From: an uncultured Caldimonas sp.
Lineage (GTDB): Bacteria; Pseudomonadota; Gammaproteobacteria; Burkholderiales; Burkholderiaceae
Assembly (NCBI RefSeq): GCF_946480305.1
Contig: NZ_CAMLJQ010000009.1
Coordinates: 72,582 to 136,581, forward strand
Length of the DNA stretch: 64,000 nucleotides
Reading direction: 5' to 3'
A program made the position numbers and the translations under genes. Below the pieces are notes generated by a model, which was given only the letters and a program-made list of their open reading frames with translations, searched no databases and had not been told where the DNA came from. How positions within the stretch are numbered: position 1 is the first letter of the stretch; every line of letters starts with the position of its first letter. Shown in pieces: positions 1 to 64,000 of the stretch.

Positions 1-210
1 CGACGGGTCGGCCAGCCGCTTTGACAGGCCCGACGCGATGCCGCCCAGGAAGACGACGTTGAGTGCCAGCGCCAACGCGAACACCAGCCAGGCCACGTCG
101 TAGCCGATGGTGCCCACCGCGGCATAGCAGAACAGGATGAGCACGTTGACGGCGTAGTCGGCCCCGGCGAATGCGGCAATGCGAAGCCGGATCCGGGTCT
201 TGGCGTCCAT
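1..210 (-). CDS. Membrane protein, N-terminal fragment (runs off window)
   Basis: Reading leftwards from an ATG at 208-210 there is an open frame to the window edge, about 70 residues. It begins with a basic stretch (MDAKTRIRLR) followed by two hydrophobic segments, as expected for the N-terminal membrane anchor of a larger protein. An in-frame GTG at 262-264 would add 18 residues; neither start has a clear ribosome-binding site. It is divergent from the CoA-transferase gene. The part that would define the family lies outside the window, so no function is assigned; a membrane-anchored sensor or signalling enzyme would fit, but that is a guess. Confidence 0.5.
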   Translation of the reverse strand, partial: MDAKTRIRLRIAAFAGADYAVNVLILFCYAAVGTIGYDVAWLVFALALALNVVFLGGIASGLSKRLADPS

Positions 211-430
211 GCGCGAGGCCCTGGCCTCGCCTTTGCCGACGGCGCCGGCCGAACCATGACTCACGACGCGGGCCGCGGAGTGGGGATGCTCGGACATGCC
301 GGCGATGATGCCATGCACCCTTGCGCACCCCGAAGGGAAAACCCGGGCCGCCCCCAGGCACGCGCCCTGGGAAATGTCCTCATGGCCGAGAGCACGTACC
401 GGCATGAACATGGCACACCGAGGAGTACGC

Positions 431-2365
431 ATGACGGACCAGGACAAGGCGCGGCAGCGCGTCGTCGCGTTGAAGGGCACCGCGCAAGGCAAGGTGGTGA
501 GCGCCGCGGAGGCGGTGCAGCTGATCGCCGATGGCGACACCGTGGCGACCGGCGGGTTCGTCGGCATCGGCTTCGCGGAGAACCTGGCGGTGGCGCTGGA
601 GCGGCGCTTCCTTGAAAGCGCGGCGCCGCGCGACCTGACGCTGGTGTATGCCGCGGGCCAGGGCGACGGCAAGCAGCGCGGGCTCAACCACTTCGGCCAT
701 GAAGGGCTGGTGGCACGCGTGATCGGGGGCCACTGGGGACTGGTGCCCGCGCTTCAGAAGCTGGCGGTGAGCAACCGCATCGACGCGTGGAACCTGCCGC
801 AAGGCGTGATCTCGCACCTGTTTCGCGACATTGCCGCGGGCAAGCCGGGGCATGTCTCGAAAGTGGGACTCGGCACCTTCGTCGACCCGCTGCATGGCGG
901 CGGGCGCGTCAACGAGCGCACGCCCGACACGCTGGTGCGCCGGCTCGACATCGACGGCGAGGACTACCTCTTCTACAAGACCTTCCCGGTGCACGTGGCG
1001 CTGGTGCGCGGCACCACGGCCGACATCGACGGCAACGTGACGATGGAGCGCGAGGCGCTGACGCTCGAAGCACTCGCGATCGCGATGGCCGCGCACAACA
1101 GCGGCGGCATCGTGATCGTGCAGGTGGAGCGGCTGGCCGAGCGCGGCACGCTGAACCCGCGCGAGGTGAAGATCCCCGGCGCGCTGGTCGACTGCGTGGT
1201 GGTCGCCGAGAAGCCCGAATACCACCACCAGACCTTTGCGGAGCCGTACAGCCCCGCCTTCGCCGGCGAGATCCGCGTGCCGGCGGGCAGCACGGCGCCG
1301 ATGCCGATGAGCGCGCGCAAGATCATCGCGCGCCGTGCCGCACTCGAATTGCGCCCCAACGCGGTGGTGAACCTGGGCATCGGCATGCCGGAAGGCGTGG
1401 CGGCCGTGGCCGCCGAAGAGCGCGTGATCGACCTGCTCACACTCACCGCCGAGCCGGGCGTGATCGGCGGCATCCCGGCGGGGGGCCTGAACTTCGGCGC
1501 CGCCGTCAACACGCAGGCCATCATCGACCAGCCCTACCAGTTCGACTTCTATGACGGCGGCGGGCTCGACATCGCCGTGCTCGGCCTGGCGCAGGCCGAT
1601 GCCGAGGGCAACCTCAACGTCAGCAAGTTCGGCCCGCGGCTGGCGGGCGCCGGCGGCTTCATCAACATCAGCCAGAACGCGAAGAAGGTGGTGTTCGTCG
1701 GCACCTTCACCGTGGGCGATGGGGCGCGCAAGTTCGTGCAGCAGGTGGAGCACCGCACCTTCTCGGGCCGCGAGGCGCTGCGTCGCGGGCAACCGGTGCT
1801 CTACGTCACCGAGCGCTGCGTGTTCCGTTTGCACGAGCGCGGGCTCGAACTCACCGAGATCGCGCCCGGTCTCGACCTCGAGCGCGACGTGCTCGCGCTG
1901 ATGGGCTTTGCGCCGGTCATCGAGCGCCAGCCGGCGCTGATGGACGCGGCCCTGTTCCGCGACGAGCCGATGGGGCTGCGCGGGCGGCTGCTGATGCGCC
2001 CGCTCGCCGACCGCCTCTCCTACGACGCGGAGCAGAACACGCTGTTCGTCAATTTCGAGCGGCTGGCCGTGCGCACGCCGGACGACGTGGAGGCGGTGCG
2101 CCAGGAGGTCGTCGGCCGCATCGGCCCGCTCGGGCGCAAGGTGTACGGCATCGTCAATTACGACCACTTCTTCCTCGACCCGCAGGTGGAAGACCTGTGG
2201 ACCGAGATGGTGCAGGACCTGGTGGACCGCTATTACCTCAAGGTCACGCGCTACAGCACCAGCAGCTTCCTGCGCGCCAAGCTGGGCCCGGCGCTGGCGG
2301 CGCGCGGCGTGGCCGCGCACATCTACGAAACGGCCGAGGAAGCGCGGGCGGGCGTGCGCGGTTGA
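431..2365 (+). CDS. Acyl-CoA:acetate/3-ketoacid CoA-transferase, fused alpha-beta
   Basis: This 644-residue protein moves CoA between acyl-CoA and a carboxylic acid such as acetate or a 3-keto acid. The alpha domain (about residues 15-290) has the [12 protein letters not shown] nucleotide-contact region. The beta domain (about 300-520) carries AEPGVIGG, whose Glu341 aligns with the glutamate that forms the glutamyl-CoA thioester in the YdiF/propionate CoA-transferase family. A C-terminal extension of about 110-130 residues goes beyond the roughly 530-residue YdiF length. The ATG at 431 is chosen because AGGAG sits at 421-425; the open frame upstream lacks a good site. It is followed 50 bp later by a small gene on the same strand. 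Substrate is not predictable from sequence alone. Confidence 0.88.
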
Positions 2366-2415
2366 GGAACGGTGCTTGCTGCGCCCCGCATGCAACGCAT
2401 GCAGGAGTGACGAAC

Positions 2416-2679
2416 ATGGCCGACACGATGAGCGACGACGAGATGGCCCTGCGGGCCTACATGGATCTGGTGGCCGACGCGCAGAAGATCCTGGCCGCAA
2501 CGCGGCTGCCACCGCCGGAGGGCATCACGCCGGCCGAAGCGGTCGACCAGCTGGTCGTGCTGCTCGACGGCCCCACCGCCACGGGCGCCTTGCAGATGGC
2601 GAAGGTGGCGCTGCACGAGGCCACCGCGGCCGACTTCCGGGAGCCGGACGGCAGCGTCACGCCGCCGCCGCCCCTGTAG
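2416..2679 (+). CDS. Small hypothetical protein (87 aa)
   Basis: The ATG at 2416 follows a CAGGAG site at 2402-2407. The product is an acidic, mostly alpha-helical soluble protein with no signal peptide or membrane segment; it ends in a proline run (TPPPPL). It starts 50 bp after the CoA-transferase on the same strand and may be cotranscribed with it. I do not recognise a family. The good ribosome-binding site and compact fit between neighbours support it being a real gene. Confidence 0.6.
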   Translation: MADTMSDDEMALRAYMDLVADAQKILAATRLPPPEGITPAEAVDQLVVLLDGPTATGALQMAKVALHEATAADFREPDGSVTPPPPL

Positions 2680-2773
2680 AGTCCAGCGCCGCCTGTCGAA
2701 ACGCGCCCTCTTCGCTCGTCGTGCGTACGCAAGCTTGTGTATCGTCACGCCGCCAACAAGAGGAGGTTCAACC

Positions 2774-3310
2774 ATGTTCAAGACCATCATCGCGGTGATC
2801 GCCGCCGCGATTGCCGCTGTCCTGCTGTACGCCGCCACGCTGCCCGACACCTTCCGCGTCGAGCGCACCACCACGATCGAGGCACCGCCGGAGCGGGTGT
2901 TCCTGCACGTCAACGACTTCCATCGCTGGATCGCCTGGTCACCCTGGGAGAAAAAGGACCCGGCCATGCAGCGCAGCCACAGCGGCGCGCCCGCCGGCAA
3001 GGGCGCGGCCTATGCGTGGGACGGCAACCAGAAGGTGGGCCAGGGCCGCATGGAGATCGTCGAGTCCGACGCGCCGCAGCGCGTGAAGATCCAGCTCGAC
3101 TTCCTCAAGCCCTTCGAGGCACGCAACATGGCTGAATTCAGCTTCACCCCGGCCGGCAACGGCACGCAGGTCACCTGGGCGATGTACGGGCCCACGCCGT
3201 ACCTGTCGAAGGTGATGCAGGTGTTCGTGAGCATGGACCGCATGGTGGGCCCGGACTTCGAGGCCGGCCTCGTCAACCTGAAGCAGTTGGTGGAGCAGCC
3301 GCCGCAATAG
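2774..3310 (+). CDS. SRPBCC-family (START-like) protein, membrane-anchored
   Basis: A 178-residue protein with an N-terminal hydrophobic segment (residues 1-22, TIIAVIAAAIAAVLLYAAT) followed by a polyketide cyclase/dehydrase-like SRPBCC domain. Features typical of that fold are the early IEAPPERVF motif, the HRWIAWSPWEKKDP segment, and the late FSFTPAGNGTQVTW strand. SRPBCC proteins bind hydrophobic ligands in a deep pocket; the ligand here is unknown. The start is set by a strong AGGAGG at 2761-2766. The N-terminal segment suggests that the domain is tethered to the inner membrane. Confidence 0.8.
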   Translation: MFKTIIAVIAAAIAAVLLYAATLPDTFRVERTTTIEAPPERVFLHVNDFHRWIAWSPWEKKDPAMQRSHSGAPAGKGAAYAWDGNQKVGQGRMEIVESDAPQRVKIQLDFLKPFEARNMAEFSFTPAGNGTQVTWAMYGPTPYLSKVMQVFVSMDRMVGPDFEAGLVNLKQLVEQPPQ

Positions 3311-3407
3311 GGAAGAAAGCGACGGGGCCACAGCGGCAGGCCGCAAAACGCGTGAACAAGCCGCGTCCGCCACGCGGCGGCACGTGCCGGATCGCAGCGC
3401 CTGCGCT

Positions 3408-5102
3408 ATGGTGCGCGTGCGCCGACTGCGCGCCCCCGTTGCCGTGAACACGCTCGCCCTCCCCGCCACCCGCTGGCCCGCCCGCGCCCCGACGCAGCCT
3501 TCGCTCGCCCAGTGCGTGACGTTGGCCGTGCTGCTGCACGTGCTGGTGGTGCTGGTGTTCGGCACGGTGCAGGGCGGCGGCTCGCCGGATGGCGACCGCA
3601 CCGGCGGCCCGTTGACCGTGACATGGCGCGAGCTGCCTCCCGGCCCACCGGGGCAGGCCGGTGCGTCGACAGCGGCAGAACCCGCCGGCACGGTGGCACC
3701 GCCCGCTCAACAGTCGGGGCCCCCGGCCGGTGCCACGATCGGTCTGCGCCCGGCCCCGGAGGCCGCGCCGCCCGCAGCACCGGCCCGGCCCGTGCGACCC
3801 CCTTTGCCCGGTGCTCGCACGGCAGCACCGGTTGCCCCGGCCGCCACCGCCCGGGTGGAGCGCTCGCCCGCCGCACCCGCTGAGACCAAGGAACCAGCCG
3901 CCCCGGTGCGCCGCGAAAGCGAGCCGACCGCGCTGCCCCCCACGCCCGCCGCGGCGCCCGCCACACCGCCGCGCCAGGAAGAGGCAACGGCGCTCCCGAT
4001 GGAGCCGGCGCCGCTCGAAGCTCCGCTACCCACGCCACGCATCGAGGCCCCAGCGGCGCCTCGCGTTGAATCCGAGCCGGTCGCGCCCCCGGCGCCGCCG
4101 GCAGCCCCTCCCACACCCGCGACGCCGGAGACACTACCGGCTCCTTTGCCACCCGCACCGGTACCCGCCCCCACACCTGCGCCCACGCCCACGCCCGCGC
4201 CCGTTCCTGCGCCGGCCCCACCGCCCCCGCCCGCCCCCACACCGTTGCTCCAAGAGGCACCGCCCCGCACCGAGCGGGAACCTTCGCCACTGCCCGCGAT
4301 GGCGCCACCCACCGCGCCGCCTGAGCCCGCGCCGCCCGTTGCAGCGCCTGCACCCGAGGCAACGCCACCCACCCCGGCAGTGGCTGCGCCTCTGCCAGCC
4401 CCGCCCGCTTCGGCCCCGGCACCCGAGCCGGCCCGCCCGGCCCCGCCCGTCGAGGTGGCTCGGCCGTCGGCACCTGTCGCTCCCGCACCGACACCGCCCA
4501 TCGAAACCCCCACGCCCAGGTCTGCGCCTGCGATCCCGCAGCCGCCGGCGCCTCCCAAGTTGGCGGAAGACGTACCGCCGCCGGCCAAGCCACTGGAAGA
4601 AATCCGCCCGCCCGCACCGAAGCCCCTCGACGAGATCCGCCCCTCGCCGCAAACCGCGCCGGAGCCCGTGCCGCGCCCCACCGAGACACCGGCAGCCAAG
4701 CCCCCGACCATGCCGGAACCCATCGAGCCACCGGGGCGCACCGCCGCCCCGCCGATCGCCGAGCCCGGCCGCCCCGCCGCCGCCCCGCACGCGGCCCCAC
4801 GTGGGCCGGAGACTGCCTCGCCCTCAGCCGCCCCAGGCGTCATGGCGCCGCCGGCACCGCCTGCGCCGGGTGCACCGCTGAACCTGGACGTGGTGCGTCC
4901 GCGCTTCGGGCCCATGAACAACCAGGGCATGCGCGGCGTCGTGCCGCTGCTGCCGCCACCGCCCGAGCGCAAGTCCAAGCTGGCCGAAGACATTGAAAAA
5001 GCCGGCAAGCCCGACTGCCGCACGGCGCATCGCGACAAGGGCCTGCTCGGGGTGGTGCCGCTGGTGGCCGATTCCGTGCGCGACGGCGGCTGCCGCTGGT
5101 AG
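3408..5102 (+). CDS. Proline/alanine-rich single-span protein, TonB-like architecture
   Basis: The 564-residue product has a short cytoplasmic N-terminus, one membrane segment (about residues 38-55, VTLAVLLHVLVVLVFG), a roughly 420-residue Pro/Ala-rich region with PAPxP-type units, and a conserved-looking C-terminal block from about residue 490. That block contains RPRFGPMNNQG, LAEDIEKAGKPDCR and GLLGVVPLVAD and has two cysteines that could pair. The layout resembles TonB/TolA-type envelope-spanning proteins, with a stiff proline arm crossing the periplasm, but the C-terminal block is not a canonical TonB domain. Whether the start is the ATG at 3408 or an upstream GTG at 3384 is unclear. No exbB/exbD is nearby. 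Function unknown. Confidence 0.7.
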   Translation: MVRVRRLRAPVAVNTLALPATRWPARAPTQPSLAQCVTLAVLLHVLVVLVFGTVQGGGSPDGDRTGGPLTVTWRELPPGPPGQAGASTAAEPAGTVAPPAQQSGPPAGATIGLRPAPEAAPPAAPARPVRPPLPGARTAAPVAPAATARVERSPAAPAETKEPAAPVRRESEPTALPPTPAAAPATPPRQEEATALPMEPAPLEAPLPTPRIEAPAAPRVESEPVAPPAPPAAPPTPATPETLPAPLPPAPVPAPTPAPTPTPAPVPAPAPPPPPAPTPLLQEAPPRTEREPSPLPAMAPPTAPPEPAPPVAAPAPEATPPTPAVAAPLPAPPASAPAPEPARPAPPVEVARPSAPVAPAPTPPIETPTPRSAPAIPQPPAPPKLAEDVPPPAKPLEEIRPPAPKPLDEIRPSPQTAPEPVPRPTETPAAKPPTMPEPIEPPGRTAAPPIAEPGRPAAAPHAAPRGPETASPSAAPGVMAPPAPPAPGAPLNLDVVRPRFGPMNNQGMRGVVPLLPPPPERKSKLAEDIEKAGKPDCRTAHRDKGLLGVVPLVADSVRDGGCRW

Positions 5103-5144
5103 GCCGCGAGGGCCGCTGTGCGGCGCCAAGACGCCGCTTCAGCT

Positions 5145-6080
5145 TCAGACCGGGGTGAGCAGCGGCTGGCCGGCAAAGTGCCGGCGTGCGTTGTCGATGA
5201 ACAACCGCACCGAGGCATCGATCGCCTCCGGCGACCAACCGGCCACATGCGGCGTCAGCACCACGTTGGGCAGATCGAGCAACGGCGCCGGCGGCTGCGG
5301 CTCGCTCTCGTACACGTCGAGCCCCGCACCGGCGACGCGGCCGGCGCGCAACGCATCGGCGAGGGCTTGTGTGTCGACCACGCTGCCCCGCGCGATGTTG
5401 ATCAGGTAGCCGCCGGGCCCGAGCAGTTCGAGCACGCGTTCGTCGATCAGGTGCCGGGTGGCCGCACCGCCGGGTGTTGCCACCACCAGGCAGTCGCTCC
5501 ATTCGGCCAGCGCCGCCACGCTGTCGAAGTACGCGTGCTCCACCTCGGGGCGACGGCTGCGGTTGTGATAGCCCACCTGCATGTCGAAGGCCAGGCCGCG
5601 CCGCGCGATCTTGCGGCCGATGGTGCCGAGCCCCAGCACGCCCAGCCGCTTGCCGGCGAGGTGCGGACGCAGCGGCAGCTTGTCGCGCCAGATGCCGTCG
5701 CGGCATGCCCGGTCCTGCGCCGGGATGCCGCGCACCACCGCGAGCAGCAGTGCCCAGGCATGGTCTGCCACGCAGTCGTCGTTGGTGCCGGCGCCGTTGC
5801 TCACCGCAATGCCGCGCTCGCGCGCACGGTCGAGTGCGATGTTCTCGTAGCCGGCGCCCAGCGCGCTCGCCAGTGCGAGCCGGGGCATCGCGTCGATTTC
5901 CTGTGCGGTGAGGCCGGTCGTGCCGTTGGTCAGCACGGCACGCACCTCGGCACCGCGCTCGCGCACCTGCTGCTCGCGTTCGGCGGCACTGGGTGCATAG
6001 ACGAGTTCGAAGTGCTCCGCGATCAATGCGCGGTGTGCTTCGGAGAGGTGGATCAGGGCAAGCAGGAGGGGTTTCGTCAT
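5145..6080 (-). CDS. D-isomer specific 2-hydroxyacid dehydrogenase
   Basis: A 311-residue NAD(P)-dependent oxidoreductase of the D-2-hydroxyacid dehydrogenase family, which interconverts 2-keto acids and D-2-hydroxy acids. The Rossmann motif GLGTIGRKIA is followed by the three family signatures with catalytic residues: Arg in NIARGSVVD, Glu in YESEPQPP and His in LTPHVAGW. Length is normal for glyoxylate/hydroxypyruvate reductase-like members. The sequence after the nucleotide fold (GYHNRSRRP) has arginines where NADP-preferring enzymes bind the 2'-phosphate, so NADPH preference is likely. It converges with the proline-rich gene, with 42 bp between stops. Substrate unresolved. Confidence 0.9.
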   Translation of the reverse strand: MTKPLLLALIHLSEAHRALIAEHFELVYAPSAAEREQQVRERGAEVRAVLTNGTTGLTAQEIDAMPRLALASALGAGYENIALDRARERGIAVSNGAGTNDDCVADHAWALLLAVVRGIPAQDRACRDGIWRDKLPLRPHLAGKRLGVLGLGTIGRKIARRGLAFDMQVGYHNRSRRPEVEHAYFDSVAALAEWSDCLVVATPGGAATRHLIDERVLELLGPGGYLINIARGSVVDTQALADALRAGRVAGAGLDVYESEPQPPAPLLDLPNVVLTPHVAGWSPEAIDASVRLFIDNARRHFAGQPLLTPV

Positions 6081-6286
6081 GGGAGGAACGTTGCGGCGAT
6101 GAAGCGCACCGATGCTACTGCCGCGAAGCGCTGAACTCGCGCCCCCCTGCGCTTGACGGTGCGATGGGCGCCCCTGGCGGCCCCGCACACCGCAGCCCAG
6201 GCGCGTGCGGTCATTCAAGCCGTCGTGGCGCTGGCGCAACCGAGGCGCAAGAGCGAACGGCGGGCTGACGCCCGCCGCGTGTTCGA

Positions 6287-7591
6287 TCACGTCCGTGCGG
6301 CTTGCGCAACGTCGGCCACGTCCCGCATGCGGGAGCCGACTGATGCGATCGCAACGGTGAGCAGCAAGGCCGCACCGCACAGCGCGAACAGCGGCCCGAC
6401 CGACACGACGCGCATGACCCAGCCGGTGAGTGCGGCGGATACCGGCGCCAGGCCCATGAAGATGAACATGAAGATGCTCATCGTGCGGCCCAGATAGCTC
6501 GGTGGCACGCGGCGCTGTATCCACGTGAACACGGCGACCTGCACGAAGCCGCCCAGCAGGCCAACGAGCAGCAGCAGAACCACGCCCTGCCACAACGCGG
6601 TGATGTAGCCGAGCGGCAGCACCAGCACACCGATGGACGCATCGACCGCAAGCAGCGTGAGGCCCAGCGTGCGCAGTCGCCACGAAGGCCGCGCGCCCGC
6701 CATGCCCATGCCGAGCAACGTGCCGCCGCCGTGCGCGCCCATCAGGAGGCCGAAGGCCGCGGCGCCCAGGCCCGGTTGCTCGCTGACGAGCACGGGCAGC
6801 GCGATCTGCATGGGCCCGGTCACGAGCAACGCGATGGCCGACCAGTACAGGAAGCAGGTGCGCAGGTCACGGTCGTTCCAGCTCCAGCGCAACCCGTCCA
6901 GCACCGAGGCCCACACCGCCTGCCGGGCTGCACCGGCCGTCGCCTGCGCGCCCAAGGTCTGCATGCGGACCTTGGAGAGCGTCCAGGCCGACAGCACGAA
7001 GCTGAACGCATCGACCAGGAATGCGGCACTCACGCCGCGGGGGTCGAACGAGCTGGGCTGCGCCGTGTCGCCGAACCACACGATCAGCCCACCGGCCAGC
7101 AGCGGCCCGACGAACATCGACAGCTGCCGCAAGCCCAGCATCACGCCATTGGCCGGAGGCAGCAGCGATGCAGGCACCACATAGGGCAGCATCGACGTGC
7201 CGGCCGGGATGCTGAAAGCCATGGCCAGCCCGAGCACGAAGCCGAGGAGACCCACCGACCACAGCGTCGCGTGCCCGGTCAACAGCAGCACCACGAGCAA
7301 TCCGAGGCTCGCCGCGCTCATGTGCTTCGTCCACATCATCACGCGCTTGGGGTCGTAGCGGTCGACGAGCGCGCCACCCAGCAGCATGAACAGCGCACGC
7401 GGCAGGCTGGTGGCGGCAAGCACGAGGCCGAGCGCCATGGGATCGCCCGTCATCTTGAGCACCAGCCAGGGCAGCGCGATGAGCGTCAGCTGGTCGCCCA
7501 GCATCGACACGACGGCGCCCGCAAGCAACCAGCGGAAATTTGGATCGCGGAACAACGCGCCTTGTGCGCCGCCGCCCGATTGAACTGACAT
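6287..7591 (-). CDS. MFS transporter (probable drug/small-molecule exporter)
   Basis: A 434-residue major facilitator superfamily permease with about 12 hydrophobic segments. The loop after TM2 reads GGALVDRYDPKRVMM, matching the MFS signature between TM2 and TM3. The start ATG at 7589-7591 is preceded by CAGGAG on the minus strand. It lies 36 bp downstream of a MerR-family regulator gene on the same strand, so the two probably form an operon in which the regulator senses a compound that the pump exports. The transported compound cannot be read from the sequence. Confidence 0.88.
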   Translation of the reverse strand: MSVQSGGGAQGALFRDPNFRWLLAGAVVSMLGDQLTLIALPWLVLKMTGDPMALGLVLAATSLPRALFMLLGGALVDRYDPKRVMMWTKHMSAASLGLLVVLLLTGHATLWSVGLLGFVLGLAMAFSIPAGTSMLPYVVPASLLPPANGVMLGLRQLSMFVGPLLAGGLIVWFGDTAQPSSFDPRGVSAAFLVDAFSFVLSAWTLSKVRMQTLGAQATAGAARQAVWASVLDGLRWSWNDRDLRTCFLYWSAIALLVTGPMQIALPVLVSEQPGLGAAAFGLLMGAHGGGTLLGMGMAGARPSWRLRTLGLTLLAVDASIGVLVLPLGYITALWQGVVLLLLVGLLGGFVQVAVFTWIQRRVPPSYLGRTMSIFMFIFMGLAPVSAALTGWVMRVVSVGPLFALCGAALLLTVAIASVGSRMRDVADVAQAART

Positions 7592-7627
7592 GCTCTGACT
7601 CCTGTTGAAGCCCGGGAGTCTGGAGCC

Positions 7628-8644
7628 TCACGCAGCGTGAGGGTCAAGCACTGCGTGTGTGGCTTCGTCGAGGTAGCCGCGCACGTCGGGCGGTAGCGGA
7701 GAGCCGGCCGCGACGAACGGGTCAGTGCGGTGGGCGGCCAGCAGCCGGGCAGCGAGCGATGCGTCGTGGCCCACCGCGCGGTGGAGCAGTGCCAGGCGTT
7801 GCCGACCGATGGCCTGGCCTTCAATGCTGCCCGGGGGATGCCCCTGGCGCATCGCATCACGCGCTGCCGCGGCCAGGACGGCCCACTCACGCGGCGGTAC
7901 AGGCCGAAGCTGGCGCAGCTCTTCCAGCGTGAAGTGCCGGCAGAGTGCCTGCAGCCGGCGCTCGATGGCGCCCTCAATGTACGCGACCATCGCCAGCGTC
8001 GGCCCGCTGTCGTTGCGAGTGGCCGGCTCGCGCTTGTACATCTCGCCCCAGCGTCGCATCAGGTCGAGGTCGCCCTCGAGCCACTGGCTCATCAGCAGCA
8101 TCCAGCGGTGCGCGAGCGGCTGCACTTCGACGCTGTCGGGCGGAATACCGCCGTCCATGGCCTCGCGCACATCCAGCATCAGCGCGGAGAAGTCGGCGGC
8201 GATCCGCGGCCAGTTGCCGAAAATGAGCTTCAGCTCTTCTGCGCTGAAGTACCGGTCGCAGGTGGTCATGGATCGCAACGTGGCGAGCCAGTCCCCGGTG
8301 GCCGGCTCCTCGCCGGCCGAGAACTTGGCCTGCATCAGGCCCAGCAGCCGCCGCAACTGCGTGGCCTGCTCGATCTGGCGGTCGAGTGCGCGAACCTGCT
8401 GCTCGATGATCACGGGCAGCGTTTCCCGGCCGCCGTCGTCAAGCAGGCGACGGATCTCGTCGAGCGTAAGCCCGAGATGCCGCAGCGCCTGGATGCCGTG
8501 CAGCCGCTCGATTTCGTGGTGGGTGTAGAGACGGTAGCCTGCCTCGGACCGACCGGAGGGTCGCAGCAGGCCGATGTCGTCGTAGTGGTGCAGCGTGCGC
8601 ACCGTCAGCCCGGCGTGCCGGGCCAGTTCACCGATCTTGAGCAA
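7628..8644 (-). CDS. MerR-family transcriptional regulator, TipA-like with long effector domain
   Basis: The winged-helix N-terminus reads KIGELARHAGLTVRTLHHYD and continues with IGLLRPSGRSEAGYRLY, the hallmark of MerR DNA-binding domains. A coiled-coil dimerisation helix (about residues 75-110) follows, then a roughly 220-residue C-terminal part resembling the TipAS/antibiotic-recognition type. I start it at the TTG at 8642-8644, which has GAGG six bases upstream; an in-frame TTG at 8671 would lie almost at the predicted transcription start. A MerR-type promoter with a 19-bp spacer sits just upstream, so the gene is probably autoregulated together with the downstream MFS pump. No cysteine cluster for metals is evident, which favours an organic ligand. 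Confidence 0.85.
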   Translation of the reverse strand: MLKIGELARHAGLTVRTLHHYDDIGLLRPSGRSEAGYRLYTHHEIERLHGIQALRHLGLTLDEIRRLLDDGGRETLPVIIEQQVRALDRQIEQATQLRRLLGLMQAKFSAGEEPATGDWLATLRSMTTCDRYFSAEELKLIFGNWPRIAADFSALMLDVREAMDGGIPPDSVEVQPLAHRWMLLMSQWLEGDLDLMRRWGEMYKREPATRNDSGPTLAMVAYIEGAIERRLQALCRHFTLEELRQLRPVPPREWAVLAAAARDAMRQGHPPGSIEGQAIGRQRLALLHRAVGHDASLAARLLAAHRTDPFVAAGSPLPPDVRGYLDEATHAVLDPHAA

Positions 8645-8678
8645 GAGAGCCTCGCAACACGTTGTGCGCAAAGGCTCC

Positions 8679-8709
8679 AGTGTGAACCCTGACGTTGCGT
8701 CAGGCTCAA
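8679..8709 (-). promoter_or_regulatory. MerR-type promoter with 19-bp spacer and operator palindrome
   Basis: On the minus strand there is a -35 TTGAGC (8704-8709), a 19-bp spacer and a -10 CACACT (8679-8684). The spacer holds a perfect inverted repeat, CCTGACG-CAA-CGTCAGG (8688-8704). The over-long spacer with a palindrome inside it is the diagnostic arrangement of promoters that MerR-family proteins activate by DNA untwisting. It lies 35 bp upstream of the TTG start of the MerR gene. Confidence 0.8.
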
Positions 8710-8771
8710 GTGAATGTGCGCCCGGAGCCCGTGTCGGCGCTTGGCGGAGCGCAGCGTCGCCCGGCTTGCGC

Positions 8772-9002
8772 TCAGTTGCGCCGCTGCAGGTGACGGAACG
8801 TGATGCGGCCTTTGCTCAGGTCGTAGGGCGACAGCTCCAGCGACACGGCATCACCCGCCAGGATGCGGATGTGGTGCTTGCGCATCTTCCCGGAGGTGTA
8901 GGCGACGAGTTGGTGACCGTTGTCGAGGGTCACCCGGTAGCGCGAGTCGGGCAGGATCTCGTTGACCACGCCGTTCATCTCGATGAGTTCTTCCTTGGCC
9001 AT
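8772..9002 (-). CDS. infA: Translation initiation factor IF-1 (stand-alone paralogue)
   Basis: A 76-residue single-OB-fold protein with the IF-1 core: [32 protein letters not shown] and [17 protein letters not shown]-1 binds the 30S A-site during initiation. The usual copy lies in the ribosomal-protein operon, and none of those genes are here. Its sequence ([12 protein letters not shown]-terminal RHLQRRN) looks like the second, monocistronic infA found in many Burkholderiales, though this cannot be proved from the window. The sequence upstream of the start (TACAAGGAGAGACTGGC on the minus strand) supplies AAGGAGAG as ribosome-binding site. Confidence 0.93.
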
Positions 9003-9561
9003 GCCAGTCTCTCCTTGTAGTCAGTGGGAATTGCGCAATGCCGGGCGCCGCGAGGCAGCGGCCGACGGATATCGGTGGGGCCGGGAGCAGCACCCGTTGC
9101 ACGGGCTCCGCTGCCACCGCCCAAGGTCTGTTCGAGTCGCGATCGAAGGTCTCCAGGGCACCCCGCGCGGAGCCGAAGCCATGCGCGGCGGTCGTTGATC
9201 GAAAACGTCGCACCAGCGTGAGCGGCGGCCTCCGCAGGAGGCTTCTTTCCGTCTGCGCAACCCGAAACGGGAGGCGCTGTCAGAGGAGTGAGGAGGGTCC
9301 GGATCCCGAGGGCCGTTGCGGCCTTCGGCTCGATCGAACGTCGCCCGCTCCTATGCGGCAGCACGCGCTGATGCAGCGCAGAGACGCCAAGAAAGTCATC
9401 GACGGGGGATTCGACGGGAACCTGCCGGCAAAGAGCCGGCAGAAAACAGAAGAGACCTACGAAAAGACGGTCTTGTGCATACCTACGGGCACGAATGGTA
9501 CTCCTGTGCCCTTCCACATGATGGAAGCAGTGGTTTTGGCCTGGGGCAAGGCGGCAAGCGC
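9003..9561. other. Intergenic region, 559 bp, no supported gene
   Basis: No open frame here has a convincing ribosome-binding site or recognisable product. A perfect hairpin (CTGCCGGC, loop AAAGA, GCCGGCAG) lies at 9422-9442, and a second short stem (GGCCG/CGGCC) near 9311. Neither is followed by a T tract. The infA promoter should lie at the left end, reading leftwards. Confidence 0.5.
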
Positions 9562-9873
9562 TCAGTCCTTCAGCTGGTCGCGCTTGGCGGCGTTGGCAGC
9601 GCCGCCGGCAGTGCGCCCGTCGCCAAGGGAATTGCCGCTGCCGGCGACGTCGCTGCGCCAGGCTTCGGCGTCGTTGCGCTCCGGTTCGTCGTCGGCACGT
9701 TGCTCATCCGGCGCGCCCTCGGCAGGAGCGCGGGGGCTGCGCTGTGCCGGAGAGCCGCCCCGGTCGGCGGGGCTGGCGTCATAACGGGAGTCGTCGCTCT
9801 CGGGTGCACCCTCGGCAGGGGCCCGTGTACTGCGCTGCGGCGTGTCGCGCGCGGGGGTGCGGGATGTCGGCAT
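9562..9873 (-). CDS. Small hydrophilic low-complexity protein (103 aa)
   Basis: The ATG at 9871-9873 has TGGAG about seven bases upstream on the minus strand. The product has no hydrophobic segment, is rich in Ala, Asp, Glu, Arg, Ser and Pro, and contains a repeated unit (RAPAEGAPESDD and later RAPAEGAPDEQR). It looks intrinsically disordered, similar in character to small stress-inducible proteins. It is 43 bp downstream of a lipoprotein gene on the same strand. No family recognised. Confidence 0.5.
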   Translation of the reverse strand: MPTSRTPARDTPQRSTRAPAEGAPESDDSRYDASPADRGGSPAQRSPRAPAEGAPDEQRADDEPERNDAEAWRSDVAGSGNSLGDGRTAGGAANAAKRDQLKD

Positions 9874-9916
9874 CTGTGGCTCCAGGCGGGCGGCACTCGC
9901 CGCCCGCGTGCTTCGG

Positions 9917-10402
9917 TTACTGGGTGGTCGTCGTCCCGCCTTGTTGTTGGCGGCGACGCTCCTCTTCCGTCATCGGCGTGCCGGTGGTGCCGGTCGAACC
10001 GGAAACACCGGTGCCCGTGGCGCTGGTGCTGCCTGTCGCATCGGTGCCGGTGGTTCCCGTGGTGCCCGCCGGGGTGCCGGTCGTGCCCCCCGCGCCCGTT
10101 GTGCCGCCGGCGGCATCGGTACCCGTGCCAGTGGTGCTGCCATCCACCGACGGCGTGGTGGTTCCGGTCGCGCCGGTGGTGCCGCCGGTGCCCATCGTGC
10201 CCGCCGCGCCCGTGGACCCGGTGGTGTCGGTCGTGGCGCCGGGGCTCGTGGTCGTGCCCGTGGTGCCGGTCGCCGGCGCGGTCGGGTCGGCCTGGGCCAC
10301 CGGTTCCGGGGCGGCCTCGTCGCGCCGGTCGCAACCGGCCAGCGCAAAGACCGACGCCGCGGCAATGCTCGTCAAGGCAAGCGTGCGCTGCAGAGTATTC
10401 AT
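9917..10402 (-). CDS. Gly/Thr-rich putative lipoprotein
   Basis: The 161-residue product has a lipoprotein signal peptide: a basic N-terminus, a hydrophobic stretch and the lipobox LAGC with Cys24 as the lipidation site. After CDRRDE the protein is almost entirely Gly/Thr repeats of the type GTTG and GTDATG, ending in a charged segment ([10 protein letters not shown]). The start is preceded by TAGGAG. A lipid anchor followed by a flexible low-complexity tail suggests an envelope-attached disordered protein. Function unknown. Divergent from the hydrolase gene. Confidence 0.7.
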
Positions 10403-10774
10403 GCGTGTGCTCCTAAAAGGTCATGAGTCGTGAGAACGGTGCTCGACGCCGGAGGGCTGCAACGCGTCGCGCACCACCCGGAACGTGGCAGGCGGCGTGC
10501 CTGCGCCCCGTTCGAGTGCCTGCCGAGCGCTGCCTTGGTGCCACTGCGTAAAAAAGCGCCGCCCGCTGCCAGCTTTGCTGCCATTGCAGCGGCGAAACGC
10601 GCGGCTGTCGGACACCACCGACACGCCAGTCAGCGATCCAGGAGTCGCGCGCCTTGCCTGCGCTCCCTAGCATCCCTTTACATCGAAAGCATCTCCTGCA
10701 TGCGGTTACCGGCCCGGGAACCGCCCTTGCACGGCAGCAGATGCGACCCCTTCCCACCCTCGAGAAAGGCACAC
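10403..10774. other. Intergenic region between divergent genes, 372 bp
   Basis: This gap separates the leftward lipoprotein gene from the rightward hydrolase gene and should carry both promoters. Open frames crossing it have no ribosome-binding site and arginine-rich nonsense-like translations. I found no convincing operator, terminator or RNA gene in it. Confidence 0.4.
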
Positions 10775-11557
10775 ATGACGCACGGCGCCCTCGTTCACTC
10801 TCCGTCGCTTGCACTGCTGGCCCTGGAGCCCGTGCGCGCAGCCCTCGAATACGCCACCAGCCGGCTGGCCGCGCACGAGCAGCACCCACCCGGCGACGGT
10901 CACCCCGTGGTGATCTTTCCCGGCCTTGCCGCCGACAAGATGGCCGTGGGCCCGCTGCGCGGCTTTTGCGAACGCATGGGCTACGCAGCCTACGACTGGG
11001 GCCGCGGCGTGAACACCGGCCCCAAGGGCGACCTGGAGGAGTGGATCGACGACCTCTGCGCCGACGTGCTCACGCACCACGAAGAGCACGGCCGCCGCGT
11101 GAGCCTCGTGGGGTGGAGCCTCGGCGGCATCTACGCACGCGAAGTCGCGAAGAAGATTCCGTTCGCGATACGCCAGGTGGTGACGCTCGGCGCGCCCTTT
11201 GGGGGCAGCGGGGAGCACACCAACGTGGGGTGGCTCTACAAGCTGCTGTCCGGCCAGGCGCCGGTGGTCGATGAGGTGCTGCGCCGCCGCTTGTGCACAC
11301 CGCCGGACGTGCCGACCACCGCCATCTACAGCCGCACCGACGGCGTGGTGGCGTGGCAGTGCTGCGTGGAGCGCGACGCCGAGCATGTGGAAAGCATCGA
11401 GGTCAATGAGGCGAGCCACATCGGCCTGGTTTGGAACGCGCGGGTGTGGGCCATCCTGGCAGACCGGCTGAGCCAGCCCGAAGGACGCTGGCGCCCGTAT
11501 GCGCGGGGCGCGTCCGCCGCATGCCCGCTCGAGCTCGCCGAGCAGGACTACAACTGA
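10775..11557 (+). CDS. Alpha/beta hydrolase (esterase/lipase-like)
   Basis: A 260-residue protein with an alpha/beta-hydrolase core: [11 protein letters not shown] for the oxyanion region, the nucleophile elbow GWSLGG (Ser in G-x-S-x-G), an acid in YSRTDGVV and a terminal His in [10 protein letters not shown]. No signal peptide is seen, so it is probably cytoplasmic. The ATG at 10775 follows GAGAAAGG at 10762-10769. It ends 11 bp before the next gene, ybhP, whose ribosome-binding site overlaps its stop region. It therefore probably belongs to the phospholipid operon below, which hints at a lipid ester substrate; this is inference. Confidence 0.82.
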
Positions 11558-11568
11558 AAGGCGCCGAC

Positions 11569-12342
11569 GTGAGACACGCAGCCGGTGCCGCACCGTTGTC
11601 CGTGCGGGTGTTGACGGTCAACACCCACAAGGGATTCACGCCGCTGAACCGCCGCTTCATCCTGCATGAGTTGCGCGAGGCGGTGCGCAGCGTGTCGGCC
11701 GACATCGTGTTCCTGCAGGAGGTGCTGGGCACCCATGCCCGCCACCCCGAGCGCTTCGCGAACTGGCCGCAGGCGCCGCACTACGAGTTCCTGGCGGACT
11801 CGATGTGGAGCGACTTCGCCTACGGGCGCAACGCGATCTATCCGCACGGTCACCATGGCAACGCGGTGCTGTCGAAGTTTCCGATCACGCGCTATCAGAA
11901 CCGCGACGTCTCGATCGAGCGCAGCAAGGAGCGTCGCGGCCTGCTGCACTGCGTGCTGACGGTGCCGGGCGACGACAGGCAGGTGCATGTGATCTGCGTG
12001 CACCTGGGCTTGCGCGAGTCGCACCGCCGGCAACAGTTGCAGCTGCTGTGCGAACTGATCGAGCTGGAAGTGCCCGCCGATGCGCCGCTGGTGATCGCGG
12101 GCGACTTCAACGACTGGCGCCTGCGCGCCCACGAAGTGCTGCAACGCTGCGCCGGCCTGCGCGAGGTGTACGTCGAATCGCACGGCCACGCCGCGCGCAC
12201 CTTCCCGGCACGCTGGCCGGTGCTGCGGCTCGATCGCATCTACGTGCGCAACACGCGTTCTCACCGCCCCCTCACCTTGCCGCCCCGGCCGTGGTCACAC
12301 CTTTCGGACCATGCGCCGCTGGCGGCGGAGATCACCGTATGA
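11569..12342 (+). CDS. ybhP: Endonuclease/exonuclease/phosphatase family protein, YbhP-like
   Basis: A 257-residue EEP-fold metal-dependent phosphoesterase: [10 protein letters not shown] at the first strand, FLQEV with the catalytic Glu, GDFNDW with the catalytic Asp/Asn, and SDHAPL with the catalytic His near the C-terminus. I use the GTG at 11569 because AAAGG precedes it and the conserved domain begins about ten residues later. Its stop overlaps the clsB start (ATGA). The order ybhP-clsB-ybhN is the same as in Escherichia coli ybhP-ybhO-ybhN, and that context supports the name. A role in phospholipid metabolism is inferred; its substrate is not established. Confidence 0.85.
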
Positions 12343-13616
12343 ACAGCGACGCCTCCTCTTCTTCTTCGTCCTGGAAATCCGGCCACCGCCTGCGCCTGCT
12401 GGAAAACGGCGAGGAGTTCTTCCCCCGGGTGTTCGAGGCGATTCGCGCCGCGCGGCGCGAGGTCCTGCTCGAAACCTTCATCCTGTTCGACGACAAGGTG
12501 GGCCGCGAGCTGCGCGAAGCGCTGATCGACGCGGCCCGGCGTGGCGTGCGCGTGGCGGTCACCGTCGACGGCTACGGCTCGCCCGATCTCTCGAAGGAGT
12601 TCGTCGAAGGCATGACGGTCGCCGGCGTGCGCTTCCAGATGTTCGACCCCAAGCCCAAGCTGATGGGCATGCGCACCAACCTGTTCCGGCGCATGCACCG
12701 CAAGCTGGTGGTGGTGGACGAGCGCAGCGCCTTCGTGGGCGGCATCAACTTCTCGATCGAGCACCTGTGGGAGTTCGGCCCCGCGGCCAAGCAGGACTAC
12801 GCGGTGGAGGTGGAAGGCCCGGTGGTGCAGGACATGCATCGTTTCGTGCTCGAGCAGATGGGACTGGAGCCGCTCGCCCCGCGGCGCCTGCGGCTCGTGC
12901 AGGGCACGGCCGCGCAAGGCGACCTGGGCGGGGCACTGGTGCGTTTCGTCACGCGCGACAACCAGGAGCACCGCACCGACATCGAGCAGCAGTACCTGTC
13001 GGCGCTGCGCTCGGCACGCCGCCAGATCGTCATCGCCAATGCGTACTTCTTCCCCGGCTACCGGCTGCTGCGCGAGATCCGCCGCGCGGCCCGACGCGGC
13101 GTCGACGTGCGGCTGGTGCTGCAAGGCGAGCCCGACATGGCGATCGCGCAGATGGCAGGCCGCGTGCTGTATGACTTTCTGCTGCGTGACGGCGTGAGGG
13201 TGTACGAATACTGCGAACGGCCGCTGCACGGCAAGGTGGCCGTGGTCGACGACGAATGGGCCACCGTCGGCTCCAGCAACCTCGACCCGCTGAGCCTGTC
13301 GCTCAACCTTGAAGCCAACGTCGTCGTGCGCGACCCGTACTTCGCACACCAGCTGCGCGCCAAGCTCGCCTCGCTGATCCACAAGCATTGTCGCGAGATG
13401 GGTCCCGAGCACCGCCCGCGCCCGCGCTGGTGGCAGATGAGCTTCGGGCTGCTGATCTTTCACGTGTTGCGGCGCTTCCCCGCGTGGGCCGGCTGGCTGC
13501 CGGCGCACACGCCCAAGCTCTCCACCGTGCCGCCGCCCGCACAGGCCGCCGCCGAGATGGCCGACCAGCAACCCGCGCATGCCCCCAGCCGCCCCCTGAC
13601 GAAAGGCGCGCGATGA
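12339..13616 (+). CDS. clsB: Cardiolipin synthase B (phospholipase D family)
   Basis: A 425-residue phospholipase-D superfamily enzyme with two HKD motifs, [16 protein letters not shown] (N-terminal half) and [18 protein letters not shown] (C-terminal half). Enzymes of this type join phosphatidyl groups to make cardiolipin through a phosphohistidine intermediate. There are no N-terminal membrane helices, which distinguishes ClsB/YbhO from ClsA; a hydrophobic segment near residue 370-390 ([13 protein letters not shown]) may contact the membrane. The ATG overlaps the ybhP stop and the stop overlaps the ybhN start, both as ATGA, so translation of the three is probably coupled. Confidence 0.92.
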
Positions 13617-14620
13617 ACACCGCTGCCCACAAGCGCCTGCACGCCGCGGCCGACGAGAACGACGGTGCGACCGGCTGGCGCGCCAGATGGCCGTTGATCA
13701 AGCGGGTGCTGACCTATGCGTTTTTCGCGGCCGTGCTTGCGCTGCTCGTCTCGCACGCGCGGCAGGTCGATTGGTCGGAGGTGGCCAATACGTTGCGTCG
13801 CTATCCGTTGCCCACGCTCGCGCTGGCAGCAGGGCTGGGTGCCGTCAGCCACCTGCTCTACAGCTGCTTCGACCTGTTCGGCCGCCGCTATACCGGCCAC
13901 GGACTGCGCCGCGCGCAGGTGATGACGGTCGGCTTCGTCAGCTATGCCGTGAACCTGAACCTGGGAGCGCTGGTCGGCGGTGTCGCCTTCCGCTACCGGC
14001 TCTATTCGAGGCTGGGTCTGGACAACGGCACGATCACCCGTGTGCTCGGCATGAGCGTGCTGACCAACTGGCTCGGCTACCTGATGCTCGCGGGCGCGGT
14101 GTTCGCGTCCCGCGCGATCGAAGTGCCGCCGCAGTGGAAGATCGGCAGCGGCGGCCTGCAACTGGTGGGGCTGGCGCTGCTGGCCGTCGTGGCGGCCTAC
14201 CTGGTGGCGTGCGTGCGTTCCCGGCGCCGCAGCTTCAGCGTGCGCGGGCACGAGATCGAACTGCCGCCGTGGCGCATGGTCGTCGTGCAACTGGCACTGT
14301 CATGCGCCAACTGGCTCGTGATTGCGGGTGTCGTGTATGTCTTGCTGCAACAGAAGGTGGACTACCCGGTGGTCGTGGCCGTGCTGATGGTGAGCGCGGT
14401 GGCGGGCGTGCTGACGCACATTCCCGCCGGCCTGGGCGTGATGGAGGCGGTGTTCATCAGCCTGCTCGGCGGCCAGGTGCCGCAAGGCCAGTTGCTGGCC
14501 GCGCTGCTGGCCTATCGGGCGGTGTATTACCTTGCGCCGCTGGCCGTGGCCGGGTTGCTGTACCTCACGCTGGAAGCCGGCGCCAAGAAGGCCGGGCCGC
14601 GCGAAGGAGCAAACGAGTGA
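13613..14620 (+). CDS. ybhN: YbhN/UPF0104 family membrane protein (LPG synthase-like transmembrane domain)
   Basis: A 335-residue integral membrane protein with about eight hydrophobic segments, matching the flippase-like transmembrane domain of lysylphosphatidylglycerol synthases (MprF N-terminal half) without the aminoacyl-transferase half. Typical family features are the HLLYSCFDLFGRRY segment and the HIPAGLGVMEAVF loop. Given its coupling to clsB it may move or organise anionic phospholipids across the inner membrane; that is inference. ATG at 13613 overlaps the clsB TGA. Three bases separate its stop from the stop of the convergent small gene. Confidence 0.88.
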   Translation: MNTAAHKRLHAAADENDGATGWRARWPLIKRVLTYAFFAAVLALLVSHARQVDWSEVANTLRRYPLPTLALAAGLGAVSHLLYSCFDLFGRRYTGHGLRRAQVMTVGFVSYAVNLNLGALVGGVAFRYRLYSRLGLDNGTITRVLGMSVLTNWLGYLMLAGAVFASRAIEVPPQWKIGSGGLQLVGLALLAVVAAYLVACVRSRRRSFSVRGHEIELPPWRMVVVQLALSCANWLVIAGVVYVLLQQKVDYPVVVAVLMVSAVAGVLTHIPAGLGVMEAVFISLLGGQVPQGQLLAALLAYRAVYYLAPLAVAGLLYLTLEAGAKKAGPREGANE

Positions 14621-14622
14621 AG

Positions 14623-14844
14623 CTACTGCTTGGTGGCCGAGAACGGCGCCACCACGCCGGCGCTTTCGGCAAGCTCGGCGAGCATCGCGCGGGCCACCGG
14701 ACTCAACGACTCGTTGTGCGAGGCGGCCTCCAGCGCCGAGGCGAAGGTGGCGTAGTTGCACTTGGAAGCGGCTGCCAGCGCGAGCAGCGACTGGCGCCAG
14801 ACTTGCTGGAGGATGTCCAGGGTTTCGGTCTGAGTCGGATTCAT
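14623..14844 (-). CDS. Small hypothetical protein (73 aa)
   Basis: A short alpha-helical protein, MNPTQTETLDILQQVW at the start, with no signal or membrane segment. The ATG at 14842-14844 has AGGA seven bases upstream on the minus strand. It has helix-forming Ala/Leu-rich sequence with conserved-looking aromatic residues (VWRQSLLAL, CNYATFASAL) and could be a short helical-bundle protein. The phasin-like pattern (Q..WRQSLLAL) is suggestive only. It converges with ybhN. Confidence 0.5.
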   Translation of the reverse strand: MNPTQTETLDILQQVWRQSLLALAAASKCNYATFASALEAASHNESLSPVARAMLAELAESAGVVAPFSATKQ

Positions 14845-15064
14845 CGGCGTCCTGCGAGGTAGGTGTCGTCAAGTTGCCGGGCCGAAATGGGCCCCGGCGC
14901 CGCTCTCTCGTCGGCACGAACGATGCAGCATACGCCGTACCCACCTCCATGTGAATTCACCAGATGTTGCGGCGCCTGCCCCTGCTCCTGTCGGTTCTGA
15001 CAGCCCTGATCGTCGCTGCCGGCGCGCACCGCGGCCACCTCGACGGCAGCTGCCGTGTCTGCCA

Positions 15065-16057
15065 ATGAAGAGCGCAGCATGCACCGTACGCGCCGCCACC
15101 TGCGCGCTGCTGGCGCTCGGCCTGCAGGCCGCCGGGGCCGCCGAGACCCTGCCCTCGCTGGCAATCGACCGCGAGGGCATCACCGTCTCGGGCCTGTCGT
15201 CGGGCGGGTACATGGCGGTGCAGTTGCAGGTGGCCTACGCCGCCACCTTCAGCGGCGTGGCAGCCGTGGCCGCCGGCCCCTACTACTGCGCCGAGGGCTC
15301 GGCGCGCCACGCGAGCGAGCGCTGCCTGACCGGCGAGCCCGAACCCCCGGTGACGCGCCTTGCCGCCATTACACGCGCATGGGCGGCGCTGGGCCTGATC
15401 GACGCCACGCATCACTTGCGGCACACCCGCGCCTATCTCTTCTCGGGTCAGCGCGACAGCGTGGTGCGCCCCGCCGTGACCGACGCGCTGGCCCGCTACC
15501 TGCGCGCCTTCGTGCCCGAAGCCGCCACGCGCTACCGCAACGACGTGCCGGCCGAGCACGGCATGGTCACCGACGACCATGGCCAGCCGTGCGGGCGCAA
15601 GGGCCGGCCGTTCATCAACGACTGCGATTTCGACCTCGCCGGCGAACTGCTGGCGCACCTGTACGGCCCCCTGCAGCCGCGCGGCCCGTCCCAGCCACCC
15701 GGCGGCCGTTTCGTCGAGTTCGACCAGCGCGAGTTCATCCGCGGCCGGGGCATGGCCGACAGCGGCTGGCTGTTCGTGCCCGACACATGCCAGCGCGACA
15801 CTGGTTGCCGCCTGCACGTGGTGCTGCACGGCTGCGGTCAGAACACGCAGCGGCTGGGCGACGAATACGTGCGCCACACCGGCTACAACCGCTGGGCCGC
15901 GACCAACCGCATCGTCATGCTGTACCCGCAGACCAGCAGCGATGCGCCGCACGCCTGCTGGGATTGGTGGGGCTACACCGGCCCCCACTACGCCCAGCGC
16001 ACCGCGCCGCAGATGGGCGCCATCAAGGCCATGGTCGAGCGCCTCACCGGCCGTTGA
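15065..16057 (+). CDS. PHB depolymerase family esterase (secreted)
   Basis: The 330-residue product has a Sec signal peptide (KSAACTVRAATCALLALGLQ, cleavage probably after AGAA). The catalytic domain has the lipase-box-like GLSSGGYMAVQ with its Ser, the oxyanion HGCGQ in VLHGCGQN, and the late CWDWWGY segment typical of polyhydroxybutyrate depolymerases that attack amorphous or oligomeric PHB. Five or more cysteines suggest disulphides in the periplasm. The start at 15065 is chosen because the signal peptide begins there. Substrate could be PHB, its oligomers or another ester. It stands alone between a small minus-strand gene and a LysR gene. Confidence 0.82.
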   Translation: MKSAACTVRAATCALLALGLQAAGAAETLPSLAIDREGITVSGLSSGGYMAVQLQVAYAATFSGVAAVAAGPYYCAEGSARHASERCLTGEPEPPVTRLAAITRAWAALGLIDATHHLRHTRAYLFSGQRDSVVRPAVTDALARYLRAFVPEAATRYRNDVPAEHGMVTDDHGQPCGRKGRPFINDCDFDLAGELLAHLYGPLQPRGPSQPPGGRFVEFDQREFIRGRGMADSGWLFVPDTCQRDTGCRLHVVLHGCGQNTQRLGDEYVRHTGYNRWAATNRIVMLYPQTSSDAPHACWDWWGYTGPHYAQRTAPQMGAIKAMVERLTGR

Positions 16058-16184
16058 GCCGCCCGCCGCAAACCCCCACGACTTGTTGAACCGCTCCTAA
16101 AGAGTCCTTAAACACGACTTTCCACAATCGCTCCCATCGGCAGGCGGCGTGTGCTCGCCCCGCCCAACAAAGCAGGAGTAGGGA

Positions 16185-17096
16185 ATGGATCGACTGCACT
16201 CGATGCGTGCGTTTGCGAAGGTGATCGACGAAGGCGGCTTTGCGGCGGCAGCCCGTGCGATGGATGTGTCGGCCGCTGCGGTGACGCGGCTGGTGGCCGA
16301 CCTGGAAAAACACCTGGAAGTGCGACTGATCCACCGCTCCACCCGCCGCCTGTCGCTCACGCCCACCGGCCAGGGCTACCTGGAACGCGTGCGCTCCATC
16401 CTGAAGCAACTCGACGAGGCGGAAGCCCAGGTGGACGCCACCGTGCGCAAGCCGGCCGGCACCGTGAAAGTCAGCGTGCCGTCTGCCGCAGTGGCCCGGT
16501 TGCTCACTGCACGCCTGCCGGCGCTGCAGCAGCAACACCCCAAGCTCGACGTGAGCCTGCGCGTGGCGGACAGCGCCGCCGACAACGAGGCCGACATCGC
16601 CCTGGTGCTCGGCGGCCACCAGGCCCCCGCCAGCCTGGAGGCCGACACCGTGGCCCGCGCGGTGCTGCGCAGCCGGGGCGTGCTATGCGCCGCCCCCGCC
16701 TACCTGAAGCGCGCCGGCACACCGCTCGAGCCGCAAGATCTGCAGCGCCACGCCTGCCTGCTGGCCAGCCCGGAAGGCACCGGCACACCGCAGCCCTGGC
16801 AACTCACGAGCGAGCACGACCGCCATGCGCGCCAGCAGGTGGCGGGCAACTCGAGCCTCAGCGCGCAGCACCCCGACACTCTGTATGCCGCTGCGCTGGG
16901 TGGCCTGGGCATCGTCGGCCTGCCTTCGCTGCTGCTCGAAGATGCACTGGCCGAAGGCCGCCTGGTCCCCGTGCTGCCCGAATGGGAGCCGCCCACGTTC
17001 ACGCTGTATGCGGCCATGCCGTCGCGCAAGTTCGTGCCGGCGCGCACGCGGGCCGTCATGGAATTCCTGGCGCACGGGCTCAAGACCGATGCGTAG
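16185..17096 (+). CDS. LysR-family transcriptional regulator
   Basis: A 303-residue LysR-type regulator: winged helix at residues 1-60 (MHSMRAFAKVIDEGGF type start, AVTRLVADLEKHLEVRLIHR, then STRRLSLTPTG) followed by the periplasmic-binding-like effector domain. The ATG at 16185 has AGGAG at 16172-16176. A weak sigma-70-like pair (TTGAAC at 16086, TAAACA at 16109, 17-bp spacer) lies upstream. No divergent partner gene faces it, so its target is not obvious from the context. Confidence 0.9.
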   Translation: MDRLHSMRAFAKVIDEGGFAAAARAMDVSAAAVTRLVADLEKHLEVRLIHRSTRRLSLTPTGQGYLERVRSILKQLDEAEAQVDATVRKPAGTVKVSVPSAAVARLLTARLPALQQQHPKLDVSLRVADSAADNEADIALVLGGHQAPASLEADTVARAVLRSRGVLCAAPAYLKRAGTPLEPQDLQRHACLLASPEGTGTPQPWQLTSEHDRHARQQVAGNSSLSAQHPDTLYAAALGGLGIVGLPSLLLEDALAEGRLVPVLPEWEPPTFTLYAAMPSRKFVPARTRAVMEFLAHGLKTDA

Positions 17097-17206
17097 GTTT
17101 TGTCCTACATGCGGATCGGACGACCGCCCCTCCACAACGAAGCCGCCGTTCCGTACAGTCCTTGCATCAACCCCTATGGAAACGCTTTATCTTCCTGGGT
17201 GACGCA

Positions 17207-17443
17207 ATGGACAGAACAAATAGCGGCAAGTACCTTCTTCTCGTCGGCAACCCTGAAGCGCCCCGCGCGCTGCTGTTCGGATGCCGGCACGACTATCTCG
17301 CAGAGCTGGAACACGACGAGTTCGTGATCGAAGACCTGATGAAAGCCGGCGCGCCGTGCCCGCCGCCCGAGCCATTGGCACGCAACATCGCCCCGGACCT
17401 CGACCCCACGCAGACCCGCTGCTACCAGCTCGCCGACTGGTGA
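17207..17443 (+). CDS. Small hypothetical protein (78 aa)
   Basis: ATG at 17207. The product is soluble and acidic, with two internal cysteines (FGCRHDY and GAPCPPPEP) and a third near the C-terminus (TRCYQLADW). Composition is that of a real folded protein. It follows the LysR gene by 110 bp. Family not recognised; the start has only a weak GGGTGA upstream. Confidence 0.5.
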   Translation: MDRTNSGKYLLLVGNPEAPRALLFGCRHDYLAELEHDEFVIEDLMKAGAPCPPPEPLARNIAPDLDPTQTRCYQLADW

Positions 17444-17491
17444 GTGCCTGAGAGGGTTGCGCCACCACCGCGCAGCCCACCACCGCCCCGG

Positions 17492-17812
17492 TCAATCGAC
17501 CACGCTGGTGATCTGCCAGCGCAACGGGCTGTGCGGGCGAGCGTCGTCGCCCGCTTCGATCAGCACGCCCTCCCCTTGCTGGCCGCGGCCGACAGACGCC
17601 GGATCGCAACCATGCAGCACGATCGCCGGCCCCATGTCGTTGGCAATGCGCAGCACGGTGTCATCGCCGTCCACCTCGAACGGCCCGTCGTGCCAGCGCA
17701 GGCACCGGCCGGGGTCGTCGGCCAACCACCGGCCTGCACGCAGCTCGAAACTGGCGTGGCGCTGTTCGTCGAGGTGCAAGGTACCCAGCACCACCCGCGA
17801 CGTCGTCTGCAT
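17492..17812 (-). CDS. Hypothetical protein (106 aa)
   Basis: A small soluble protein that begins MQTTSRVVLGTLHLDE. It has a beta-rich pattern (RHASFELRAGRW, GPAIVLHGCDP, RWQITSVVD) and a single cysteine. A strong GAGGAGG lies six bases before the ATG at 17810-17812 on the minus strand, which supports expression. It is 17 bp downstream of another small minus-strand gene, so the two are probably cotranscribed. No family recognised. Confidence 0.6.
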   Translation of the reverse strand: MQTTSRVVLGTLHLDEQRHASFELRAGRWLADDPGRCLRWHDGPFEVDGDDTVLRIANDMGPAIVLHGCDPASVGRGQQGEGVLIEAGDDARPHSPLRWQITSVVD

Positions 17813-17829
17813 GATCGGCCTCCTCGTGC

Positions 17830-18108
17830 TCAGGTGCCGATCGACAACGAAGGCGTGCCTTCGGTCGGGTCATGATCCGGCGAGTGGTGGAGATGCTGAG
17901 CGCCTCCGGCCCGCCGCGCCTCGCGCCAACGGTCGAACTCGCGGCAGAAGCGCTGATAGCGCTGCTCGCACCATGCGCGGTAGTCCTCGTCCAGCCGGCG
18001 GGCGTGCTCTTCGCGCCACTGGCGGTAGTGCTCGTCGGTCGGGTCGTGCACCGGTGCGTGGGAAGGTGTGCGGTCGCGGCCATGGTGGCCGAAGAAGCTG
18101 GAATGCAT
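17830..18108 (-). CDS. Small charged protein with SWFGD-like WR repeats
   Basis: A 92-residue, highly charged, His/Trp/Arg-rich protein. The segment HYRQWREEHARRLDEDYRAW followed by a run ending EFDRWREAR resembles the repeated YxxWRxE...LDxDYxxWR pattern at the end of SWFGD-domain proteins, and FFGHHGRDR at the N-terminus resembles the SWFGD motif itself. SWFGD proteins are usually found with BON or stress proteins; function unknown. The match is by eye. No strong ribosome-binding site, but the repeat pattern argues for a real gene. Confidence 0.55.
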   Translation of the reverse strand: MHSSFFGHHGRDRTPSHAPVHDPTDEHYRQWREEHARRLDEDYRAWCEQRYQRFCREFDRWREARRAGGAQHLHHSPDHDPTEGTPSLSIGT

Positions 18109-18197
18109 GGCAAGGGCTGATGTGAGGCTGCAAACGCCTACGCCTCAGCAAGCCATGTTCCCAGCGGTGCGGATGCCTGGCACCCGCGGCGCCACAT

Positions 18198-18875
18198 TCA
18201 TGCAGCCGTCGTATCTGCCACCGGGCCCGTCGCCACCTTCATGTGCTGCGGTGACGTGACCCCCATCGACACATAGATGCTCGTCACTGCCTCCACGCCG
18301 ATGTCTTCGGCCGGCTCCACCCAATCGACCGGGACGTACAACAAGCCGCCGCCAATGGGCACCGGTGCGGTCGGCACCAGCACCGCGTGATACGTGCGCC
18401 CGTTCAACAGCAACGGCGCCGGTGTCGACAACAACGCCAGCACCGCCACACCGCCCGGCCCGCCGAAGTGGCACCACACCGGGCTCATCGACTTCAGCCC
18501 TTCCTTCTCGCGCTGCGTGATCACGTCGACAAAGCGCTTGGTGAAGTCATACAGCGTGCGCACCACCGGGATGCGCAGCAGCACCGACTCCACCGCCCGC
18601 CGCAGCCCCTTCTGCAAGCCGGACTCCACCAGCACGCCGAGGCCGAACACCGCCACCATCACGACCACCAGCCCGAGCAGGTAGGCAATGACCTCCGAGC
18701 CCGTGACGCCCACACCAATCGCCACGAGCACCCCACCCACCAGGCTCTCCGGCCCGATCCACGCCAGGAAGAGCTGCGCGATCCACAACAGCACCACCAC
18801 TGTGACCGCCAGCGGCAGCACAGCCACGAGGCCCGTGAGGAAGGTACGCAGAAGGGGGCGCAGGCGGGTTTTCAA
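18198..18875 (-). CDS. DUF502 family membrane protein
   Basis: A 225-residue inner-membrane protein of the DUF502 family, with two transmembrane regions near the N-terminus (FLTGLVAVLPLAVTVVVLLW and the IAYLLGLVVVMVAVFGLGVL region) and a conserved soluble domain containing IPVVRTLYDFTKRF. I start at the TTG at 18873-18875 because AAGGAG sits eight bases upstream and the DUF502 pattern begins there; an in-frame ATG at 18965 would add an unconserved 30-residue leader. In plants and bacteria the family is linked to membrane homeostasis, but no biochemical role is established. Confidence 0.82.
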   Translation of the reverse strand: MKTRLRPLLRTFLTGLVAVLPLAVTVVVLLWIAQLFLAWIGPESLVGGVLVAIGVGVTGSEVIAYLLGLVVVMVAVFGLGVLVESGLQKGLRRAVESVLLRIPVVRTLYDFTKRFVDVITQREKEGLKSMSPVWCHFGGPGGVAVLALLSTPAPLLLNGRTYHAVLVPTAPVPIGGGLLYVPVDWVEPAEDIGVEAVTSIYVSMGVTSPQHMKVATGPVADTTAA

Positions 18876-19025
18876 TTGACGGCTCCTTGGGATGGCGGGG
18901 CGTATTGTGGCGGGTGCGGAAGCGTCCGAGCCGTGGAGTTGTTTGTCAGTGACCGCCGCCTGCACGTACAGCGCAGCGCGGCGGGAAAAAGCGTTCTCTT
19001 TCAGATCGCACAGGTCTGCAATCGG

Positions 19026-19745
19026 TCAACGCTTGAAATAATACTCACCATATTCTTCATTTTGCTTATCCAAGGGGACCGCCTTTAGTTTCGATGTCTT
19101 CTTCAAGTTTATTTTCTTGACGTTCTCCCATCCCAAAGCGTCAAATATCTTTTCAGCCATCACACAAAAGCTTCTCATTGTTATGTAACGAGCCCAAGCA
19201 CCGACCGTGGCGACAGTAAAAATTATGGCTGCCAAATTGATTCCCATGGAGCTAACCATAGCATCAAAATACGAACCACTCATCACCCAAGACAACAAGG
19301 CAACCCAAACAAAAAACAGGACAAGAAAAAAGACCCCCGCGCAACGTATTAATCGCTTGATATACGCCGATCTGCCATAGATGACGTGAGGATACAATGC
19401 GACCACGCCATCTTTTTCTCTACAAATCGCGACAAGGCTGTACATTTCACCTTGAGGATGAGCGACCACCTCCACCACATCCCCATCTCCAAATGGAGCA
19501 CTCCAAATCCATCCCTTTACCATTTTTCCGTCAATCGAAAATTCAACCCAATCTGCACGTGCAGTGGGGTCCTCCACGCGCATGACACCAAGCGCCGTAG
19601 CCGAATTTCCTGTAAGCGCCGCCCCTATTGCAACCGCGGCATCCAAACCCTCACTTGAAAAACCTTTCTGAAAATCTCTCCGGTGTCGAACTGCGGAGTA
19701 GTTAGATATCACGCCTTTTAGAACAACAGGTTTATCAGAAAACAA
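19026..19745 (-). CDS. Putative type VI secretion system effector-type membrane protein
   Basis: A 239-residue protein that begins FSDKPVVLKGVISNYSAV and contains RRDFQKGFSSEGLDAAVAIG, WVEFSIDG and ALYPHVIYGRSAYIKR. These match my memory of the family annotated as putative type VI secretion effector, found beside vgrG genes. Two transmembrane segments lie at about residues 133-155 and 165-185. The stretch is strikingly AT-rich compared with its neighbours and uses codons such as AAA and ATA freely, a sign of recent transfer. It is the last gene of the minus-strand T6SS cluster, 114 bp beyond the nearest DUF6708 gene. It could equally be an immunity protein. Confidence 0.65.
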   Translation of the reverse strand: MFSDKPVVLKGVISNYSAVRHRRDFQKGFSSEGLDAAVAIGAALTGNSATALGVMRVEDPTARADWVEFSIDGKMVKGWIWSAPFGDGDVVEVVAHPQGEMYSLVAICREKDGVVALYPHVIYGRSAYIKRLIRCAGVFFLVLFFVWVALLSWVMSGSYFDAMVSSMGINLAAIIFTVATVGAWARYITMRSFCVMAEKIFDALGWENVKKINLKKTSKLKAVPLDKQNEEYGEYYFKR

Positions 19746-19859
19746 AATTTCCTCCCTTTAGTGTCTTGAATTTTTCCATTTACTTCTTCTTGAAGGCCTC
19801 GCGAGTGCGCAACACCGCAAGTAGGCTATCCGGTCGCCGAGCTGATGTTCAAAGGGTGC

Positions 19860-20999
19860 TCACGCAGCATCTGCATTGACAGGCTGAGGGGTATCGCTTG
19901 ATTCAGAGGTCGCTGCATTGGCCTGTTTCGACAACGCCTCCAAGTCCAGCCGCTCGCCCGCGCCGGCCAGCATCTGCGGAGGCAGCTCGATGTCCCGGTC
20001 GAAGAAGTGGCTGATCCAGTTGAAGACGATGGAGAGCGTCATCACGCTGCCCATGAACGCGGGGGCGGTGTACCAGATGTTCTCGTCACCATGCTCGTGC
20101 CGCCAGATGTTGTAGGCGCCCCAGGCTAAGGCCGCCACGCCCAGCGGCCACACACCCGGCAGCATGGCCTGAGCCGACTGCAGCAGGTTGCTCGGATACG
20201 CCGGTGCCGGCGTGTCGCCCTTGTGCATCACCGGCCCGTCTTCTTCCATGTACCGCCGCACGAACTCCCACAGGTCCATCGCCATGCTGCGGCCGATCAG
20301 CAGCGGCGACGCCAGCGTGAAGCTGCCGATCACCCAGTTGCTGTCTGGCTGCTCCTTCACGTAGAACTGCAGCACGCGCAGCGTCTTGGCCACCTTGCCC
20401 ATCAACACTGTTTCTTCGAAATACTCCGCCTCCAGGCAATCCCAGTCGTACTCGATCAGCACCATCGGCGACCAGGGCTGGAAGGCCGTCAGCCAGTATT
20501 TGAAGATGCGGACCGGGTTGCTCAAATCTCGCTCGGGCATCTGCTGGACGAATTTGTAGACCTTGCGTGTCTTGCGGTTGAGTACCAGCGGCACGTCTTT
20601 GGGGCCGAAGAGTTCGATGCGCCAGCCGCGAACTGAGGTTGAAGTAAGTGCGAAGGCAAGCAGCAGAAACACAAAGGCCAGAAACGTAAAAGGCAAAACA
20701 TACCCACCGACATCTTCTGCGTATGTCAGCTTAAGGATTGTCGATCCGGCATATGTGCTAAACGCTGCCCCGCATAACAAGACGACGCCAACAACACTCA
20801 CGTACCCGCGCATGCCCGTCGGCGCCAATTGCAGGCTCACTGCATGCTCGTGGGCTCGCGACACCAGATGCAAGTTGTGAGGCGTCTCCGACGCCTTCTG
20901 ATCCTTCGGCAGATGCCGAGCATGCTTGGCTCGGTCCTTCACCGACAGCAGGCCGGCCTCGCGCAGCTCATGCGCCGTCTTGTGCAGATAGTTCGTCAT
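19860..20999 (-). CDS. DUF6708 domain membrane protein, copy 1 of tandem pair
   Basis: A 379-residue protein with two N-proximal transmembrane segments (about residues 65-125), a central soluble domain (IELFGPKDVPLVLNRKTRK, YDWDCLEAEYF) and two more hydrophobic segments near residues 285-335. It is the type found directly downstream of VgrG-linked effectors and annotated as DUF6708. It is nearly identical to copy 2 over roughly 19.92-20.62 kb, but its first transmembrane block is wholly different. Effector-adjacent, membrane-bound and duplicated with local divergence, it is a candidate immunity protein for the large effector; this is inference. Copy 2 ends 40 bp upstream. Confidence 0.75.
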   Translation of the reverse strand: MTNYLHKTAHELREAGLLSVKDRAKHARHLPKDQKASETPHNLHLVSRAHEHAVSLQLAPTGMRGYVSVVGVVLLCGAAFSTYAGSTILKLTYAEDVGGYVLPFTFLAFVFLLLAFALTSTSVRGWRIELFGPKDVPLVLNRKTRKVYKFVQQMPERDLSNPVRIFKYWLTAFQPWSPMVLIEYDWDCLEAEYFEETVLMGKVAKTLRVLQFYVKEQPDSNWVIGSFTLASPLLIGRSMAMDLWEFVRRYMEEDGPVMHKGDTPAPAYPSNLLQSAQAMLPGVWPLGVAALAWGAYNIWRHEHGDENIWYTAPAFMGSVMTLSIVFNWISHFFDRDIELPPQMLAGAGERLDLEALSKQANAATSESSDTPQPVNADAA

Positions 21000-21039
21000 G
21001 GCGAACCGTTAACCCGCCAAGCCCATGCTCAAAGGGTGC

Positions 21040-22188
21040 TCACGCGGTATCTGCATTGGCAGGCCGAGGGGTGTCAGGTGACGCAGGCACCGTCCCGTTG
21101 GCCTGTTTCGACAACGCCTCCAAGTCCAGCCGCTCGCCCGCACCGGCCAGCATTTGCGGCGGCAGTTCGATGTCCCGCCCGAAGAAGTGGCTGATCCAGT
21201 TGAAGACGATGGAGAGCGTCATCACGCTGCCCATGAACGCGGGGGCGGTGTACCAGATGTTCTCGTCACCATGCTCGTGCCGCCAGATGTTGTAGGCGCC
21301 CCAGGCTAAGGCCGCCACGCCCAGCGGCCACACACCCGGCAGCATGGCCTGAGCCGACTGCAGCAGGTTGCTCGGATACGCCGGTGCCGGCGTGTCGCCC
21401 TTGTGCATCACCGGCCCGTCTTCTTCCATGTACCGCCGCACGAACTCCCACAGGTCCATCGCCATGCTGCGGCCGATCAGCAGCGGCGACGCCAGCGTGA
21501 AGCTGCCGATCACCCAGTTGCTGTCTGGCTGCTCCTTCACGTAGAACTGCAGCACATGCAGTGTCTTGGCCACCTTGCCCATCAACACGGTCTCTTCGAA
21601 ATACTCCGCCTCCAGGCAATCCCAGTCGTACTCGATCAGCACCATGGGCGGCCAGGGCTGGAAGGCCGTCAGCCAGTATTTGAAGATGCGGATCGGGTTG
21701 CTCAAATCTCGCTCGGGCATCTGCTGGACGAACTTGTAGACCTTGCGTGTCTTGCGGTTGAGCACCAGGGGCACGTCTTTGGGGCCGAAGAGTTCGATGC
21801 GAAAGATCCGAATCGCGATGCTGAGCGACAAGAAGGCACACACCAAGAGCCCTGCGATCAGGACGTCCATTACAAGCGTCCACACGTCTGCTGGGTATGT
21901 ATCGGTTAAATGAATCAGAACAATGAATTGGTAGACCCAATACAGACAAAACGCCGATCCAAAGAGGAAGCCAACTCCAAAAACACTTACGTAGCCCCGC
22001 ATGCCAGTGGGTGCCAACTGCAAGCTCACCGCATGCTCATGAGCACGCGACACCAAATGCAGGTTGTGCGGCGTCCCTGACGCCACCTGATCCTTCGGCA
22101 GATGCCGGGCATGCTTCGCACGATCGCTGACCGACAGCATGCCTGCTTCGCGCAAGTCATGCGCCGTCTTGTGGAGGTAGTCCGTCAT
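21040..22188 (-). CDS. DUF6708 domain membrane protein, copy 2 of tandem pair
   Basis: A 382-residue paralogue of the next gene. The N-terminal 68 residues and everything from IELFGPKDVPLV onward are almost identical to copy 1. Between them lies a different pair of membrane helices (SVFGVGFLFGSAFCLYW and DVLIAGLLVCAFLSLSIAI here). The ATG overlaps the stop of the effector gene (TCAT at 22185-22188 on the plus strand), so this copy is translationally coupled to the effector. The short C-terminal tail also differs (GTVPASPDTPRPANADTA). Coupling to a toxin-like gene supports an immunity or accessory role. Confidence 0.75.
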   Translation of the reverse strand: MTDYLHKTAHDLREAGMLSVSDRAKHARHLPKDQVASGTPHNLHLVSRAHEHAVSLQLAPTGMRGYVSVFGVGFLFGSAFCLYWVYQFIVLIHLTDTYPADVWTLVMDVLIAGLLVCAFLSLSIAIRIFRIELFGPKDVPLVLNRKTRKVYKFVQQMPERDLSNPIRIFKYWLTAFQPWPPMVLIEYDWDCLEAEYFEETVLMGKVAKTLHVLQFYVKEQPDSNWVIGSFTLASPLLIGRSMAMDLWEFVRRYMEEDGPVMHKGDTPAPAYPSNLLQSAQAMLPGVWPLGVAALAWGAYNIWRHEHGDENIWYTAPAFMGSVMTLSIVFNWISHFFGRDIELPPQMLAGAGERLDLEALSKQANGTVPASPDTPRPANADTA

Positions 22189-25100
22189 GATCGCGATTTT
22201 GCTGGTTCAAGCCGCGGGAACGGGCCTTCTGCTTCCTGCACCTTGTCCCAGGTGAGTGCATCGGCCTGGGCTTTTTGCAGTGCCCGCACAAACGCCTGTT
22301 CTTCAGGATCCCAGCGTTTGGGATCGTCATAGCCTTGCCCCAGCTTGCGGTACTTCGGGCTGTTGCCGAAGTAGCTGTGCTCGACCCACTCTTCCAACGG
22401 CGTGCGGTCCATGTACATCAGCAACCCTTCAGCCGAGAAGGCCAACACGGTGAGCACCAGCCCCCAGCCAGTGAGGCTCAGCCCCAGCCGTGCCCAGCCG
22501 TAGCCGAAGCGAAGGCCCACATAGCGCCCCGCCGAGTTCTTCACGCCACGCAGCGTGACGCCCTCGAGCAGCTGACGTTCAAGTATCCAGTGGTAGCCAA
22601 CTTCAACTGCGGCGGCACCTCCAAAGCCGCCGCCCACCAAATGGGCGGCTCCCACCGAAATGAAAGCAGCCCCTTTGCCACGCTTTCCATCACCCCACTT
22701 ATCCAATCCTCGCTTGAAGTTCTGGGCCGCATTCATGACCCCGCCGACGGCCCCAGCCAGTCCTGCCACCAAGAAGAACGTCGCCGCCACACCCGACATT
22801 GCCTTGCTGGCAAACGCCCCTTGCGCGAACTTCGCCTGCCGCATGTCGGCCGCCGCAAGGCCGGCCAACTCGAACATGCCCCCCGTCATCCCGGCCTGGT
22901 TGTCCCAAAGCCCCAGCTTGGTCATCAGGATCGCGTCGTTGATGGCCTGCTTCTGCTCCTCTGTGAGGTCCGGCCACTTCAACAGGCGCTCGCGCAACTG
23001 CTCGATCTTGGCGTCGTTCGTCTGGTACAGACTCCACTGCAACGCCACGCCAAACACCGACAGGCAACCGCCCAGGCCCGCAGCTTCCGACGCCGAAAGC
23101 GCGCGGCCCACCTGCTGCACGCCGCGCCCTGCAGCCCCGGCGACCTCCACCGCACCCCTGACCCCGCGTTCGATCGTGCCACCAGGGCCGGCAACGGTCT
23201 TCACGCCTTCGAGCGCACCGCGTGCCGGCGTCGACAACGCGAGCAAAGCCGCCGTGCTGGCCATCGGGATGCCTTCGCTTGCCACGCGCAAGGTGGAATT
23301 CTTGAGCTTGTCGAAGCGATGCGCCCGCGCAAAATGCTCGGCCAGCCACGCGGTGGTGACGTCGATAGTACGCATCAGCTTGGCGCCGCCGCCCAGCACG
23401 GTCAGCCGCAGGCTGGTCGATTCACGCCCCAGTGCCATCACGTCCTGCGAGTTGCGCAGCGTCACGTCGTCGCTGACCAGCTCGATCCACATGGCCTCGC
23501 GCCCGACCTTGCGCGCGAACGCCTCGTCGGTCATGACCTTGTTCCACAACGTGCGGGTCTTGCGGTTGAAGTTGACGCCGCGCTGCGACAGGTGCTCCAC
23601 CAGCTCCAGGAACTGCTCCAGCTCGATCCACACGCGTACGCGCACCGGGCGCGGTGGCGGCTGCCGGAACAGCACGCCGCGCAGCAGCATGCTGAACTGC
23701 TCGCTCCAGGCGTTGATCTTGTTGGAGAGCTTTTCTTCGGCCAGCTCCAGCAATTGCAGCCCGCGGTCCGCGCGGCTCACCGTGCTGGTCTGCGCATTCT
23801 TGGCGGCTTGCTCGGCCGCCTTGGCGAAGGCCGAGCTTTTGAGGTGTTCCGCCGCCCCTGAAAGAAACGCCTGCACGCTGAGGCTGAGTTCGATTCCAGC
23901 CTGGCTGAGCCAGCCGAACTTGGCGCGCACGTAGCCGCCGGTGTAGTCGTCGCTCAGCAGTGCCTTGAGGGTGTCGTAGCTCTTGTCGAGCTTGGCGTCG
24001 GGGTTGGTGTACCAGTTGACCGTGGCCGCCCAGAAGCTTTCCAGCTCGGCCACCAGCGCCTGCTGGTTGGCCACCATGGCACGCAGCACCCAGCCGGCGT
24101 CGCTGCTGGGTACGGCGGTGAGCCACTGGCGCATCAGCTCGGTCAATGCGGCCGTCGGCGGGCCGGCCATGAGCACGGCGCAGCATTCGCTCATGTACGC
24201 TTCGCCGGGTTTGTGCGGGCGCTGATGACTGTTGGGATCAGCCGGGTCGTAGTGCTTCTGCATGTAAGCCGCAAGCGGCGCCCAGCTCAGCAGCCGCTCG
24301 CGGTCGCGGTCGTGCTGCTCGACCAGCGCTTCGTAGCGCTTGACCTCCTGCTCGTACTGCTGCACGAACGCCTGTAGCGCAGCGCGGTTGTGCAGGCGGT
24401 CCATCTTCTGCGTTGCCTGTCCCGTGTTGATCTGCGCCAGTTGCTCGCGGGTGGTGAGAACGAGCCCTTGCGACGGGTTGTCGGCGTACTTGAGGTACAC
24501 CGCCTCGGCATGCACGTTGCGATGGATTTTCTTGTCGTTTTCGTAGCTCTGATAGCTCGTTTCCTGCTGCTGCAGCCATATGCCGCTTTTGGCAAGCTGC
24601 AGCGCAAGCCGAGCGTCTTTCTCGGTGAAGCGTTGGCGCCCCGATGAGGTTTTCAGATCGGCTTGCGTGAACGGCTTCAATGCACCGGATGCACCGGCCT
24701 TTTCTCGCGCCTGCTCGAGTTGGGCATCGTAGATCTTGGCGCGGATCATTTCGATGGTGCCGGCGGATTTCAGCCCATGGCTCTTGCTGTGGGCGTAGTC
24801 CAGGCTCTGCTTGTAGCGTGCCCCGGAGATGTGCGCCAGCGCCTGGGCCGTGCCCACCGGGTCGCGCAGAACATAGGCAAACCCCTTGCCGGCCGTCTGC
24901 GGGTGGCCGGCCGACAGCGCCTGGATGCGTTGGGCAAGCAAGGTGCCGTTGCCTTTCACGGCCGCCAGCGGTTGCGCTCCGGCGTACCGTGCATGCTCCA
25001 GCGTATGCAACGCAAAGTCGGCCACATGTTTGTTGAACCACTGTGCGTCCGGCGCAGGAACGAAGGGCGACGCCTTGCGCGGCGCCTTCATGAACGCCTC

Positions 25101-25688
25101 GGTGTTGCCGGCCAGCGCCGCCTGGATGTCGATGCGCTCCATGACGGCGAGGTCGCCCTTGTTGCGAGCACGCAGCTCGCGGCTCCAGAGGTTGCCGCTC
25201 ACGGCCACCCGGATGCCAGTGGCCAGATGCGCGTCGCGCAGCCTATAGGTCATGGCGGTGTAGATGTGCGTGCCGCCGTCCTTGGTGCAGGCGAACGGGG
25301 CCGGCGCGTCGAAGCACGGGTGGTCCTGAGGCACCAGCGCGCCCCCGGGGATCATGCGCAACACTTCCCAGTGGGCCTCGTCGGGATCCCTGTCCTTGGG
25401 TGCGCGGCGCTTGTCGAGTTCGGCGGCCCGTTTCTTCAGCCACGCGGGCGGAGTCTCGTGGTAGATGTGCAGGTAGGTGCCCGGCCGCAAACTGCGCAGC
25501 ACCAGCTTGGCCGCGGCGAGTGTGGGTAACCCGAGAGCGGCGACGGAGTCGCCGTGCGTCTCGAGTTCGCTGGCCTCGCTGGGTGCAAGGGTTTGGTCGA
25601 TGGCGACGGCGGCATGGCTCAGGAAGACGATGCCCAGACCGCTGTAGTCGCAGATGGAGCAGGTGGACGTCGGTTGCGGTTGCGTCAT
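22185..25688 (-). CDS. T6SS effector, BTH_I2691/VasX-like
   Basis: A 1167-residue protein. The N-terminus has a Cys-x2-Cys (CSIC, Cys10 and Cys13) followed by DYSGLGIVFLSHAAVA, the signature start of VasX-N/BTH_I2691-family effectors loaded through a VgrG. A long central part is mostly helical. The last third has about four hydrophobic segments, including GVAATFFLVAGLAGAVGG and LGLSLTGWGLVLTVLAF, separated by basic loops, consistent with a pore-forming or membrane-disrupting toxin. It follows a DUF4123 adaptor with ATGA overlap and is followed by DUF6708 with another ATGA overlap. Membrane permeabilisation is inferred from VasX; the target is not shown. Confidence 0.85.
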   Translation of the reverse strand: MTQPQPTSTCSICDYSGLGIVFLSHAAVAIDQTLAPSEASELETHGDSVAALGLPTLAAAKLVLRSLRPGTYLHIYHETPPAWLKKRAAELDKRRAPKDRDPDEAHWEVLRMIPGGALVPQDHPCFDAPAPFACTKDGGTHIYTAMTYRLRDAHLATGIRVAVSGNLWSRELRARNKGDLAVMERIDIQAALAGNTEAFMKAPRKASPFVPAPDAQWFNKHVADFALHTLEHARYAGAQPLAAVKGNGTLLAQRIQALSAGHPQTAGKGFAYVLRDPVGTAQALAHISGARYKQSLDYAHSKSHGLKSAGTIEMIRAKIYDAQLEQAREKAGASGALKPFTQADLKTSSGRQRFTEKDARLALQLAKSGIWLQQQETSYQSYENDKKIHRNVHAEAVYLKYADNPSQGLVLTTREQLAQINTGQATQKMDRLHNRAALQAFVQQYEQEVKRYEALVEQHDRDRERLLSWAPLAAYMQKHYDPADPNSHQRPHKPGEAYMSECCAVLMAGPPTAALTELMRQWLTAVPSSDAGWVLRAMVANQQALVAELESFWAATVNWYTNPDAKLDKSYDTLKALLSDDYTGGYVRAKFGWLSQAGIELSLSVQAFLSGAAEHLKSSAFAKAAEQAAKNAQTSTVSRADRGLQLLELAEEKLSNKINAWSEQFSMLLRGVLFRQPPPRPVRVRVWIELEQFLELVEHLSQRGVNFNRKTRTLWNKVMTDEAFARKVGREAMWIELVSDDVTLRNSQDVMALGRESTSLRLTVLGGGAKLMRTIDVTTAWLAEHFARAHRFDKLKNSTLRVASEGIPMASTAALLALSTPARGALEGVKTVAGPGGTIERGVRGAVEVAGAAGRGVQQVGRALSASEAAGLGGCLSVFGVALQWSLYQTNDAKIEQLRERLLKWPDLTEEQKQAINDAILMTKLGLWDNQAGMTGGMFELAGLAAADMRQAKFAQGAFASKAMSGVAATFFLVAGLAGAVGGVMNAAQNFKRGLDKWGDGKRGKGAAFISVGAAHLVGGGFGGAAAVEVGYHWILERQLLEGVTLRGVKNSAGRYVGLRFGYGWARLGLSLTGWGLVLTVLAFSAEGLLMYMDRTPLEEWVEHSYFGNSPKYRKLGQGYDDPKRWDPEEQAFVRALQKAQADALTWDKVQEAEGPFPRLEPAKSRS

Positions 25689-26704
25689 GAGCGTTCTCCC
25701 TCGGCGCGGTCGATGCCGCGTGTTGTTGTGGTGTCGAGTGCCTCTTGCGTGGGGCTCGTCGCGAGCGCTGCGAGGCGGTCATCCAGGCTGCCGGGGTCGA
25801 CTGCCGCGGCAGCCACGCACGCTTGCGCTGCCGCGGCGAAGGCCAGCCCCGGGGAGACGACGGCACGCCAAACGTAGGCCTGCAGGTCGCCGGGATGGTT
25901 GATGCGCCGGCCGAGTGCATGGTCCAAGGCGTCCCAGGCAGTGGCGTGCGCGTGGGTCGGCAGGTGCCCGGTGTGCGCCTGTGCGGTGGTCAACGCCTTG
26001 GAGACCACGACGCTGTAGCGCTCCAGCCGGCGGTACTGCATGAGGTCGATCGGCGCATGCGCAGGCGTTTGCTCGAAGCGGGCGAGCCGCTCGGCGCGGC
26101 GGAAGAAGTCTTCTTCGGCGTCGATCAGGCTTTCGTCGGCCAAGCCGAGATGGCTAGCCCAAAGGCCATCGCGTTGGCGCACGTGCCAACGCGCGATGGG
26201 GCCGAGCCACTTGGCGACCACATCAGTCCCGAGCAGGCCGGCGAGCATCTCGAAGCCGCGCGGGTCGGCCACTTGCAGGTAGGGCTTGCCGCCGTAGACG
26301 CGGCCTTTCCACATCTCCTGCAGGCGCAGCATGAGGCGCTGGGCCGGCAGGGCGGTTTCGATGAAGGCGCCCATGGTGAAGGCGCCTTTGCCGGATTCGG
26401 CAGCTGCCGCAGCTTCTTGGCGGGCGAACTCGAGCAACTGGGCGTACAGGGGGTCTTGGGGGCCCTCCAGGGCTACCAGATAGGGCAGCCGCAGGGGATC
26501 GTTGGCAGGCTGGTCGCTTTCAGCCAGCTCGATCGGCCGACCGCCCCATGCCTCGGCGCGCTTGGCGCGCAGTTCGTCAAAGCTGCTCGCGTGGGTGCCA
26601 GCGCCTAGCAACGAGGGTTCGCCGGCAAATGCGTTGATCAAGGCGTAGAGTGGCAGGCCGCACAAGCTGGGTTGCGGGCCGGTCATGAGGAGCCGGGCGG
26701 TCAC
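25685..26704 (-). CDS. DUF4123 domain protein (T6SS effector adaptor)
   Basis: A 339-residue protein lying between vgrG and the effector, the standard position of DUF4123 adaptors that load a specific effector onto the VgrG tip. The N-terminal third (LYALINAFAGEPSLLG, PYLVALEGPQDPLYAQLLE, and a segment with LMLRLQEMWKGRVYGGKPYL) follows the DUF4123 pattern; the rest is a helical C-terminal lobe. I use the GTG at 26702-26704, which overlaps the vgrG stop as GTGA with GGAG upstream; an ATG at 26684-26686 is the alternative. Its stop overlaps the effector start. Expected to be cytoplasmic and not secreted. Confidence 0.82.
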   Translation of the reverse strand: MTARLLMTGPQPSLCGLPLYALINAFAGEPSLLGAGTHASSFDELRAKRAEAWGGRPIELAESDQPANDPLRLPYLVALEGPQDPLYAQLLEFARQEAAAAAESGKGAFTMGAFIETALPAQRLMLRLQEMWKGRVYGGKPYLQVADPRGFEMLAGLLGTDVVAKWLGPIARWHVRQRDGLWASHLGLADESLIDAEEDFFRRAERLARFEQTPAHAPIDLMQYRRLERYSVVVSKALTTAQAHTGHLPTHAHATAWDALDHALGRRINHPGDLQAYVWRAVVSPGLAFAAAAQACVAAAAVDPGSLDDRLAALATSPTQEALDTTTTRGIDRAEGERS

Positions 26705-29547
26705 GGGAAGAGCGCTCCGTCCAGGCCGTCTTGCATGCTGGTCTGCGGACACGGCGGCAGCGTCTTGGGCTGAGGCAAGGTGAGCGAAGTGCTGGCACTT
26801 TGCGGCCCCGTCAACTCCTTCATGCTCGCCTTGAACCTCGCCGCGCCCGGAGTGGTCAGCGTGATGTTGCCGCCCTCGAGGCGCAACGCCGAGCCGCCGG
26901 CCGTGAGCAGCACGTGATTGGGTGCGCCCATCTGGATGCTGTCGTGCGTGCTGGTCGCATCGATGCTCTTGTCGGCGGTGAGCTTGATCGCGTCTTTGTG
27001 TGCATGCACCGCCACATTGCCAGTGCCGGCGTGCAGCTTGATCCCCGTCTCCTGGTTCGGCTTGCTCGCGTTGCTCGCCTTGCCATACGTGAACCAGCTG
27101 ATGCCGTTGGCCACCACCAGGCTCTTGTGACGTTGGGCGTTGGTGGTGAGATCCTGGCCTGCGACCAGGCTCAGGGTGCTGCCCGCGCTCCAGACGGCAT
27201 GGGCCGGTGTGAAGACGCCGATGCCGGCCGGGGCGCTGACGAGCAGGTTGGGCTTGAGCCAGGCTTTGACGGAACCGGCTCCGCCGTCGACCTGGTTCGG
27301 GTCTCCCGTGCCGGCATGGCCGCGCTGGTCGGTCGCCTCGGTCTGTTCCTTCAGCGCCTGCTGCGCCTTAGGCGTCGGCAACTCCTTCGGCGCCGGCTCG
27401 TCCTTCAGCTGCGCCTTGTGCTTCTGCGCAGTGTCGATCAGCGTAGTGGTGAGTTCGGCCGCCTGCTGCAGTTGCTGCTCGGCCTCGCCGGTGTCGAGCT
27501 GGTGCGTGCTGCCGGTCGAGCCTGCAGCCCTGTTGTGCGCGCTCAGCAGCAGGCCTGCGCCAGCGCGCAAGGCGCCTTGCGCTTCCGTTTGCAGCTCGGC
27601 CCCGTGGCCACGGTCGTGCAGTCTTCGGTTGTCTTGCTGATGAATCGCGTGGCCGAGGTTGAGCTGGCTGCGCTTGGTGGTGGTGGCGAGCTGGATGCGG
27701 CCCTGGGTGGGGCTGTCGTCGAAGACGAGCTGGTTGTAGCCGCCGGCCCCGTGCTGGCTGGCTTGCAGCTCCTGGGTCTTGAAACCGGCCATCACGGCCG
27801 GGTGCTGGTGGCCCTGGTGCTTGCCGCTGGCCTGGGTGCCGGGGAACCAGGCCGGGGCGTTGCCGGTGGCGGTGGCGGCACCGCCTGCAACCTGGTTGCC
27901 TTGGGCATCCGGCTGGCCGGTGCCGTTGTAGACGCTGCCGATGCACACGGGGCGGTCGATGTCGCCGTCGAGATAGGCGATCAGGACTTCCTGGCCGAGC
28001 CGGGGGACGAAGTTGGCGCCCCAGTTGGCGCCGGCCACGGGGGTGGCCACGCGCACCCAGGTGCCGCTGCCGTCGCTGGCGGGGGCGTTGTCGGTGGTGG
28101 GGTGGGCCAGGCGGTGGCTGGCGTTGCCGCCGCGCTGCCAGTGGAACTGGACCTTGATGCGGTGGTCGCGGTCGGTGTGCACGGGGTGGCTCAAACCCAC
28201 GACGATGGCGGTCTGGGTGCCGTGGATGGTGGGCCGGGCGTGGCGCACGGTGGCCTGCGGGCCGGCGGTGGGGGCGTGGGTGTCGTCGAGGGCGGCGGCA
28301 CGCAGCGGCACGTCGGCCTGCAAGGCAGTGAGCTCGACGGTGTACAGCGGCTCGTCGCTGGCGTTGGCGGTTGCCGTGGCCAAGGGGCTGTGGCCGAGCA
28401 GCGCAGTGATGTGGGCCTGGTGGTCGGCGCTCAGGTTGTTGCGGGCGCGGTGCTTGAGCTTGAGGAGGGTGTAGCGGTCTTGCTCGCTGCCGTTGTGCAG
28501 GGGGTGGTCGCGCAGCGTGAAGGTGGTGCCGGGGGCGAAGCTGCGCACGGTGCCGGCGCCGCTGTGGAGCTGGGCGGCGGCGTCGAGCGCTTCTTGCTGG
28601 CGGCGCGCGAGGCGTTCGCCCTGGCGGCTGTCTTCGTAGGCGTAGAGGCCGGGCACGTCGGTGCAGCCGGCGCTGGGCAGCGGGTGGGTCACGACGCTCT
28701 GGGCGTTGACGGGGCGCAGGTGCACGCCGCGGTAGTCCCAGCTGGCGATGGCGACGCTTGCGGTGTGCACGCGGCGGCGGGCGCCCCAGGTGCGCAGGCT
28801 GTCTTCCTTGAGGGTGGCGCCGGGCTGGGTGTAGCGTACTTGTGCTTGCGCGTTGGGCGGGCAGGCGCCGTTGTGGTCGGCGATGACCAGGGTGTGGCTG
28901 CCGTAGGGGTCGCTGCGGGCGTCGCCCTGGTGTTCGAACCAGCAGAACAGGCCTTCTTCGCGCAGCAGGCGCTGCACGAAGGCGAGGTCGCTCTCCTGGT
29001 ACTGGATGCACAGGGAGCGTTGGGGGTAGGCCTCGGGGTCGGCCAAATCCCAGCGCCAGGCGGGGGTCAGGCGGCCTTGGCCCTGGTAGGTGTTGAAGAC
29101 TTCTTCGACGATCTCGATGACGCTGCGGTGCTGGAACACTCGGCTGTCGCGGCGCCAGTCGAGGAAGGCGAGCCAGGGGCGCACGACGAGCCGGTAGCGG
29201 GCGAGGCCGCCGTCGGCACCGAGCAGCGCGGCTTCGGTGAAGTGGCCGTGGAAGGGGCGCAGCTCGCTGCGGCTGGCCTGGGTGAGCAGCTCCAGCAGCA
29301 CGGGCTGGCCGATGAGTTTCTTGAGTTGGATGTGGGTGTCGGCGCTCAGCGCGGTGAGCTGCAGGCAGAAGCCGCAGGCGTCGAGCGCGCTCTCGCCGCT
29401 GGGGGCGATGGATTCGTCGATCTGCACGCGCTCGGCGAGCAGCACTTCAGGCCCGAGCGGGGTCGACAGGCGCAGCAGCCGGTCTTGCTGGGTGTAGCCG
29501 GAGACGATGGCCTGCGCGACGGAGGCGAGTGAGAGGCGGTCGTTCAT
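26701..29547 (-). CDS. vgrG: Type VI secretion system tip protein VgrG
   Basis: A 948-residue VgrG. The gp27-like base occupies about residues 1-380 (RLLREEGLFCWFEHQGD is typical), then the gp5/OB region with the diagnostic VPRLGQEVLIAYLDGDIDRPVCIGSVYNG, then a DUF2345 beta-helix needle region and a C-terminal extension ending near LDGALFP. VgrG trimers cap the Hcp tube and deliver effectors. No sheath, baseplate or Hcp genes are in the window, so this is an orphan vgrG cluster served by a main T6SS locus elsewhere. It heads the operon vgrG-DUF4123-effector-DUF6708. The strand opposite has a very long spurious frame caused by codon bias. Confidence 0.95.
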   Translation of the reverse strand: MNDRLSLASVAQAIVSGYTQQDRLLRLSTPLGPEVLLAERVQIDESIAPSGESALDACGFCLQLTALSADTHIQLKKLIGQPVLLELLTQASRSELRPFHGHFTEAALLGADGGLARYRLVVRPWLAFLDWRRDSRVFQHRSVIEIVEEVFNTYQGQGRLTPAWRWDLADPEAYPQRSLCIQYQESDLAFVQRLLREEGLFCWFEHQGDARSDPYGSHTLVIADHNGACPPNAQAQVRYTQPGATLKEDSLRTWGARRRVHTASVAIASWDYRGVHLRPVNAQSVVTHPLPSAGCTDVPGLYAYEDSRQGERLARRQQEALDAAAQLHSGAGTVRSFAPGTTFTLRDHPLHNGSEQDRYTLLKLKHRARNNLSADHQAHITALLGHSPLATATANASDEPLYTVELTALQADVPLRAAALDDTHAPTAGPQATVRHARPTIHGTQTAIVVGLSHPVHTDRDHRIKVQFHWQRGGNASHRLAHPTTDNAPASDGSGTWVRVATPVAGANWGANFVPRLGQEVLIAYLDGDIDRPVCIGSVYNGTGQPDAQGNQVAGGAATATGNAPAWFPGTQASGKHQGHQHPAVMAGFKTQELQASQHGAGGYNQLVFDDSPTQGRIQLATTTKRSQLNLGHAIHQQDNRRLHDRGHGAELQTEAQGALRAGAGLLLSAHNRAAGSTGSTHQLDTGEAEQQLQQAAELTTTLIDTAQKHKAQLKDEPAPKELPTPKAQQALKEQTEATDQRGHAGTGDPNQVDGGAGSVKAWLKPNLLVSAPAGIGVFTPAHAVWSAGSTLSLVAGQDLTTNAQRHKSLVVANGISWFTYGKASNASKPNQETGIKLHAGTGNVAVHAHKDAIKLTADKSIDATSTHDSIQMGAPNHVLLTAGGSALRLEGGNITLTTPGAARFKASMKELTGPQSASTSLTLPQPKTLPPCPQTSMQDGLDGALFP

Positions 29548-29707
29548 CGCTGCGCCCCCAGGTTGCCGGTGGACGCGCCTGCCGAGGCGCAGGACACGAT
29601 GAAAAGCGCATGCTGGAAGCAGGCGCTCGCATGGGGTTGGCGATGCACAGGAACTCCCCCTGATGAATCTTCTTGGATGACGGCGCCGGGAAAGCGCCGG
29701 AGCAGCT

Positions 29708-29762
29708 GCTGAAAAAGGCCGCTGGCGGCGGCCGCTGGTGCGGCTTCTGCGGCCTTTTCAGC
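29708..29762 (-). terminator. Putative rho-independent terminator after the multi-PAS kinase
   Basis: A large inverted repeat: GCTGAAAAAGGCCGC (29708-29722) pairs with GCGGCCTTTTCAGC (29749-29762), one base bulged, enclosing a GC-rich loop that can itself fold. On the minus strand the distal arm ends GGCCTTTTTCAGC. It lies about 75 bp beyond the stop of the kinase gene and before vgrG, in the 288-bp gap between the two minus-strand units. Because the T run is part of the stem, termination strength is uncertain. Confidence 0.5.
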
Positions 29763-29835
29763 GTGCGGGGAGTTTAGTCGGCGGGCCTGCGGATTCGCTC
29801 CCGCACTCCCCCAACCCAGGGGCCGGCGATTGCTA

Positions 29836-32800
29836 CTAGATGTGTCTTTCTGAAGTCGATTCCGCGCCGACCGGCTCGGCATCGCCGATGTCTTCGTGCA
29901 ACAGGCGTTCCAGCGCGGCCGGCTCCACGGGCTTGACGAGATGCTGGTCGAAGCCCGCCTCGCGCGAGCGGCGGCGGTCTTCTTCCTGCCCCCAGCCGGT
30001 GAGCGCGACGATCAGCGCGCGCCGGCCCCAAGGCTGCTCGCGCATCAGCTGCGCGGTCTCGTAGCCGTTGAGCCGGGGCATGCCGATGTCTAGCAGCACG
30101 ATGTCGGGGCTGAAGCCTCCTGCCAGCTCGAGCGCCTCGACGCCGTCGTGCGCCACACGGGTTTCGTGGCCGAGCAGCTGCAGCATCACGGCCAGGCTGA
30201 GCGCGGCGTCCTTGTTGTCGTCGACCACCAGCACGCGGCGCTGGCCAGGCACGGCTTGCGTGGGCAGCCCCTGCGGCGTGAAGCTGGCGGCCGGCACCGG
30301 CGCCAGCGGCAGGTGCACGACGAACTCGCTGCCCTGCCCCGGGCCGGCACTGCGGGCCTCGACACTGCCGCCATGCAGGTCGACCAGCCGTTTCACGAGC
30401 GCGAGGCCGATGCCCAGTCCGCCCTTGGCGCGTTCGATGGAGCGGTCGCCCTGGCTGAACATCTCGAACAGCCGCGGCAGCAGCGGCTCGGCGATGCCCA
30501 TGCCGTTGTCCTGCACGACGATGCGGGCGGCGTCGCCCTCGCGCTCGGCGCGCAACACGATGCGCCCGCCAGCCTCGGTGTACTTGGCTGCGTTGTTCAG
30601 CAGGTTGGCCACCACCTGCGCCAGCCGGGTGTGGTCGGCATCGACGAACAGGGCCTGCTCGGGCAACTCCACCTGCAAGCGGTGGCCGGCCTCCTCGATC
30701 AGCGGGCGGCTGGTTTCCACCGCGTCGCGCAGCGCAGCGGCCAGCTCCACCCGGGCCATGCGCAGCTTGATCTTGCCGCGGCTGATGCGGCTCACGTCGA
30801 GCAGGTCGTCGATCAGCCGCACCATCTGGCCAAGCTGCCGTTCCATCACGCGGCGCGCCCGCTCCACCGCACGGGCGTCGCCTCCGGCGAGCCGCATGAT
30901 CTCCAGGCAGTTGCGCAGCGGCGCCAGCGGGTTGCGCAGCTCGTGGGCCAGCGTGGCAAGGAACTCGTCCTTGCGCTGGTCGGCTTCCTGCAGCGCCGAA
31001 GCCTGGCGCTCGAGCGTGGCACGCGACTGCATGGCCTCGGTGACGTCGCGCATGATCTTCAGGAAGCCGCGTTGCGGCCCGCCCGCGCGCAGCGGCATCA
31101 GCAGGCCGCTGGCATAGAAGCGGCTGCCGTCGCGGCGCACGTGCCAGCGCTCGTCCTCGGCCTGCCCGTCCATGAGCGCCTTTTCCATCTCGCGCTCGAA
31201 GGCGCCCTCGGCCACGTCTTCGGGTGTGTAGAGGATGGCGGCATCCCGGCCGACGATCTCGGCGTCCTCGTAGCCGAGCAGGTGGCGGCCGCCCGAGTTC
31301 CAGGTGGTGACGCGGCCTTCGACGTCGAGCGTGAAGATGGCGTAGTCCTTCGCGCTTTCCACCATGAGGCGGAAGCGCTCTTCGCTCTGCCGCAGGGCCT
31401 CCAGCGCTTGTTGGCGATCGTCGATGTCGCTGCAGGTGGCGATCCATTCGCGCACGTCGCCGGCGCTGCCGTGCACCGGCACAGCGCGGCCGTGCACATA
31501 ACGCCAGCTCTGGCTCCCGGCGTGCCAGAGTCGCGCTTCGATCTCGTAGGGGTCGCCGGTGTCTAGCGCGCGCCGCCAGGCCTGCTGCACACGCGTGCTG
31601 TCTTCAGGATGCAGGGCATCGAGCCAACCCCAGCCGCGGTGGGCCTCCCACGGCTGGCCGGTGTAGGCCTGCCACGAGGGCTGCGGCGCCACGAAGCTGC
31701 CCTGGGCATCGGTGGTGTAGACGATGGCGGTGGTCGCCAGCACCAGCGAGCGGAAGCGCTCGGCGCTGCGGTGCTGCGCGGCCTCGGCGCGCTTGCGTTC
31801 GGTGATGTCGCGCCAGCAGTTGACGGCGCCGATGATGTGGCCGTTCGCGTCGCGGATCGGTGCGGCATCCACGAGCACCGACACGCGGGTGCCGTCGGCG
31901 CGCTGCACGAGCAGCTCCTCGTTGTTGACGCGCTCGCCGTGCCGCGAGGCACGGAACAGCGGCAGCTCTTCGGTGGCGAGCGGGCGCGAGCCGTCGGGCG
32001 CCAGCACGGCATAGGCACCGTGCACGGCATCATCGTCTTCGGTGCCGGCCGGCACGCCGATCAGTTCGCTGCCGAAGCGACTGTTCGCGAGCACGGGGTA
32101 GTCGGGCGGCCCGCCGACCCAGACGATGCCCTCCGGCAGGTTGTCGAAGATGGTCTGCAGCAGGGCCTTGGCCTCCTCGGCTTCGCGTGCGCGACGCTCG
32201 GCCTCGGTGCGCGCGGCCTCCACCGCCAGCTCGGCCAGCTTGCGGTCCGAAATGTTGAGCATCACGCCGACAAGACCCACCACGTGCTCGGTCGCGTCGA
32301 TCTCTGGCGCATAGGCGCAATGCAGGTGCTGCAGCCCGCCCGACGGATGCGGAATCTGCACCTCGAACTCCACCTGCACGCCGGCGAGCACGGCATCGAT
32401 GTACGGCAGGAAACTCGCATAAGCCTCCTCGCCCACCACCTCCTGCATGTGGCGGCCCACCAGGTCCTTCGGGTGCAGGCCGAAGCGCTGCGCATAGGCC
32501 CGGTTGACGAACTTGTAGAGGCCTTGGGCGTTGCAGTGCGCGATCAGCACCGGCACGTGGTCCGCCACCAGACGCAATTGCTCGCGGCCTTGCCACACGG
32601 CGGCCTCCACCCACTTGCGCTGCGTCATGTCGACGAACACGCCGAGTGCGCCGCGCACCTCGCGATCACGGTCGAACAACGGCACCGCGTTGCCCATCAC
32701 CCACGCACTCGGCCGGCCGGGCACCACGATCTCCATCTCGGAGCCGAGCACCGGCACGCCGAGGCGGGCGGCCTGTTGCAGCGGCAGTTCGCCGGCATCT

Positions 32801-33789
32801 ACCGGGCTGCCGCCGCGCAGCAGCCGGCTCATCGGGGTGCGGCCATCGGGGCCCGGGGCGGCGATGTTGGTGCCGGGCGTCAGGCCCATGAGGTCGTCTG
32901 CATAGCGGTTGCCGGTGATGCACCGGCCCGCAGGGTCGTGCGCGACCCAGATGGCCACCGGCGCGGCATCGAACAGCACCTGCAACTCGGCCACCCGGTG
33001 CTCGAGTTCGCTGTTCAGCTGGCGGATGCGCCGCTCCCATTCGCGGCGCTCGGTCGTGTCGCGGCCCGCGCCGTGCAGTCGCACGACCCGGCCGCGTTCG
33101 TCGCAGATCGGGCGCACCTTGAAGTGCAGCCACACGCTGCGCCCGTCCTTGGTGACGTGGCGCATCTCCGACTCCACCTCTTCGCCCGCGAGCACGCGTT
33201 GCATGCATTCGCGGGCCAGCGGTTTTTCTTCCGGCGCCACCACGGCGCGCCAGCCGCCGCCTTCCATCGCCTCATCGAGCGTGAAGCCGAGCACCTTGCT
33301 GAAGCCCTGCGTCACTGATTCGGTGACGATGCGGCCGTCGGGCAGCACGCGGGCGTCGAAGGCGAAATCGGTGGTGAGGTCGGCGATCGAGCGGTGGAAG
33401 GACTCGCTCAGTTCCAGCTTCTGCTGCTGAGCTTCCAGCCGGCGTCGGGTGGCGTGCAACGCGCCGCAGACAACGCTGGTGGACAACCCGATCGCTACGA
33501 ACAACGCCACGGCCAATGCGTTGTCGAGGCCCTCCACCGCCATCGAGTGCCGCGGCGGCACGAACAGGTACACGAACAGCATCGTGGACAACGCCGTCGC
33601 CAGCATTCCAGGCCGCACGCCGCCGCACGCCGCGGCGGCCAGCACCGCCAGCACGGCCGGCAGGAACACCAGGTCTCCTTGCGCCCACGCCTCCATGCCC
33701 ACCGCCAAGCCCGCGGCAGCCGCCGTGGCGACGATGGCCACGCCATACGCACCGGCCTCGCGGGCTCGGTCTCCCTTGAACACACTCAT
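29836..33789 (-). CDS. Multi-PAS hybrid sensor histidine kinase/response regulator
   Basis: A 1317-residue inner-membrane sensor kinase. Residues 1-110 hold about four membrane helices of the DUF4118/KdpD-like type. About six PAS/PAC domains follow between residues 125 and 930, then HisKA with the H box LAHELRNPL (His949), a HATPase domain with N box NLLNNAAKY and the G-box GGLGIGLALV, and a C-terminal receiver with VLVVDDNKDA and Asp1234 in DIVLLDIGMP. It is a single-gene unit with no partner regulator beside it. The PAS stack suggests integration of several internal signals; none shows a clear haem or flavin signature by eye. Confidence 0.92.
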   Translation of the reverse strand: MSVFKGDRAREAGAYGVAIVATAAAAGLAVGMEAWAQGDLVFLPAVLAVLAAAACGGVRPGMLATALSTMLFVYLFVPPRHSMAVEGLDNALAVALFVAIGLSTSVVCGALHATRRRLEAQQQKLELSESFHRSIADLTTDFAFDARVLPDGRIVTESVTQGFSKVLGFTLDEAMEGGGWRAVVAPEEKPLARECMQRVLAGEEVESEMRHVTKDGRSVWLHFKVRPICDERGRVVRLHGAGRDTTERREWERRIRQLNSELEHRVAELQVLFDAAPVAIWVAHDPAGRCITGNRYADDLMGLTPGTNIAAPGPDGRTPMSRLLRGGSPVDAGELPLQQAARLGVPVLGSEMEIVVPGRPSAWVMGNAVPLFDRDREVRGALGVFVDMTQRKWVEAAVWQGREQLRLVADHVPVLIAHCNAQGLYKFVNRAYAQRFGLHPKDLVGRHMQEVVGEEAYASFLPYIDAVLAGVQVEFEVQIPHPSGGLQHLHCAYAPEIDATEHVVGLVGVMLNISDRKLAELAVEAARTEAERRAREAEEAKALLQTIFDNLPEGIVWVGGPPDYPVLANSRFGSELIGVPAGTEDDDAVHGAYAVLAPDGSRPLATEELPLFRASRHGERVNNEELLVQRADGTRVSVLVDAAPIRDANGHIIGAVNCWRDITERKRAEAAQHRSAERFRSLVLATTAIVYTTDAQGSFVAPQPSWQAYTGQPWEAHRGWGWLDALHPEDSTRVQQAWRRALDTGDPYEIEARLWHAGSQSWRYVHGRAVPVHGSAGDVREWIATCSDIDDRQQALEALRQSEERFRLMVESAKDYAIFTLDVEGRVTTWNSGGRHLLGYEDAEIVGRDAAILYTPEDVAEGAFEREMEKALMDGQAEDERWHVRRDGSRFYASGLLMPLRAGGPQRGFLKIMRDVTEAMQSRATLERQASALQEADQRKDEFLATLAHELRNPLAPLRNCLEIMRLAGGDARAVERARRVMERQLGQMVRLIDDLLDVSRISRGKIKLRMARVELAAALRDAVETSRPLIEEAGHRLQVELPEQALFVDADHTRLAQVVANLLNNAAKYTEAGGRIVLRAEREGDAARIVVQDNGMGIAEPLLPRLFEMFSQGDRSIERAKGGLGIGLALVKRLVDLHGGSVEARSAGPGQGSEFVVHLPLAPVPAASFTPQGLPTQAVPGQRRVLVVDDNKDAALSLAVMLQLLGHETRVAHDGVEALELAGGFSPDIVLLDIGMPRLNGYETAQLMREQPWGRRALIVALTGWGQEEDRRRSREAGFDQHLVKPVEPAALERLLHEDIGDAEPVGAESTSERHI

Positions 33790-33948
33790 CTCGCGGCGCC
33801 CCTGTGTTTTCTCCCTGAGGTCGAGGCGACATCAACGGGACGCGCAGCCTCTCCGGGTTCGCCGGCGTCCCCACCCGGCGCAGATCATGCGGCGGCTGTC
33901 ACGCGAGTTTGGTAAGGAACTGCTGCAGAAAATGCAGGCGCGCAAGAA

Positions 33949-33969
33949 GGGCCGCGCGACGCGCGGCCC
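33949..33969 (-). terminator. Putative terminator hairpin after the small gene at 34020
   Basis: A perfect palindrome, GGGCCGCGCG-A-CGCGCGGCCC, that folds as an 8-bp stem with a 5-base loop. On the minus strand it is followed by TTCTTG. It lies about 50 bp past the stop of the 77-residue gene, the right position for its terminator. The T tract is weak. Confidence 0.45.
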
Positions 33970-34019
33970 CGAACCGCTGGCCGGATGCAAGCGGCAGTAA
34001 CAAGACAGGAAACAGCTGC

Positions 34020-34304
<285 letters not shown>

Positions 34305-34439
34305 TCAATCGACTTTTTTCTCCGTCGCGCATCGGTGCGGGTCTCCAGCCCCTGCGGGGAGGCCTCGGGGTGAATGCGGATGCACCATCACGAAGCGCCC
34401 GCCATACTCCCTTTTCGTCCTTCTACCTGGGAGGAGACC

Positions 34440-36035
34440 ATGTCGAGAAGCACACTTGTCGGCGCGTTGTCGGCCTTGTTCATAGGCGGGTTTTCCTGGG
34501 TGAAGGCAGCTGACGCTCCGACGCGCCCGTCATCCTCCCCTCCAGAGAGCACTGCTGTCACCGTGGTCCGTCCCAGCGAGGCGACCGTGCCACGCGTGCT
34601 ATCGCCTTGCACTCCGGGGTCGTGCCTGTTTGCGGGACAGAAAGTGACGGTGATCGCGACGAAGAGCGCGATCAGCATCGCCTTGCTCGAAGTCAAGGAA
34701 GAGTTCGAGGCGGCCACCGGCGCGCAGCTCGAAATCGTCCGCCTGCCGGGGGTGGAGCACTATCCAAGCATCATCACCGACCTCACCAACCGCACCGGGA
34801 AATACGATGCCTCGATCGCCGGCGGCTGGTGGGTGGGCGACATGGTTGCCGGCGACCACCTGCGGTCGTACGACGACCTCTACGACGACCCTCGCTTCCC
34901 GAAGTGGAACTTCGACGACGTGCTGCCCGGACCGCGCGGGCTCCTGACCTACAGCGGCAAGAAGTACATGGTGGCCTACGACCATGACGGGCAGGTTCTC
35001 TACTACCGCCGCGACCTGTTGAACGCCCCCCAGCATCAGGCGGGGTTCAAGCGGAAATACGGCTACCCGCTCGCCGTGCCACAGACCTGGAAACAGCTGC
35101 GTGACGCACTCGAATATTTCCACGGGCAGGATCTCAACGGCGACGGCACCGCCGACCACGGCATCGTGCTCGCGCTCAAGCCCGGCAGCCAGGGGATGTT
35201 CAACTACATGACGCTGTCGGGCTCTTTCGTGATAGGCCCCGCCAATCCCAAGCTGTACTGGTTCGACCCGCAGACGATGAAGCCGCTGATCACGAGCCCC
35301 GGACACGTGCGGGCACTCGAGCAGTTCATCGAGTTGGTCAAGTTCGGGCCGCGCGAAATGCTGACCTGGGACCACGGACGCGGCTGGGACGAGTTTCTCG
35401 CGGGCCGTTCCGCGTTCGCCTTGAGCTGGGGCGATCTCGGCGCGCTGGCGCAGCAGCCCGGCAGCCGCGTCAAGGGCAAGACCGGTGCCGCGCCGGTCCC
35501 CGGGACACACGAGTACTTCGACCTCACCCGCCAACGCTGGGTCAAGACAAGTACGTTGAACCGTGTGGGCAACACAACCGGCGCGTCGTGGGCTGGCGTC
35601 ATCTCGAAGTACTCGAAGGTACCCGAGGCCACCTACTTCCTGCTGGCGCTGCTGGCGACGAACGAGAAATCGAAGGTCTATGCCGCACGCGGCTCCGACG
35701 GCGTCGACCCCGGCCGCAAGTTCCACTTCCTGCCGCCCGATGGCACGGGAAGCCCCGAGCCGTACCTGCAAGCCGGCTGGGACGAGGCGGACGTGCGCGA
35801 CTACCTCAGCGCTTTCCACCAGGTGTTCAGCGACAGGCAGCAGTTTCCCTATCTGCGCATTCCGGGCACCTACAGCTACTGGCTGGCCCTGGACCTCCAC
35901 CTCGTCGAAGCCGCAGGCGGTCAACTGAGTGCGGCCGCGGCACTCCAGGCGGCGGCGGCTGATTTCGAGGAGATCACCATCCGGCTCGGCCGTGCTCGTC
36001 AACGCGCGGCCTATCGAGCCTCGCTCGGCTTCTGA
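34440..36035 (+). CDS. ABC-type extracellular solute-binding protein (sugar type), sensor-linked
   Basis: A 531-residue protein with a signal peptide (residues 1-25, cleavage probably after VKAA). The mature part resembles family-1 solute-binding proteins: [26 protein letters not shown] at the first lobe (strand-helix pattern), [16 protein letters not shown] and later [18 protein letters not shown]. It is longer than typical sugar binders. GAGGAG precedes the ATG at 34440. There is no permease or ATPase gene nearby; instead a hybrid histidine kinase starts seven bases after the stop. I infer that this protein presents a ligand to the kinase's periplasmic domain, as TorT does for TorS. Ligand unknown. 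Confidence 0.82.
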
Positions 36036-36042
36036 CCCCCCC

Positions 36043-38877
36043 ATGCGCCGTATTCCCGGCCTGGCCGCCCTGGGCATCGGCGCCAAGCTCAACCTGAGCT
36101 TCGGTGTCCTCATCGGCCTGACGCTCCTGGTCGTTGCGCTGGCCATCGTCGGCGGACGCGACGCCACGCGGGAGATCGACCTCAGCGCCGCCGCGAGGGC
36201 CCCCGCCGTACTGGCCTCGGCACAGGCGCACGAAGCCCTGCTGCGCATGCAACTCCATTTGCGGGGCTACCTTGTGCTTTCCGACCAGGACGACGTGAGC
36301 CGGTACGAGGCAGCCAAGCAGGAGTTCGAGCGGGCGTTGGCCTCCTTGCAACAGCTATCTACCAGCTGGTCGACCGACGACCGAGGTCTGGTCGAAGCCC
36401 TGACCCGGAACTACGAGCGCTGGAAGAGCCTGCCGCCCCATCTCTTTTCGCTGCACCAGGATCACTTGCGCAATCGTCCTGCGCTGCGACTGTCCAGCAT
36501 CGAGGTGCAGGACAGGCGTGTTCGCGTGATGGCCGAGCTGGAACAGATGATCGCGTTGCAGCGCACGAGAACCGACGATCCTCGGAACAGAGAGACGCTC
36601 GCCGCCCTCCTGTCGCTGCAAAGCTCGTTCGACGCGCTCACCACCAACGTGATGGCCTTCGGCGCATCGGGCGAGAACAACTTCCGCCTCGCATACGGCC
36701 CGCAACTGGTGACCAACGCGGCACTGTGGGACGCGGTGAACGCTGCGCGCCCGTGGCTCACCAGGAAGCAGCTGCAACACCTCGATCGCATCGCGGCACT
36801 GCGCATCGAGCTGACCAGCCTCGCGCTGGAGGTGCGCACCCTGATCGAGGGCGACCGCGCCTATGAGGATCTGTTTCTGTACCGCACGCAGGTGGCCCCG
36901 CAGGCTGCCGGCCTGGTGGACCTGCTGCACGAGGTGACGGCCCGCCAGCAGACGCAGCTGCAGGCGGAATTGCTGCGGGCCAGGGACAGCCTGGCGCGGT
37001 CGCGCTCGCAGACCCTCGCCGGCGGCCTGCTCGCCCTGGCGACGGGGCTGGTGTTGGCCATCGTCCTGCGCCGCGGCATCGTCGGCCCCGTGCAGCGCCT
37101 GACGCAGGTGGCCGCGCGCATTGCTTCCGGCGATCTGCAGGCGCGGGCGAAGGTCGAATCGAGCGACGAAACCGGCAGGCTGGCCGACAGCTTCAACACC
37201 ATGACGGCCCGGCTGCTCGAGACGATCGCTCACCTGGAGTCGGCCTACGCCGAGGCGCGACAAGCCAGGACCGTGGCCGAACGGGCCAACCAGGCCAAGA
37301 GCAGCTTCCTTGCCAACATGAGCCACGAGATCCGCACGCCGATGAATGCGATCCTCGGCATGTCGCACCTGGCCTTGCAAAGCGGACTCAACCCGAAGCA
37401 GCAGAACTACGTGCAGAAAGTGCATATCGCCGCGAAGTCGCTGCTGGGCGTGATCAACGACATCCTCGATTTTTCCAAGATCGAAGCCGGCAAGCTCGAC
37501 ATCGAGTCGATCCCGTTCAACCTGGTCGACGTGCTCGACAACACGGTCAACGTGCTGAGCATGAGAGCCGACGAAAAGGGCCTGGAGCTTGTGATGGACC
37601 TCGCCCCCGATCTGCCGCCGGCCTTGATGGGCGACCCGTCTCGCCTGGGCCAGGTGCTGCTGAACCTGGGGAACAACGCCGTCAAGTTCACCGAGCGAGG
37701 CGAGGTCGTGCTGAGCGTGAGGCTGATGGAGCGAGACGACGCATCGGCGCGCCTGTTGTTCGAGATGCGCGACACCGGCATCGGCATGAGCGAAGAGTTG
37801 CAGCAGCGGCTGTTTCAACCCTTCACGCAAGCGGACGCATCGACCAGTCGACGGTATGGCGGTACCGGTCTGGGACTGGCGATCAGCCGCCACCTGGTGC
37901 AATTGATGGGCGGCAGCTTCGGGGTCGAGAGCTCGCCGGGCCAGGGCAGCCGCTTCTTCTTCGAGCTGCCGTTGGGGCTGCAAACCACACCGGCCGGGCC
38001 CCAGCGCGACACGCACTCAGTGCAGGGCATGCGCGTGCTGATCGCGGACGACAACGCCACCGCCCGCGAGGTGCTGGCCGCGATGAGCCGCACGCTCGGC
38101 ATGCAGGCGGACGTGGCCGCAGACGGCCACGAGGCCGTGCGCCGGGTCGAGCAGGCCGATGCGGACGACGAACCGTACCACTTGCTGGTGCTGGACTGGA
38201 AGATGCCTGGCATGGACGGCGTGACCTGCGCGCAGATGCTCGCGCAACACGATGCCTTGCGCCACCCCGCGCCGGTGGTGATGATGGCCACCGCGTTCGG
38301 ACGCGAGGAAGTGCGGCAACTCCTCGCCGACCGCGGTGTCGCCGTGGCCGCGCTGCTGACCAAGCCGGTGGTTGCCTCCGCCCTGCTCGACGCATGCGCG
38401 ACGACGCTAGGACACGCACCGGTCGCCGCCAGCAACGAGTCCTGGGGCCGCCGCCGGCGCATGCGCAACGGCCTTGGCGCCAAGCTGGCCGGTGCGCGTG
38501 TCCTGCTGGTCGAGGACAACGCGTTCAACCAGGAACTCGCCACCGAGCTGCTTGCCGGTGCCGGCATCGAAGTGCGCCTCGCCGCCGACGGAGAGCAGGC
38601 GCTGAAGACACTGGAGCATGAATCGTTCGATGCCGTGCTGATGGACTGCCAGATGCCGGTGATGGACGGCTACGAGGCCACCCGGTTGCTGCGCCAGCGG
38701 CGCGAGCTGCAGGCCCTCCCTGTGATCGCGATGACGGCGAATGCCATGACGGGCGACCGGGAAGCCGTGCTGGCGGCCGGCATGAACGACCACATCGCGA
38801 AGCCGATCGCGATCGACGAAATGTTCGCGACACTGGCCCGCTGGATCAAGCCCAGGCAAGGACAGCCGCCGGAGTAG
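36043..38877 (+). CDS. Hybrid sensor histidine kinase with two receiver domains
   Basis: A 944-residue kinase. TM1 is about residues 12-38 and TM2 about 325-345, enclosing a roughly 285-residue helical periplasmic domain with [14 protein letters not shown] (a four-helix-bundle motif as in TorS/CHASE3-like sensors). HAMP follows (345-400), then HisKA with [10 protein letters not shown] (His428), HATPase (about 535-650), receiver 1 with Asp718 in VLDWKMPG, and receiver 2 with Asp868 in [14 protein letters not shown]. There is no HPt domain or output regulator here, so phosphate must pass to proteins encoded elsewhere. It starts 7 bp after the solute-binding-protein gene, clearly the same operon. 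Confidence 0.92.
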
Positions 38878-38915
38878 GCGGTACTGCCGCAGCCCAAGCG
38901 GCACCGTACGAAGGC

Positions 38916-39848
38916 TTACTCCACCTTCTTCTTCACGAGCGCGTCGAAGGTTTCCTGGTTCACCGGCGAACGCAGGCGGCCGTTGTTGAGCAGCAGCAAC
39001 ACGGTGTCGACGTTGTCTTCCTGCACGACGATGCGGCCGTCCTGCACCACCAGGCCCCATTGCTCCTTCTCGTTGAGTTCGAGCAGGCGTTGCATGAAGC
39101 GCCGGTCGCGGTAGTAGCCGTTGCGGTCGAGCGCGGAGATGCGGCGCAGCCGCGGCAGGCTGGTGCCCACCGCATCGCGCAACGGTGCGACGTCGACGAA
39201 GATGCCCGCCTCATCGAACTCCTGCAGCACCGCGTCGCGCACGCGCTCCATGCCGAGCCGGAAGTTCAGCGCGCTTTCGAACTGCCGCTTGTTGCAGATG
39301 AACAGCGCGCCGCCGTGTGCAAAGAAGTCGAAGCCGCTCGCCAGCGTGAACACCTGGCGCTCTTCGAGGTCGATCAGCATGTGGTCCTGCCACAGCAGGT
39401 TGCGCAGCCCCTTCACGCGGCGGGTGCTGCTTTGCGCGGCGGTTTTCTTCACCGCATCGAGCACGGCTTCCTTGTGCTGCAGGCGCACCACGTAGCACCA
39501 GGAGTTGAGCAAGTCGTCGAGCGATTGCGCGCGCGGCGCATCGAGGCCCTTGTCGATCTTCTTCGCGATCAGCGGGTAGTCGGTCTCTTCGGCGGGCAGC
39601 GTCAGCACGCTGTCGTCCTGGTCCTCGGAGATGAACTCATACGGTTCGGTGCGATGCGGGCTCGCCGCCAGCGCGGTCACCTCCTCGTGCAACCGCTGTT
39701 GCAGGCGCGTGTCGATGTCCACCCCCGTCACGTCGTAGCGTGCCCGCCGGTCGGCCAGCCGGCGCTTGACGATCCACAGGCTGGCCGTGGCGGCGGACCA
39801 GTCCGCCTGCTGCAAGGCTCTCAGCGGCGCGGAGCTGTCGTCTTTCAT
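38916..39848 (-). CDS. kwaB: Kiwa anti-phage protein KwaB (DUF4868)
   Basis: A 310-residue soluble protein of the DUF4868 family: N-terminal helical part, then DLLNSWCYVVRLQHKEAVLDAVKK, a central GFDFFAHGGALFICNKRQFE core and a C-terminal helix-rich region (LLLLNNGRLRSPVNQETFDAL). DUF4868 next to a four-helix membrane protein defines the Kiwa system. In published work KwaA senses infection at the membrane and KwaB acts on phage DNA. Its ATG overlaps the kwaA stop as ATGA, so it is translationally coupled. It is the last gene of a three-gene minus-strand operon and converges with the hybrid kinase gene. Confidence 0.88.
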   Translation of the reverse strand: MKDDSSAPLRALQQADWSAATASLWIVKRRLADRRARYDVTGVDIDTRLQQRLHEEVTALAASPHRTEPYEFISEDQDDSVLTLPAEETDYPLIAKKIDKGLDAPRAQSLDDLLNSWCYVVRLQHKEAVLDAVKKTAAQSSTRRVKGLRNLLWQDHMLIDLEERQVFTLASGFDFFAHGGALFICNKRQFESALNFRLGMERVRDAVLQEFDEAGIFVDVAPLRDAVGTSLPRLRRISALDRNGYYRDRRFMQRLLELNEKEQWGLVVQDGRIVVQEDNVDTVLLLLNNGRLRSPVNQETFDALVKKKVE

Positions 39849-40393
39849 GCCTCGCGCTCCACGCGCGTGACGAAGTAGAGGAAGTTCGACAGCCGCGTGA
39901 CGTGGCAGCGGTCGCCGGGCCTGAACTCGTCGCGCGACAGCAGCAGCCCCTGGCGCTCGTGCGCGCCTTCCTTGAAGGTGCTGTCGTACAAGCCGTAGCC
40001 CACCAAGCCGAGGATGGGGTTCACGAGGATGCTGCGCGTGCGGTGGGCCAGCGAGAACATCATCGCCAGGAACAGCCCCAGGCAGAGCAGCGTGCGCCAG
40101 TCTCCGAGGTTGAAGTTGTAGAACGAGATCATGTAGGGCACGGTGTACGCGAACAGCTCGCCGGACTTGTTGCCGACCTTGGTCACCAGCACGGGCAGCC
40201 CGTCGGGGATGGTGCGCACCACCAGGCCGAGCGCCAGCAGGCACAGCACCGCGCTCAACGCGATCACGCCGGCAAACACCGGGTGTTGCGGATGGGCGGT
40301 GACTGGGTCGAGATCCTTGATGATGACGATGACCGCGAGCGGAAAGTACGAGCCCGCGAAGATCAGCAGCGACGGCCACAGGCGCAGCTTCAT
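39845..40393 (-). CDS. kwaA: Kiwa anti-phage membrane protein KwaA
   Basis: A 182-residue integral membrane protein with four hydrophobic segments: SLLIFAGSYFPLAVIVII (about 8-25), FAGVIALSAVLCLLALGLVV (about 38-58), LLCLGLFLAMMFSL and ILVNPILGLVGYGLY. A hydrophilic C-terminal tail (about 135-182, DRCHVTRLSNFLYFVTRV) faces the cytoplasm. Size, topology and the SYFPLAVIVIIKDLD start match KwaA. It overlaps kwaB and begins 14 bp after the protease-nuclease stop. KwaA is the membrane sensor of Kiwa; identification rests mainly on the pairing with DUF4868. Confidence 0.87.
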   Translation of the reverse strand: MKLRLWPSLLIFAGSYFPLAVIVIIKDLDPVTAHPQHPVFAGVIALSAVLCLLALGLVVRTIPDGLPVLVTKVGNKSGELFAYTVPYMISFYNFNLGDWRTLLCLGLFLAMMFSLAHRTRSILVNPILGLVGYGLYDSTFKEGAHERQGLLLSRDEFRPGDRCHVTRLSNFLYFVTRVEREA

Positions 40394-40407
40394 GCGGCAA
40401 CGCCTGG

Positions 40408-42321
40408 TCAACGTTTGCGGCGCGGGAAGCGCACGTCTTCGGGCCGTCGGATCTCGATGCCCGGCATCCAGCGCGGCACGCGCTCCGGGCCGATGCGATC
40501 GGCATAACGGTCGGCCTCGCGCAGTGCCTTGCCGAAGTGCAGGCCAGTGAGCTGCTCGATGCGCACGAGCGGCACCTGGTAGGTCTTGAAGCGCCCGTAA
40601 TGGAACGCCTCGGCCACCATCGTCTCCTGCGACAGCAGGTAGGCCGCGCAGGCGAGCTGTTGCGTGTCGGCCTCCACCAGCACGGCCACCTTCCAGAAGC
40701 GCATGGGCACCTGCACGCCGAGCACCACCGGGTCCGCATCGGTGAACACCGGGCCGGTGAACACGCTCACCTTCAGGTCCAGCGCGTCGGCGTTGTCGAG
40801 CACGTAGTCTTCGAGCTCCAGCCATTCCTTCTGGTTGAGCCCCGGGTGCTGGGGCGCCGCGTTGGTGTAGTGGAAGCTGTCTTCGTTGGCGCGCGCAGCC
40901 TCGTCCGCCGCGCCCCATACCGGGTCTTCGCGCCGCACCATGTGACCGCGGTCGAAGCCGGTGGGGCCGTAGAACTCGCCGCCCACCTGTTGCTCGCGCG
41001 CGATGCGCGAATCGAAGAACCAGGTCTGCCCCTTGCGTGACAGCTTCATGCGCGCGGTGCCGTCGATGTTGACGGCCGTCACCGCAGGCAGCCGACGTTG
41101 CTCGTGCATGCGCACGCTGAAGTGGGTGTAGTCGAGCCGCCACGGGTCCTTGCCGTCGCCCACCTTCAGCAAGCCCTCGCCCTTCGGCGGTTTGGGCAGC
41201 GGTACCTGCGGGCCGAGAAAGCGCTCGTCGTAGCCGGCGGCCGTGTAGGCCTTGCGGGGGCGCAGCTTCTCGGCCAATGGCTCCAGCGACGCGCCGGGCA
41301 CGGTGGTGCGGGCGCGCGCGACGTGCAGCATCTCGAACACCGTGTCGATGCGCACGGCGTAGTTCGCCTTGCGATGCGCGCCGGCGTAGTGCAACCCCAG
41401 CGCCTTGCCGGTTTCCAGATCGAGGATCACGCTGCCCGAGTTGCCGCCCAGCGTGGTCGCGTCGTGCTCGAAGTACCACTGGTCGCGTTCGGCGGCCATC
41501 ACCTCGCCGGGGGCGAAGCGTTTCACGTCGTAGATGTCGCCGAAGATGCGGTCCATCAGGCGCGAGTCGCTGCGGCTGTCGCGTGCCGGGTAGCCCACCA
41601 CCGCCATGAAGCGGCGCTTGCGCAATGCCTTGGCGAGTGCCTCCACCGGCTGGATCGGCGGCGGCAGCGCCGCGCCGTCGGCGCCGGGCACCACACGAAG
41701 AAAGGCCACGTCGGGCGAGCCTTCGCTGTGCGGCGCAATGTAGAGCACACGCTCGATGCGGAACTCCGCCGCCACCACCGAGCGGTATTCCTCATGAAAG
41801 TCGATGCGTGGCAGCACCTCGGCCCCCGCCTGGTTGCGGATGAAGACGTAGCCCAGCCCCGTGGCATCGCGCCGCGAGAATTCGTCGGCCACGTGGCGGT
41901 TGGTCACGATCACGTCCTCCTCGATCATCCAGCCGGTGCCCACCCAGTCCAGCTCCGGGTGCCCGACGAGCTCGACACGCCCCACCGAGCGCAAGGCCGG
42001 TTCGAAGGCGCTCGCATGCTTCGCAATGCGGCGCGACAGCACGTCGGACGACGGCAAGGTCACCCGGTGGTTCTCGACCAGCAGCACAGGCCGTGCCTGC
42101 GCGCGCACGATCGCCTCGGAGAGCGGACGGCTCTCGAACTCGTCGCCGGAGGGGGCTTCGTCGAGCAGGGAAACCAGCGTGCGGGTGTCGACGTCCCACT
42201 GGCTGCCGAGTTCGTTGTCTGCGGCGCGGCGCTGCAGTTCGCAGCGCAACTCCTTGTCGCCGAGGATGGAGGTCATCGTGCGCCGGCGGGCGCTGCGTTC
42301 GAGTTCGCTGTCGGTCGGCAT
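40408..42321 (-). CDS. Trypsin-like protease fused to DRGH (NUC-family) nuclease, Kiwa-linked
   Basis: A 637-residue two-enzyme fusion. Residues about 110-335 form a trypsin-like protease with the complete triad: His143 in TNRHVADE, Asp204 in PDVAFLRV and Ser295 in GGNSGSV. Residues about 395-610 form a DNA/RNA non-specific endonuclease (NUC/EndoG type) with DRGH (His460) in GFDRGHMVRR and the metal-binding Asn496 in HPGLNQKEW. No signal peptide is seen, so both act in the cytoplasm. The first roughly 100 residues are helical and charged. It is the first gene of the operon with kwaA and kwaB (14-bp gap). The likely role is a nuclease effector controlled by proteolysis during phage infection; this is inference from domains and context. 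Confidence 0.85.
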   Translation of the reverse strand: MPTDSELERSARRRTMTSILGDKELRCELQRRAADNELGSQWDVDTRTLVSLLDEAPSGDEFESRPLSEAIVRAQARPVLLVENHRVTLPSSDVLSRRIAKHASAFEPALRSVGRVELVGHPELDWVGTGWMIEEDVIVTNRHVADEFSRRDATGLGYVFIRNQAGAEVLPRIDFHEEYRSVVAAEFRIERVLYIAPHSEGSPDVAFLRVVPGADGAALPPPIQPVEALAKALRKRRFMAVVGYPARDSRSDSRLMDRIFGDIYDVKRFAPGEVMAAERDQWYFEHDATTLGGNSGSVILDLETGKALGLHYAGAHRKANYAVRIDTVFEMLHVARARTTVPGASLEPLAEKLRPRKAYTAAGYDERFLGPQVPLPKPPKGEGLLKVGDGKDPWRLDYTHFSVRMHEQRRLPAVTAVNIDGTARMKLSRKGQTWFFDSRIAREQQVGGEFYGPTGFDRGHMVRREDPVWGAADEAARANEDSFHYTNAAPQHPGLNQKEWLELEDYVLDNADALDLKVSVFTGPVFTDADPVVLGVQVPMRFWKVAVLVEADTQQLACAAYLLSQETMVAEAFHYGRFKTYQVPLVRIEQLTGLHFGKALREADRYADRIGPERVPRWMPGIEIRRPEDVRFPRRKR

Positions 42322-42391
42322 GAAAAGGCGCGAGGGTGATGGCGCAAGAGCGTAGCGCCACGGCCGCCGCGCAGTGGTAACAAGGGGCGCT

Positions 42392-42736
42392 TCAGCGGTG
42401 GTGGTCGCGACTGTCCTGCGGTGCCTGTTCGCGCTCGTGCATGCCGTAGTCGCGCAGCACCGAAGCCACGCGCAGGCGGTAATCGCGGAACACGCCGCCC
42501 CGCCCCGCCGCCTGCGCCATGCGGTGTGCTTCGAGCTGCCGCCATTGCTGCACCGCGGCCTCGTCGCGGAAGAACGACAGCGACAGCATCTTGCCCGGCT
42601 CGGTGAGGCTCTCGAAGCGCTCGACGGAGATGAAGCCGTCGACTTGCGCCAGCTCGCTGCGCAACCTGGCGGCGATGTTGAGGTAGTGGTCGCGGCGGCC
42701 GTCCTGTGGCCAGACTTCGAAGATGATCGCGATCAT
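42392..42736 (-). CDS. Antibiotic biosynthesis monooxygenase (ABM) domain protein
   Basis: A 114-residue ferredoxin-like-fold protein beginning MIAIIFEVWPQDG, with the helix LRSELAQVDGFISVERFESL and the strand LSLSFFRDEAAVQQW, the standard ABM pattern (YgiN-like quinol or aromatic monooxygenase, or a small haem/hydroperoxide-handling protein). The C-terminal tail is charged (HEREQAPQDSRDHHR). Its ATG overlaps the P450 stop (ATGA) and AGGAG lies upstream, so it is translated with the P450. They may act on the same substrate. Confidence 0.82.
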   Translation of the reverse strand: MIAIIFEVWPQDGRRDHYLNIAARLRSELAQVDGFISVERFESLTEPGKMLSLSFFRDEAAVQQWRQLEAHRMAQAAGRGGVFRDYRLRVASVLRDYGMHEREQAPQDSRDHHR

Positions 42737-43872
42737 GCGGGGGTCTCCTGATGGAAGTGAGGAATGCGTGCGTTGACCGAGGGGCGGTATCGAGGATGAA
42801 GCTGCCACTCGCGCACGATGTCGATCACGGCCTCGTCGACACACGACATGGCCCCTTGCGCGAGCTTGGCAGCAAGCATGGTCCCAGGGCATTGGTGCCT
42901 GCCCGCCCCGAAGCCGTGCTGCCGACGCGCGCCGCGCTGCAGCATGAAGCGCTCGGCGTGCGGCTGCGCGCTGTCATCGCGGTTGGCAGAAGCGAGCAGC
43001 ACCAGCACCGCCTCGTGCGCACCGATGCGCTGGCCGAGCAGTTCGATCGCCTCGTCGTGCGCGAAGCGGCGGGTGTTCTGGATCGACGGATCGTGGCGCG
43101 CAACCTCGTCGATGGCATCGACCAGCAAGGCGACGTCGTCGCGCGTCATCGCGAACAGACCCGACTCGCGCGCAAACGCCACCAGCGTGTTGCCCAGCAG
43201 CCCCGCGGTGGCCTCGCAGGTCTGCGACAGCAGCCCCACGAGGTTGGCGGCCCAGATGTCGCGCGGCACCCCGTGGGGCACCGGGCCGGCCCAGGCGCCG
43301 ATACCGCCATCGAAGCACTGCAGCAGGGCCTGGGCGGCATCGCCTGCCGCGGCCAGCTGCGAGGCACTGCCGAGCGGCGACAGGCCCGCGACGAAGGAGT
43401 GCGCGTGCGCGGCCACCTGCGCGAGGGCGGCATCCGGCACGCCGAGCGATTCGGCCATGGCGAGCAGCGGCACCTGGAAGATCCAGCGGTCCAAGGCCCG
43501 CGCATCACGAGGCAGCATCTGCTGCGCGTGCCGCCGTGCGTTCCCGGGTACCGCCTGGGCCGGCAAGGCCGCCAGGTGGGCCGTCAATGCCCGACGAGCG
43601 GCGGCATGGGCGGGGCCGTCGTTCATGCGCGCCAGCTTCGAGAACACGGTACCTGCCGGCGTGCCCGCAATGCCGCGGGGCACGGGCTCGGTCTGCGGGC
43701 GCACGTACAACCCCGGGTGCGCCAGCGCAGCCTCCACTGCCTCGGCACTGCTCGCCACCCAAAGCTTCAGCGGCTCGTTCCAGCGGCACGGCGACGCGGC
43801 ACGCAACGAGGCGTAGTACGGATACGGGTCCGCCGCCGTGACGGCGGCAACGGGGTCGGTGATGTGCTGCAT
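42733..43872 (-). CDS. Cytochrome P450
   Basis: A 379-residue soluble P450. The haem-thiolate loop is FGAGRHQCPG with the Cys ligand; the K-helix ExxR motif is EVAR in IDEVARHDPS; the typical NRDDSAQPHAERF segment follows. The I helix (GLLSQTCEATAGLLGNTL) has an unusual sequence where the AGxDT proton-relay motif is expected, so the oxygen-activation machinery may differ from typical hydroxylating P450s. It is divergent from an ArsR-type regulator, 71 bp apart, and is followed by the ABM gene in overlapping frame. No ferredoxin gene is nearby. Substrate unknown. Confidence 0.88.
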   Translation of the reverse strand: MQHITDPVAAVTAADPYPYYASLRAASPCRWNEPLKLWVASSAEAVEAALAHPGLYVRPQTEPVPRGIAGTPAGTVFSKLARMNDGPAHAAARRALTAHLAALPAQAVPGNARRHAQQMLPRDARALDRWIFQVPLLAMAESLGVPDAALAQVAAHAHSFVAGLSPLGSASQLAAAGDAAQALLQCFDGGIGAWAGPVPHGVPRDIWAANLVGLLSQTCEATAGLLGNTLVAFARESGLFAMTRDDVALLVDAIDEVARHDPSIQNTRRFAHDEAIELLGQRIGAHEAVLVLLASANRDDSAQPHAERFMLQRGARRQHGFGAGRHQCPGTMLAAKLAQGAMSCVDEAVIDIVREWQLHPRYRPSVNARIPHFHQETPA

Positions 43873-43943
43873 GCGGTGTGTCTCGTGAGCGATGCCCGCA
43901 GTCTGCTACGCTGCGCGGATCACGCTTCCATGGAGAACGAAAT

Positions 43944-44624
43944 ATGGATGCAGACGCGGGCATCGCTGCCATCGCCTCCGCCATTGCCGAGCCTGCACGT
44001 GCGCGCATGCTGTGCGCGCTGCTCGACGGACGCGCACGCACCGCCACCGAGCTGTCCGCCGTGGGCGAGGTGGCAGCCTCCACCGCGAGCGCGCACCTCG
44101 CGCGGCTGACGGAGCAACGGCTGGTCGACTGCGTACCGCAAGGCAAGCACCGCTACTACCAGCTCGCGGGTGCCGATGTGGCGCGGGCACTGGAAGCGCT
44201 GCTCGTGGTGGCGGGCGTGCCTCGCCCCAGCTTCGAACCCAGCACACCGCCCGCGCTGCGCAACGCGCGCACCTGCTACGACCACATGGCGGGCGAGGTG
44301 GCCGTCGCCCTGCTGGCACAGATGAAGCGGGAGCGCTGGTTGACCACCCATGGCGGCGAGTACCGGCTGAGCGCACAGGGCGAACAGGCCCTGGCGAACT
44401 GGGGCGTGGATATCGACGCGACCCGGCGCCTGCGCCGCAAGTTCGCATGCGACTGCCTGGACTGGAGCGAGCGCCGCCCTCACCTTGGCGGTGCGCTGGG
44501 TGCCGCACTGCTCGGCACCGCGCTGCGGCGCAAGTGGCTGCAACAGGACCTCGACGGCCGTGGGCTGCAGGTCACGGCCAAGGGGCGCCGCGAGTGGCTG
44601 GTGCCGCAAGGCATCGGGAGCTGA
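43944..44624 (+). CDS. ArsR-type winged-helix transcriptional regulator
   Basis: A 226-residue regulator. The N-terminal winged helix (IAEPARARMLCALLDGRA, then ATELSAVGEVAASTASAHLARL) is ArsR/HTH_20 type. The extended C-terminal part has a second regulatory lobe (YDHMAGEVAVALLAQM and FACDCLDWSERRPHLGGALG) known from the longer ArsR-like regulators that respond to organic compounds; no arsenic-binding cysteine pair is in the recognition helix. The ATG at 43944 is preceded by GGAGAACGA. It faces away from the P450-ABM genes, which are therefore its probable targets. Confidence 0.85.
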   Translation: MDADAGIAAIASAIAEPARARMLCALLDGRARTATELSAVGEVAASTASAHLARLTEQRLVDCVPQGKHRYYQLAGADVARALEALLVVAGVPRPSFEPSTPPALRNARTCYDHMAGEVAVALLAQMKRERWLTTHGGEYRLSAQGEQALANWGVDIDATRRLRRKFACDCLDWSERRPHLGGALGAALLGTALRRKWLQQDLDGRGLQVTAKGRREWLVPQGIGS

Positions 44625-44724
44625 GTGTCTTGTGGGCGGGTGTTCGCACTGCAGCGTGCATTGCTGCCCAAGGGAAGTCGATCCGGAGGGACGCGGAGTG
44701 TCGGCACCGGCCCCCCTCACACCC

Positions 44725-45642
44725 TCAACTGAAGCCCGGCTGGCGCTGCGCTATCAGCCTGTCGAGCATTTCGAGGAACACCTTGGTGCGCGCCGGCATC
44801 AGCCGACGGCCGGGCAGCACCGCCCACGCCGGCGACTCGGGCAGGCACCACTGCGGCAGCACCCGTACGAGGCGCCCCGCGCGCTCCGGCGGGCCGGCCA
44901 CCACATCGGGCGCGGCCGCGATGCCGGTGCCTTCCAGCGCCAGGCGCACCAGCAACTCCGGCGAGTTGGCCGAGGCACGCGGCGGCGCCAGCCCCACCCA
45001 GCGTTGCTCGCCCTGCAGCAACACCCAGGGCACCGGCTCGCCGCTGCGGGCTCTCAGGGGCAGCCCGGCATGCTGCAACAGGTCGGCCGGCTCACGCGGT
45101 GTGCCGTGCAACGCCAGGTAGTTCGGCGCGGCATACAGGCCCCAGGTGTGCGTGAACAGTTTGCGTGCGGTGAGCGTGGCGTCGTCGGGCAGGTCGCCCA
45201 TGCGGATCGCAAGATCGAAGTTCTCGCCGATCAGGTCCACCCGGCGGGCCGAGAGATCCACCTCCAGCGAGATCGCCGGGTAGCGGACCAGGAAGTCCGC
45301 CATGAAACGGGCGATGTCCAGCCCGGCGAAGTCGCCCGGCATCGACACGCGCAGGCGCCCGCTCGGCTGCGCCTGCCGGTGCAGCACCAGTGAGGCTGCG
45401 GCGTCCACCTCGGAAGCCACCTGCCGCGCATGGTCGAGCAGCGCGAAGCCGAAATCCGTGAGGCTCAGCTTGCGGGTGGTGCGCGACAGCAGGCGCTCGC
45501 CGAGTTGCTTTTCCAGCGCCGAGATGCGGCGCGAGACGGTGCTTTTCGGCAGCCCCACCCGCTCGGCTGCCCGGGTAAAGCTGCCGGTTTCAGCCACGCG
45601 GGCGAACAGCAGCAGGTCGTTGGGATCGAGGTTCAGCTCCAT
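44725..45642 (-). CDS. LysR-family transcriptional regulator (azoR-pirin neighbour)
   Basis: A 305-residue LysR-type regulator: [24 protein letters not shown] start with the helix-turn-helix [20 protein letters not shown] (about residues 22-41), then [12 protein letters not shown] and the effector domain. It is divergently oriented to azoR, 103 bp apart. A perfect 8-bp inverted repeat overlaps its own start codon, so autorepression is likely. Together with azoR and the pirin it forms a unit of the type induced by quinones or other electrophiles. Confidence 0.9.
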
Positions 45643-45662
45643 TGTTCCTCCGGCGGAACAAT
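45641..45662. promoter_or_regulatory. Palindromic operator between lysR and azoR
   Basis: ATTGTTCC-TCCGGC-GGAACAAT is a perfect inverted repeat with 8-bp arms. It overlaps the LysR start codon (CAT at 45640-45642 on the plus strand) and lies about 85 bp before the azoR start. A possible azoR promoter (TTGCAT, 17-18 bp, TATCGT) follows on the plus strand. Location and symmetry fit a LysR binding site that controls both directions. Confidence 0.65.
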
Positions 45663-45745
45663 GTTATCCATTGCATCGCCTTTTTGCATCGGTTTATCGT
45701 CAATACAGTTGCTTCATCCGCTTCCCATCCCTGAAAGGACACGCG

Positions 45746-46345
45746 ATGAACATCCTGCAAGTCAACTCCAGCGCCCGCGCCGACGGTTCTCACTCCACCC
45801 GCTTGGCGAACACCATCGTGGAGCGCCTGCGCGCCGCGCATCCCGACGCCGCCGTGACGGTGCGTGACCTGGCCCGCACACCGCACCCCGCGCTCGACGA
45901 AGCCGCACTGCAGGCCTTGTTCACCGACCCCGCCCAGCGCACGCCTGAGCAGGCGGCCCGCGTGGCACTCGACGACGCGCTGATCGCCGAGATCCAGGCC
46001 GCCGACGCGGTGGTGCTGGGCGTACCGATGTACAACTTCGGCATTTCCACGCAACTGAAGAACTGGATCGACGCCATCTCGCGCGCCCGGGTCACCTTCC
46101 GCTACACCGAGACCGGCCCGCAAGGCCTGCTCACCGGCAAGAAGGTCTACGTGGCGCTGACGCGAGGCGGCCGTTACCGCGACACGCCGGCCGACAGCCA
46201 GGTGCCCTACCTGCGCACGGTGCTTGCGTTCCTGGGCATGACGGACGTTCAGTTCTTCTACGCTGAAGGCTTGGCGATGGGTGCCGATGCCGAGCGCGAA
46301 GGGTTGAACACCGCCGAGCAAGAGATCGACAGCGCCCTCGCCTGA
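45746..46345 (+). CDS. azoR: FMN-dependent NADH-azoreductase
   Basis: A 199-residue flavodoxin-fold enzyme: N-terminal [15 protein letters not shown] phosphate-binding region, then [20 protein letters not shown] (the PMYNF FMN contact) and ALTRGGRY. AzoR reduces azo dyes and quinones by two electrons with NADH. GAAAGGA precedes the ATG at 45746. A pirin gene follows 34 bp downstream on the same strand, and a LysR regulator is divergent. Likely physiological role is quinone detoxification. Confidence 0.93.
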
Positions 46346-46379
46346 CACCGATCGCCACTGCAACACTGAAGGAGTTCTC

Positions 46380-47255
46380 ATGTCGACCGCCCTCGCCTCC
46401 GACACCGTCACCCGGCCGCGCACCGTCGAGCGCCTGGTGAATGGCATCGCCACCTCCGACGGCGCCGGCGTGAAACTGACGCGCGTGCTCACGCAGCCGC
46501 TGCAACGCCGGCTCGACCCCTTCCTGATGCTCGACAGCTTTCGCAGCGACGACCCGGACGACTACGGCGCCGGCTTCCCCGACCACCCGCACCGCGGCTT
46601 CGAGACGGTCACCTACATGATCGCGGGCCGCATGCGCCACCGCGACAGCGCCGGCAACGAGGGGCTGCTGAGCAACGGCGGCGTGCAGTGGATGACCGCC
46701 GGGCGCGGCGTCATCCACTCCGAGATGCCGGAGCAGGAAGACGGGCTGATGGAAGGCTTTCAGCTGTGGCTCAACCTGCCCGCGCAGGACAAGATGACCA
46801 CGCCGTGGTATCGCGACTTCCAGAGCAGCGAGGTGCCGCAGTTCACCACACCCGAAGGCGTGACGGCGCGCGTGATCGCGGGCGCCAGCCACGGCGTGGC
46901 GGGCGCGGTGCAGCGCGCGCACACCGAGCCGCTGTACCTCGACCTGCACTTTGCGGCGGGCAGCCGCTTCGAGCAGGCCCTGCCAGCGCAGCACAACGCG
47001 TTCGTCTACGTGTACGCCGGCGAGTTGCAGGTGGCCGGCACTGCGGTACCCGAAAAGCGCATGGCAATTCTTGCCAACCAGGGTGAGCCCGATGGCGTGG
47101 TGCTGCAAGCGGAGCAACCGGCACGTGCGCTGCTGATCGCCGGGCGGCCGCTCAACGAGCCGATCGCGCAGTACGGCCCGTTCGTGATGAACAGCAACGA
47201 GCAGATCTTCCAGGCGGTGGAAGACTTCCGCGCCGGACGCTTCGCGCACGGCTAG
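46380..47255 (+). CDS. Pirin family protein
   Basis: A 291-residue bicupin. The N-terminal cupin has the metal-binding set HPHRGFETVTY plus a later HSE (GRGVIHSEMPEQ), which is the pirin signature; the C-terminal domain contains EPLYLDLHFAAGS and LLIAGRPLNEPIAQYGPFVMN. Bacterial pirins of this type show quercetin 2,3-dioxygenase-like activity in some cases or act as redox-sensing regulators. AAGGAG precedes the ATG. It is the second gene of the azoR unit. Confidence 0.92.
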   Translation: MSTALASDTVTRPRTVERLVNGIATSDGAGVKLTRVLTQPLQRRLDPFLMLDSFRSDDPDDYGAGFPDHPHRGFETVTYMIAGRMRHRDSAGNEGLLSNGGVQWMTAGRGVIHSEMPEQEDGLMEGFQLWLNLPAQDKMTTPWYRDFQSSEVPQFTTPEGVTARVIAGASHGVAGAVQRAHTEPLYLDLHFAAGSRFEQALPAQHNAFVYVYAGELQVAGTAVPEKRMAILANQGEPDGVVLQAEQPARALLIAGRPLNEPIAQYGPFVMNSNEQIFQAVEDFRAGRFAHG

Positions 47256-47324
47256 CCGAAGCAGGCTCGGCCACGCATCTTGGCGCATGTGGGGACGCTA
47301 ACGATCCGCTGCGGTCGTCGGCGC

Positions 47325-47432
47325 GAGATCGGGCAGACGCGGTGTTCTGCTGCGCTCATGTCCCCCGTCCCGGGCTGTGCCCGGGCCTCCTCCTTTACTT
47401 CGCTACGCAGAACACCGCGCCTGCCCGATCTC
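47325..47432. repeat. Large imperfect palindrome with nested hairpin
   Basis: A 26-base arm at 47325-47350 (GAGATCGGGCAG...TTCTGC) is inverted at 47407-47432 with a single mismatch. The 56-base interior contains another perfect hairpin, CCCGGGC-TGT-GCCCGGG, at 47369-47385. It sits between pirin and hpaR stops, which converge. Size and nesting resemble a REP/BIME- or MITE-like dispersed element rather than a simple terminator, but it could also terminate transcription from both sides. Confidence 0.6.
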
Positions 47433-47460
47433 CGGTTTCAATGCCAACCGAACACGTCAC

Positions 47461-47973
47461 CTAGCGGGCAGCGGCCTTCGCAGCCCGGGGTGCCGCGCGG
47501 GTGGTCTTGCGTGCAATCGGCAGCTTGACGGGTTCTTCGAGCGTGGGGTCCGGCAGCGCGGCCACCTGATCGAGCAGCGTGAACAACTGGGTCAGCACCT
47601 GCGGCCCCAGATGCGACTCGATCAGGTCGTAGCGCGCGTCGATGCGCGCGGCCATCTTCTCGACCAGCTTGCGGCTCTTGGGTGTGAGCTCGACCACCAC
47701 CTTGCGCTGGTCGGTCGAGATCCGGAAGCGGCGCACCAGGTCGTCGCGCTCCATGCGCTCCAGCACGCCGGTGAGGCTGGGGCCGGGGATGCAGCACTGC
47801 TCGGCAATCTGGCCGATCTCCATCTCGCCTTCGCGCGAGAGCGTGCGGATCACCCGCCATTGCTGCTCCGTCACGCCGGCCTGCTTGAGGTTGGGGCGGA
47901 AGTAGCGCATCACCGCCTCGCGTGCCCGCAGCAAGGAATGGGGCAGGTTGCGATGCTGGATCGTGGCCGACAT
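47461..47973 (-). CDS. hpaR: MarR-family regulator, HpaR-like
   Basis: A 170-residue MarR-type winged-helix repressor: SLLRAREAVMRYFRPNLKQ at the dimer interface, VTEQQWRVIRTLS, the recognition region IPGPSLTGVLERMERDDLV and the wing FRISTDQRKVVVEL. This arrangement matches HpaR, the homoprotocatechuate-operon regulator, though no hpa catabolic genes are present here. The basic C-terminal tail (RKTTRAAPRAAKAAAR) is unusual and may bind DNA non-specifically. It lies 76 bp downstream of wrbA on the same strand and has its own palindromic operator. Confidence 0.82.
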   Translation of the reverse strand: MSATIQHRNLPHSLLRAREAVMRYFRPNLKQAGVTEQQWRVIRTLSREGEMEIGQIAEQCCIPGPSLTGVLERMERDDLVRRFRISTDQRKVVVELTPKSRKLVEKMAARIDARYDLIESHLGPQVLTQLFTLLDQVAALPDPTLEEPVKLPIARKTTRAAPRAAKAAAR

Positions 47974-47992
47974 GAAGTGTCTCCTTTGTTCT

Positions 47993-48008
47993 TGAAGCGG
48001 ATGCTTCA
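47993..48008 (-). promoter_or_regulatory. Palindromic operator at the hpaR promoter
   Basis: TGAAGC-GGAT-GCTTCA is a perfect inverted repeat 20 bp upstream of the hpaR start codon. A -10-like TAGAAT lies just upstream of it on the minus strand, so the palindrome would cover the transcription start, a typical site for MarR-family autorepression. No good -35 is visible. Confidence 0.5.
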
Positions 48009-48049
48009 GATATTCTAGGAGCGCTTCATGCGCGGGATGCCCTGAGCGG

Positions 48050-48676
48050 CTACGGCGCCTCCACCTTCAGGCGAGCGGCGATCTGCGTGGCATGCCGCCC
48101 CTGGAAGCGGGCCATCGCCAGTTCGTTGTCGCTCGGCATGCGCGAGCCATCGCCACCGGTGATGGTGGTGGCACCGTAGGGGGTGCCGCCGGTGATCTCG
48201 GTCAGCGACATCTGCCGTGCCTCGGAGTACGGCAGGCCGACGACCACCATGCCGTGATGCAGCAGCGTCGTGTGAAAACTGAGGAGCGTCGACTCCTGCC
48301 CGCCGTGCTGCGTGGCCGTGCTGGCGAACACGCTGCCCACCTTGCCGATCAACGCACCCTTGGCCCAGAGGCCGCCGGTCTGGTCGAGGAAGTTGCGCAT
48401 CTGCGCGCACATGTTGCCGAAGCGCGTGGGCACACCGAACAGGATCGCGTCGGCCTCGGGCAACTGGTCCGGCGAAATGACGGGCACGTGCGCAAACGCC
48501 GCGCGCGCCGCCTTCGCGCCGCTCTTTTCCAGCACCTCGTCGGGCACCAGTTCCGGCACCTGCCAGAGCTGCACCTCGGCCCCCTGCACCGAGCGCGCGC
48601 CCTCGGCCACGGCTTCGGCCATGCGATGGATGTGACCGTACATGCTGTAAAAGACGACATGGACCTTGGTGCTCAT
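48050..48676 (-). CDS. wrbA: NAD(P)H:quinone oxidoreductase, WrbA type
   Basis: A 208-residue flavodoxin-like tetrameric quinone reductase. Key parts are the FMN phosphate loop [35 protein letters not shown] and [15 protein letters not shown], all WrbA hallmarks, plus [17 protein letters not shown]. It carries out two-electron reduction of quinones and so limits redox cycling. An AGGAGG lies before the ATG at 48674-48676. Near azoR and pirin, it adds to a quinone-stress theme in this region. Confidence 0.94.
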
Positions 48677-48787
48677 CGAAAACCTCCTGTGGAAACGGTG
48701 GTGGAACGTCGCGGACCATCGTAGGCCGCAGGCACCAACGCTGCTGCAATCAGGGGTATGGCGCACCCCGCCCCATCCGGAGAAGAC

Positions 48788-49513
48788 ATGACCCAACCAT
48801 CCTCCCCTTCCGCCGCGCACCCCCTCAGCGACACGATCGAGTCGCCGCACATCCCCTTGCCCTATCGCTACCGCCCGGCACAGTCCAGCGACACGCGGCG
48901 CCCGCTGCTGCTGTTGCTGCATGGCGTGGGTGGCGACGAGAGCAGCCTCGCGCCATTGATCGAACGCCTGCCGGCCGACATCCACGTGGTGCTGCCGCGC
49001 GGCCCGCTCGCCGGCCCGAACGGCGGCCATGCCTGGTACAGCATGCAGGTCACCGAAGCAGGCGTGCGGGCGCATCCGCTGGAATCGGAGGCCGCACGCG
49101 TGCAGGTGCTGCACTTCATCGACGCCTTGCGGCAGGCCCATTCGTTCGACCCGCGGCAGGTCTACGTCGCCGGGTTCAGCCAAGGCGGCGTGATCAGCGC
49201 GAGCGTCGGCCTCACGCGGCCCGACAAGGTGGCCGCGATCGGCTTGCTGTGCGGCCGCATCCTGTCGCAGGTGAAATGGCAACTCGCGCCCGACGACCAA
49301 CTCTCGCGGCTGCAGGCCTTTCTCGGGCACGGCGGTGCCGATGGCGTGATCCCGTCCGACTACGCGGTCGATGCCATGCACACGATGGCCGAGCACCGGG
49401 TGCAGTTGCTGTACCGCGACTACCCGGGCGGGCACGAGATCTCGGCGCAGATGGCGGACGACTTTGCGCACTGGGTCGCGCAGCGGGCCGTGCTCGCATA
49501 CGTCCACCATTGA
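48788..49513 (+). CDS. Phospholipase/carboxylesterase family hydrolase
   Basis: A 241-residue alpha/beta hydrolase: [14 protein letters not shown] oxyanion region, nucleophile elbow GFSQGG (Ser), Asp in [11 protein letters not shown] and His in YPGGHEIS. This set is typical of the YpfH/phospholipase-carboxylesterase family, active on short acyl esters or lysophospholipids. GGAGAAG precedes the ATG at 48788; an in-frame ATG at 48758 is less well supported. No signal peptide. Divergent from wrbA. Confidence 0.87.
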
Positions 49514-49631
49514 ATGCCGCAGAAGCTGTAGGAGACGGACTACGGTGAGAGCTCAAGCCGTGTGACAGAAGCGGCTGCAGGGTGCGCCTAATCTCCAACC
49601 GTGTTCAACACATGGAGCAAAGGAAGTCGCT

Positions 49632-50012
49632 ATGAATGCCAAGAATCTTCTCGGTGGCCTGATCGCTGCGGTGTTTGCGGTGGGTGTTTCTGCACAGTCT
49701 GGTACGGGCACCTTCATCGAGCAACCGGCGCAGGGCCAGCAGTCCGACCGGTCGCAGATGGAACAGGGCGCGACCACCGACACGCAAGGCGGCTCGATGA
49801 ACTCGTCGACCGACACCAGCACGGGTTACTCGGACACCAGCAACTCGAGCAGCTATTCCTCGCTCAACTCGGCGAACAACGACATGCACAAGCCAGCCCA
49901 GGGCGACGAGCGCCTGGAGAAAGGCCCGGTGTCCGACGGTGAACTGACGGTGTGGTGGCCGGGCATGGATGCGGCCGCCGAGAACGCTTCCTCGGGCGAG
50001 CTGCAGCAGTAA
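49632..50012 (+). CDS. Small secreted Ser/Thr/Gln-rich protein
   Basis: A 126-residue protein with an N-terminal signal peptide (NAKNLLGGLIAAVFAVGVSA, cleavage after SAQ or VSA). The mature part is hydrophilic with runs of Ser, Thr, Asn and Gln (SSTDTSTGYSDTSNSSSYSS), ending in a more ordered segment (GELTVWWPGMDAA). It is probably periplasmic and largely disordered. AAAGGAAG precedes the ATG, and a strong terminator follows at 50031. Function unknown. Confidence 0.7.
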   Translation: MNAKNLLGGLIAAVFAVGVSAQSGTGTFIEQPAQGQQSDRSQMEQGATTDTQGGSMNSSTDTSTGYSDTSNSSSYSSLNSANNDMHKPAQGDERLEKGPVSDGELTVWWPGMDAAAENASSGELQQ

Positions 50013-50030
50013 GCGCGCCCCTCCTGAAGA

Positions 50031-50062
50031 GCGCACCGGCTTCGCGGCCGGTGCGCTTTTTT
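50031..50062 (+). terminator. Rho-independent terminator
   Basis: A perfect 10-bp stem, GCGCACCGGC / GCCGGTGCGC, with loop TTCGCG, followed by six T. It lies 19 bp past the stop of the small secreted-protein gene and 15 bp before the stop of the convergent fadH gene. The strongest terminator in the window. Confidence 0.9.
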
Positions 50063-50076
50063 CCTGGCCGAGCTGC

Positions 50077-52176
<2,100 letters not shown>

Positions 52177-52344
52177 CTATCAGTCGGCAAAAACTACTGC
52201 GTGAGCATCTGCTGACCGGTTCTCGCGCAGGGCACCCCGGGCATGCAATTTGATTCCCGCAGCAAGCCGCCCTGGAAAGCCCATGCACCCCTTGCCCCCA
52301 CGCCCGCTCCGCGAGACCTCCGTGCACTGCGCAGAGGAACGCAC

Positions 52345-52761
52345 ATGCCCTGGTTGAAGCTGCTGCACATTGCCGCCGTCCTCGTGTGGTGCGGCGCGCT
52401 GCTCTACCTCCCCCCCGCCGTGGCAGCCGGCACGGCGCGCGCGAACGGCGAACTGTTCCGAGCGCCGCATGGGGAGATGGCGCGCAGCGTGTTCACGCTG
52501 GTGGCAACGCCGGCGGCGCTGGTTGCCATCGCCTCGGGCACTGTGGTCTTTCTGCTCGACCAGACGCTGGCCGTGTGGCTCGTCGCCAAGTTGACGCTGG
52601 TGTGCGCGCTGGTGCTGTGCCACGCCGCCTGCGGCGTGCTGTTGCTGCGCGTCGAGCGCGACCGAGAACGGCCGGTGCACCTCGCCTGCAGCGTGGCGGG
52701 TGGGCTGTCGGTGCTGCTCATCCTCGCGATCCTGGCGCTGGTGCTGGGCAAGCCGTTCTGA
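52345..52761 (+). CDS. CopD-like membrane protein
   Basis: A 138-residue protein with about four hydrophobic segments: WLKLLHIAAVLVWCGALLYL, VFTLVATPAALVAIASGTVV, LAVWLVAKLTLVCALVLCHA and a terminal LSVLLILAILALVLG. The first helix with a His and Trp (LLHIAAVLVWCG), plus a second His-containing segment, resembles the CopD/HemJ type of haem- or copper-linked membrane proteins. AGAGGA precedes the ATG at 52345; an upstream in-frame ATG at 52243 would add 34 unconserved residues. Its location beside cytochrome oxidase genes suggests a role in metal or haem handling, by inference. Confidence 0.65.
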   Translation: MPWLKLLHIAAVLVWCGALLYLPPAVAAGTARANGELFRAPHGEMARSVFTLVATPAALVAIASGTVVFLLDQTLAVWLVAKLTLVCALVLCHAACGVLLLRVERDRERPVHLACSVAGGLSVLLILAILALVLGKPF

Positions 52762-52778
52762 TGCGCACGCCGATGTCG

Positions 52779-53237
52779 CTACCCGGTCACGTCGACCCCC
52801 ACCGCATGCTCGTAGACCAGGCGCCCGCCGAGGTAGGCGGCCAGCGCGATCATCGCGGCGGTCAGCAGCGAAACGTACAACCCCCACGGCACCACCAGGG
52901 CCTGGTCGTCGCCCACACGCAGCAGCCAGTTCAGCGACGCCAGCGACAGCATCATCACGGCGATGATCGCGTGGCACCACGCGGTGACGAGCCGGCGTAT
53001 CGGCCCCACCGTCACCAGGTCGACCACGCCGGCGAGGCTGGCCACCCATCCGCCCACGGCCCCCACCCCCGCAAGCCAGAGGCCGGCGCGGGCCCAGAAC
53101 GGGTCTCCCCCCACGATGTAGGCCACGTCCACTGCGACGAGGCCGAGCAGGGCCGCGACCGGGAAGTGAATCATCATCGGATGCAGCGGATGCCCGGCAA
53201 TGGCCGCGCGGCTGACGATGGGGTCCTGTCGGGGCAT
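52779..53237 (-). CDS. DUF2231 domain membrane protein
   Basis: A 152-residue protein with about four transmembrane segments. The start AGHPLHPMMIHFPVAALLG is the DUF2231 signature, including the paired His of HPLHPMMIHFP that could bind metal or haem. Family members are often found near respiratory and c-type cytochrome genes. GGAG lies 9 bases before the ATG at 53235-53237. Its 5' end overlaps the beginning of the coxB frame on the other strand. Function not established. Confidence 0.85.
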   Translation of the reverse strand: MPRQDPIVSRAAIAGHPLHPMMIHFPVAALLGLVAVDVAYIVGGDPFWARAGLWLAGVGAVGGWVASLAGVVDLVTVGPIRRLVTAWCHAIIAVMMLSLASLNWLLRVGDDQALVVPWGLYVSLLTAAMIALAAYLGGRLVYEHAVGVDVTG

Positions 53238-53933
53238 CGGCGGAAGCTCCTTGCGCTGACGGCGTTGCATGCGCTGGCCGGCTGTGGCGGGCCTCAGTCG
53301 GCGGTCGACCCCGCGGGGCCGGCGGCGCACACGATCGCCACGCTGTGGTGGTGGATGTTCGGATACGCGACGCTGGTGCTGGCGGCCGTCATCGCCTTGT
53401 GGCTCCATGCGCTGTACCGGCGCCCGCGCGAGTGGCAGCCAGGCCAGGCCCGGCGCATCGAACGCCGCTGGGTGCTGTATGGCGGCGTGCTCTTGCCCTT
53501 CGCCAGCGTCGCCGTGCTCTTGGCATTCGGCATACCCGCGGGGCACCGCATGCTCCCGTTGCCGGTGGCCGGCGAGCCGCCGCTGCGCATCGACGTGGTC
53601 GGTCACCAGTGGTGGTGGGAGGTGCGCTACCCGGGCGCCGGCGTTCGCCTGGTCGACGAGCTGCGCGTGCCGGTCGGCCGGCCGGTGGACGTGCACGTCA
53701 CCAGCAGCGACGTGATCCATTCCTTCTGGGTGCCGCGCCTGGGCGGCAAGATCGACGCGATACCCGGGCGAACCAACGTGATCCGCCTGCAGGCCGACCA
53801 GCCCGCTGTCATGCGCGGGCAATGCGCGGAGTTCTGCGGCGACGCGCACGCGCACATGACGATGCAGGTGCGCGCGATGCCGGCCGACGAGTTCGAAGCC
53901 TGGCTCGCCACGCCGCGCCCTCGCAAGCGATGA
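53190..53933 (+). CDS. coxB: Cytochrome c oxidase subunit II
   Basis: A subunit II of about 247 residues. It has a lipoprotein-like N-terminus (ALTALHALAGC), two transmembrane helices, then the CuA domain with GHQWWWEVRYPG, HSFWVPRLGGKID and the ligand set CAEFCGDAHAHMTM (two Cys, a His and a Met). The electron donor site is intact. The start is uncertain (ATG at 53181 or 53190); both overlap the 5' end of the opposite DUF2231 gene. Subunit I follows 7 bp after the stop. No fused cytochrome c domain is present, unlike classical caa3 enzymes. Confidence 0.9.
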   Translation: MPGNGRAADDGVLSGHRRKLLALTALHALAGCGGPQSAVDPAGPAAHTIATLWWWMFGYATLVLAAVIALWLHALYRRPREWQPGQARRIERRWVLYGGVLLPFASVAVLLAFGIPAGHRMLPLPVAGEPPLRIDVVGHQWWWEVRYPGAGVRLVDELRVPVGRPVDVHVTSSDVIHSFWVPRLGGKIDAIPGRTNVIRLQADQPAVMRGQCAEFCGDAHAHMTMQVRAMPADEFEAWLATPRPRKR

Positions 53934-53940
53934 GCAGCCG

Positions 53941-56472
53941 ATGAGCGAATCCACCACCACCGCCCCTGCCCGGCCCGTCGAGGAGGCGCACGCCGAATTC
54001 GATGCGGTGTGGGGCAACCCGCGCGGCTGGCGCGCGCTGTCCATCGTCAACCACACCTCGATCGGCCTGCGCTTCATGGTGACTGGCGGCGTGTTCTTCC
54101 TGATCGCCGGTCTGCTGGCGATGATGATGCGCTCGCAGCTCGCGATGCCGCACAACCCGTTCATGACCGCCGAGGCCTATCACCAGGCCTTCACGATGCA
54201 CGGCACGTTGATGATGTTCCTGTTCGCGGTGCCGGTGCTCGAAGGGCTGGCGTGCTACCTGATCCCCAAGATGATCGGCGCGCGTGACCTGGTGTTCCCG
54301 CGGCTCAGTGCGTTCGGCTACTGGTGCTATCTCTTCGGCGGCATCATCATCACGTTCAGCCTCGTGCTCGGCGTGGCACCGAACAGCGGCTGGTTCATGT
54401 ACACGCCGCTGTCGAGCCGCGTCTACACGCCGGGCATCAATTCCGACTTCTGGCTGCTGGGCATCACCTTCGTCGAGATCTCGGCGGTGTCGGCGGGGGT
54501 GGAGTTGATCGTGTCCATCCTGCGCACCCGCGCACCGGGCATGGCACTGCACAAGATGCCGATCTTCGCGTGGTACATCCTGGTCACCGCGCTGATGATC
54601 GTGGTCGGCTTTCCGCCGCTGATCCTCGGCAGCATCCTGTTGGAGCTGGAGCGCGCCGCCGGCCTGCCCTTCTTCGACGTGACGCGCGGCGGCGACCCCA
54701 TCCTCTGGCAGCACCTGTTCTGGCTGTTCGGGCACCCGGAGGTCTACATCATCTTCCTGCCCGCGGCCGGCATCGTCTCGACGGTGTTGCCAGTGTTCGC
54801 GCAACGGCCGCTGGCGGGCTACCGCTGGGCGGTGGTGGCCGTCATCACGACCGGCTTCATCAGCTTCGGCCTGTGGGTGCACCACATGTTCACGGTGGGT
54901 ATACCCCAGCTTGCGCAGGCGTTCTTCTCGGCGGCCAGCATGCTGGTGGCGGTGCCCACCGGCATCCAGATCTTCGCGTGGCTCGCCACGTTGTGGACGG
55001 GCAAGCCGGTGATGCGCGTGCCGATGCTGTGGATCGTCGGCTTCCTGGTGATCTTCGTCGCGGGCGGACTCACCGGCGTGATGCTCGCGCTGGTGCCGTT
55101 CGACTGGCAGGTGCACGACACGCATTTCGTCGTCGCGCACATGCACTACGTGCTGGTGGGCGGCATGCTGTTCCCGCTGCTGGCCGGGCTGTACCACTGG
55201 ATGCCGCACTTCAGCGGGCGCATGCCGTCGGACCGGCTCGCCAAGTGGGGCTTCTGGCTCACCTTCATCGGCTTCAACGGCACCTTCCTGGTGATGCACT
55301 GGACGGGCCTGCTCGGCATGCCCCGGCGCGTCTACACCTACGACCCCGGGCTCGGGTGGGACCTGCCCAACCTCGTCTCGTCGGTCTTCAGCTTCGTGAT
55401 GGCCGCAGGCCTCGCCACGGTGCTGCTGGACTTCACGCTGCACTTCCGCTTCGGTCGGCCCGCGCGCGAAAACCCCTGGCATGCCGACACGCTCGAGTGG
55501 GCCACCGACCTGCCGCCCACCGCCTACAACTTCGCCAGCATCCCGAGCGTCACCTCGCGCCACCCGATGTGGGACGTGCCCGACCTGCCGCGCAGCATCG
55601 CCGAAGCCTGGCATGCCTTGCCCCACGCACGCCACGGCCGCCGCGAGACGATGGGCACCGACCCCGTGACCGGCGCGCCGCGCGAAGTGATCCACCTGCC
55701 CGGCAATTCCTTCCTGCCGCTGTACGCGGGCCTAGTGCTCGCGGTGGTGTGCATCTCGTTGCTCGTCAAGGCCTACCTGGTGGCCGCCGTGGCAAGCGTG
55801 ATGGCCATCGTGATCCTGCTGCGCTGGTCGTGGGAGAACGGCGCCCACCCCGCTGCCGCCCCGGAAACGCAGGATCTGCCGGCAGGCCTGAAGCTTCATT
55901 CGCGCACCTTCGACGGCCCCGGTCTGTGGGGCATGGGCGTGACCTTGCTGGCCGATGGCGCGCTCTTCATGTCGCTGGTGTTCGGCTGGCTCTATCTCTG
56001 GACGGCCGCGCCCAACTTCGAGGCCCCTGCCCGCTCGCCCGTGCCCGCCGCGCTGCTGCTGAGCTGCGGCCTTGCCCTGACCACCGGCTCGGCGTGGCTG
56101 GCCTGGTCGTTGCGGCGCTTGCGACGCAAGGTCGATCACCATCTGCAATCGCATCTTGTCGGCGTTGCGGTGCTCGGCATGTTGCAGGCGGCGGGTACCG
56201 GCTACATGCTGGCGACCATGCCGATCACGCCGACCGCGGCGGCGCACGACGCGGTGATCGCCGTGATGCTCGGCTACCTGCTGCTGCATGGTGCGCTCGG
56301 TGCGGTGCTCGCCGCGCTTCAGGCGTTGCGGGTGAAGCACGGCTATGTGGGCGCGCATGCGCCCTACGAACCCGCGGTGGTGGCGCAGTGGTGGTGGTTC
56401 ACCACCGGCTGCTTCTGGATCGCGACGGCCGCGCTCCTGCTGGCTCCGCTGAGCTTGGGCGGCGTGCGATGA
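53941..56472 (+). CDS. ctaD: Cytochrome c oxidase subunit I+III fusion
   Basis: An 843-residue fusion of subunits I and III of an aa3-type oxidase. The subunit I part (about 1-570) has GHPEVYIIFLP, containing the CuB His, the D-channel Glu and the cross-linked Tyr of A1-type oxidases; the HH pair of CuB is in GLWVHHMF, and HDTHFVVAHMHYVLVGG carries the low- and high-spin haem ligands. The subunit III part (about 640-843) has seven or fewer helices with the ending AQWWWFTTGCFWIATAALL. It is expected to pump protons. It lies between coxB (7 bp) and a small membrane protein (4-bp overlap). Confidence 0.93.
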   Translation: MSESTTTAPARPVEEAHAEFDAVWGNPRGWRALSIVNHTSIGLRFMVTGGVFFLIAGLLAMMMRSQLAMPHNPFMTAEAYHQAFTMHGTLMMFLFAVPVLEGLACYLIPKMIGARDLVFPRLSAFGYWCYLFGGIIITFSLVLGVAPNSGWFMYTPLSSRVYTPGINSDFWLLGITFVEISAVSAGVELIVSILRTRAPGMALHKMPIFAWYILVTALMIVVGFPPLILGSILLELERAAGLPFFDVTRGGDPILWQHLFWLFGHPEVYIIFLPAAGIVSTVLPVFAQRPLAGYRWAVVAVITTGFISFGLWVHHMFTVGIPQLAQAFFSAASMLVAVPTGIQIFAWLATLWTGKPVMRVPMLWIVGFLVIFVAGGLTGVMLALVPFDWQVHDTHFVVAHMHYVLVGGMLFPLLAGLYHWMPHFSGRMPSDRLAKWGFWLTFIGFNGTFLVMHWTGLLGMPRRVYTYDPGLGWDLPNLVSSVFSFVMAAGLATVLLDFTLHFRFGRPARENPWHADTLEWATDLPPTAYNFASIPSVTSRHPMWDVPDLPRSIAEAWHALPHARHGRRETMGTDPVTGAPREVIHLPGNSFLPLYAGLVLAVVCISLLVKAYLVAAVASVMAIVILLRWSWENGAHPAAAPETQDLPAGLKLHSRTFDGPGLWGMGVTLLADGALFMSLVFGWLYLWTAAPNFEAPARSPVPAALLLSCGLALTTGSAWLAWSLRRLRRKVDHHLQSHLVGVAVLGMLQAAGTGYMLATMPITPTAAAHDAVIAVMLGYLLLHGALGAVLAALQALRVKHGYVGAHAPYEPAVVAQWWWFTTGCFWIATAALLLAPLSLGGVR

Positions 56473-56816
56473 AACCCGCCGTGACGCACCCGCTGCAACT
56501 GGCGCTCGGCTTCGCCATCTGGTCGGTTTGGTTCGTGGCCGCATACGGAGCGCTCTCGCTCGGATGCTCGCTCGCGCCCCCGGCCGATGCAGCTGGCGCG
56601 CGGACCTGGATCAACGCAAGCCTTGGCGTGGCCACGCTGGCAACGGTGCTGCTGCTCCTGATGCTGGCGTGGCGATGCTGGCGCGGCCGCGACGCTGCCG
56701 CGGCAGGCCAGCCCGGGCGCTTCGTGGCCCCGCTGGCCGCCGCATTGCACTTGGCAGCAGCCGTCGCGACGCTGTTCGTCGGCCTGCCGCTGGTCGCGAT
56801 GCCGCCATGCGTGTGA
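56469..56816 (+). CDS. Small membrane protein of the cytochrome oxidase operon
   Basis: A 115-residue protein with three hydrophobic segments (LALGFAIWSVWFVAAYGAL, SLGVATLATVLLLLMLAW and PLAAALHLAAAVATLFVGLPLV). Its ATG overlaps the ctaD stop (ATGA) and its end overlaps the ctaG start by 10 bases, so it is embedded in the operon. It could be an assembly or accessory subunit analogous to small subunit IV. No family recognised with certainty. Confidence 0.72.
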   Translation: MKPAVTHPLQLALGFAIWSVWFVAAYGALSLGCSLAPPADAAGARTWINASLGVATLATVLLLLMLAWRCWRGRDAAAAGQPGRFVAPLAAALHLAAAVATLFVGLPLVAMPPCV

Positions 56817-57616
56817 CGTTCGGCATCGTCGTGCTCAGCCTGCTGCCCGCAGCCACGCGCGCGCATTCGCCGTGGGACACCGGCGAGCTGTCGCACCTGC
56901 CGCTCTGGGGCACGCAGGCCCTGTTCGCCGCAGCATGGCTGCTTTATGTGGCCGGCGCGGTGCGGGCACGGCCCAGGGCGATGGAGCGGGCGGCCTTTCA
57001 CGGCGCGATGGTCGTGGCCGGCAGCGCGTTGTTCGGCCCGTTCGACGACTGGGCCGCATCAAGCACGGCCATGCACATGGTCCAGCACATGTTGCTGATG
57101 GTCGTCGCGGCGCCGCTGTGGGTGATGGCACGGCCGTTGCCGCAATGGCGTGCGGCGGTAGGGCGCCTGGGCGATTGGTGGTGGTTTCCACTGCTGCGCG
57201 GGGCGCGGCAGCCCATGCTGTGCGCCGCCCTGCACGCCCTCGCGATCTGGGCGTGGCACGTGCCGGGCCCCTACATCGCGGCCGTGCAGAACAACTGGTG
57301 GCACACCGCCGAGCACGCCAGCTTTGCCCTCACCGCGTGGTGGTTCTGGTGGTCGGTGCTGCGCGCACGCCCGGGCAGCGAACTGCAGGCGGCCCTCGCG
57401 CTGCTGTTCACGTTGATGCACACGGGCCTGCTCGGCGCGTTGCTGACCTTCGCCCGCACGCCGCTCTACTACAGCGAGTCACGCGAGCTGTGGGACCAGC
57501 AACTCGCCGGGCTGGCCATGTGGATCCCCGGCGGCACCGCGTACCTGGTGGCGATCGCCTGGTGCGGGCACCGCTGGTTCGGCCGGTTCGACCGGCGTGA
57601 GGCCGCCGGCCGTTGA
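56807..57616 (+). CDS. ctaG: Cytochrome c oxidase assembly factor CtaG (caa3 type)
   Basis: A 269-residue polytopic protein with about seven transmembrane segments and several conserved His: MHMVQHMLLMVVAAPL, IWAWHVPGPY, WHTAEHASF and LMHTGLLGALLTF. These match the caa3-type CtaG family (not the Cox11-type CtaG), which is needed for oxidase maturation, probably by metal or haem handling. The first 20 residues look like a signal anchor (FGIVVLSLLPAATRA). Last gene of the oxidase operon; a convergent gene's stop is 7 bp away. Confidence 0.88.
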   Translation: MRVTFGIVVLSLLPAATRAHSPWDTGELSHLPLWGTQALFAAAWLLYVAGAVRARPRAMERAAFHGAMVVAGSALFGPFDDWAASSTAMHMVQHMLLMVVAAPLWVMARPLPQWRAAVGRLGDWWWFPLLRGARQPMLCAALHALAIWAWHVPGPYIAAVQNNWWHTAEHASFALTAWWFWWSVLRARPGSELQAALALLFTLMHTGLLGALLTFARTPLYYSESRELWDQQLAGLAMWIPGGTAYLVAIAWCGHRWFGRFDRREAAGR

Positions 57617-57623
57617 AGGCGCG

Positions 57624-58100
57624 TCAGCGCGTCACGCCGGCCATCAGGGACGGAGGTGTCACGAGCGACGCCCACGGCGCCCACATCGAACTCCACGAGC
57701 GCATGCTCAAGGTCATCAGCTCGCGGGCCGACTCCTGCATGGGCTGCGGCGGCGTGGTGCCGGCGAAGAACTTGCCGAAGAGGTCGCTGCCGGCGCCGTT
57801 GGTCTGATCGGGCGCGGCCGGCGCGAACGGGCTCGCGGGATTCCACAGACGCAGCGGCCACAGCCACAGCAGCGACTGCATCTCCACCCACGCGTTGGTG
57901 GCCTGTTCCAGGCTGTCGAAGGCCTGGCGCGTGTAGGCCTCGTAGATCGCGGACCAGCCGTCCGTCGTCGCGCTGCTCACCGCTTCGTTGGTGGTGGCTG
58001 CGGCTTCGTCCGTGGCGGTCGCCATCTCTTCGGTCAGCGTTTCGACGGCTTCGGTAACGTCGGTCACGTCGGGCAGTTCGCTGCGTCTTTTGCTTGGCAT
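57624..58100 (-). CDS. Phasin-like hypothetical protein (158 aa)
   Basis: A helical protein with a Thr/Ala/Glu-rich N-terminal region (TEEMATATDEAAATTNEA) and a central segment reading YEAYTRQAFDSLEQATNAW, followed by a Trp/Leu-rich patch (SLLWLWPLRLW). Amphipathic helices with this composition occur in phasins, the coat proteins of polyhydroxyalkanoate granules, and a PHB-depolymerase-family gene occurs elsewhere in the window. The assignment is tentative. GAAAGA lies before the ATG at 58098-58100. Confidence 0.55.
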   Translation of the reverse strand: MPSKRRSELPDVTDVTEAVETLTEEMATATDEAAATTNEAVSSATTDGWSAIYEAYTRQAFDSLEQATNAWVEMQSLLWLWPLRLWNPASPFAPAAPDQTNGAGSDLFGKFFAGTTPPQPMQESARELMTLSMRSWSSMWAPWASLVTPPSLMAGVTR

Positions 58101-58233
58101 GGTTCGGTCTTTCGATGAATGACAGAGGATTTGCGACAAGCGAACAACCTTAGAGGCGCGCGACAACCGGTGCAAGCAGCGAAGGATTTGCTTACGCCTC
58201 GCAGGGTTGACACGGCATAGTCACTTCGTGGCT

Positions 58234-59430
58234 CTACTCGGCTGCACGGGCGAGTCCTGGTGCGGCGCCTCGCGCGGCAGGCGTGTCTCTGGCCTCGCCG
58301 TTGAACAGCAAGCGGTACAAGCGGTATCGCCGCAACAACACATGCAGGCCCCACGACGCGAGGAAGGCCGCCACGGTGATCACCGCGAATTCGAGCAGCG
58401 CCGGCACCTGCACGTAGCAGAAGCCGACCGCCAGCAACGCGACGATCGGGTGGTGGAACAGATAGATCGAGTAGGCCCCGTCCACCAGGCCCTGCACCAC
58501 GCGATGGCGCACGTCGAGCCAGCGCCAGCAGGCGCCGAGCACGAGATGAAAGCCGGCCCATGCCGCCAGCGGTCGCAGCAGCACGCGCAGCGCCTTCTGC
58601 CACACCGTGCCGTCCACCGGCCACAGCGTGAGCACGACGGCCGCCGACACGAGCGCCAGCACCGACAGCGAGAGTGACAGCGGCGTCCAGCGCAGCACCT
58701 TGAACAGCAGCTCACGGTTGGCCGCGAACAGCAGGCCCGCAAAGAAGAACGGCCCCTGCATGAACAAGGTGTGCAGGCTGACGCTGCCCCAGAACAGTTC
58801 AGGCAGCGGATGGCCGGTGATGTCGTCGAAGCTGGTCCACGCCACGCTGTACGCGAGGTGCAGGCCGAGCAATGCGAACAGCCCGATCCACCCCACGCCC
58901 TGCAGGCGTTGTGCGAGGCGCTTGAGGCCGTCGGTCAAGCCGAGCGCGGCAAGCAGCGCCGTCAGCAACGTCAGTTGCACGAGATCGATCAGGAACCACA
59001 GGTGCGCGACCCAGAACCGCCCCGGGCGCGGATCGAGCGAGCCGTCGGCCATGAAGACCGGCCGTGCGATGGCCTGGCCGTCGACGTCCAGCGTGCCCGC
59101 CCATGCAAACAGCGCGAACTGCAACGGGCTGAGCACCAGCAAGGCGGTGAGGAGCGGCACCACGAGGCGCACGCCCCGGGCTTTCAGGAACTCGCCCAAC
59201 CCCTTCTTGCTCAGCACGAGGAAGCTGAAGAACCCGGCCACCACGAAGAAGGCCGGCATGCGGAAGGTGTTGGACGCGGCGCTGAAGAAGGTCAGCGCCA
59301 CCGACGAATCCGGTGAGATGACCCACCACTTGGCAGCGAGCGAATAGACCACGGCCACGTGGAATGGAATGCCGAGCAGCATCAGCAAGGCCCGAGCAGA
59401 GTCGAGCCAGTTCAATCTTCCCTGGTTCAC
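58234..59430 (-). CDS. Membrane-bound acyltransferase, acyltransferase-3/OpgC-like
   Basis: A 398-residue integral membrane protein with ten or more hydrophobic segments. The N-terminal LNWLDSARALLMLLGIPFHV pattern, with the catalytic-type His, is the acyltransferase-3 signature; RMPAFFVVAGFFSFLVL and HLWFLIDL are typical of the glucan-modifying MdoC/OpgC branch. It is likely to transfer succinyl, acetyl or another acyl group to an extracytoplasmic glycan. No polysaccharide genes are adjacent. It stands alone with 271 bp upstream and 133 bp downstream. Confidence 0.85.
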   Translation of the reverse strand: MNQGRLNWLDSARALLMLLGIPFHVAVVYSLAAKWWVISPDSSVALTFFSAASNTFRMPAFFVVAGFFSFLVLSKKGLGEFLKARGVRLVVPLLTALLVLSPLQFALFAWAGTLDVDGQAIARPVFMADGSLDPRPGRFWVAHLWFLIDLVQLTLLTALLAALGLTDGLKRLAQRLQGVGWIGLFALLGLHLAYSVAWTSFDDITGHPLPELFWGSVSLHTLFMQGPFFFAGLLFAANRELLFKVLRWTPLSLSLSVLALVSAAVVLTLWPVDGTVWQKALRVLLRPLAAWAGFHLVLGACWRWLDVRHRVVQGLVDGAYSIYLFHHPIVALLAVGFCYVQVPALLEFAVITVAAFLASWGLHVLLRRYRLYRLLFNGEARDTPAARGAAPGLARAAE

Positions 59431-59701
59431 TGTTGTGTACTCCCGTTTTTCGCGCCGAAGGGCCGGGCGGAGAACGCAGGAGACGCGGGCCCGGAGACGC
59501 TCGGGCGACGTTATTCAGGGAGCAGGAAGACGGGGGTGTCGCGAGGTGTGTAACGGTGTCTTCGGAAAATGCACCTGACCCGTGCGAGCGAACACGGAAA
59601 GCGAGTTGCCTAGCCCCTTGCCGAGCGGGCACGGTATTTGTAGCGCCGCCGCCGCGTTGCGCGCCGACACGCAACAACACGGTCAGCGTGGCGCGAGCCC
59701 G

Positions 59702-60727
59702 TCAACCGCTTTGCCGCACGACCACTTGGTAAGGCAACCGCACACAGGAAGCGGGCGGCACTTCGCCTCGCATCATCTGCAGCAGCATGCGTGCCCCGGC
59801 TTCGCCCACCTCGGTACGCGGGGTGTGTACGGTGGTCAGCGGCGGCAGCATCTGGTCGCTGCCGGCGAGGTCGTTGAATCCGACCACCGCCAGTTGCTGC
59901 GGGACCTGCACACCGAGGCGATGCGCGGCGAGCAGGCCGCCCTGCGCCAGGTCGTCGTTGCAGAAAAACACCGCGTCGAAATCCTTGCGGGTGGCGAGCA
60001 ACTCCTCGAAGAGCCGCGCGCCGAGCGCCAGCGACGAGCGTTCGGGGCTCAACAACTCCAGCCGGGCCTCGTAGCAGCCGGCGGCACGCAGTGCGCGGCG
60101 ATACCCCTCGGCACGCTGCATCGTGCGAGGGTCGAGCTGCGCCGCGACGAACGCGATGCGCCGCCGGCCCCGTGCCAGCAGATGCTCGGTGATGGCGGCG
60201 CCGGCATCGGCCTGCGAGAACCCCACGCAGTACACACCGGGCGCGTCGGTCGTCTCCATCAGGTGCACGCACGGCAGGCCGCTGCCGGCGATCATCTGCC
60301 GGCTGGCCTCGGTGCGGTCGAAGCCCGTCACGAGCAGCCCCGCCGGGCGATGGGCGAGGTAGCTGCGCAACAGCAGCTCCTCCTCCTCGCGGTCGTAGTG
60401 CGTCACGCCGATCAGGGTCTGGTAGCCCGCAGGGAACAGCGTGCGGTGCACCGCTTCGAGCAGGTCGACGAACAAGGTGTTCGACAGCATCGGCACCAGC
60501 ACCGCCACCTGGGTGCTGCGCGAGGATGCCAATGCGCGGGCCGCCGGGTCGGGTACGTAGCCGAGCCGCTGCACGGCCTCCTGCACGCGCGCCACGAGAT
60601 CCGCCCCCACGCCACGCTCGCCGCGCAGCGCGCGCGAGGCGGTGATGGGACTCACGCCCGCTTCGCGGGCGACCTCGTTCAGCGTCACGCGACCGCTCGA
60701 TCGGCGGCGGCGGGCGGGGATGTTCAT
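59702..60727 (-). CDS. gntR: LacI-family transcriptional regulator, GntR (gluconate) type
   Basis: A 341-residue LacI-type repressor: helix-turn-helix TLNEVAREAGVSPITASRAL at residues 15-34, then the hinge helix region DPAARALASSRS and the sugar-binding domain (VAVLVPMLSNTLFVDLLEAV). It is divergent from gluconokinase, and two copies of GATAGCGCTACC lie in the intergenic region and over the gntK start, which fits GntR control of gluconate uptake and phosphorylation. Ligand assignment (gluconate) follows from the gene context. Confidence 0.9.
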   Translation of the reverse strand: MNIPARRRRSSGRVTLNEVAREAGVSPITASRALRGERGVGADLVARVQEAVQRLGYVPDPAARALASSRSTQVAVLVPMLSNTLFVDLLEAVHRTLFPAGYQTLIGVTHYDREEEELLLRSYLAHRPAGLLVTGFDRTEASRQMIAGSGLPCVHLMETTDAPGVYCVGFSQADAGAAITEHLLARGRRRIAFVAAQLDPRTMQRAEGYRRALRAAGCYEARLELLSPERSSLALGARLFEELLATRKDFDAVFFCNDDLAQGGLLAAHRLGVQVPQQLAVVGFNDLAGSDQMLPPLTTVHTPRTEVGEAGARMLLQMMRGEVPPASCVRLPYQVVVRQSG

Positions 60728-60765
60728 CCTCGGGTTTTCCCTATTCGTTTTTGACTGATGACGCG

Positions 60766-60783
60766 TAGGATAGCGCTACCAAG
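60766..60783. promoter_or_regulatory. GntR operator 1
   Basis: AGGATAGCGCTACCAAG contains the LacI-family core TAGCGCTA, symmetric about its centre at 60774/60775. It lies about 45 bp upstream of gntR and 115 bp upstream of gntK, where it would affect both promoters. The same 12-base core GATAGCGCTACC recurs at operator 2. Confidence 0.8.
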
Positions 60784-60889
60784 CAGCTTTCACAATCGCG
60801 TCTACTCCGGGGGGCCTGCCCCACCGAACAGCTCGTACGGAAAGCTGCGGTCTTTCAGCGCCGCCTCGACGGCATTTTTTTGGACTTTG

Positions 60890-60906
60890 ATGGATAGCGC
60901 TACCAA
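60890..60906. promoter_or_regulatory. GntR operator 2, overlapping the gntK start
   Basis: ATGGATAGCGCTACCAA repeats the core of operator 1 with its centre at 60898/60899, 124 bp away. It includes the ATG of gntK and its first codons. Position suggests a roadblock, or looping with operator 1, as in other LacI-family systems. Confidence 0.75.
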
Positions 60907-61429
60907 ACCCTCCTCAACCCCCGTTCCCTCCCTCGTGGTGATGGGTGTTGCCGGTTGCGGCAAGTCGAGCCTGGGACAGGCGTGCGCCGATGCGCTGGGC
61001 TGGCCCCTGCTGGAGGGCGATGAGTTCCACCCCCCGGAGAACGTGGCCAAGATGCGCGCCGGCGTGGCACTGACCGACGCCGACCGCGAAGGCTGGCTCA
61101 ACCGCCTCGGGCAGCTGCTGCAAGACGAGCCCGGCGGCGCGGTGTTGACGTGCTCGGCCCTTAGACAGCGCTACCGTGACCACCTGCGGGGTTTCGTGCC
61201 GGGGTTGCGGTTTGCTTTCCTCCAGCTCGACCAGACCACCGCCTACGCACGCGTGGCATCACGCCCCGGTCATCTGTTTCCGCCCAGTCTTGTCGCCAGC
61301 CAGTTCGCCACGCTGGAGGCCCCGACAGGTGAGGCGGGCGTGCTGACGCTCGACGCGACCCGGCCGCTCGAGACACTGCGCGACGAGGTCGTGGGCTGGA
61401 TGCGCAACGGACCGAAGGAGAGCGCATGA
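60890..61429 (+). CDS. gntK: Gluconokinase
   Basis: A 179-residue kinase that phosphorylates D-gluconate to 6-phosphogluconate. The P-loop is GVAGCGKSS (residues about 20-28), followed by LEGDEFHPPENVAKM, the gluconate-binding signature, ALTDADREGWL, CSALRQRYRD and the lid SRPGHLFPPSLVASQ. This matches GntK length and motifs. The start ATG at 60890 lies inside operator 2. Its stop overlaps the start of the TRAP small subunit (ATGA), so kinase and transporter are one operon. Confidence 0.95.
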   Translation: MDSATKPSSTPVPSLVVMGVAGCGKSSLGQACADALGWPLLEGDEFHPPENVAKMRAGVALTDADREGWLNRLGQLLQDEPGGAVLTCSALRQRYRDHLRGFVPGLRFAFLQLDQTTAYARVASRPGHLFPPSLVASQFATLEAPTGEAGVLTLDATRPLETLRDEVVGWMRNGPKESA

Positions 61430-61932
61430 CCTCCACTTCCCTTCAACGCATCGGCACGTGGCTGCAGCGGGCAGCCGAAGCAGCGATGGCGATCGGCCTC
61501 GCCGGCATGGTGCTCGCGGTGTTCGTCAACGTGGTGCTGCGCTATGTGTTCGACACCGGCATCGTGTTCTATGAAGAACTGTCGCGGCTGCTGTTCGTGT
61601 GGCTGGTGTGCATCGGCGCGATCGTCGCTTTCGCCGAGAACAAGCACCTGGGCTTCGACATGCTGATCTCCCGCCTGAAAGGCGTGCCGCGCCTGGCTTG
61701 CCTGTGGCTGAGCCGCATCGGCATCGGCTACGTGATGCTGCTGGTGGTGCAAGGCTCGTGGCGCCAGGTCGAAGCGGGCATGAACAGCTTCAGTACCGTG
61801 ATCGGCTACCCGCTGGCGCTTGCCGCAGCTGCCACGCTGGTGCTGGCACTCGGCATCCTGCTCGTGCTGCTGGTGCAGACGCTGCAAGGCAGCCGCCCGC
61901 CGCACCACGACGACGAAGGCATGGTGGAGTAA
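61426..61932 (+). CDS. TRAP transporter small permease (DctQ type)
   Basis: A 168-residue membrane protein with four hydrophobic segments; FYEELSRLLFVWLVCIGAIVA is the DctQ signature, followed by LGFDML. It partners with the large permease for sodium-driven uptake of an organic acid. Its ATG overlaps the gntK stop. Coupling to gluconokinase points to gluconate or a related sugar acid as substrate. Confidence 0.92.
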   Translation: MTSTSLQRIGTWLQRAAEAAMAIGLAGMVLAVFVNVVLRYVFDTGIVFYEELSRLLFVWLVCIGAIVAFAENKHLGFDMLISRLKGVPRLACLWLSRIGIGYVMLLVVQGSWRQVEAGMNSFSTVIGYPLALAAAATLVLALGILLVLLVQTLQGSRPPHHDDEGMVE

Positions 61933-61936
61933 GGCC

Positions 61937-63217
61937 ATGGTCGTGACGCTGATCTTCCTCGCCGTGCTCATCGCCGCCATGCTGATCGGCATGCCGATCG
62001 CCCACGCGCTGGTGCTCACCGGCGTGGCGCTGATGTACCACCTGGACTTCTTCGACGCGCAGCTGCTCGCGCAGAACCTGCAGGCAGGCTTCGACAGTTT
62101 CCCGTTGCTCGCGGTGCCGTTCTTCATCCTCGCGGGCGAGCTGATGAACGCCGGAGGCCTGAGCCGGCGCATCATCAACCTGGCGCGCGCCTTCGTCGGC
62201 CACATCCGCGGCGGGCTGGGCTTCGTGGCGATCGGCGCGGCGGTGCTGCTGGCCAGCATGTCGGGCTCGGCCATTGCGGACACGGCGGCGCTGGCGACCA
62301 TCCTGCTGCCGATGATGCGCCAGCAGCAATACCCGGATGGCTACAGCGCCGGCCTGCTGGCCTCGGGCGGCATCATTGCGCCCATCATCCCGCCGTCGAT
62401 GCCCTTCGTGATCTACGGCGTCACCACCAACACGTCGATCAGCAAGCTGTTCCTCTCGGGCGTGTTCCCCGGGCTGATGATGGGCTTCTTCCTGATCTTC
62501 GCGTGGTGGTGGATTGCACGCACGCACAAGCTGGCGCCGATGGAGCGAGTCGACTGGGCCGGCCGGGTGAAGGCACTGGGCCACAGCGTGTGGGCGTTGA
62601 TGATGCCCGTGATCATCCTGGGCGGTCTCAAGGGCGGCGTGTTCACACCGACCGAAGCGGCCGTGGTGGCCGCGGTGTACGCGTTGTTCGTCTCGGTCGT
62701 CGTGTACCGCGAACTCGATGCCAGGGCCGTCTACCGGGTGCTGGTCGCCTCGAGCAAAACCACCGCGGTGGTGATGTTCCTCTGCGGCGCGGCCACGGTG
62801 ACGGCCTACATGATCACGCTCGCCGATCTGCCCAACGAGCTGGCCAAGACCTTCGAGCCGGTGATGGACCGCCCCATCCTCTTCATGGCGCTGATGATGG
62901 TCTTCCTGGTGCTGGTCGGCACCGCGATGGACCTCACGCCCACCATCCTGATCTTCGCGCCGGTGGTGGCACCGCTCGCGGTGAAGGCCGGCATCGACCC
63001 GGTGTACTTCGGCTTCATGTTCATCTACACCGGCTGCCTCGGGCTGATCACGCCCCCCGTGGGCACGGTGCAGAACGTCGTCGCCGGCGTGGGCCGGCTG
63101 CGCATGGAGACCGTCATCCGCGGCACGTCGCCGTTCCTGATCATGTATTTCATCCTGCTGGCGCTGTTCGTGGCGTTCCCGCAGCTCATCCTCACCCCCC
63201 TGAAGTGGATCCATTGA
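61937..63217 (+). CDS. TRAP transporter large permease (DctM type)
   Basis: A 426-residue polytopic permease. The DctM signatures FPLLAVPFFILAGELMNAGG, GAAVLLASMSGSAIADTAAL and GIIAPIIPPSMPFVIYG are present, and the terminal half repeats the scoop-like hairpins (MDLTPTILIFAPV). It forms the transport core of the tripartite system. Four bases separate it from the small-permease stop, and AAGG precedes the ATG. It is followed 38 bp later by the binding-protein gene. Confidence 0.94.
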   Translation: MVVTLIFLAVLIAAMLIGMPIAHALVLTGVALMYHLDFFDAQLLAQNLQAGFDSFPLLAVPFFILAGELMNAGGLSRRIINLARAFVGHIRGGLGFVAIGAAVLLASMSGSAIADTAALATILLPMMRQQQYPDGYSAGLLASGGIIAPIIPPSMPFVIYGVTTNTSISKLFLSGVFPGLMMGFFLIFAWWWIARTHKLAPMERVDWAGRVKALGHSVWALMMPVIILGGLKGGVFTPTEAAVVAAVYALFVSVVVYRELDARAVYRVLVASSKTTAVVMFLCGAATVTAYMITLADLPNELAKTFEPVMDRPILFMALMMVFLVLVGTAMDLTPTILIFAPVVAPLAVKAGIDPVYFGFMFIYTGCLGLITPPVGTVQNVVAGVGRLRMETVIRGTSPFLIMYFILLALFVAFPQLILTPLKWIH

Positions 63218-63255
63218 GGTCCACCGTTTTTGTAGCTCTGAAGGAGATGACCCCC

Positions 63256-64000
63256 ATGAAACTCAAGCAACTCGTCGCGGCCCTCGGCATTGCCCTCGTC
63301 GCCAGCAGCGCAGCCTATGCGCAGGACATCAAGCCGCGCCTGATCCGCTTCGGCTACGGGCTGGTCGAAGACTCCAACCAGGGTCGTGCGGTGAAGCTGT
63401 TCGCGCAGGAAGTCGAAAAAGCGTCCGGCGGCAAGATGAAGGTGCGCGCGATCGGCGCGGCCGCGCTCGGCTCCGACGTGCAGATGCAGCAAGCCCTGAT
63501 CGGCGGCGCGCAGGAAATGATGGTGGGCTCCACCGCGACCCTGGTGGGCATCACCAAGGAAATGGCGATCTGGGACACGCCCTTCCTGTTCAACAACGCC
63601 CGGGAGGCCGACATCGTGCTCGACGGCCCGGTGGGCCAGAAGATCATGGACAAGCTGCAGGAGAAAGGGCTGGTCGGCCTGGTCTACTGGGAGAACGGCT
63701 TCCGCAACCTGACCAACAACAAGCAGCCGGTCGCCAAGCTCGAAGACCTCAACGGCATCAAGCTGCGCGTGATGCAGAACAACGTGTTCCTCGACAGCTT
63801 CAAGTCGCTCGGCGCGAACGCGGTGCCGCTGCCCTTCTCCGAGCTGTTCACCGCGCTCGAGACGAAGGCGGTCGACGGCCAGGAGAATCCGTACAACACG
63901 ATCCTGTCGAGCAAGTTCTACGAGGTGCAGAAGTACCTCACCGTCACCAACCACGTCTACAGCCCGTGGATCGTGCTGGTCAGCAAGAAGTGGTGGGACG
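63256..64000 (+). CDS. TRAP transporter solute-binding protein DctP (partial, runs off window)
   Basis: The first 248 residues of a DctP-family binding protein. A Sec signal peptide (LKQLVAALGIALVASSAAYA, cleavage before QDIKPRL) is followed by IRFGYGLVEDSNQG, FAQEVEKASGGKMKV and the conserved GLVYWENGFRNLTNNKQPV and GIKLRVMQN region, whose Arg binds the ligand carboxylate. AAGGAG precedes the ATG. The frame continues past the end of the window. Its ligand is presumably the acid acted on by the gluconokinase in the same operon. Confidence 0.93.
   Translation, partial: MKLKQLVAALGIALVASSAAYAQDIKPRLIRFGYGLVEDSNQGRAVKLFAQEVEKASGGKMKVRAIGAAALGSDVQMQQALIGGAQEMMVGSTATLVGITKEMAIWDTPFLFNNAREADIVLDGPVGQKIMDKLQEKGLVGLVYWENGFRNLTNNKQPVAKLEDLNGIKLRVMQNNVFLDSFKSLGANAVPLPFSELFTALETKAVDGQENPYNTILSSKFYEVQKYLTVTNHVYSPWIVLVSKKWWD

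Follow-up and report, generated by a model that had tools for sequence, protein, structure and literature searches.

A protease–nuclease fusion gene precedes kwaA and kwaB of a divergent Kiwa branch in the Caldimonas group

Gene organization of the locus

Three genes lie close together on the minus strand of the window, the 64,000-nucleotide stretch of Caldimonas DNA analysed here. The first (40408..42321) encodes a 637-residue trypsin–NUC fusion and is followed, after a 14-bp gap, by kwaA (39845..40393, 182 residues), which overlaps by 4 bp the kwaB gene directly after it (38916..39848, 310 residues). This is the layout that an earlier note on this DNA had described, and, as judged from the sequence, the fusion gene, kwaA and kwaB are one compact, tight unit. 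The gap that separates the fusion from the upstream ABM gene (42322..42391, minus strand) contains a GTTACC element, which an alignment of five upstream stretches places in the window and in three of the four other genomes of the clade. A scan for sigma-70-like patterns found no promoter between the ABM gene and the fusion. Of three terminator-like sites found (shuffle mean 2.2), every one is on the opposite strand. An Rfam scan over 29–47 kb returned no match, and no tRNA was found around the locus.

KwaA and KwaB

Both downstream genes are recognized as Kiwa genes by PADLOC (E-values of 4.2e-52 for KwaA and 6.3e-117 for KwaB). KwaB scores 90.3 bits against the KwaB/DUF4868 family PF16162 (cut-off 26.3), and its predicted fold resembles solved KwaB chains (E-values of 1.1e-8 to 1.8e-7, TM-score about 0.5). 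For kwaA, no family was found in the Pfam version searched; the protein is of the KwaA membrane type, with hydrophobic stretches at residues 5–28 and 35–70. The locus thus shares KwaA and KwaB with the two-gene Kiwa system. It differs from that system in the third gene of the unit and in the wide margin by which the NCBIfam equivalogs (NF041622, NF041623) are missed: KwaA reaches 52 bits (cut-off 100) and KwaB 22 bits (cut-off 200). These scores place the two proteins in a divergent Kiwa branch rather than among its canonical members, and in a tree of KwaAB sequences they group with a branch that has restriction partners. The earlier note knew of no described three-gene Kiwa, and no description was found in the literature searched, a search that lay outside the Kiwa Cell 2025 paper.

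Domains and active sites of the fusion protein

The fusion (AlphaFold model with a mean pLDDT of 85.8) has three parts, all encoded on the minus strand. An N-terminal helical bundle (residues ~6–76, 42094..42306) is seen in the secondary structure of the model and has no Pfam match at E<=0.1. It is followed by a Trypsin_2 domain (residues ~128–310, 41392..41940; E=1.8e-13), most similar in fold to V8/Esp/Spl glutamyl-endopeptidase-like and HtrA proteases, and by an Endonuclease_NS (NUC) domain (residues ~395–601, 40519..41139; E=1.5e-47), closest in fold to EndoG and Serratia nuclease. The linker between the two spans residues ~336–393. Several analyses, including those with Pfam and AlphaFold, used a query of 636 residues without the first Met, which shifts residue numbers there down by one. 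The triad His143, Asp204 and Ser295, the D457-R-G-H460 motif and Asn496 are all where the earlier note had read them, and Glu504, which we take to be the third active-site residue of the nuclease, is also present. Among 70 aligned fusion homologues, Ser295 is conserved in 70 and His143 in 69, and none of the 70 departs from His460, Asn496 or Glu504, pointing to a nuclease that is in use. A V8-like His311 would presumably direct cleavage after Glu; no invariant linker Glu that could serve as the cut site was found in the same 70 homologues (Glu351 is Glu in 48 of them, Glu347 in 38).

This architecture is already published. In Caulobacter crescentus, the CARD-NLR-like system LypABC includes LypC, a single chain that likewise has a trypsin-like protease ahead of an endonuclease domain, as described in the available portion of the report (PMC13236601). 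The catalytic positions are nearly equal (S296, H471 and N505 in LypC; S295, H460 and N496 here), a comparison of residues as printed in that portion rather than of aligned sequences (PMC13236601). The partner, in contrast, is kwaAB, with no NLR or CARD partner nearby: a Pfam scan of ten neighbouring ORFs at 22–46 kb found neither an NLR-like ATPase nor a CARD protease, and as far as those ten ORFs reach, a CARD-NLR system in the window was rejected. According to the same portion of the report, S296A abolished lysis by LypC and H471A/N505A did not, so that the nuclease residues are dispensable for lysis (PMC13236601). By analogy, the protease could be the working part of the window fusion, cutting a host, phage or Kiwa protein, with the NUC domain as a scaffold or minor effector. 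Its Ser and His are indeed as conserved as the NUC site, but the invariance of the three nuclease residues speaks against such a minor role, and we consider this account unlikely.

A second set of precedents is found in Hachiman and AVAST, where a trypsin-like protease activates a nuclease, as set out in the part of PMC12799240 available. In the pairs described there for Hachiman, AVAST, Lamassu and DRT, the nuclease has an MBL fold and is encoded separately, and the protease forms one chain with a defence enzyme (PMC12799240). The window unit differs in that protease and nuclease share one chain and the nuclease is Endonuclease_NS/EndoG-like, which sets it apart from these pairs; neither "Kiwa" nor "KwaB" occurs in the main text of that paper (PMC12799240).

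Conservation of the unit in the Caldimonas group

Fusion, kwaA and kwaB are found at the same chromosomal site in the genome of the window and in four others of the Caldimonas group, and so in all five genomes of the clade; carriers of the unit include Caldimonas mangrovi and C. brevitalea. The fusion is intact in each, without internal stops, and its spacing to kwaA is 14, −4, 56, −4 and 8 bp, so that two of the five have a 4-bp stop–start overlap of the two genes. Nine active-site residues that were checked are identical in all five. The fusion has pN/pS values of 0.22–0.42 and, on this sequence evidence, the protease and nuclease sites are intact and the three genes are under purifying selection. 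The same three genes in five genomes are not an accident of one assembly, and juxtaposition in a single assembly was rejected as an explanation.

The neighbours are also retained. In each of the five genomes, a P450 gene and the ABM gene lie upstream of the fusion in the same orientation, and the unit could be part of a longer P450–ABM–fusion–kwaAB operon serving metabolism or a stress response, which would fit the lack of a sigma-70-like promoter in the ABM–fusion gap. We regard this as highly improbable. The gap holds an element common to four of the five genomes, the P450 gene evolves faster than the fusion (pN/pS 0.52–0.78), and G162, a genome of the same genus, carries P450 and ABM but neither the fusion nor kwaAB. 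The flanking neighbours of both sides are in fact present in G162. The three-gene form arose once, at a single syntenic site that has kept unrelated neighbours too, so that its retention alone is no proof of joint function.

The fusion family away from kwaAB

The earlier note had proposed the fusion as a third Kiwa component. The tight unit and the active sites kept throughout the clade bear this out locally; as a general statement it does not hold, since the fusion family lies mostly away from kwaAB, an outcome that the note itself had named as a refutation. Neither kwaA nor kwaB was found within 1.5 kb of a fusion-family match (measured from the match rather than from gene ends) in any of the 12 other genomes with a match in the family sample, or in any of the 23 in the phylum sample. 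These 35 genomes lie outside the Caldimonas group and match the fusion or one of its halves; at most three candidates were scored per genome, so that misses are possible, and many matches cover one domain only. Conversely, 31 of 33 kwaB genomes lack a fusion match at E<=1e-10 (the genomes of all 34 kwaAB loci, L020 being omitted as it comes from the same genome as L018). The neighbourhood count thus went against a fusion that accompanies kwaA across genomes, and the fusion was rejected as a general Kiwa component in favour of a lineage-specific partner. Among 17 fusion contexts, inspected over four called genes per side, one (L096) was without a called fusion gene.

The closest relatives of each part also lie apart. 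The nearest KwaAB proteins outside the clade (P0146, 70%, and P0128, 54%) are both on a 32593-base contig, and no fusion on a contig of that length is among the 120 matches listed. Among the matches listed, no KwaA or KwaB is on a contig equal in length to those of the nearest outside fusions (P0007, P0008 and P0011), which argues against a link and does not settle the matter. Stand-alone proteins of the same architecture exist, such as Pseudomonas aeruginosa P0012 (48% identical over 94%), which unlike the window fusion is solo, between ilvA and a LysR gene.

These distributions would fit an independent gene, with a defence or cell-death function of its own, that landed before kwaAB once in a Caldimonas ancestor and is linked to it only by neighbourhood or co-transcription; the joint inheritance of the site and its neighbours points the same way. 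Against it stand the stop–start overlap with kwaA in two of the five genomes and the habits of the KwaAB branch itself, in which kwaAB as a rule has a closely coupled partner upstream, of a type that follows the tree. On these grounds an independent gene is possible but doubtful.

Restriction partners of the KwaAB branch

In the divergent branch, kwaAB lies in or beside restriction genes at 24 of 33 loci (12 SNF2/type III and 12 type I, with kwaAB inside the type I operon at L025), counts that are lower bounds because five of these loci come from contigs shorter than 5 kb. The 33 are the 34 loci minus L036, where the contig stops and kwaA is absent; one genome contributes both L018 and L020. 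A single cluster member, at any point of the stretch retrieved, sufficed for a type I or type III label, and the labels of L026, L030, L033 and the short contigs L014, L020 and L024 rest on one gene each. Genes were called with a purpose-made, simple ORF scorer, and the names of the restriction families come from Pfam and PADLOC searches with a single member of each cluster (from L016 and L025), the remainder being assigned by BLAST clustering. Partner type follows the KwaAB tree with 6 changes, a number as low being reached in 0 of 2000 label shuffles, with the five fusion loci of one site counted as separate tips. The fusion clade is the sister of the type III/other clade. The window unit thus shares with these operons a tightly coupled KwaAB of the same branch; its partner is a protease–nuclease, whereas theirs is a restriction system. 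No type I, type III or SNF2 genes were found at L005 or L006 or among the ten window ORFs scanned. At 11 canonical kwaAB loci, a search of those families and of the fusion and its halves found none of them (the halves at L124–L128 in one of two scans only). The company of related kwaAB with DNA-cutting genes hints that the branch works with a DNA-cutting partner.

A proposed role for the fusion

We tentatively favour, at somewhat less than even confidence, the view that the unit is a form of Kiwa specific to this lineage, whose partner for cutting DNA is a nuclease gated by a protease. KwaA would sit in the membrane and sense phage injection, and KwaB would bind incoming DNA without cutting it, both as in the Kiwa systems that have been studied. 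The cut would then be supplied by the partner, a restriction system in most branch members and the EndoG-like NUC domain in the Caldimonas clade. The NUC domain may be inactive in the full-length chain until KwaA and KwaB report infection, when the fused protease would free it through cleavage of its own linker or of a partner; the freed nuclease could attack phage DNA close to the membrane, or any DNA present, leading to cell death. The earlier note had likewise raised the possibility that the protease releases the nuclease once KwaA senses infection.

This lineage-specific reading draws on the retention of the unit and its active sites in the clade, the two 4-bp overlaps, the restriction genes of the branch with their fit to the tree, and the G162 genome, which has both flanks alone. 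It also draws on the available portions of two reports, in which KwaB binds phage DNA and does not cut it (PMC12904381) and nucleases of Hachiman and AVAST are protease-activated (PMC12799240). Counted against it are the single origin and site, the outside relatives with no link among the matches listed, the missing invariant linker Glu, the sister relation of the fusion clade to the type III/other clade, and the dispensable LypC nuclease in the portion of that report available (PMC13236601). If the reading is true, a protease–nuclease unit would have been recruited by a further, unrelated defence system, beyond the Hachiman, AVAST, Lamassu and DRT cases in the available part of PMC12799240.

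A broader and rather unlikely extension is that the divergent branch, rather than standing alone, is a targeting module at the membrane and injection site, in which KwaA and KwaB would capture incoming phage DNA and pass it on to a cutter encoded in the operon: type I in one clade, SNF2-helicase/type III in another and the protease-gated EndoG-like nuclease in the Caldimonas clade. Were a Kiwa branch to travel with cutters, the direction of a nuclease to injected DNA by Kiwa would become testable by a few point mutants, and the single partner gene of the Caldimonas lineage offers separately testable protease and nuclease sites.

Further kwaAB and fusion matches

Two further kwaAB loci likewise have SNF2/type III or type I restriction genes with them, and these too count in favour of the lineage-specific reading. 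On viral contigs, the KwaB alignment gave one locus, L116, beside type I genes, and the fusion alignment gave two protease-domain matches at 32% (L117 and L118), L117 being without a real kwa match. At the canonical locus L004, where the KwaA match is partial only, a DNA cytosine methyltransferase gene lies on the other strand near kwaB.

A protease–nuclease gene precedes a divergent kwaAB pair

The window carries the three genes that the earlier note had described, intact and in a row on the minus strand: a gene for a 637-residue trypsin–NUC fusion (42321 to 40408; open reading frame, Pfam), kwaA (40393 to 39845; PADLOC), which follows after 14 bp, and kwaB (39848 to 38916; PADLOC, Pfam), whose start overlaps the kwaA stop by four bases. 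The fusion contains Trypsin_2 and Endonuclease_NS domains (Pfam), and the claimed trypsin-type triad (His143, Asp204 and Ser295) and DRGH nuclease site (His460 and Asn496) are all in place, as is Glu504. AlphaFold (mean pLDDT 85.8) models the fusion as a bundle of helices at the N terminus, a protease resembling V8, Spl and HtrA, and a nuclease resembling EndoG and the Serratia enzyme; among PADLOC models, those for a 'nacht' protein and for reverse transcriptase–protease proteins match the protease region. PADLOC recognition of KwaA and KwaB is strong, and the window Kiwa is classed as divergent because both proteins score far under the cut-offs of the canonical NCBIfam models. The top matches of the predicted KwaB fold are six solved KwaB chains (E 1.1e-8 to 1.8e-7), with a TM of about 0.5 and 9–10% identity. 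Upstream of the fusion gene, positions 42322–42391 hold a GTTACC element, also found in three of the four other genomes with this unit, which is possibly a regulator site. Near the Kiwa unit, a VgrG gene (26701–29547) and a long ORF for a VasX_N-domain protein (22185–25688) form a type VI secretion cluster (22185–29547).

The unit is conserved at one site

Four of the nine genomes of the genus of Caldimonas mangrovi S2-27 encode the fusion (75–86% identity), and all four have the order fusion–kwaA–kwaB: C. mangrovi (locus L005), Aquabacterium sp. A7-Y (L006) and genomes taken as C. brevitalea (L109) and Eleftheria terrae (L110). With the window, this gives five units, all at the same site, flanked on one side by P450, ABM, ArsR and LysR genes and on the other by a PAS histidine-kinase gene. 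Fusion and kwaA are 14 bp apart in the window, and the corresponding values for the other four units are −4, 56, −4 and 8 bp; none of the five units contains an internal stop, and the nine active-site residues checked are identical in every fusion. The pN/pS of the fusion (0.22–0.42 over ten pairs) resembles that of the neighboring LysR gene (0.21–0.39), unlike that of the P450 gene (0.52–0.78). In genome G162 (locus L111), VgrG, ABM, P450, ArsR and LysR genes are present, and the kinase, kwaB, kwaA and fusion genes were looked for at the site and not found. The other four fusion-less genomes are uninformative on gain or loss because recognition of the site was limited to its LysR side; C. caldifontis (L034), which is among these four, carries a kwaAB that is distinct and unlinked. 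A single origin at one syntenic site is the main weakness of the three-gene reading. At 34018–34190, a 173-bp stretch between called genes is 84% identical to L111 7713–7885, a segment flanked by VgrG and ABM where the Kiwa unit is missing from the site; an Rfam search of the window stretch gave no match.

Related kwaAB pairs often adjoin restriction genes

A kwaB pattern scan, in which 84,980 species were represented by a single genome each, yielded 34 kwaB relatives, and kwaA adjoins kwaB in 33. The fusion lies beside kwaAB in only two of these 33 loci (L005 and L006), and 31 of 33 genomes have no fusion match anywhere. Twelve loci lie in or beside genes for a DrmD-like SNF2 helicase, type III methyltransferase or type III restriction enzyme, twelve in or beside type I genes (HsdM, HsdS, HsdR), and seven have neither these nor the fusion. 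Tight coupling is frequent: hsdS and kwaA overlap by 4 bp in L025, L028, L029 and L037, an SNF2 gene overlaps kwaA in L008, and a methyltransferase gene starts 3 bp past the kwaB match in L007. Two loci from other searches (L123 and L116) likewise pair kwaAB with type I or SNF2/type III genes. In contrast, the same partner families were absent near 11 canonical kwaAB loci (L003, L004, L119–L122 and L124–L128), so that restriction partners occur at 26/35 divergent versus 0/11 canonical loci (Fisher p 1.3e-5, a guide only, as loci are related). A tree built from KwaA and KwaB together places the type I set in one clade (support 100) and the type III and fusion sets in the other (support 100), with the five fusion loci together (support 88); partner labels require six changes on 38 tips, and 2000 label shuffles never required fewer than 15 (mean 19.9).

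Judged from gene content, the usual partners of the divergent branch are restriction systems, and the window holds a lineage-specific Kiwa variant with a predicted protease–nuclease partner. At the sequence level, the unit is compact, has intact sites, is under selection and belongs to one clade, and partner type tracks KwaAB. The proposal that the fusion is a third Kiwa component is partly supported: it may hold for a lineage-specific unit in five genomes and does not extend to the 31 of 33 kwaB genomes that lack it. No three-gene or restriction-embedded Kiwa turned up in a literature search that covered few subscription papers and did not include the principal Kiwa study (Cell 2025), which may mention either.

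Other proteins also adjoin kwaAB. A subtilase gene (Peptidase_S8, 777 residues; L027 3678–6011) lies 102 bp upstream of kwaA, and on a Paraburkholderia plasmid an annotated serine protease gene (L122 7042–7836) lies 145 bp downstream of canonical kwaB. AAA_13 proteins, a family that includes the anticodon nuclease PrrC, directly adjoin kwaAB at L015 10967–13195 and L031 6963–9314.

Possible role of the fusion

The available part of one report describes KwaA membrane tetramers bound by KwaB dimers, and KwaB binding injected DNA without cutting it (PMC12904381). In the divergent branch, DNA would be cut by a partner; in the window clade, this task would fall to the NUC domain, under control of the fused protease. 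The nearest structures of that protease include glutamyl endopeptidases, and His311 of a G-L-H motif is identical in 70/70 aligned homologues. Its counterpart in V8 protease binds the P1 glutamate, and cleavage after Glu would be predicted on that basis. The linker has no invariant Glu among the aligned homologues, so a single conserved self-cleavage site is not favored.

Activation of a nuclease by a trypsin-like protease is described for Hachiman and AVAST in the portion available of a report whose main text contains neither 'Kiwa' nor 'KwaB' (PMC12799240). The trypsin–endonuclease architecture is itself already published: according to the accessible part of the LypABC report, the fusion shares it with LypC of this CARD-NLR-like system from Caulobacter, which has Ser296, His471 and Asn505 (PMC13236601). 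Since LypC-dependent lysis requires the serine and the nuclease residues are dispensable, a simple nuclease model is disfavored, as far as that part of the source goes (PMC13236601).

Fusion homologues elsewhere

Of 7997 candidates scored in a protein search with the fusion, 1991 were homologues at E ≤ 0.001, and 120 of these were listed. The family lies mostly away from kwaAB, counter to the arrangement expected of a general Kiwa gene: fusion matches occur in 13/399 genomes of a family sample and 24/398 of a phylum sample, C. mangrovi among both, and the other 12 and 23 genomes all lack a kwaA or kwaB match within 1.5 kb of the fusion match. In one fusion-match genome (G208), kwaB is on another contig. 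No kwa gene was seen among four called genes on each side of the match in the 16 readable of 17 contexts. The Pseudomonas aeruginosa fusion (48% identity) stands alone, with ilvA on one side and a LysR gene on the other. When 75 fusions are placed in a midpoint-rooted tree, the window clade groups with homologues P0007, P0008 and P0011 (support 1.0), apart from the fusions of L098, L101, L103 and L107.

Both domains are strongly matched in five contexts (L098, L099, L101, L103 and L107). L098 and L099 show no defense neighbor among the few neighbors checked, and the L101 and L103 fusions adjoin other trypsin, subtilase or AAA genes. At L107 7028–16844, the trypsin–NUC gene is followed by an ORF with weak similarity to lysozymes (Pesticin PF16754, E 0.0015, under the cut-off), then by a pair of trypsin genes and lastly by one for an NB-ARC/AAA_16 protein, the order of a predicted CARD-NLR-like operon. 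Its lysozyme-like product could serve as a lytic effector of a type missing from LypABC.
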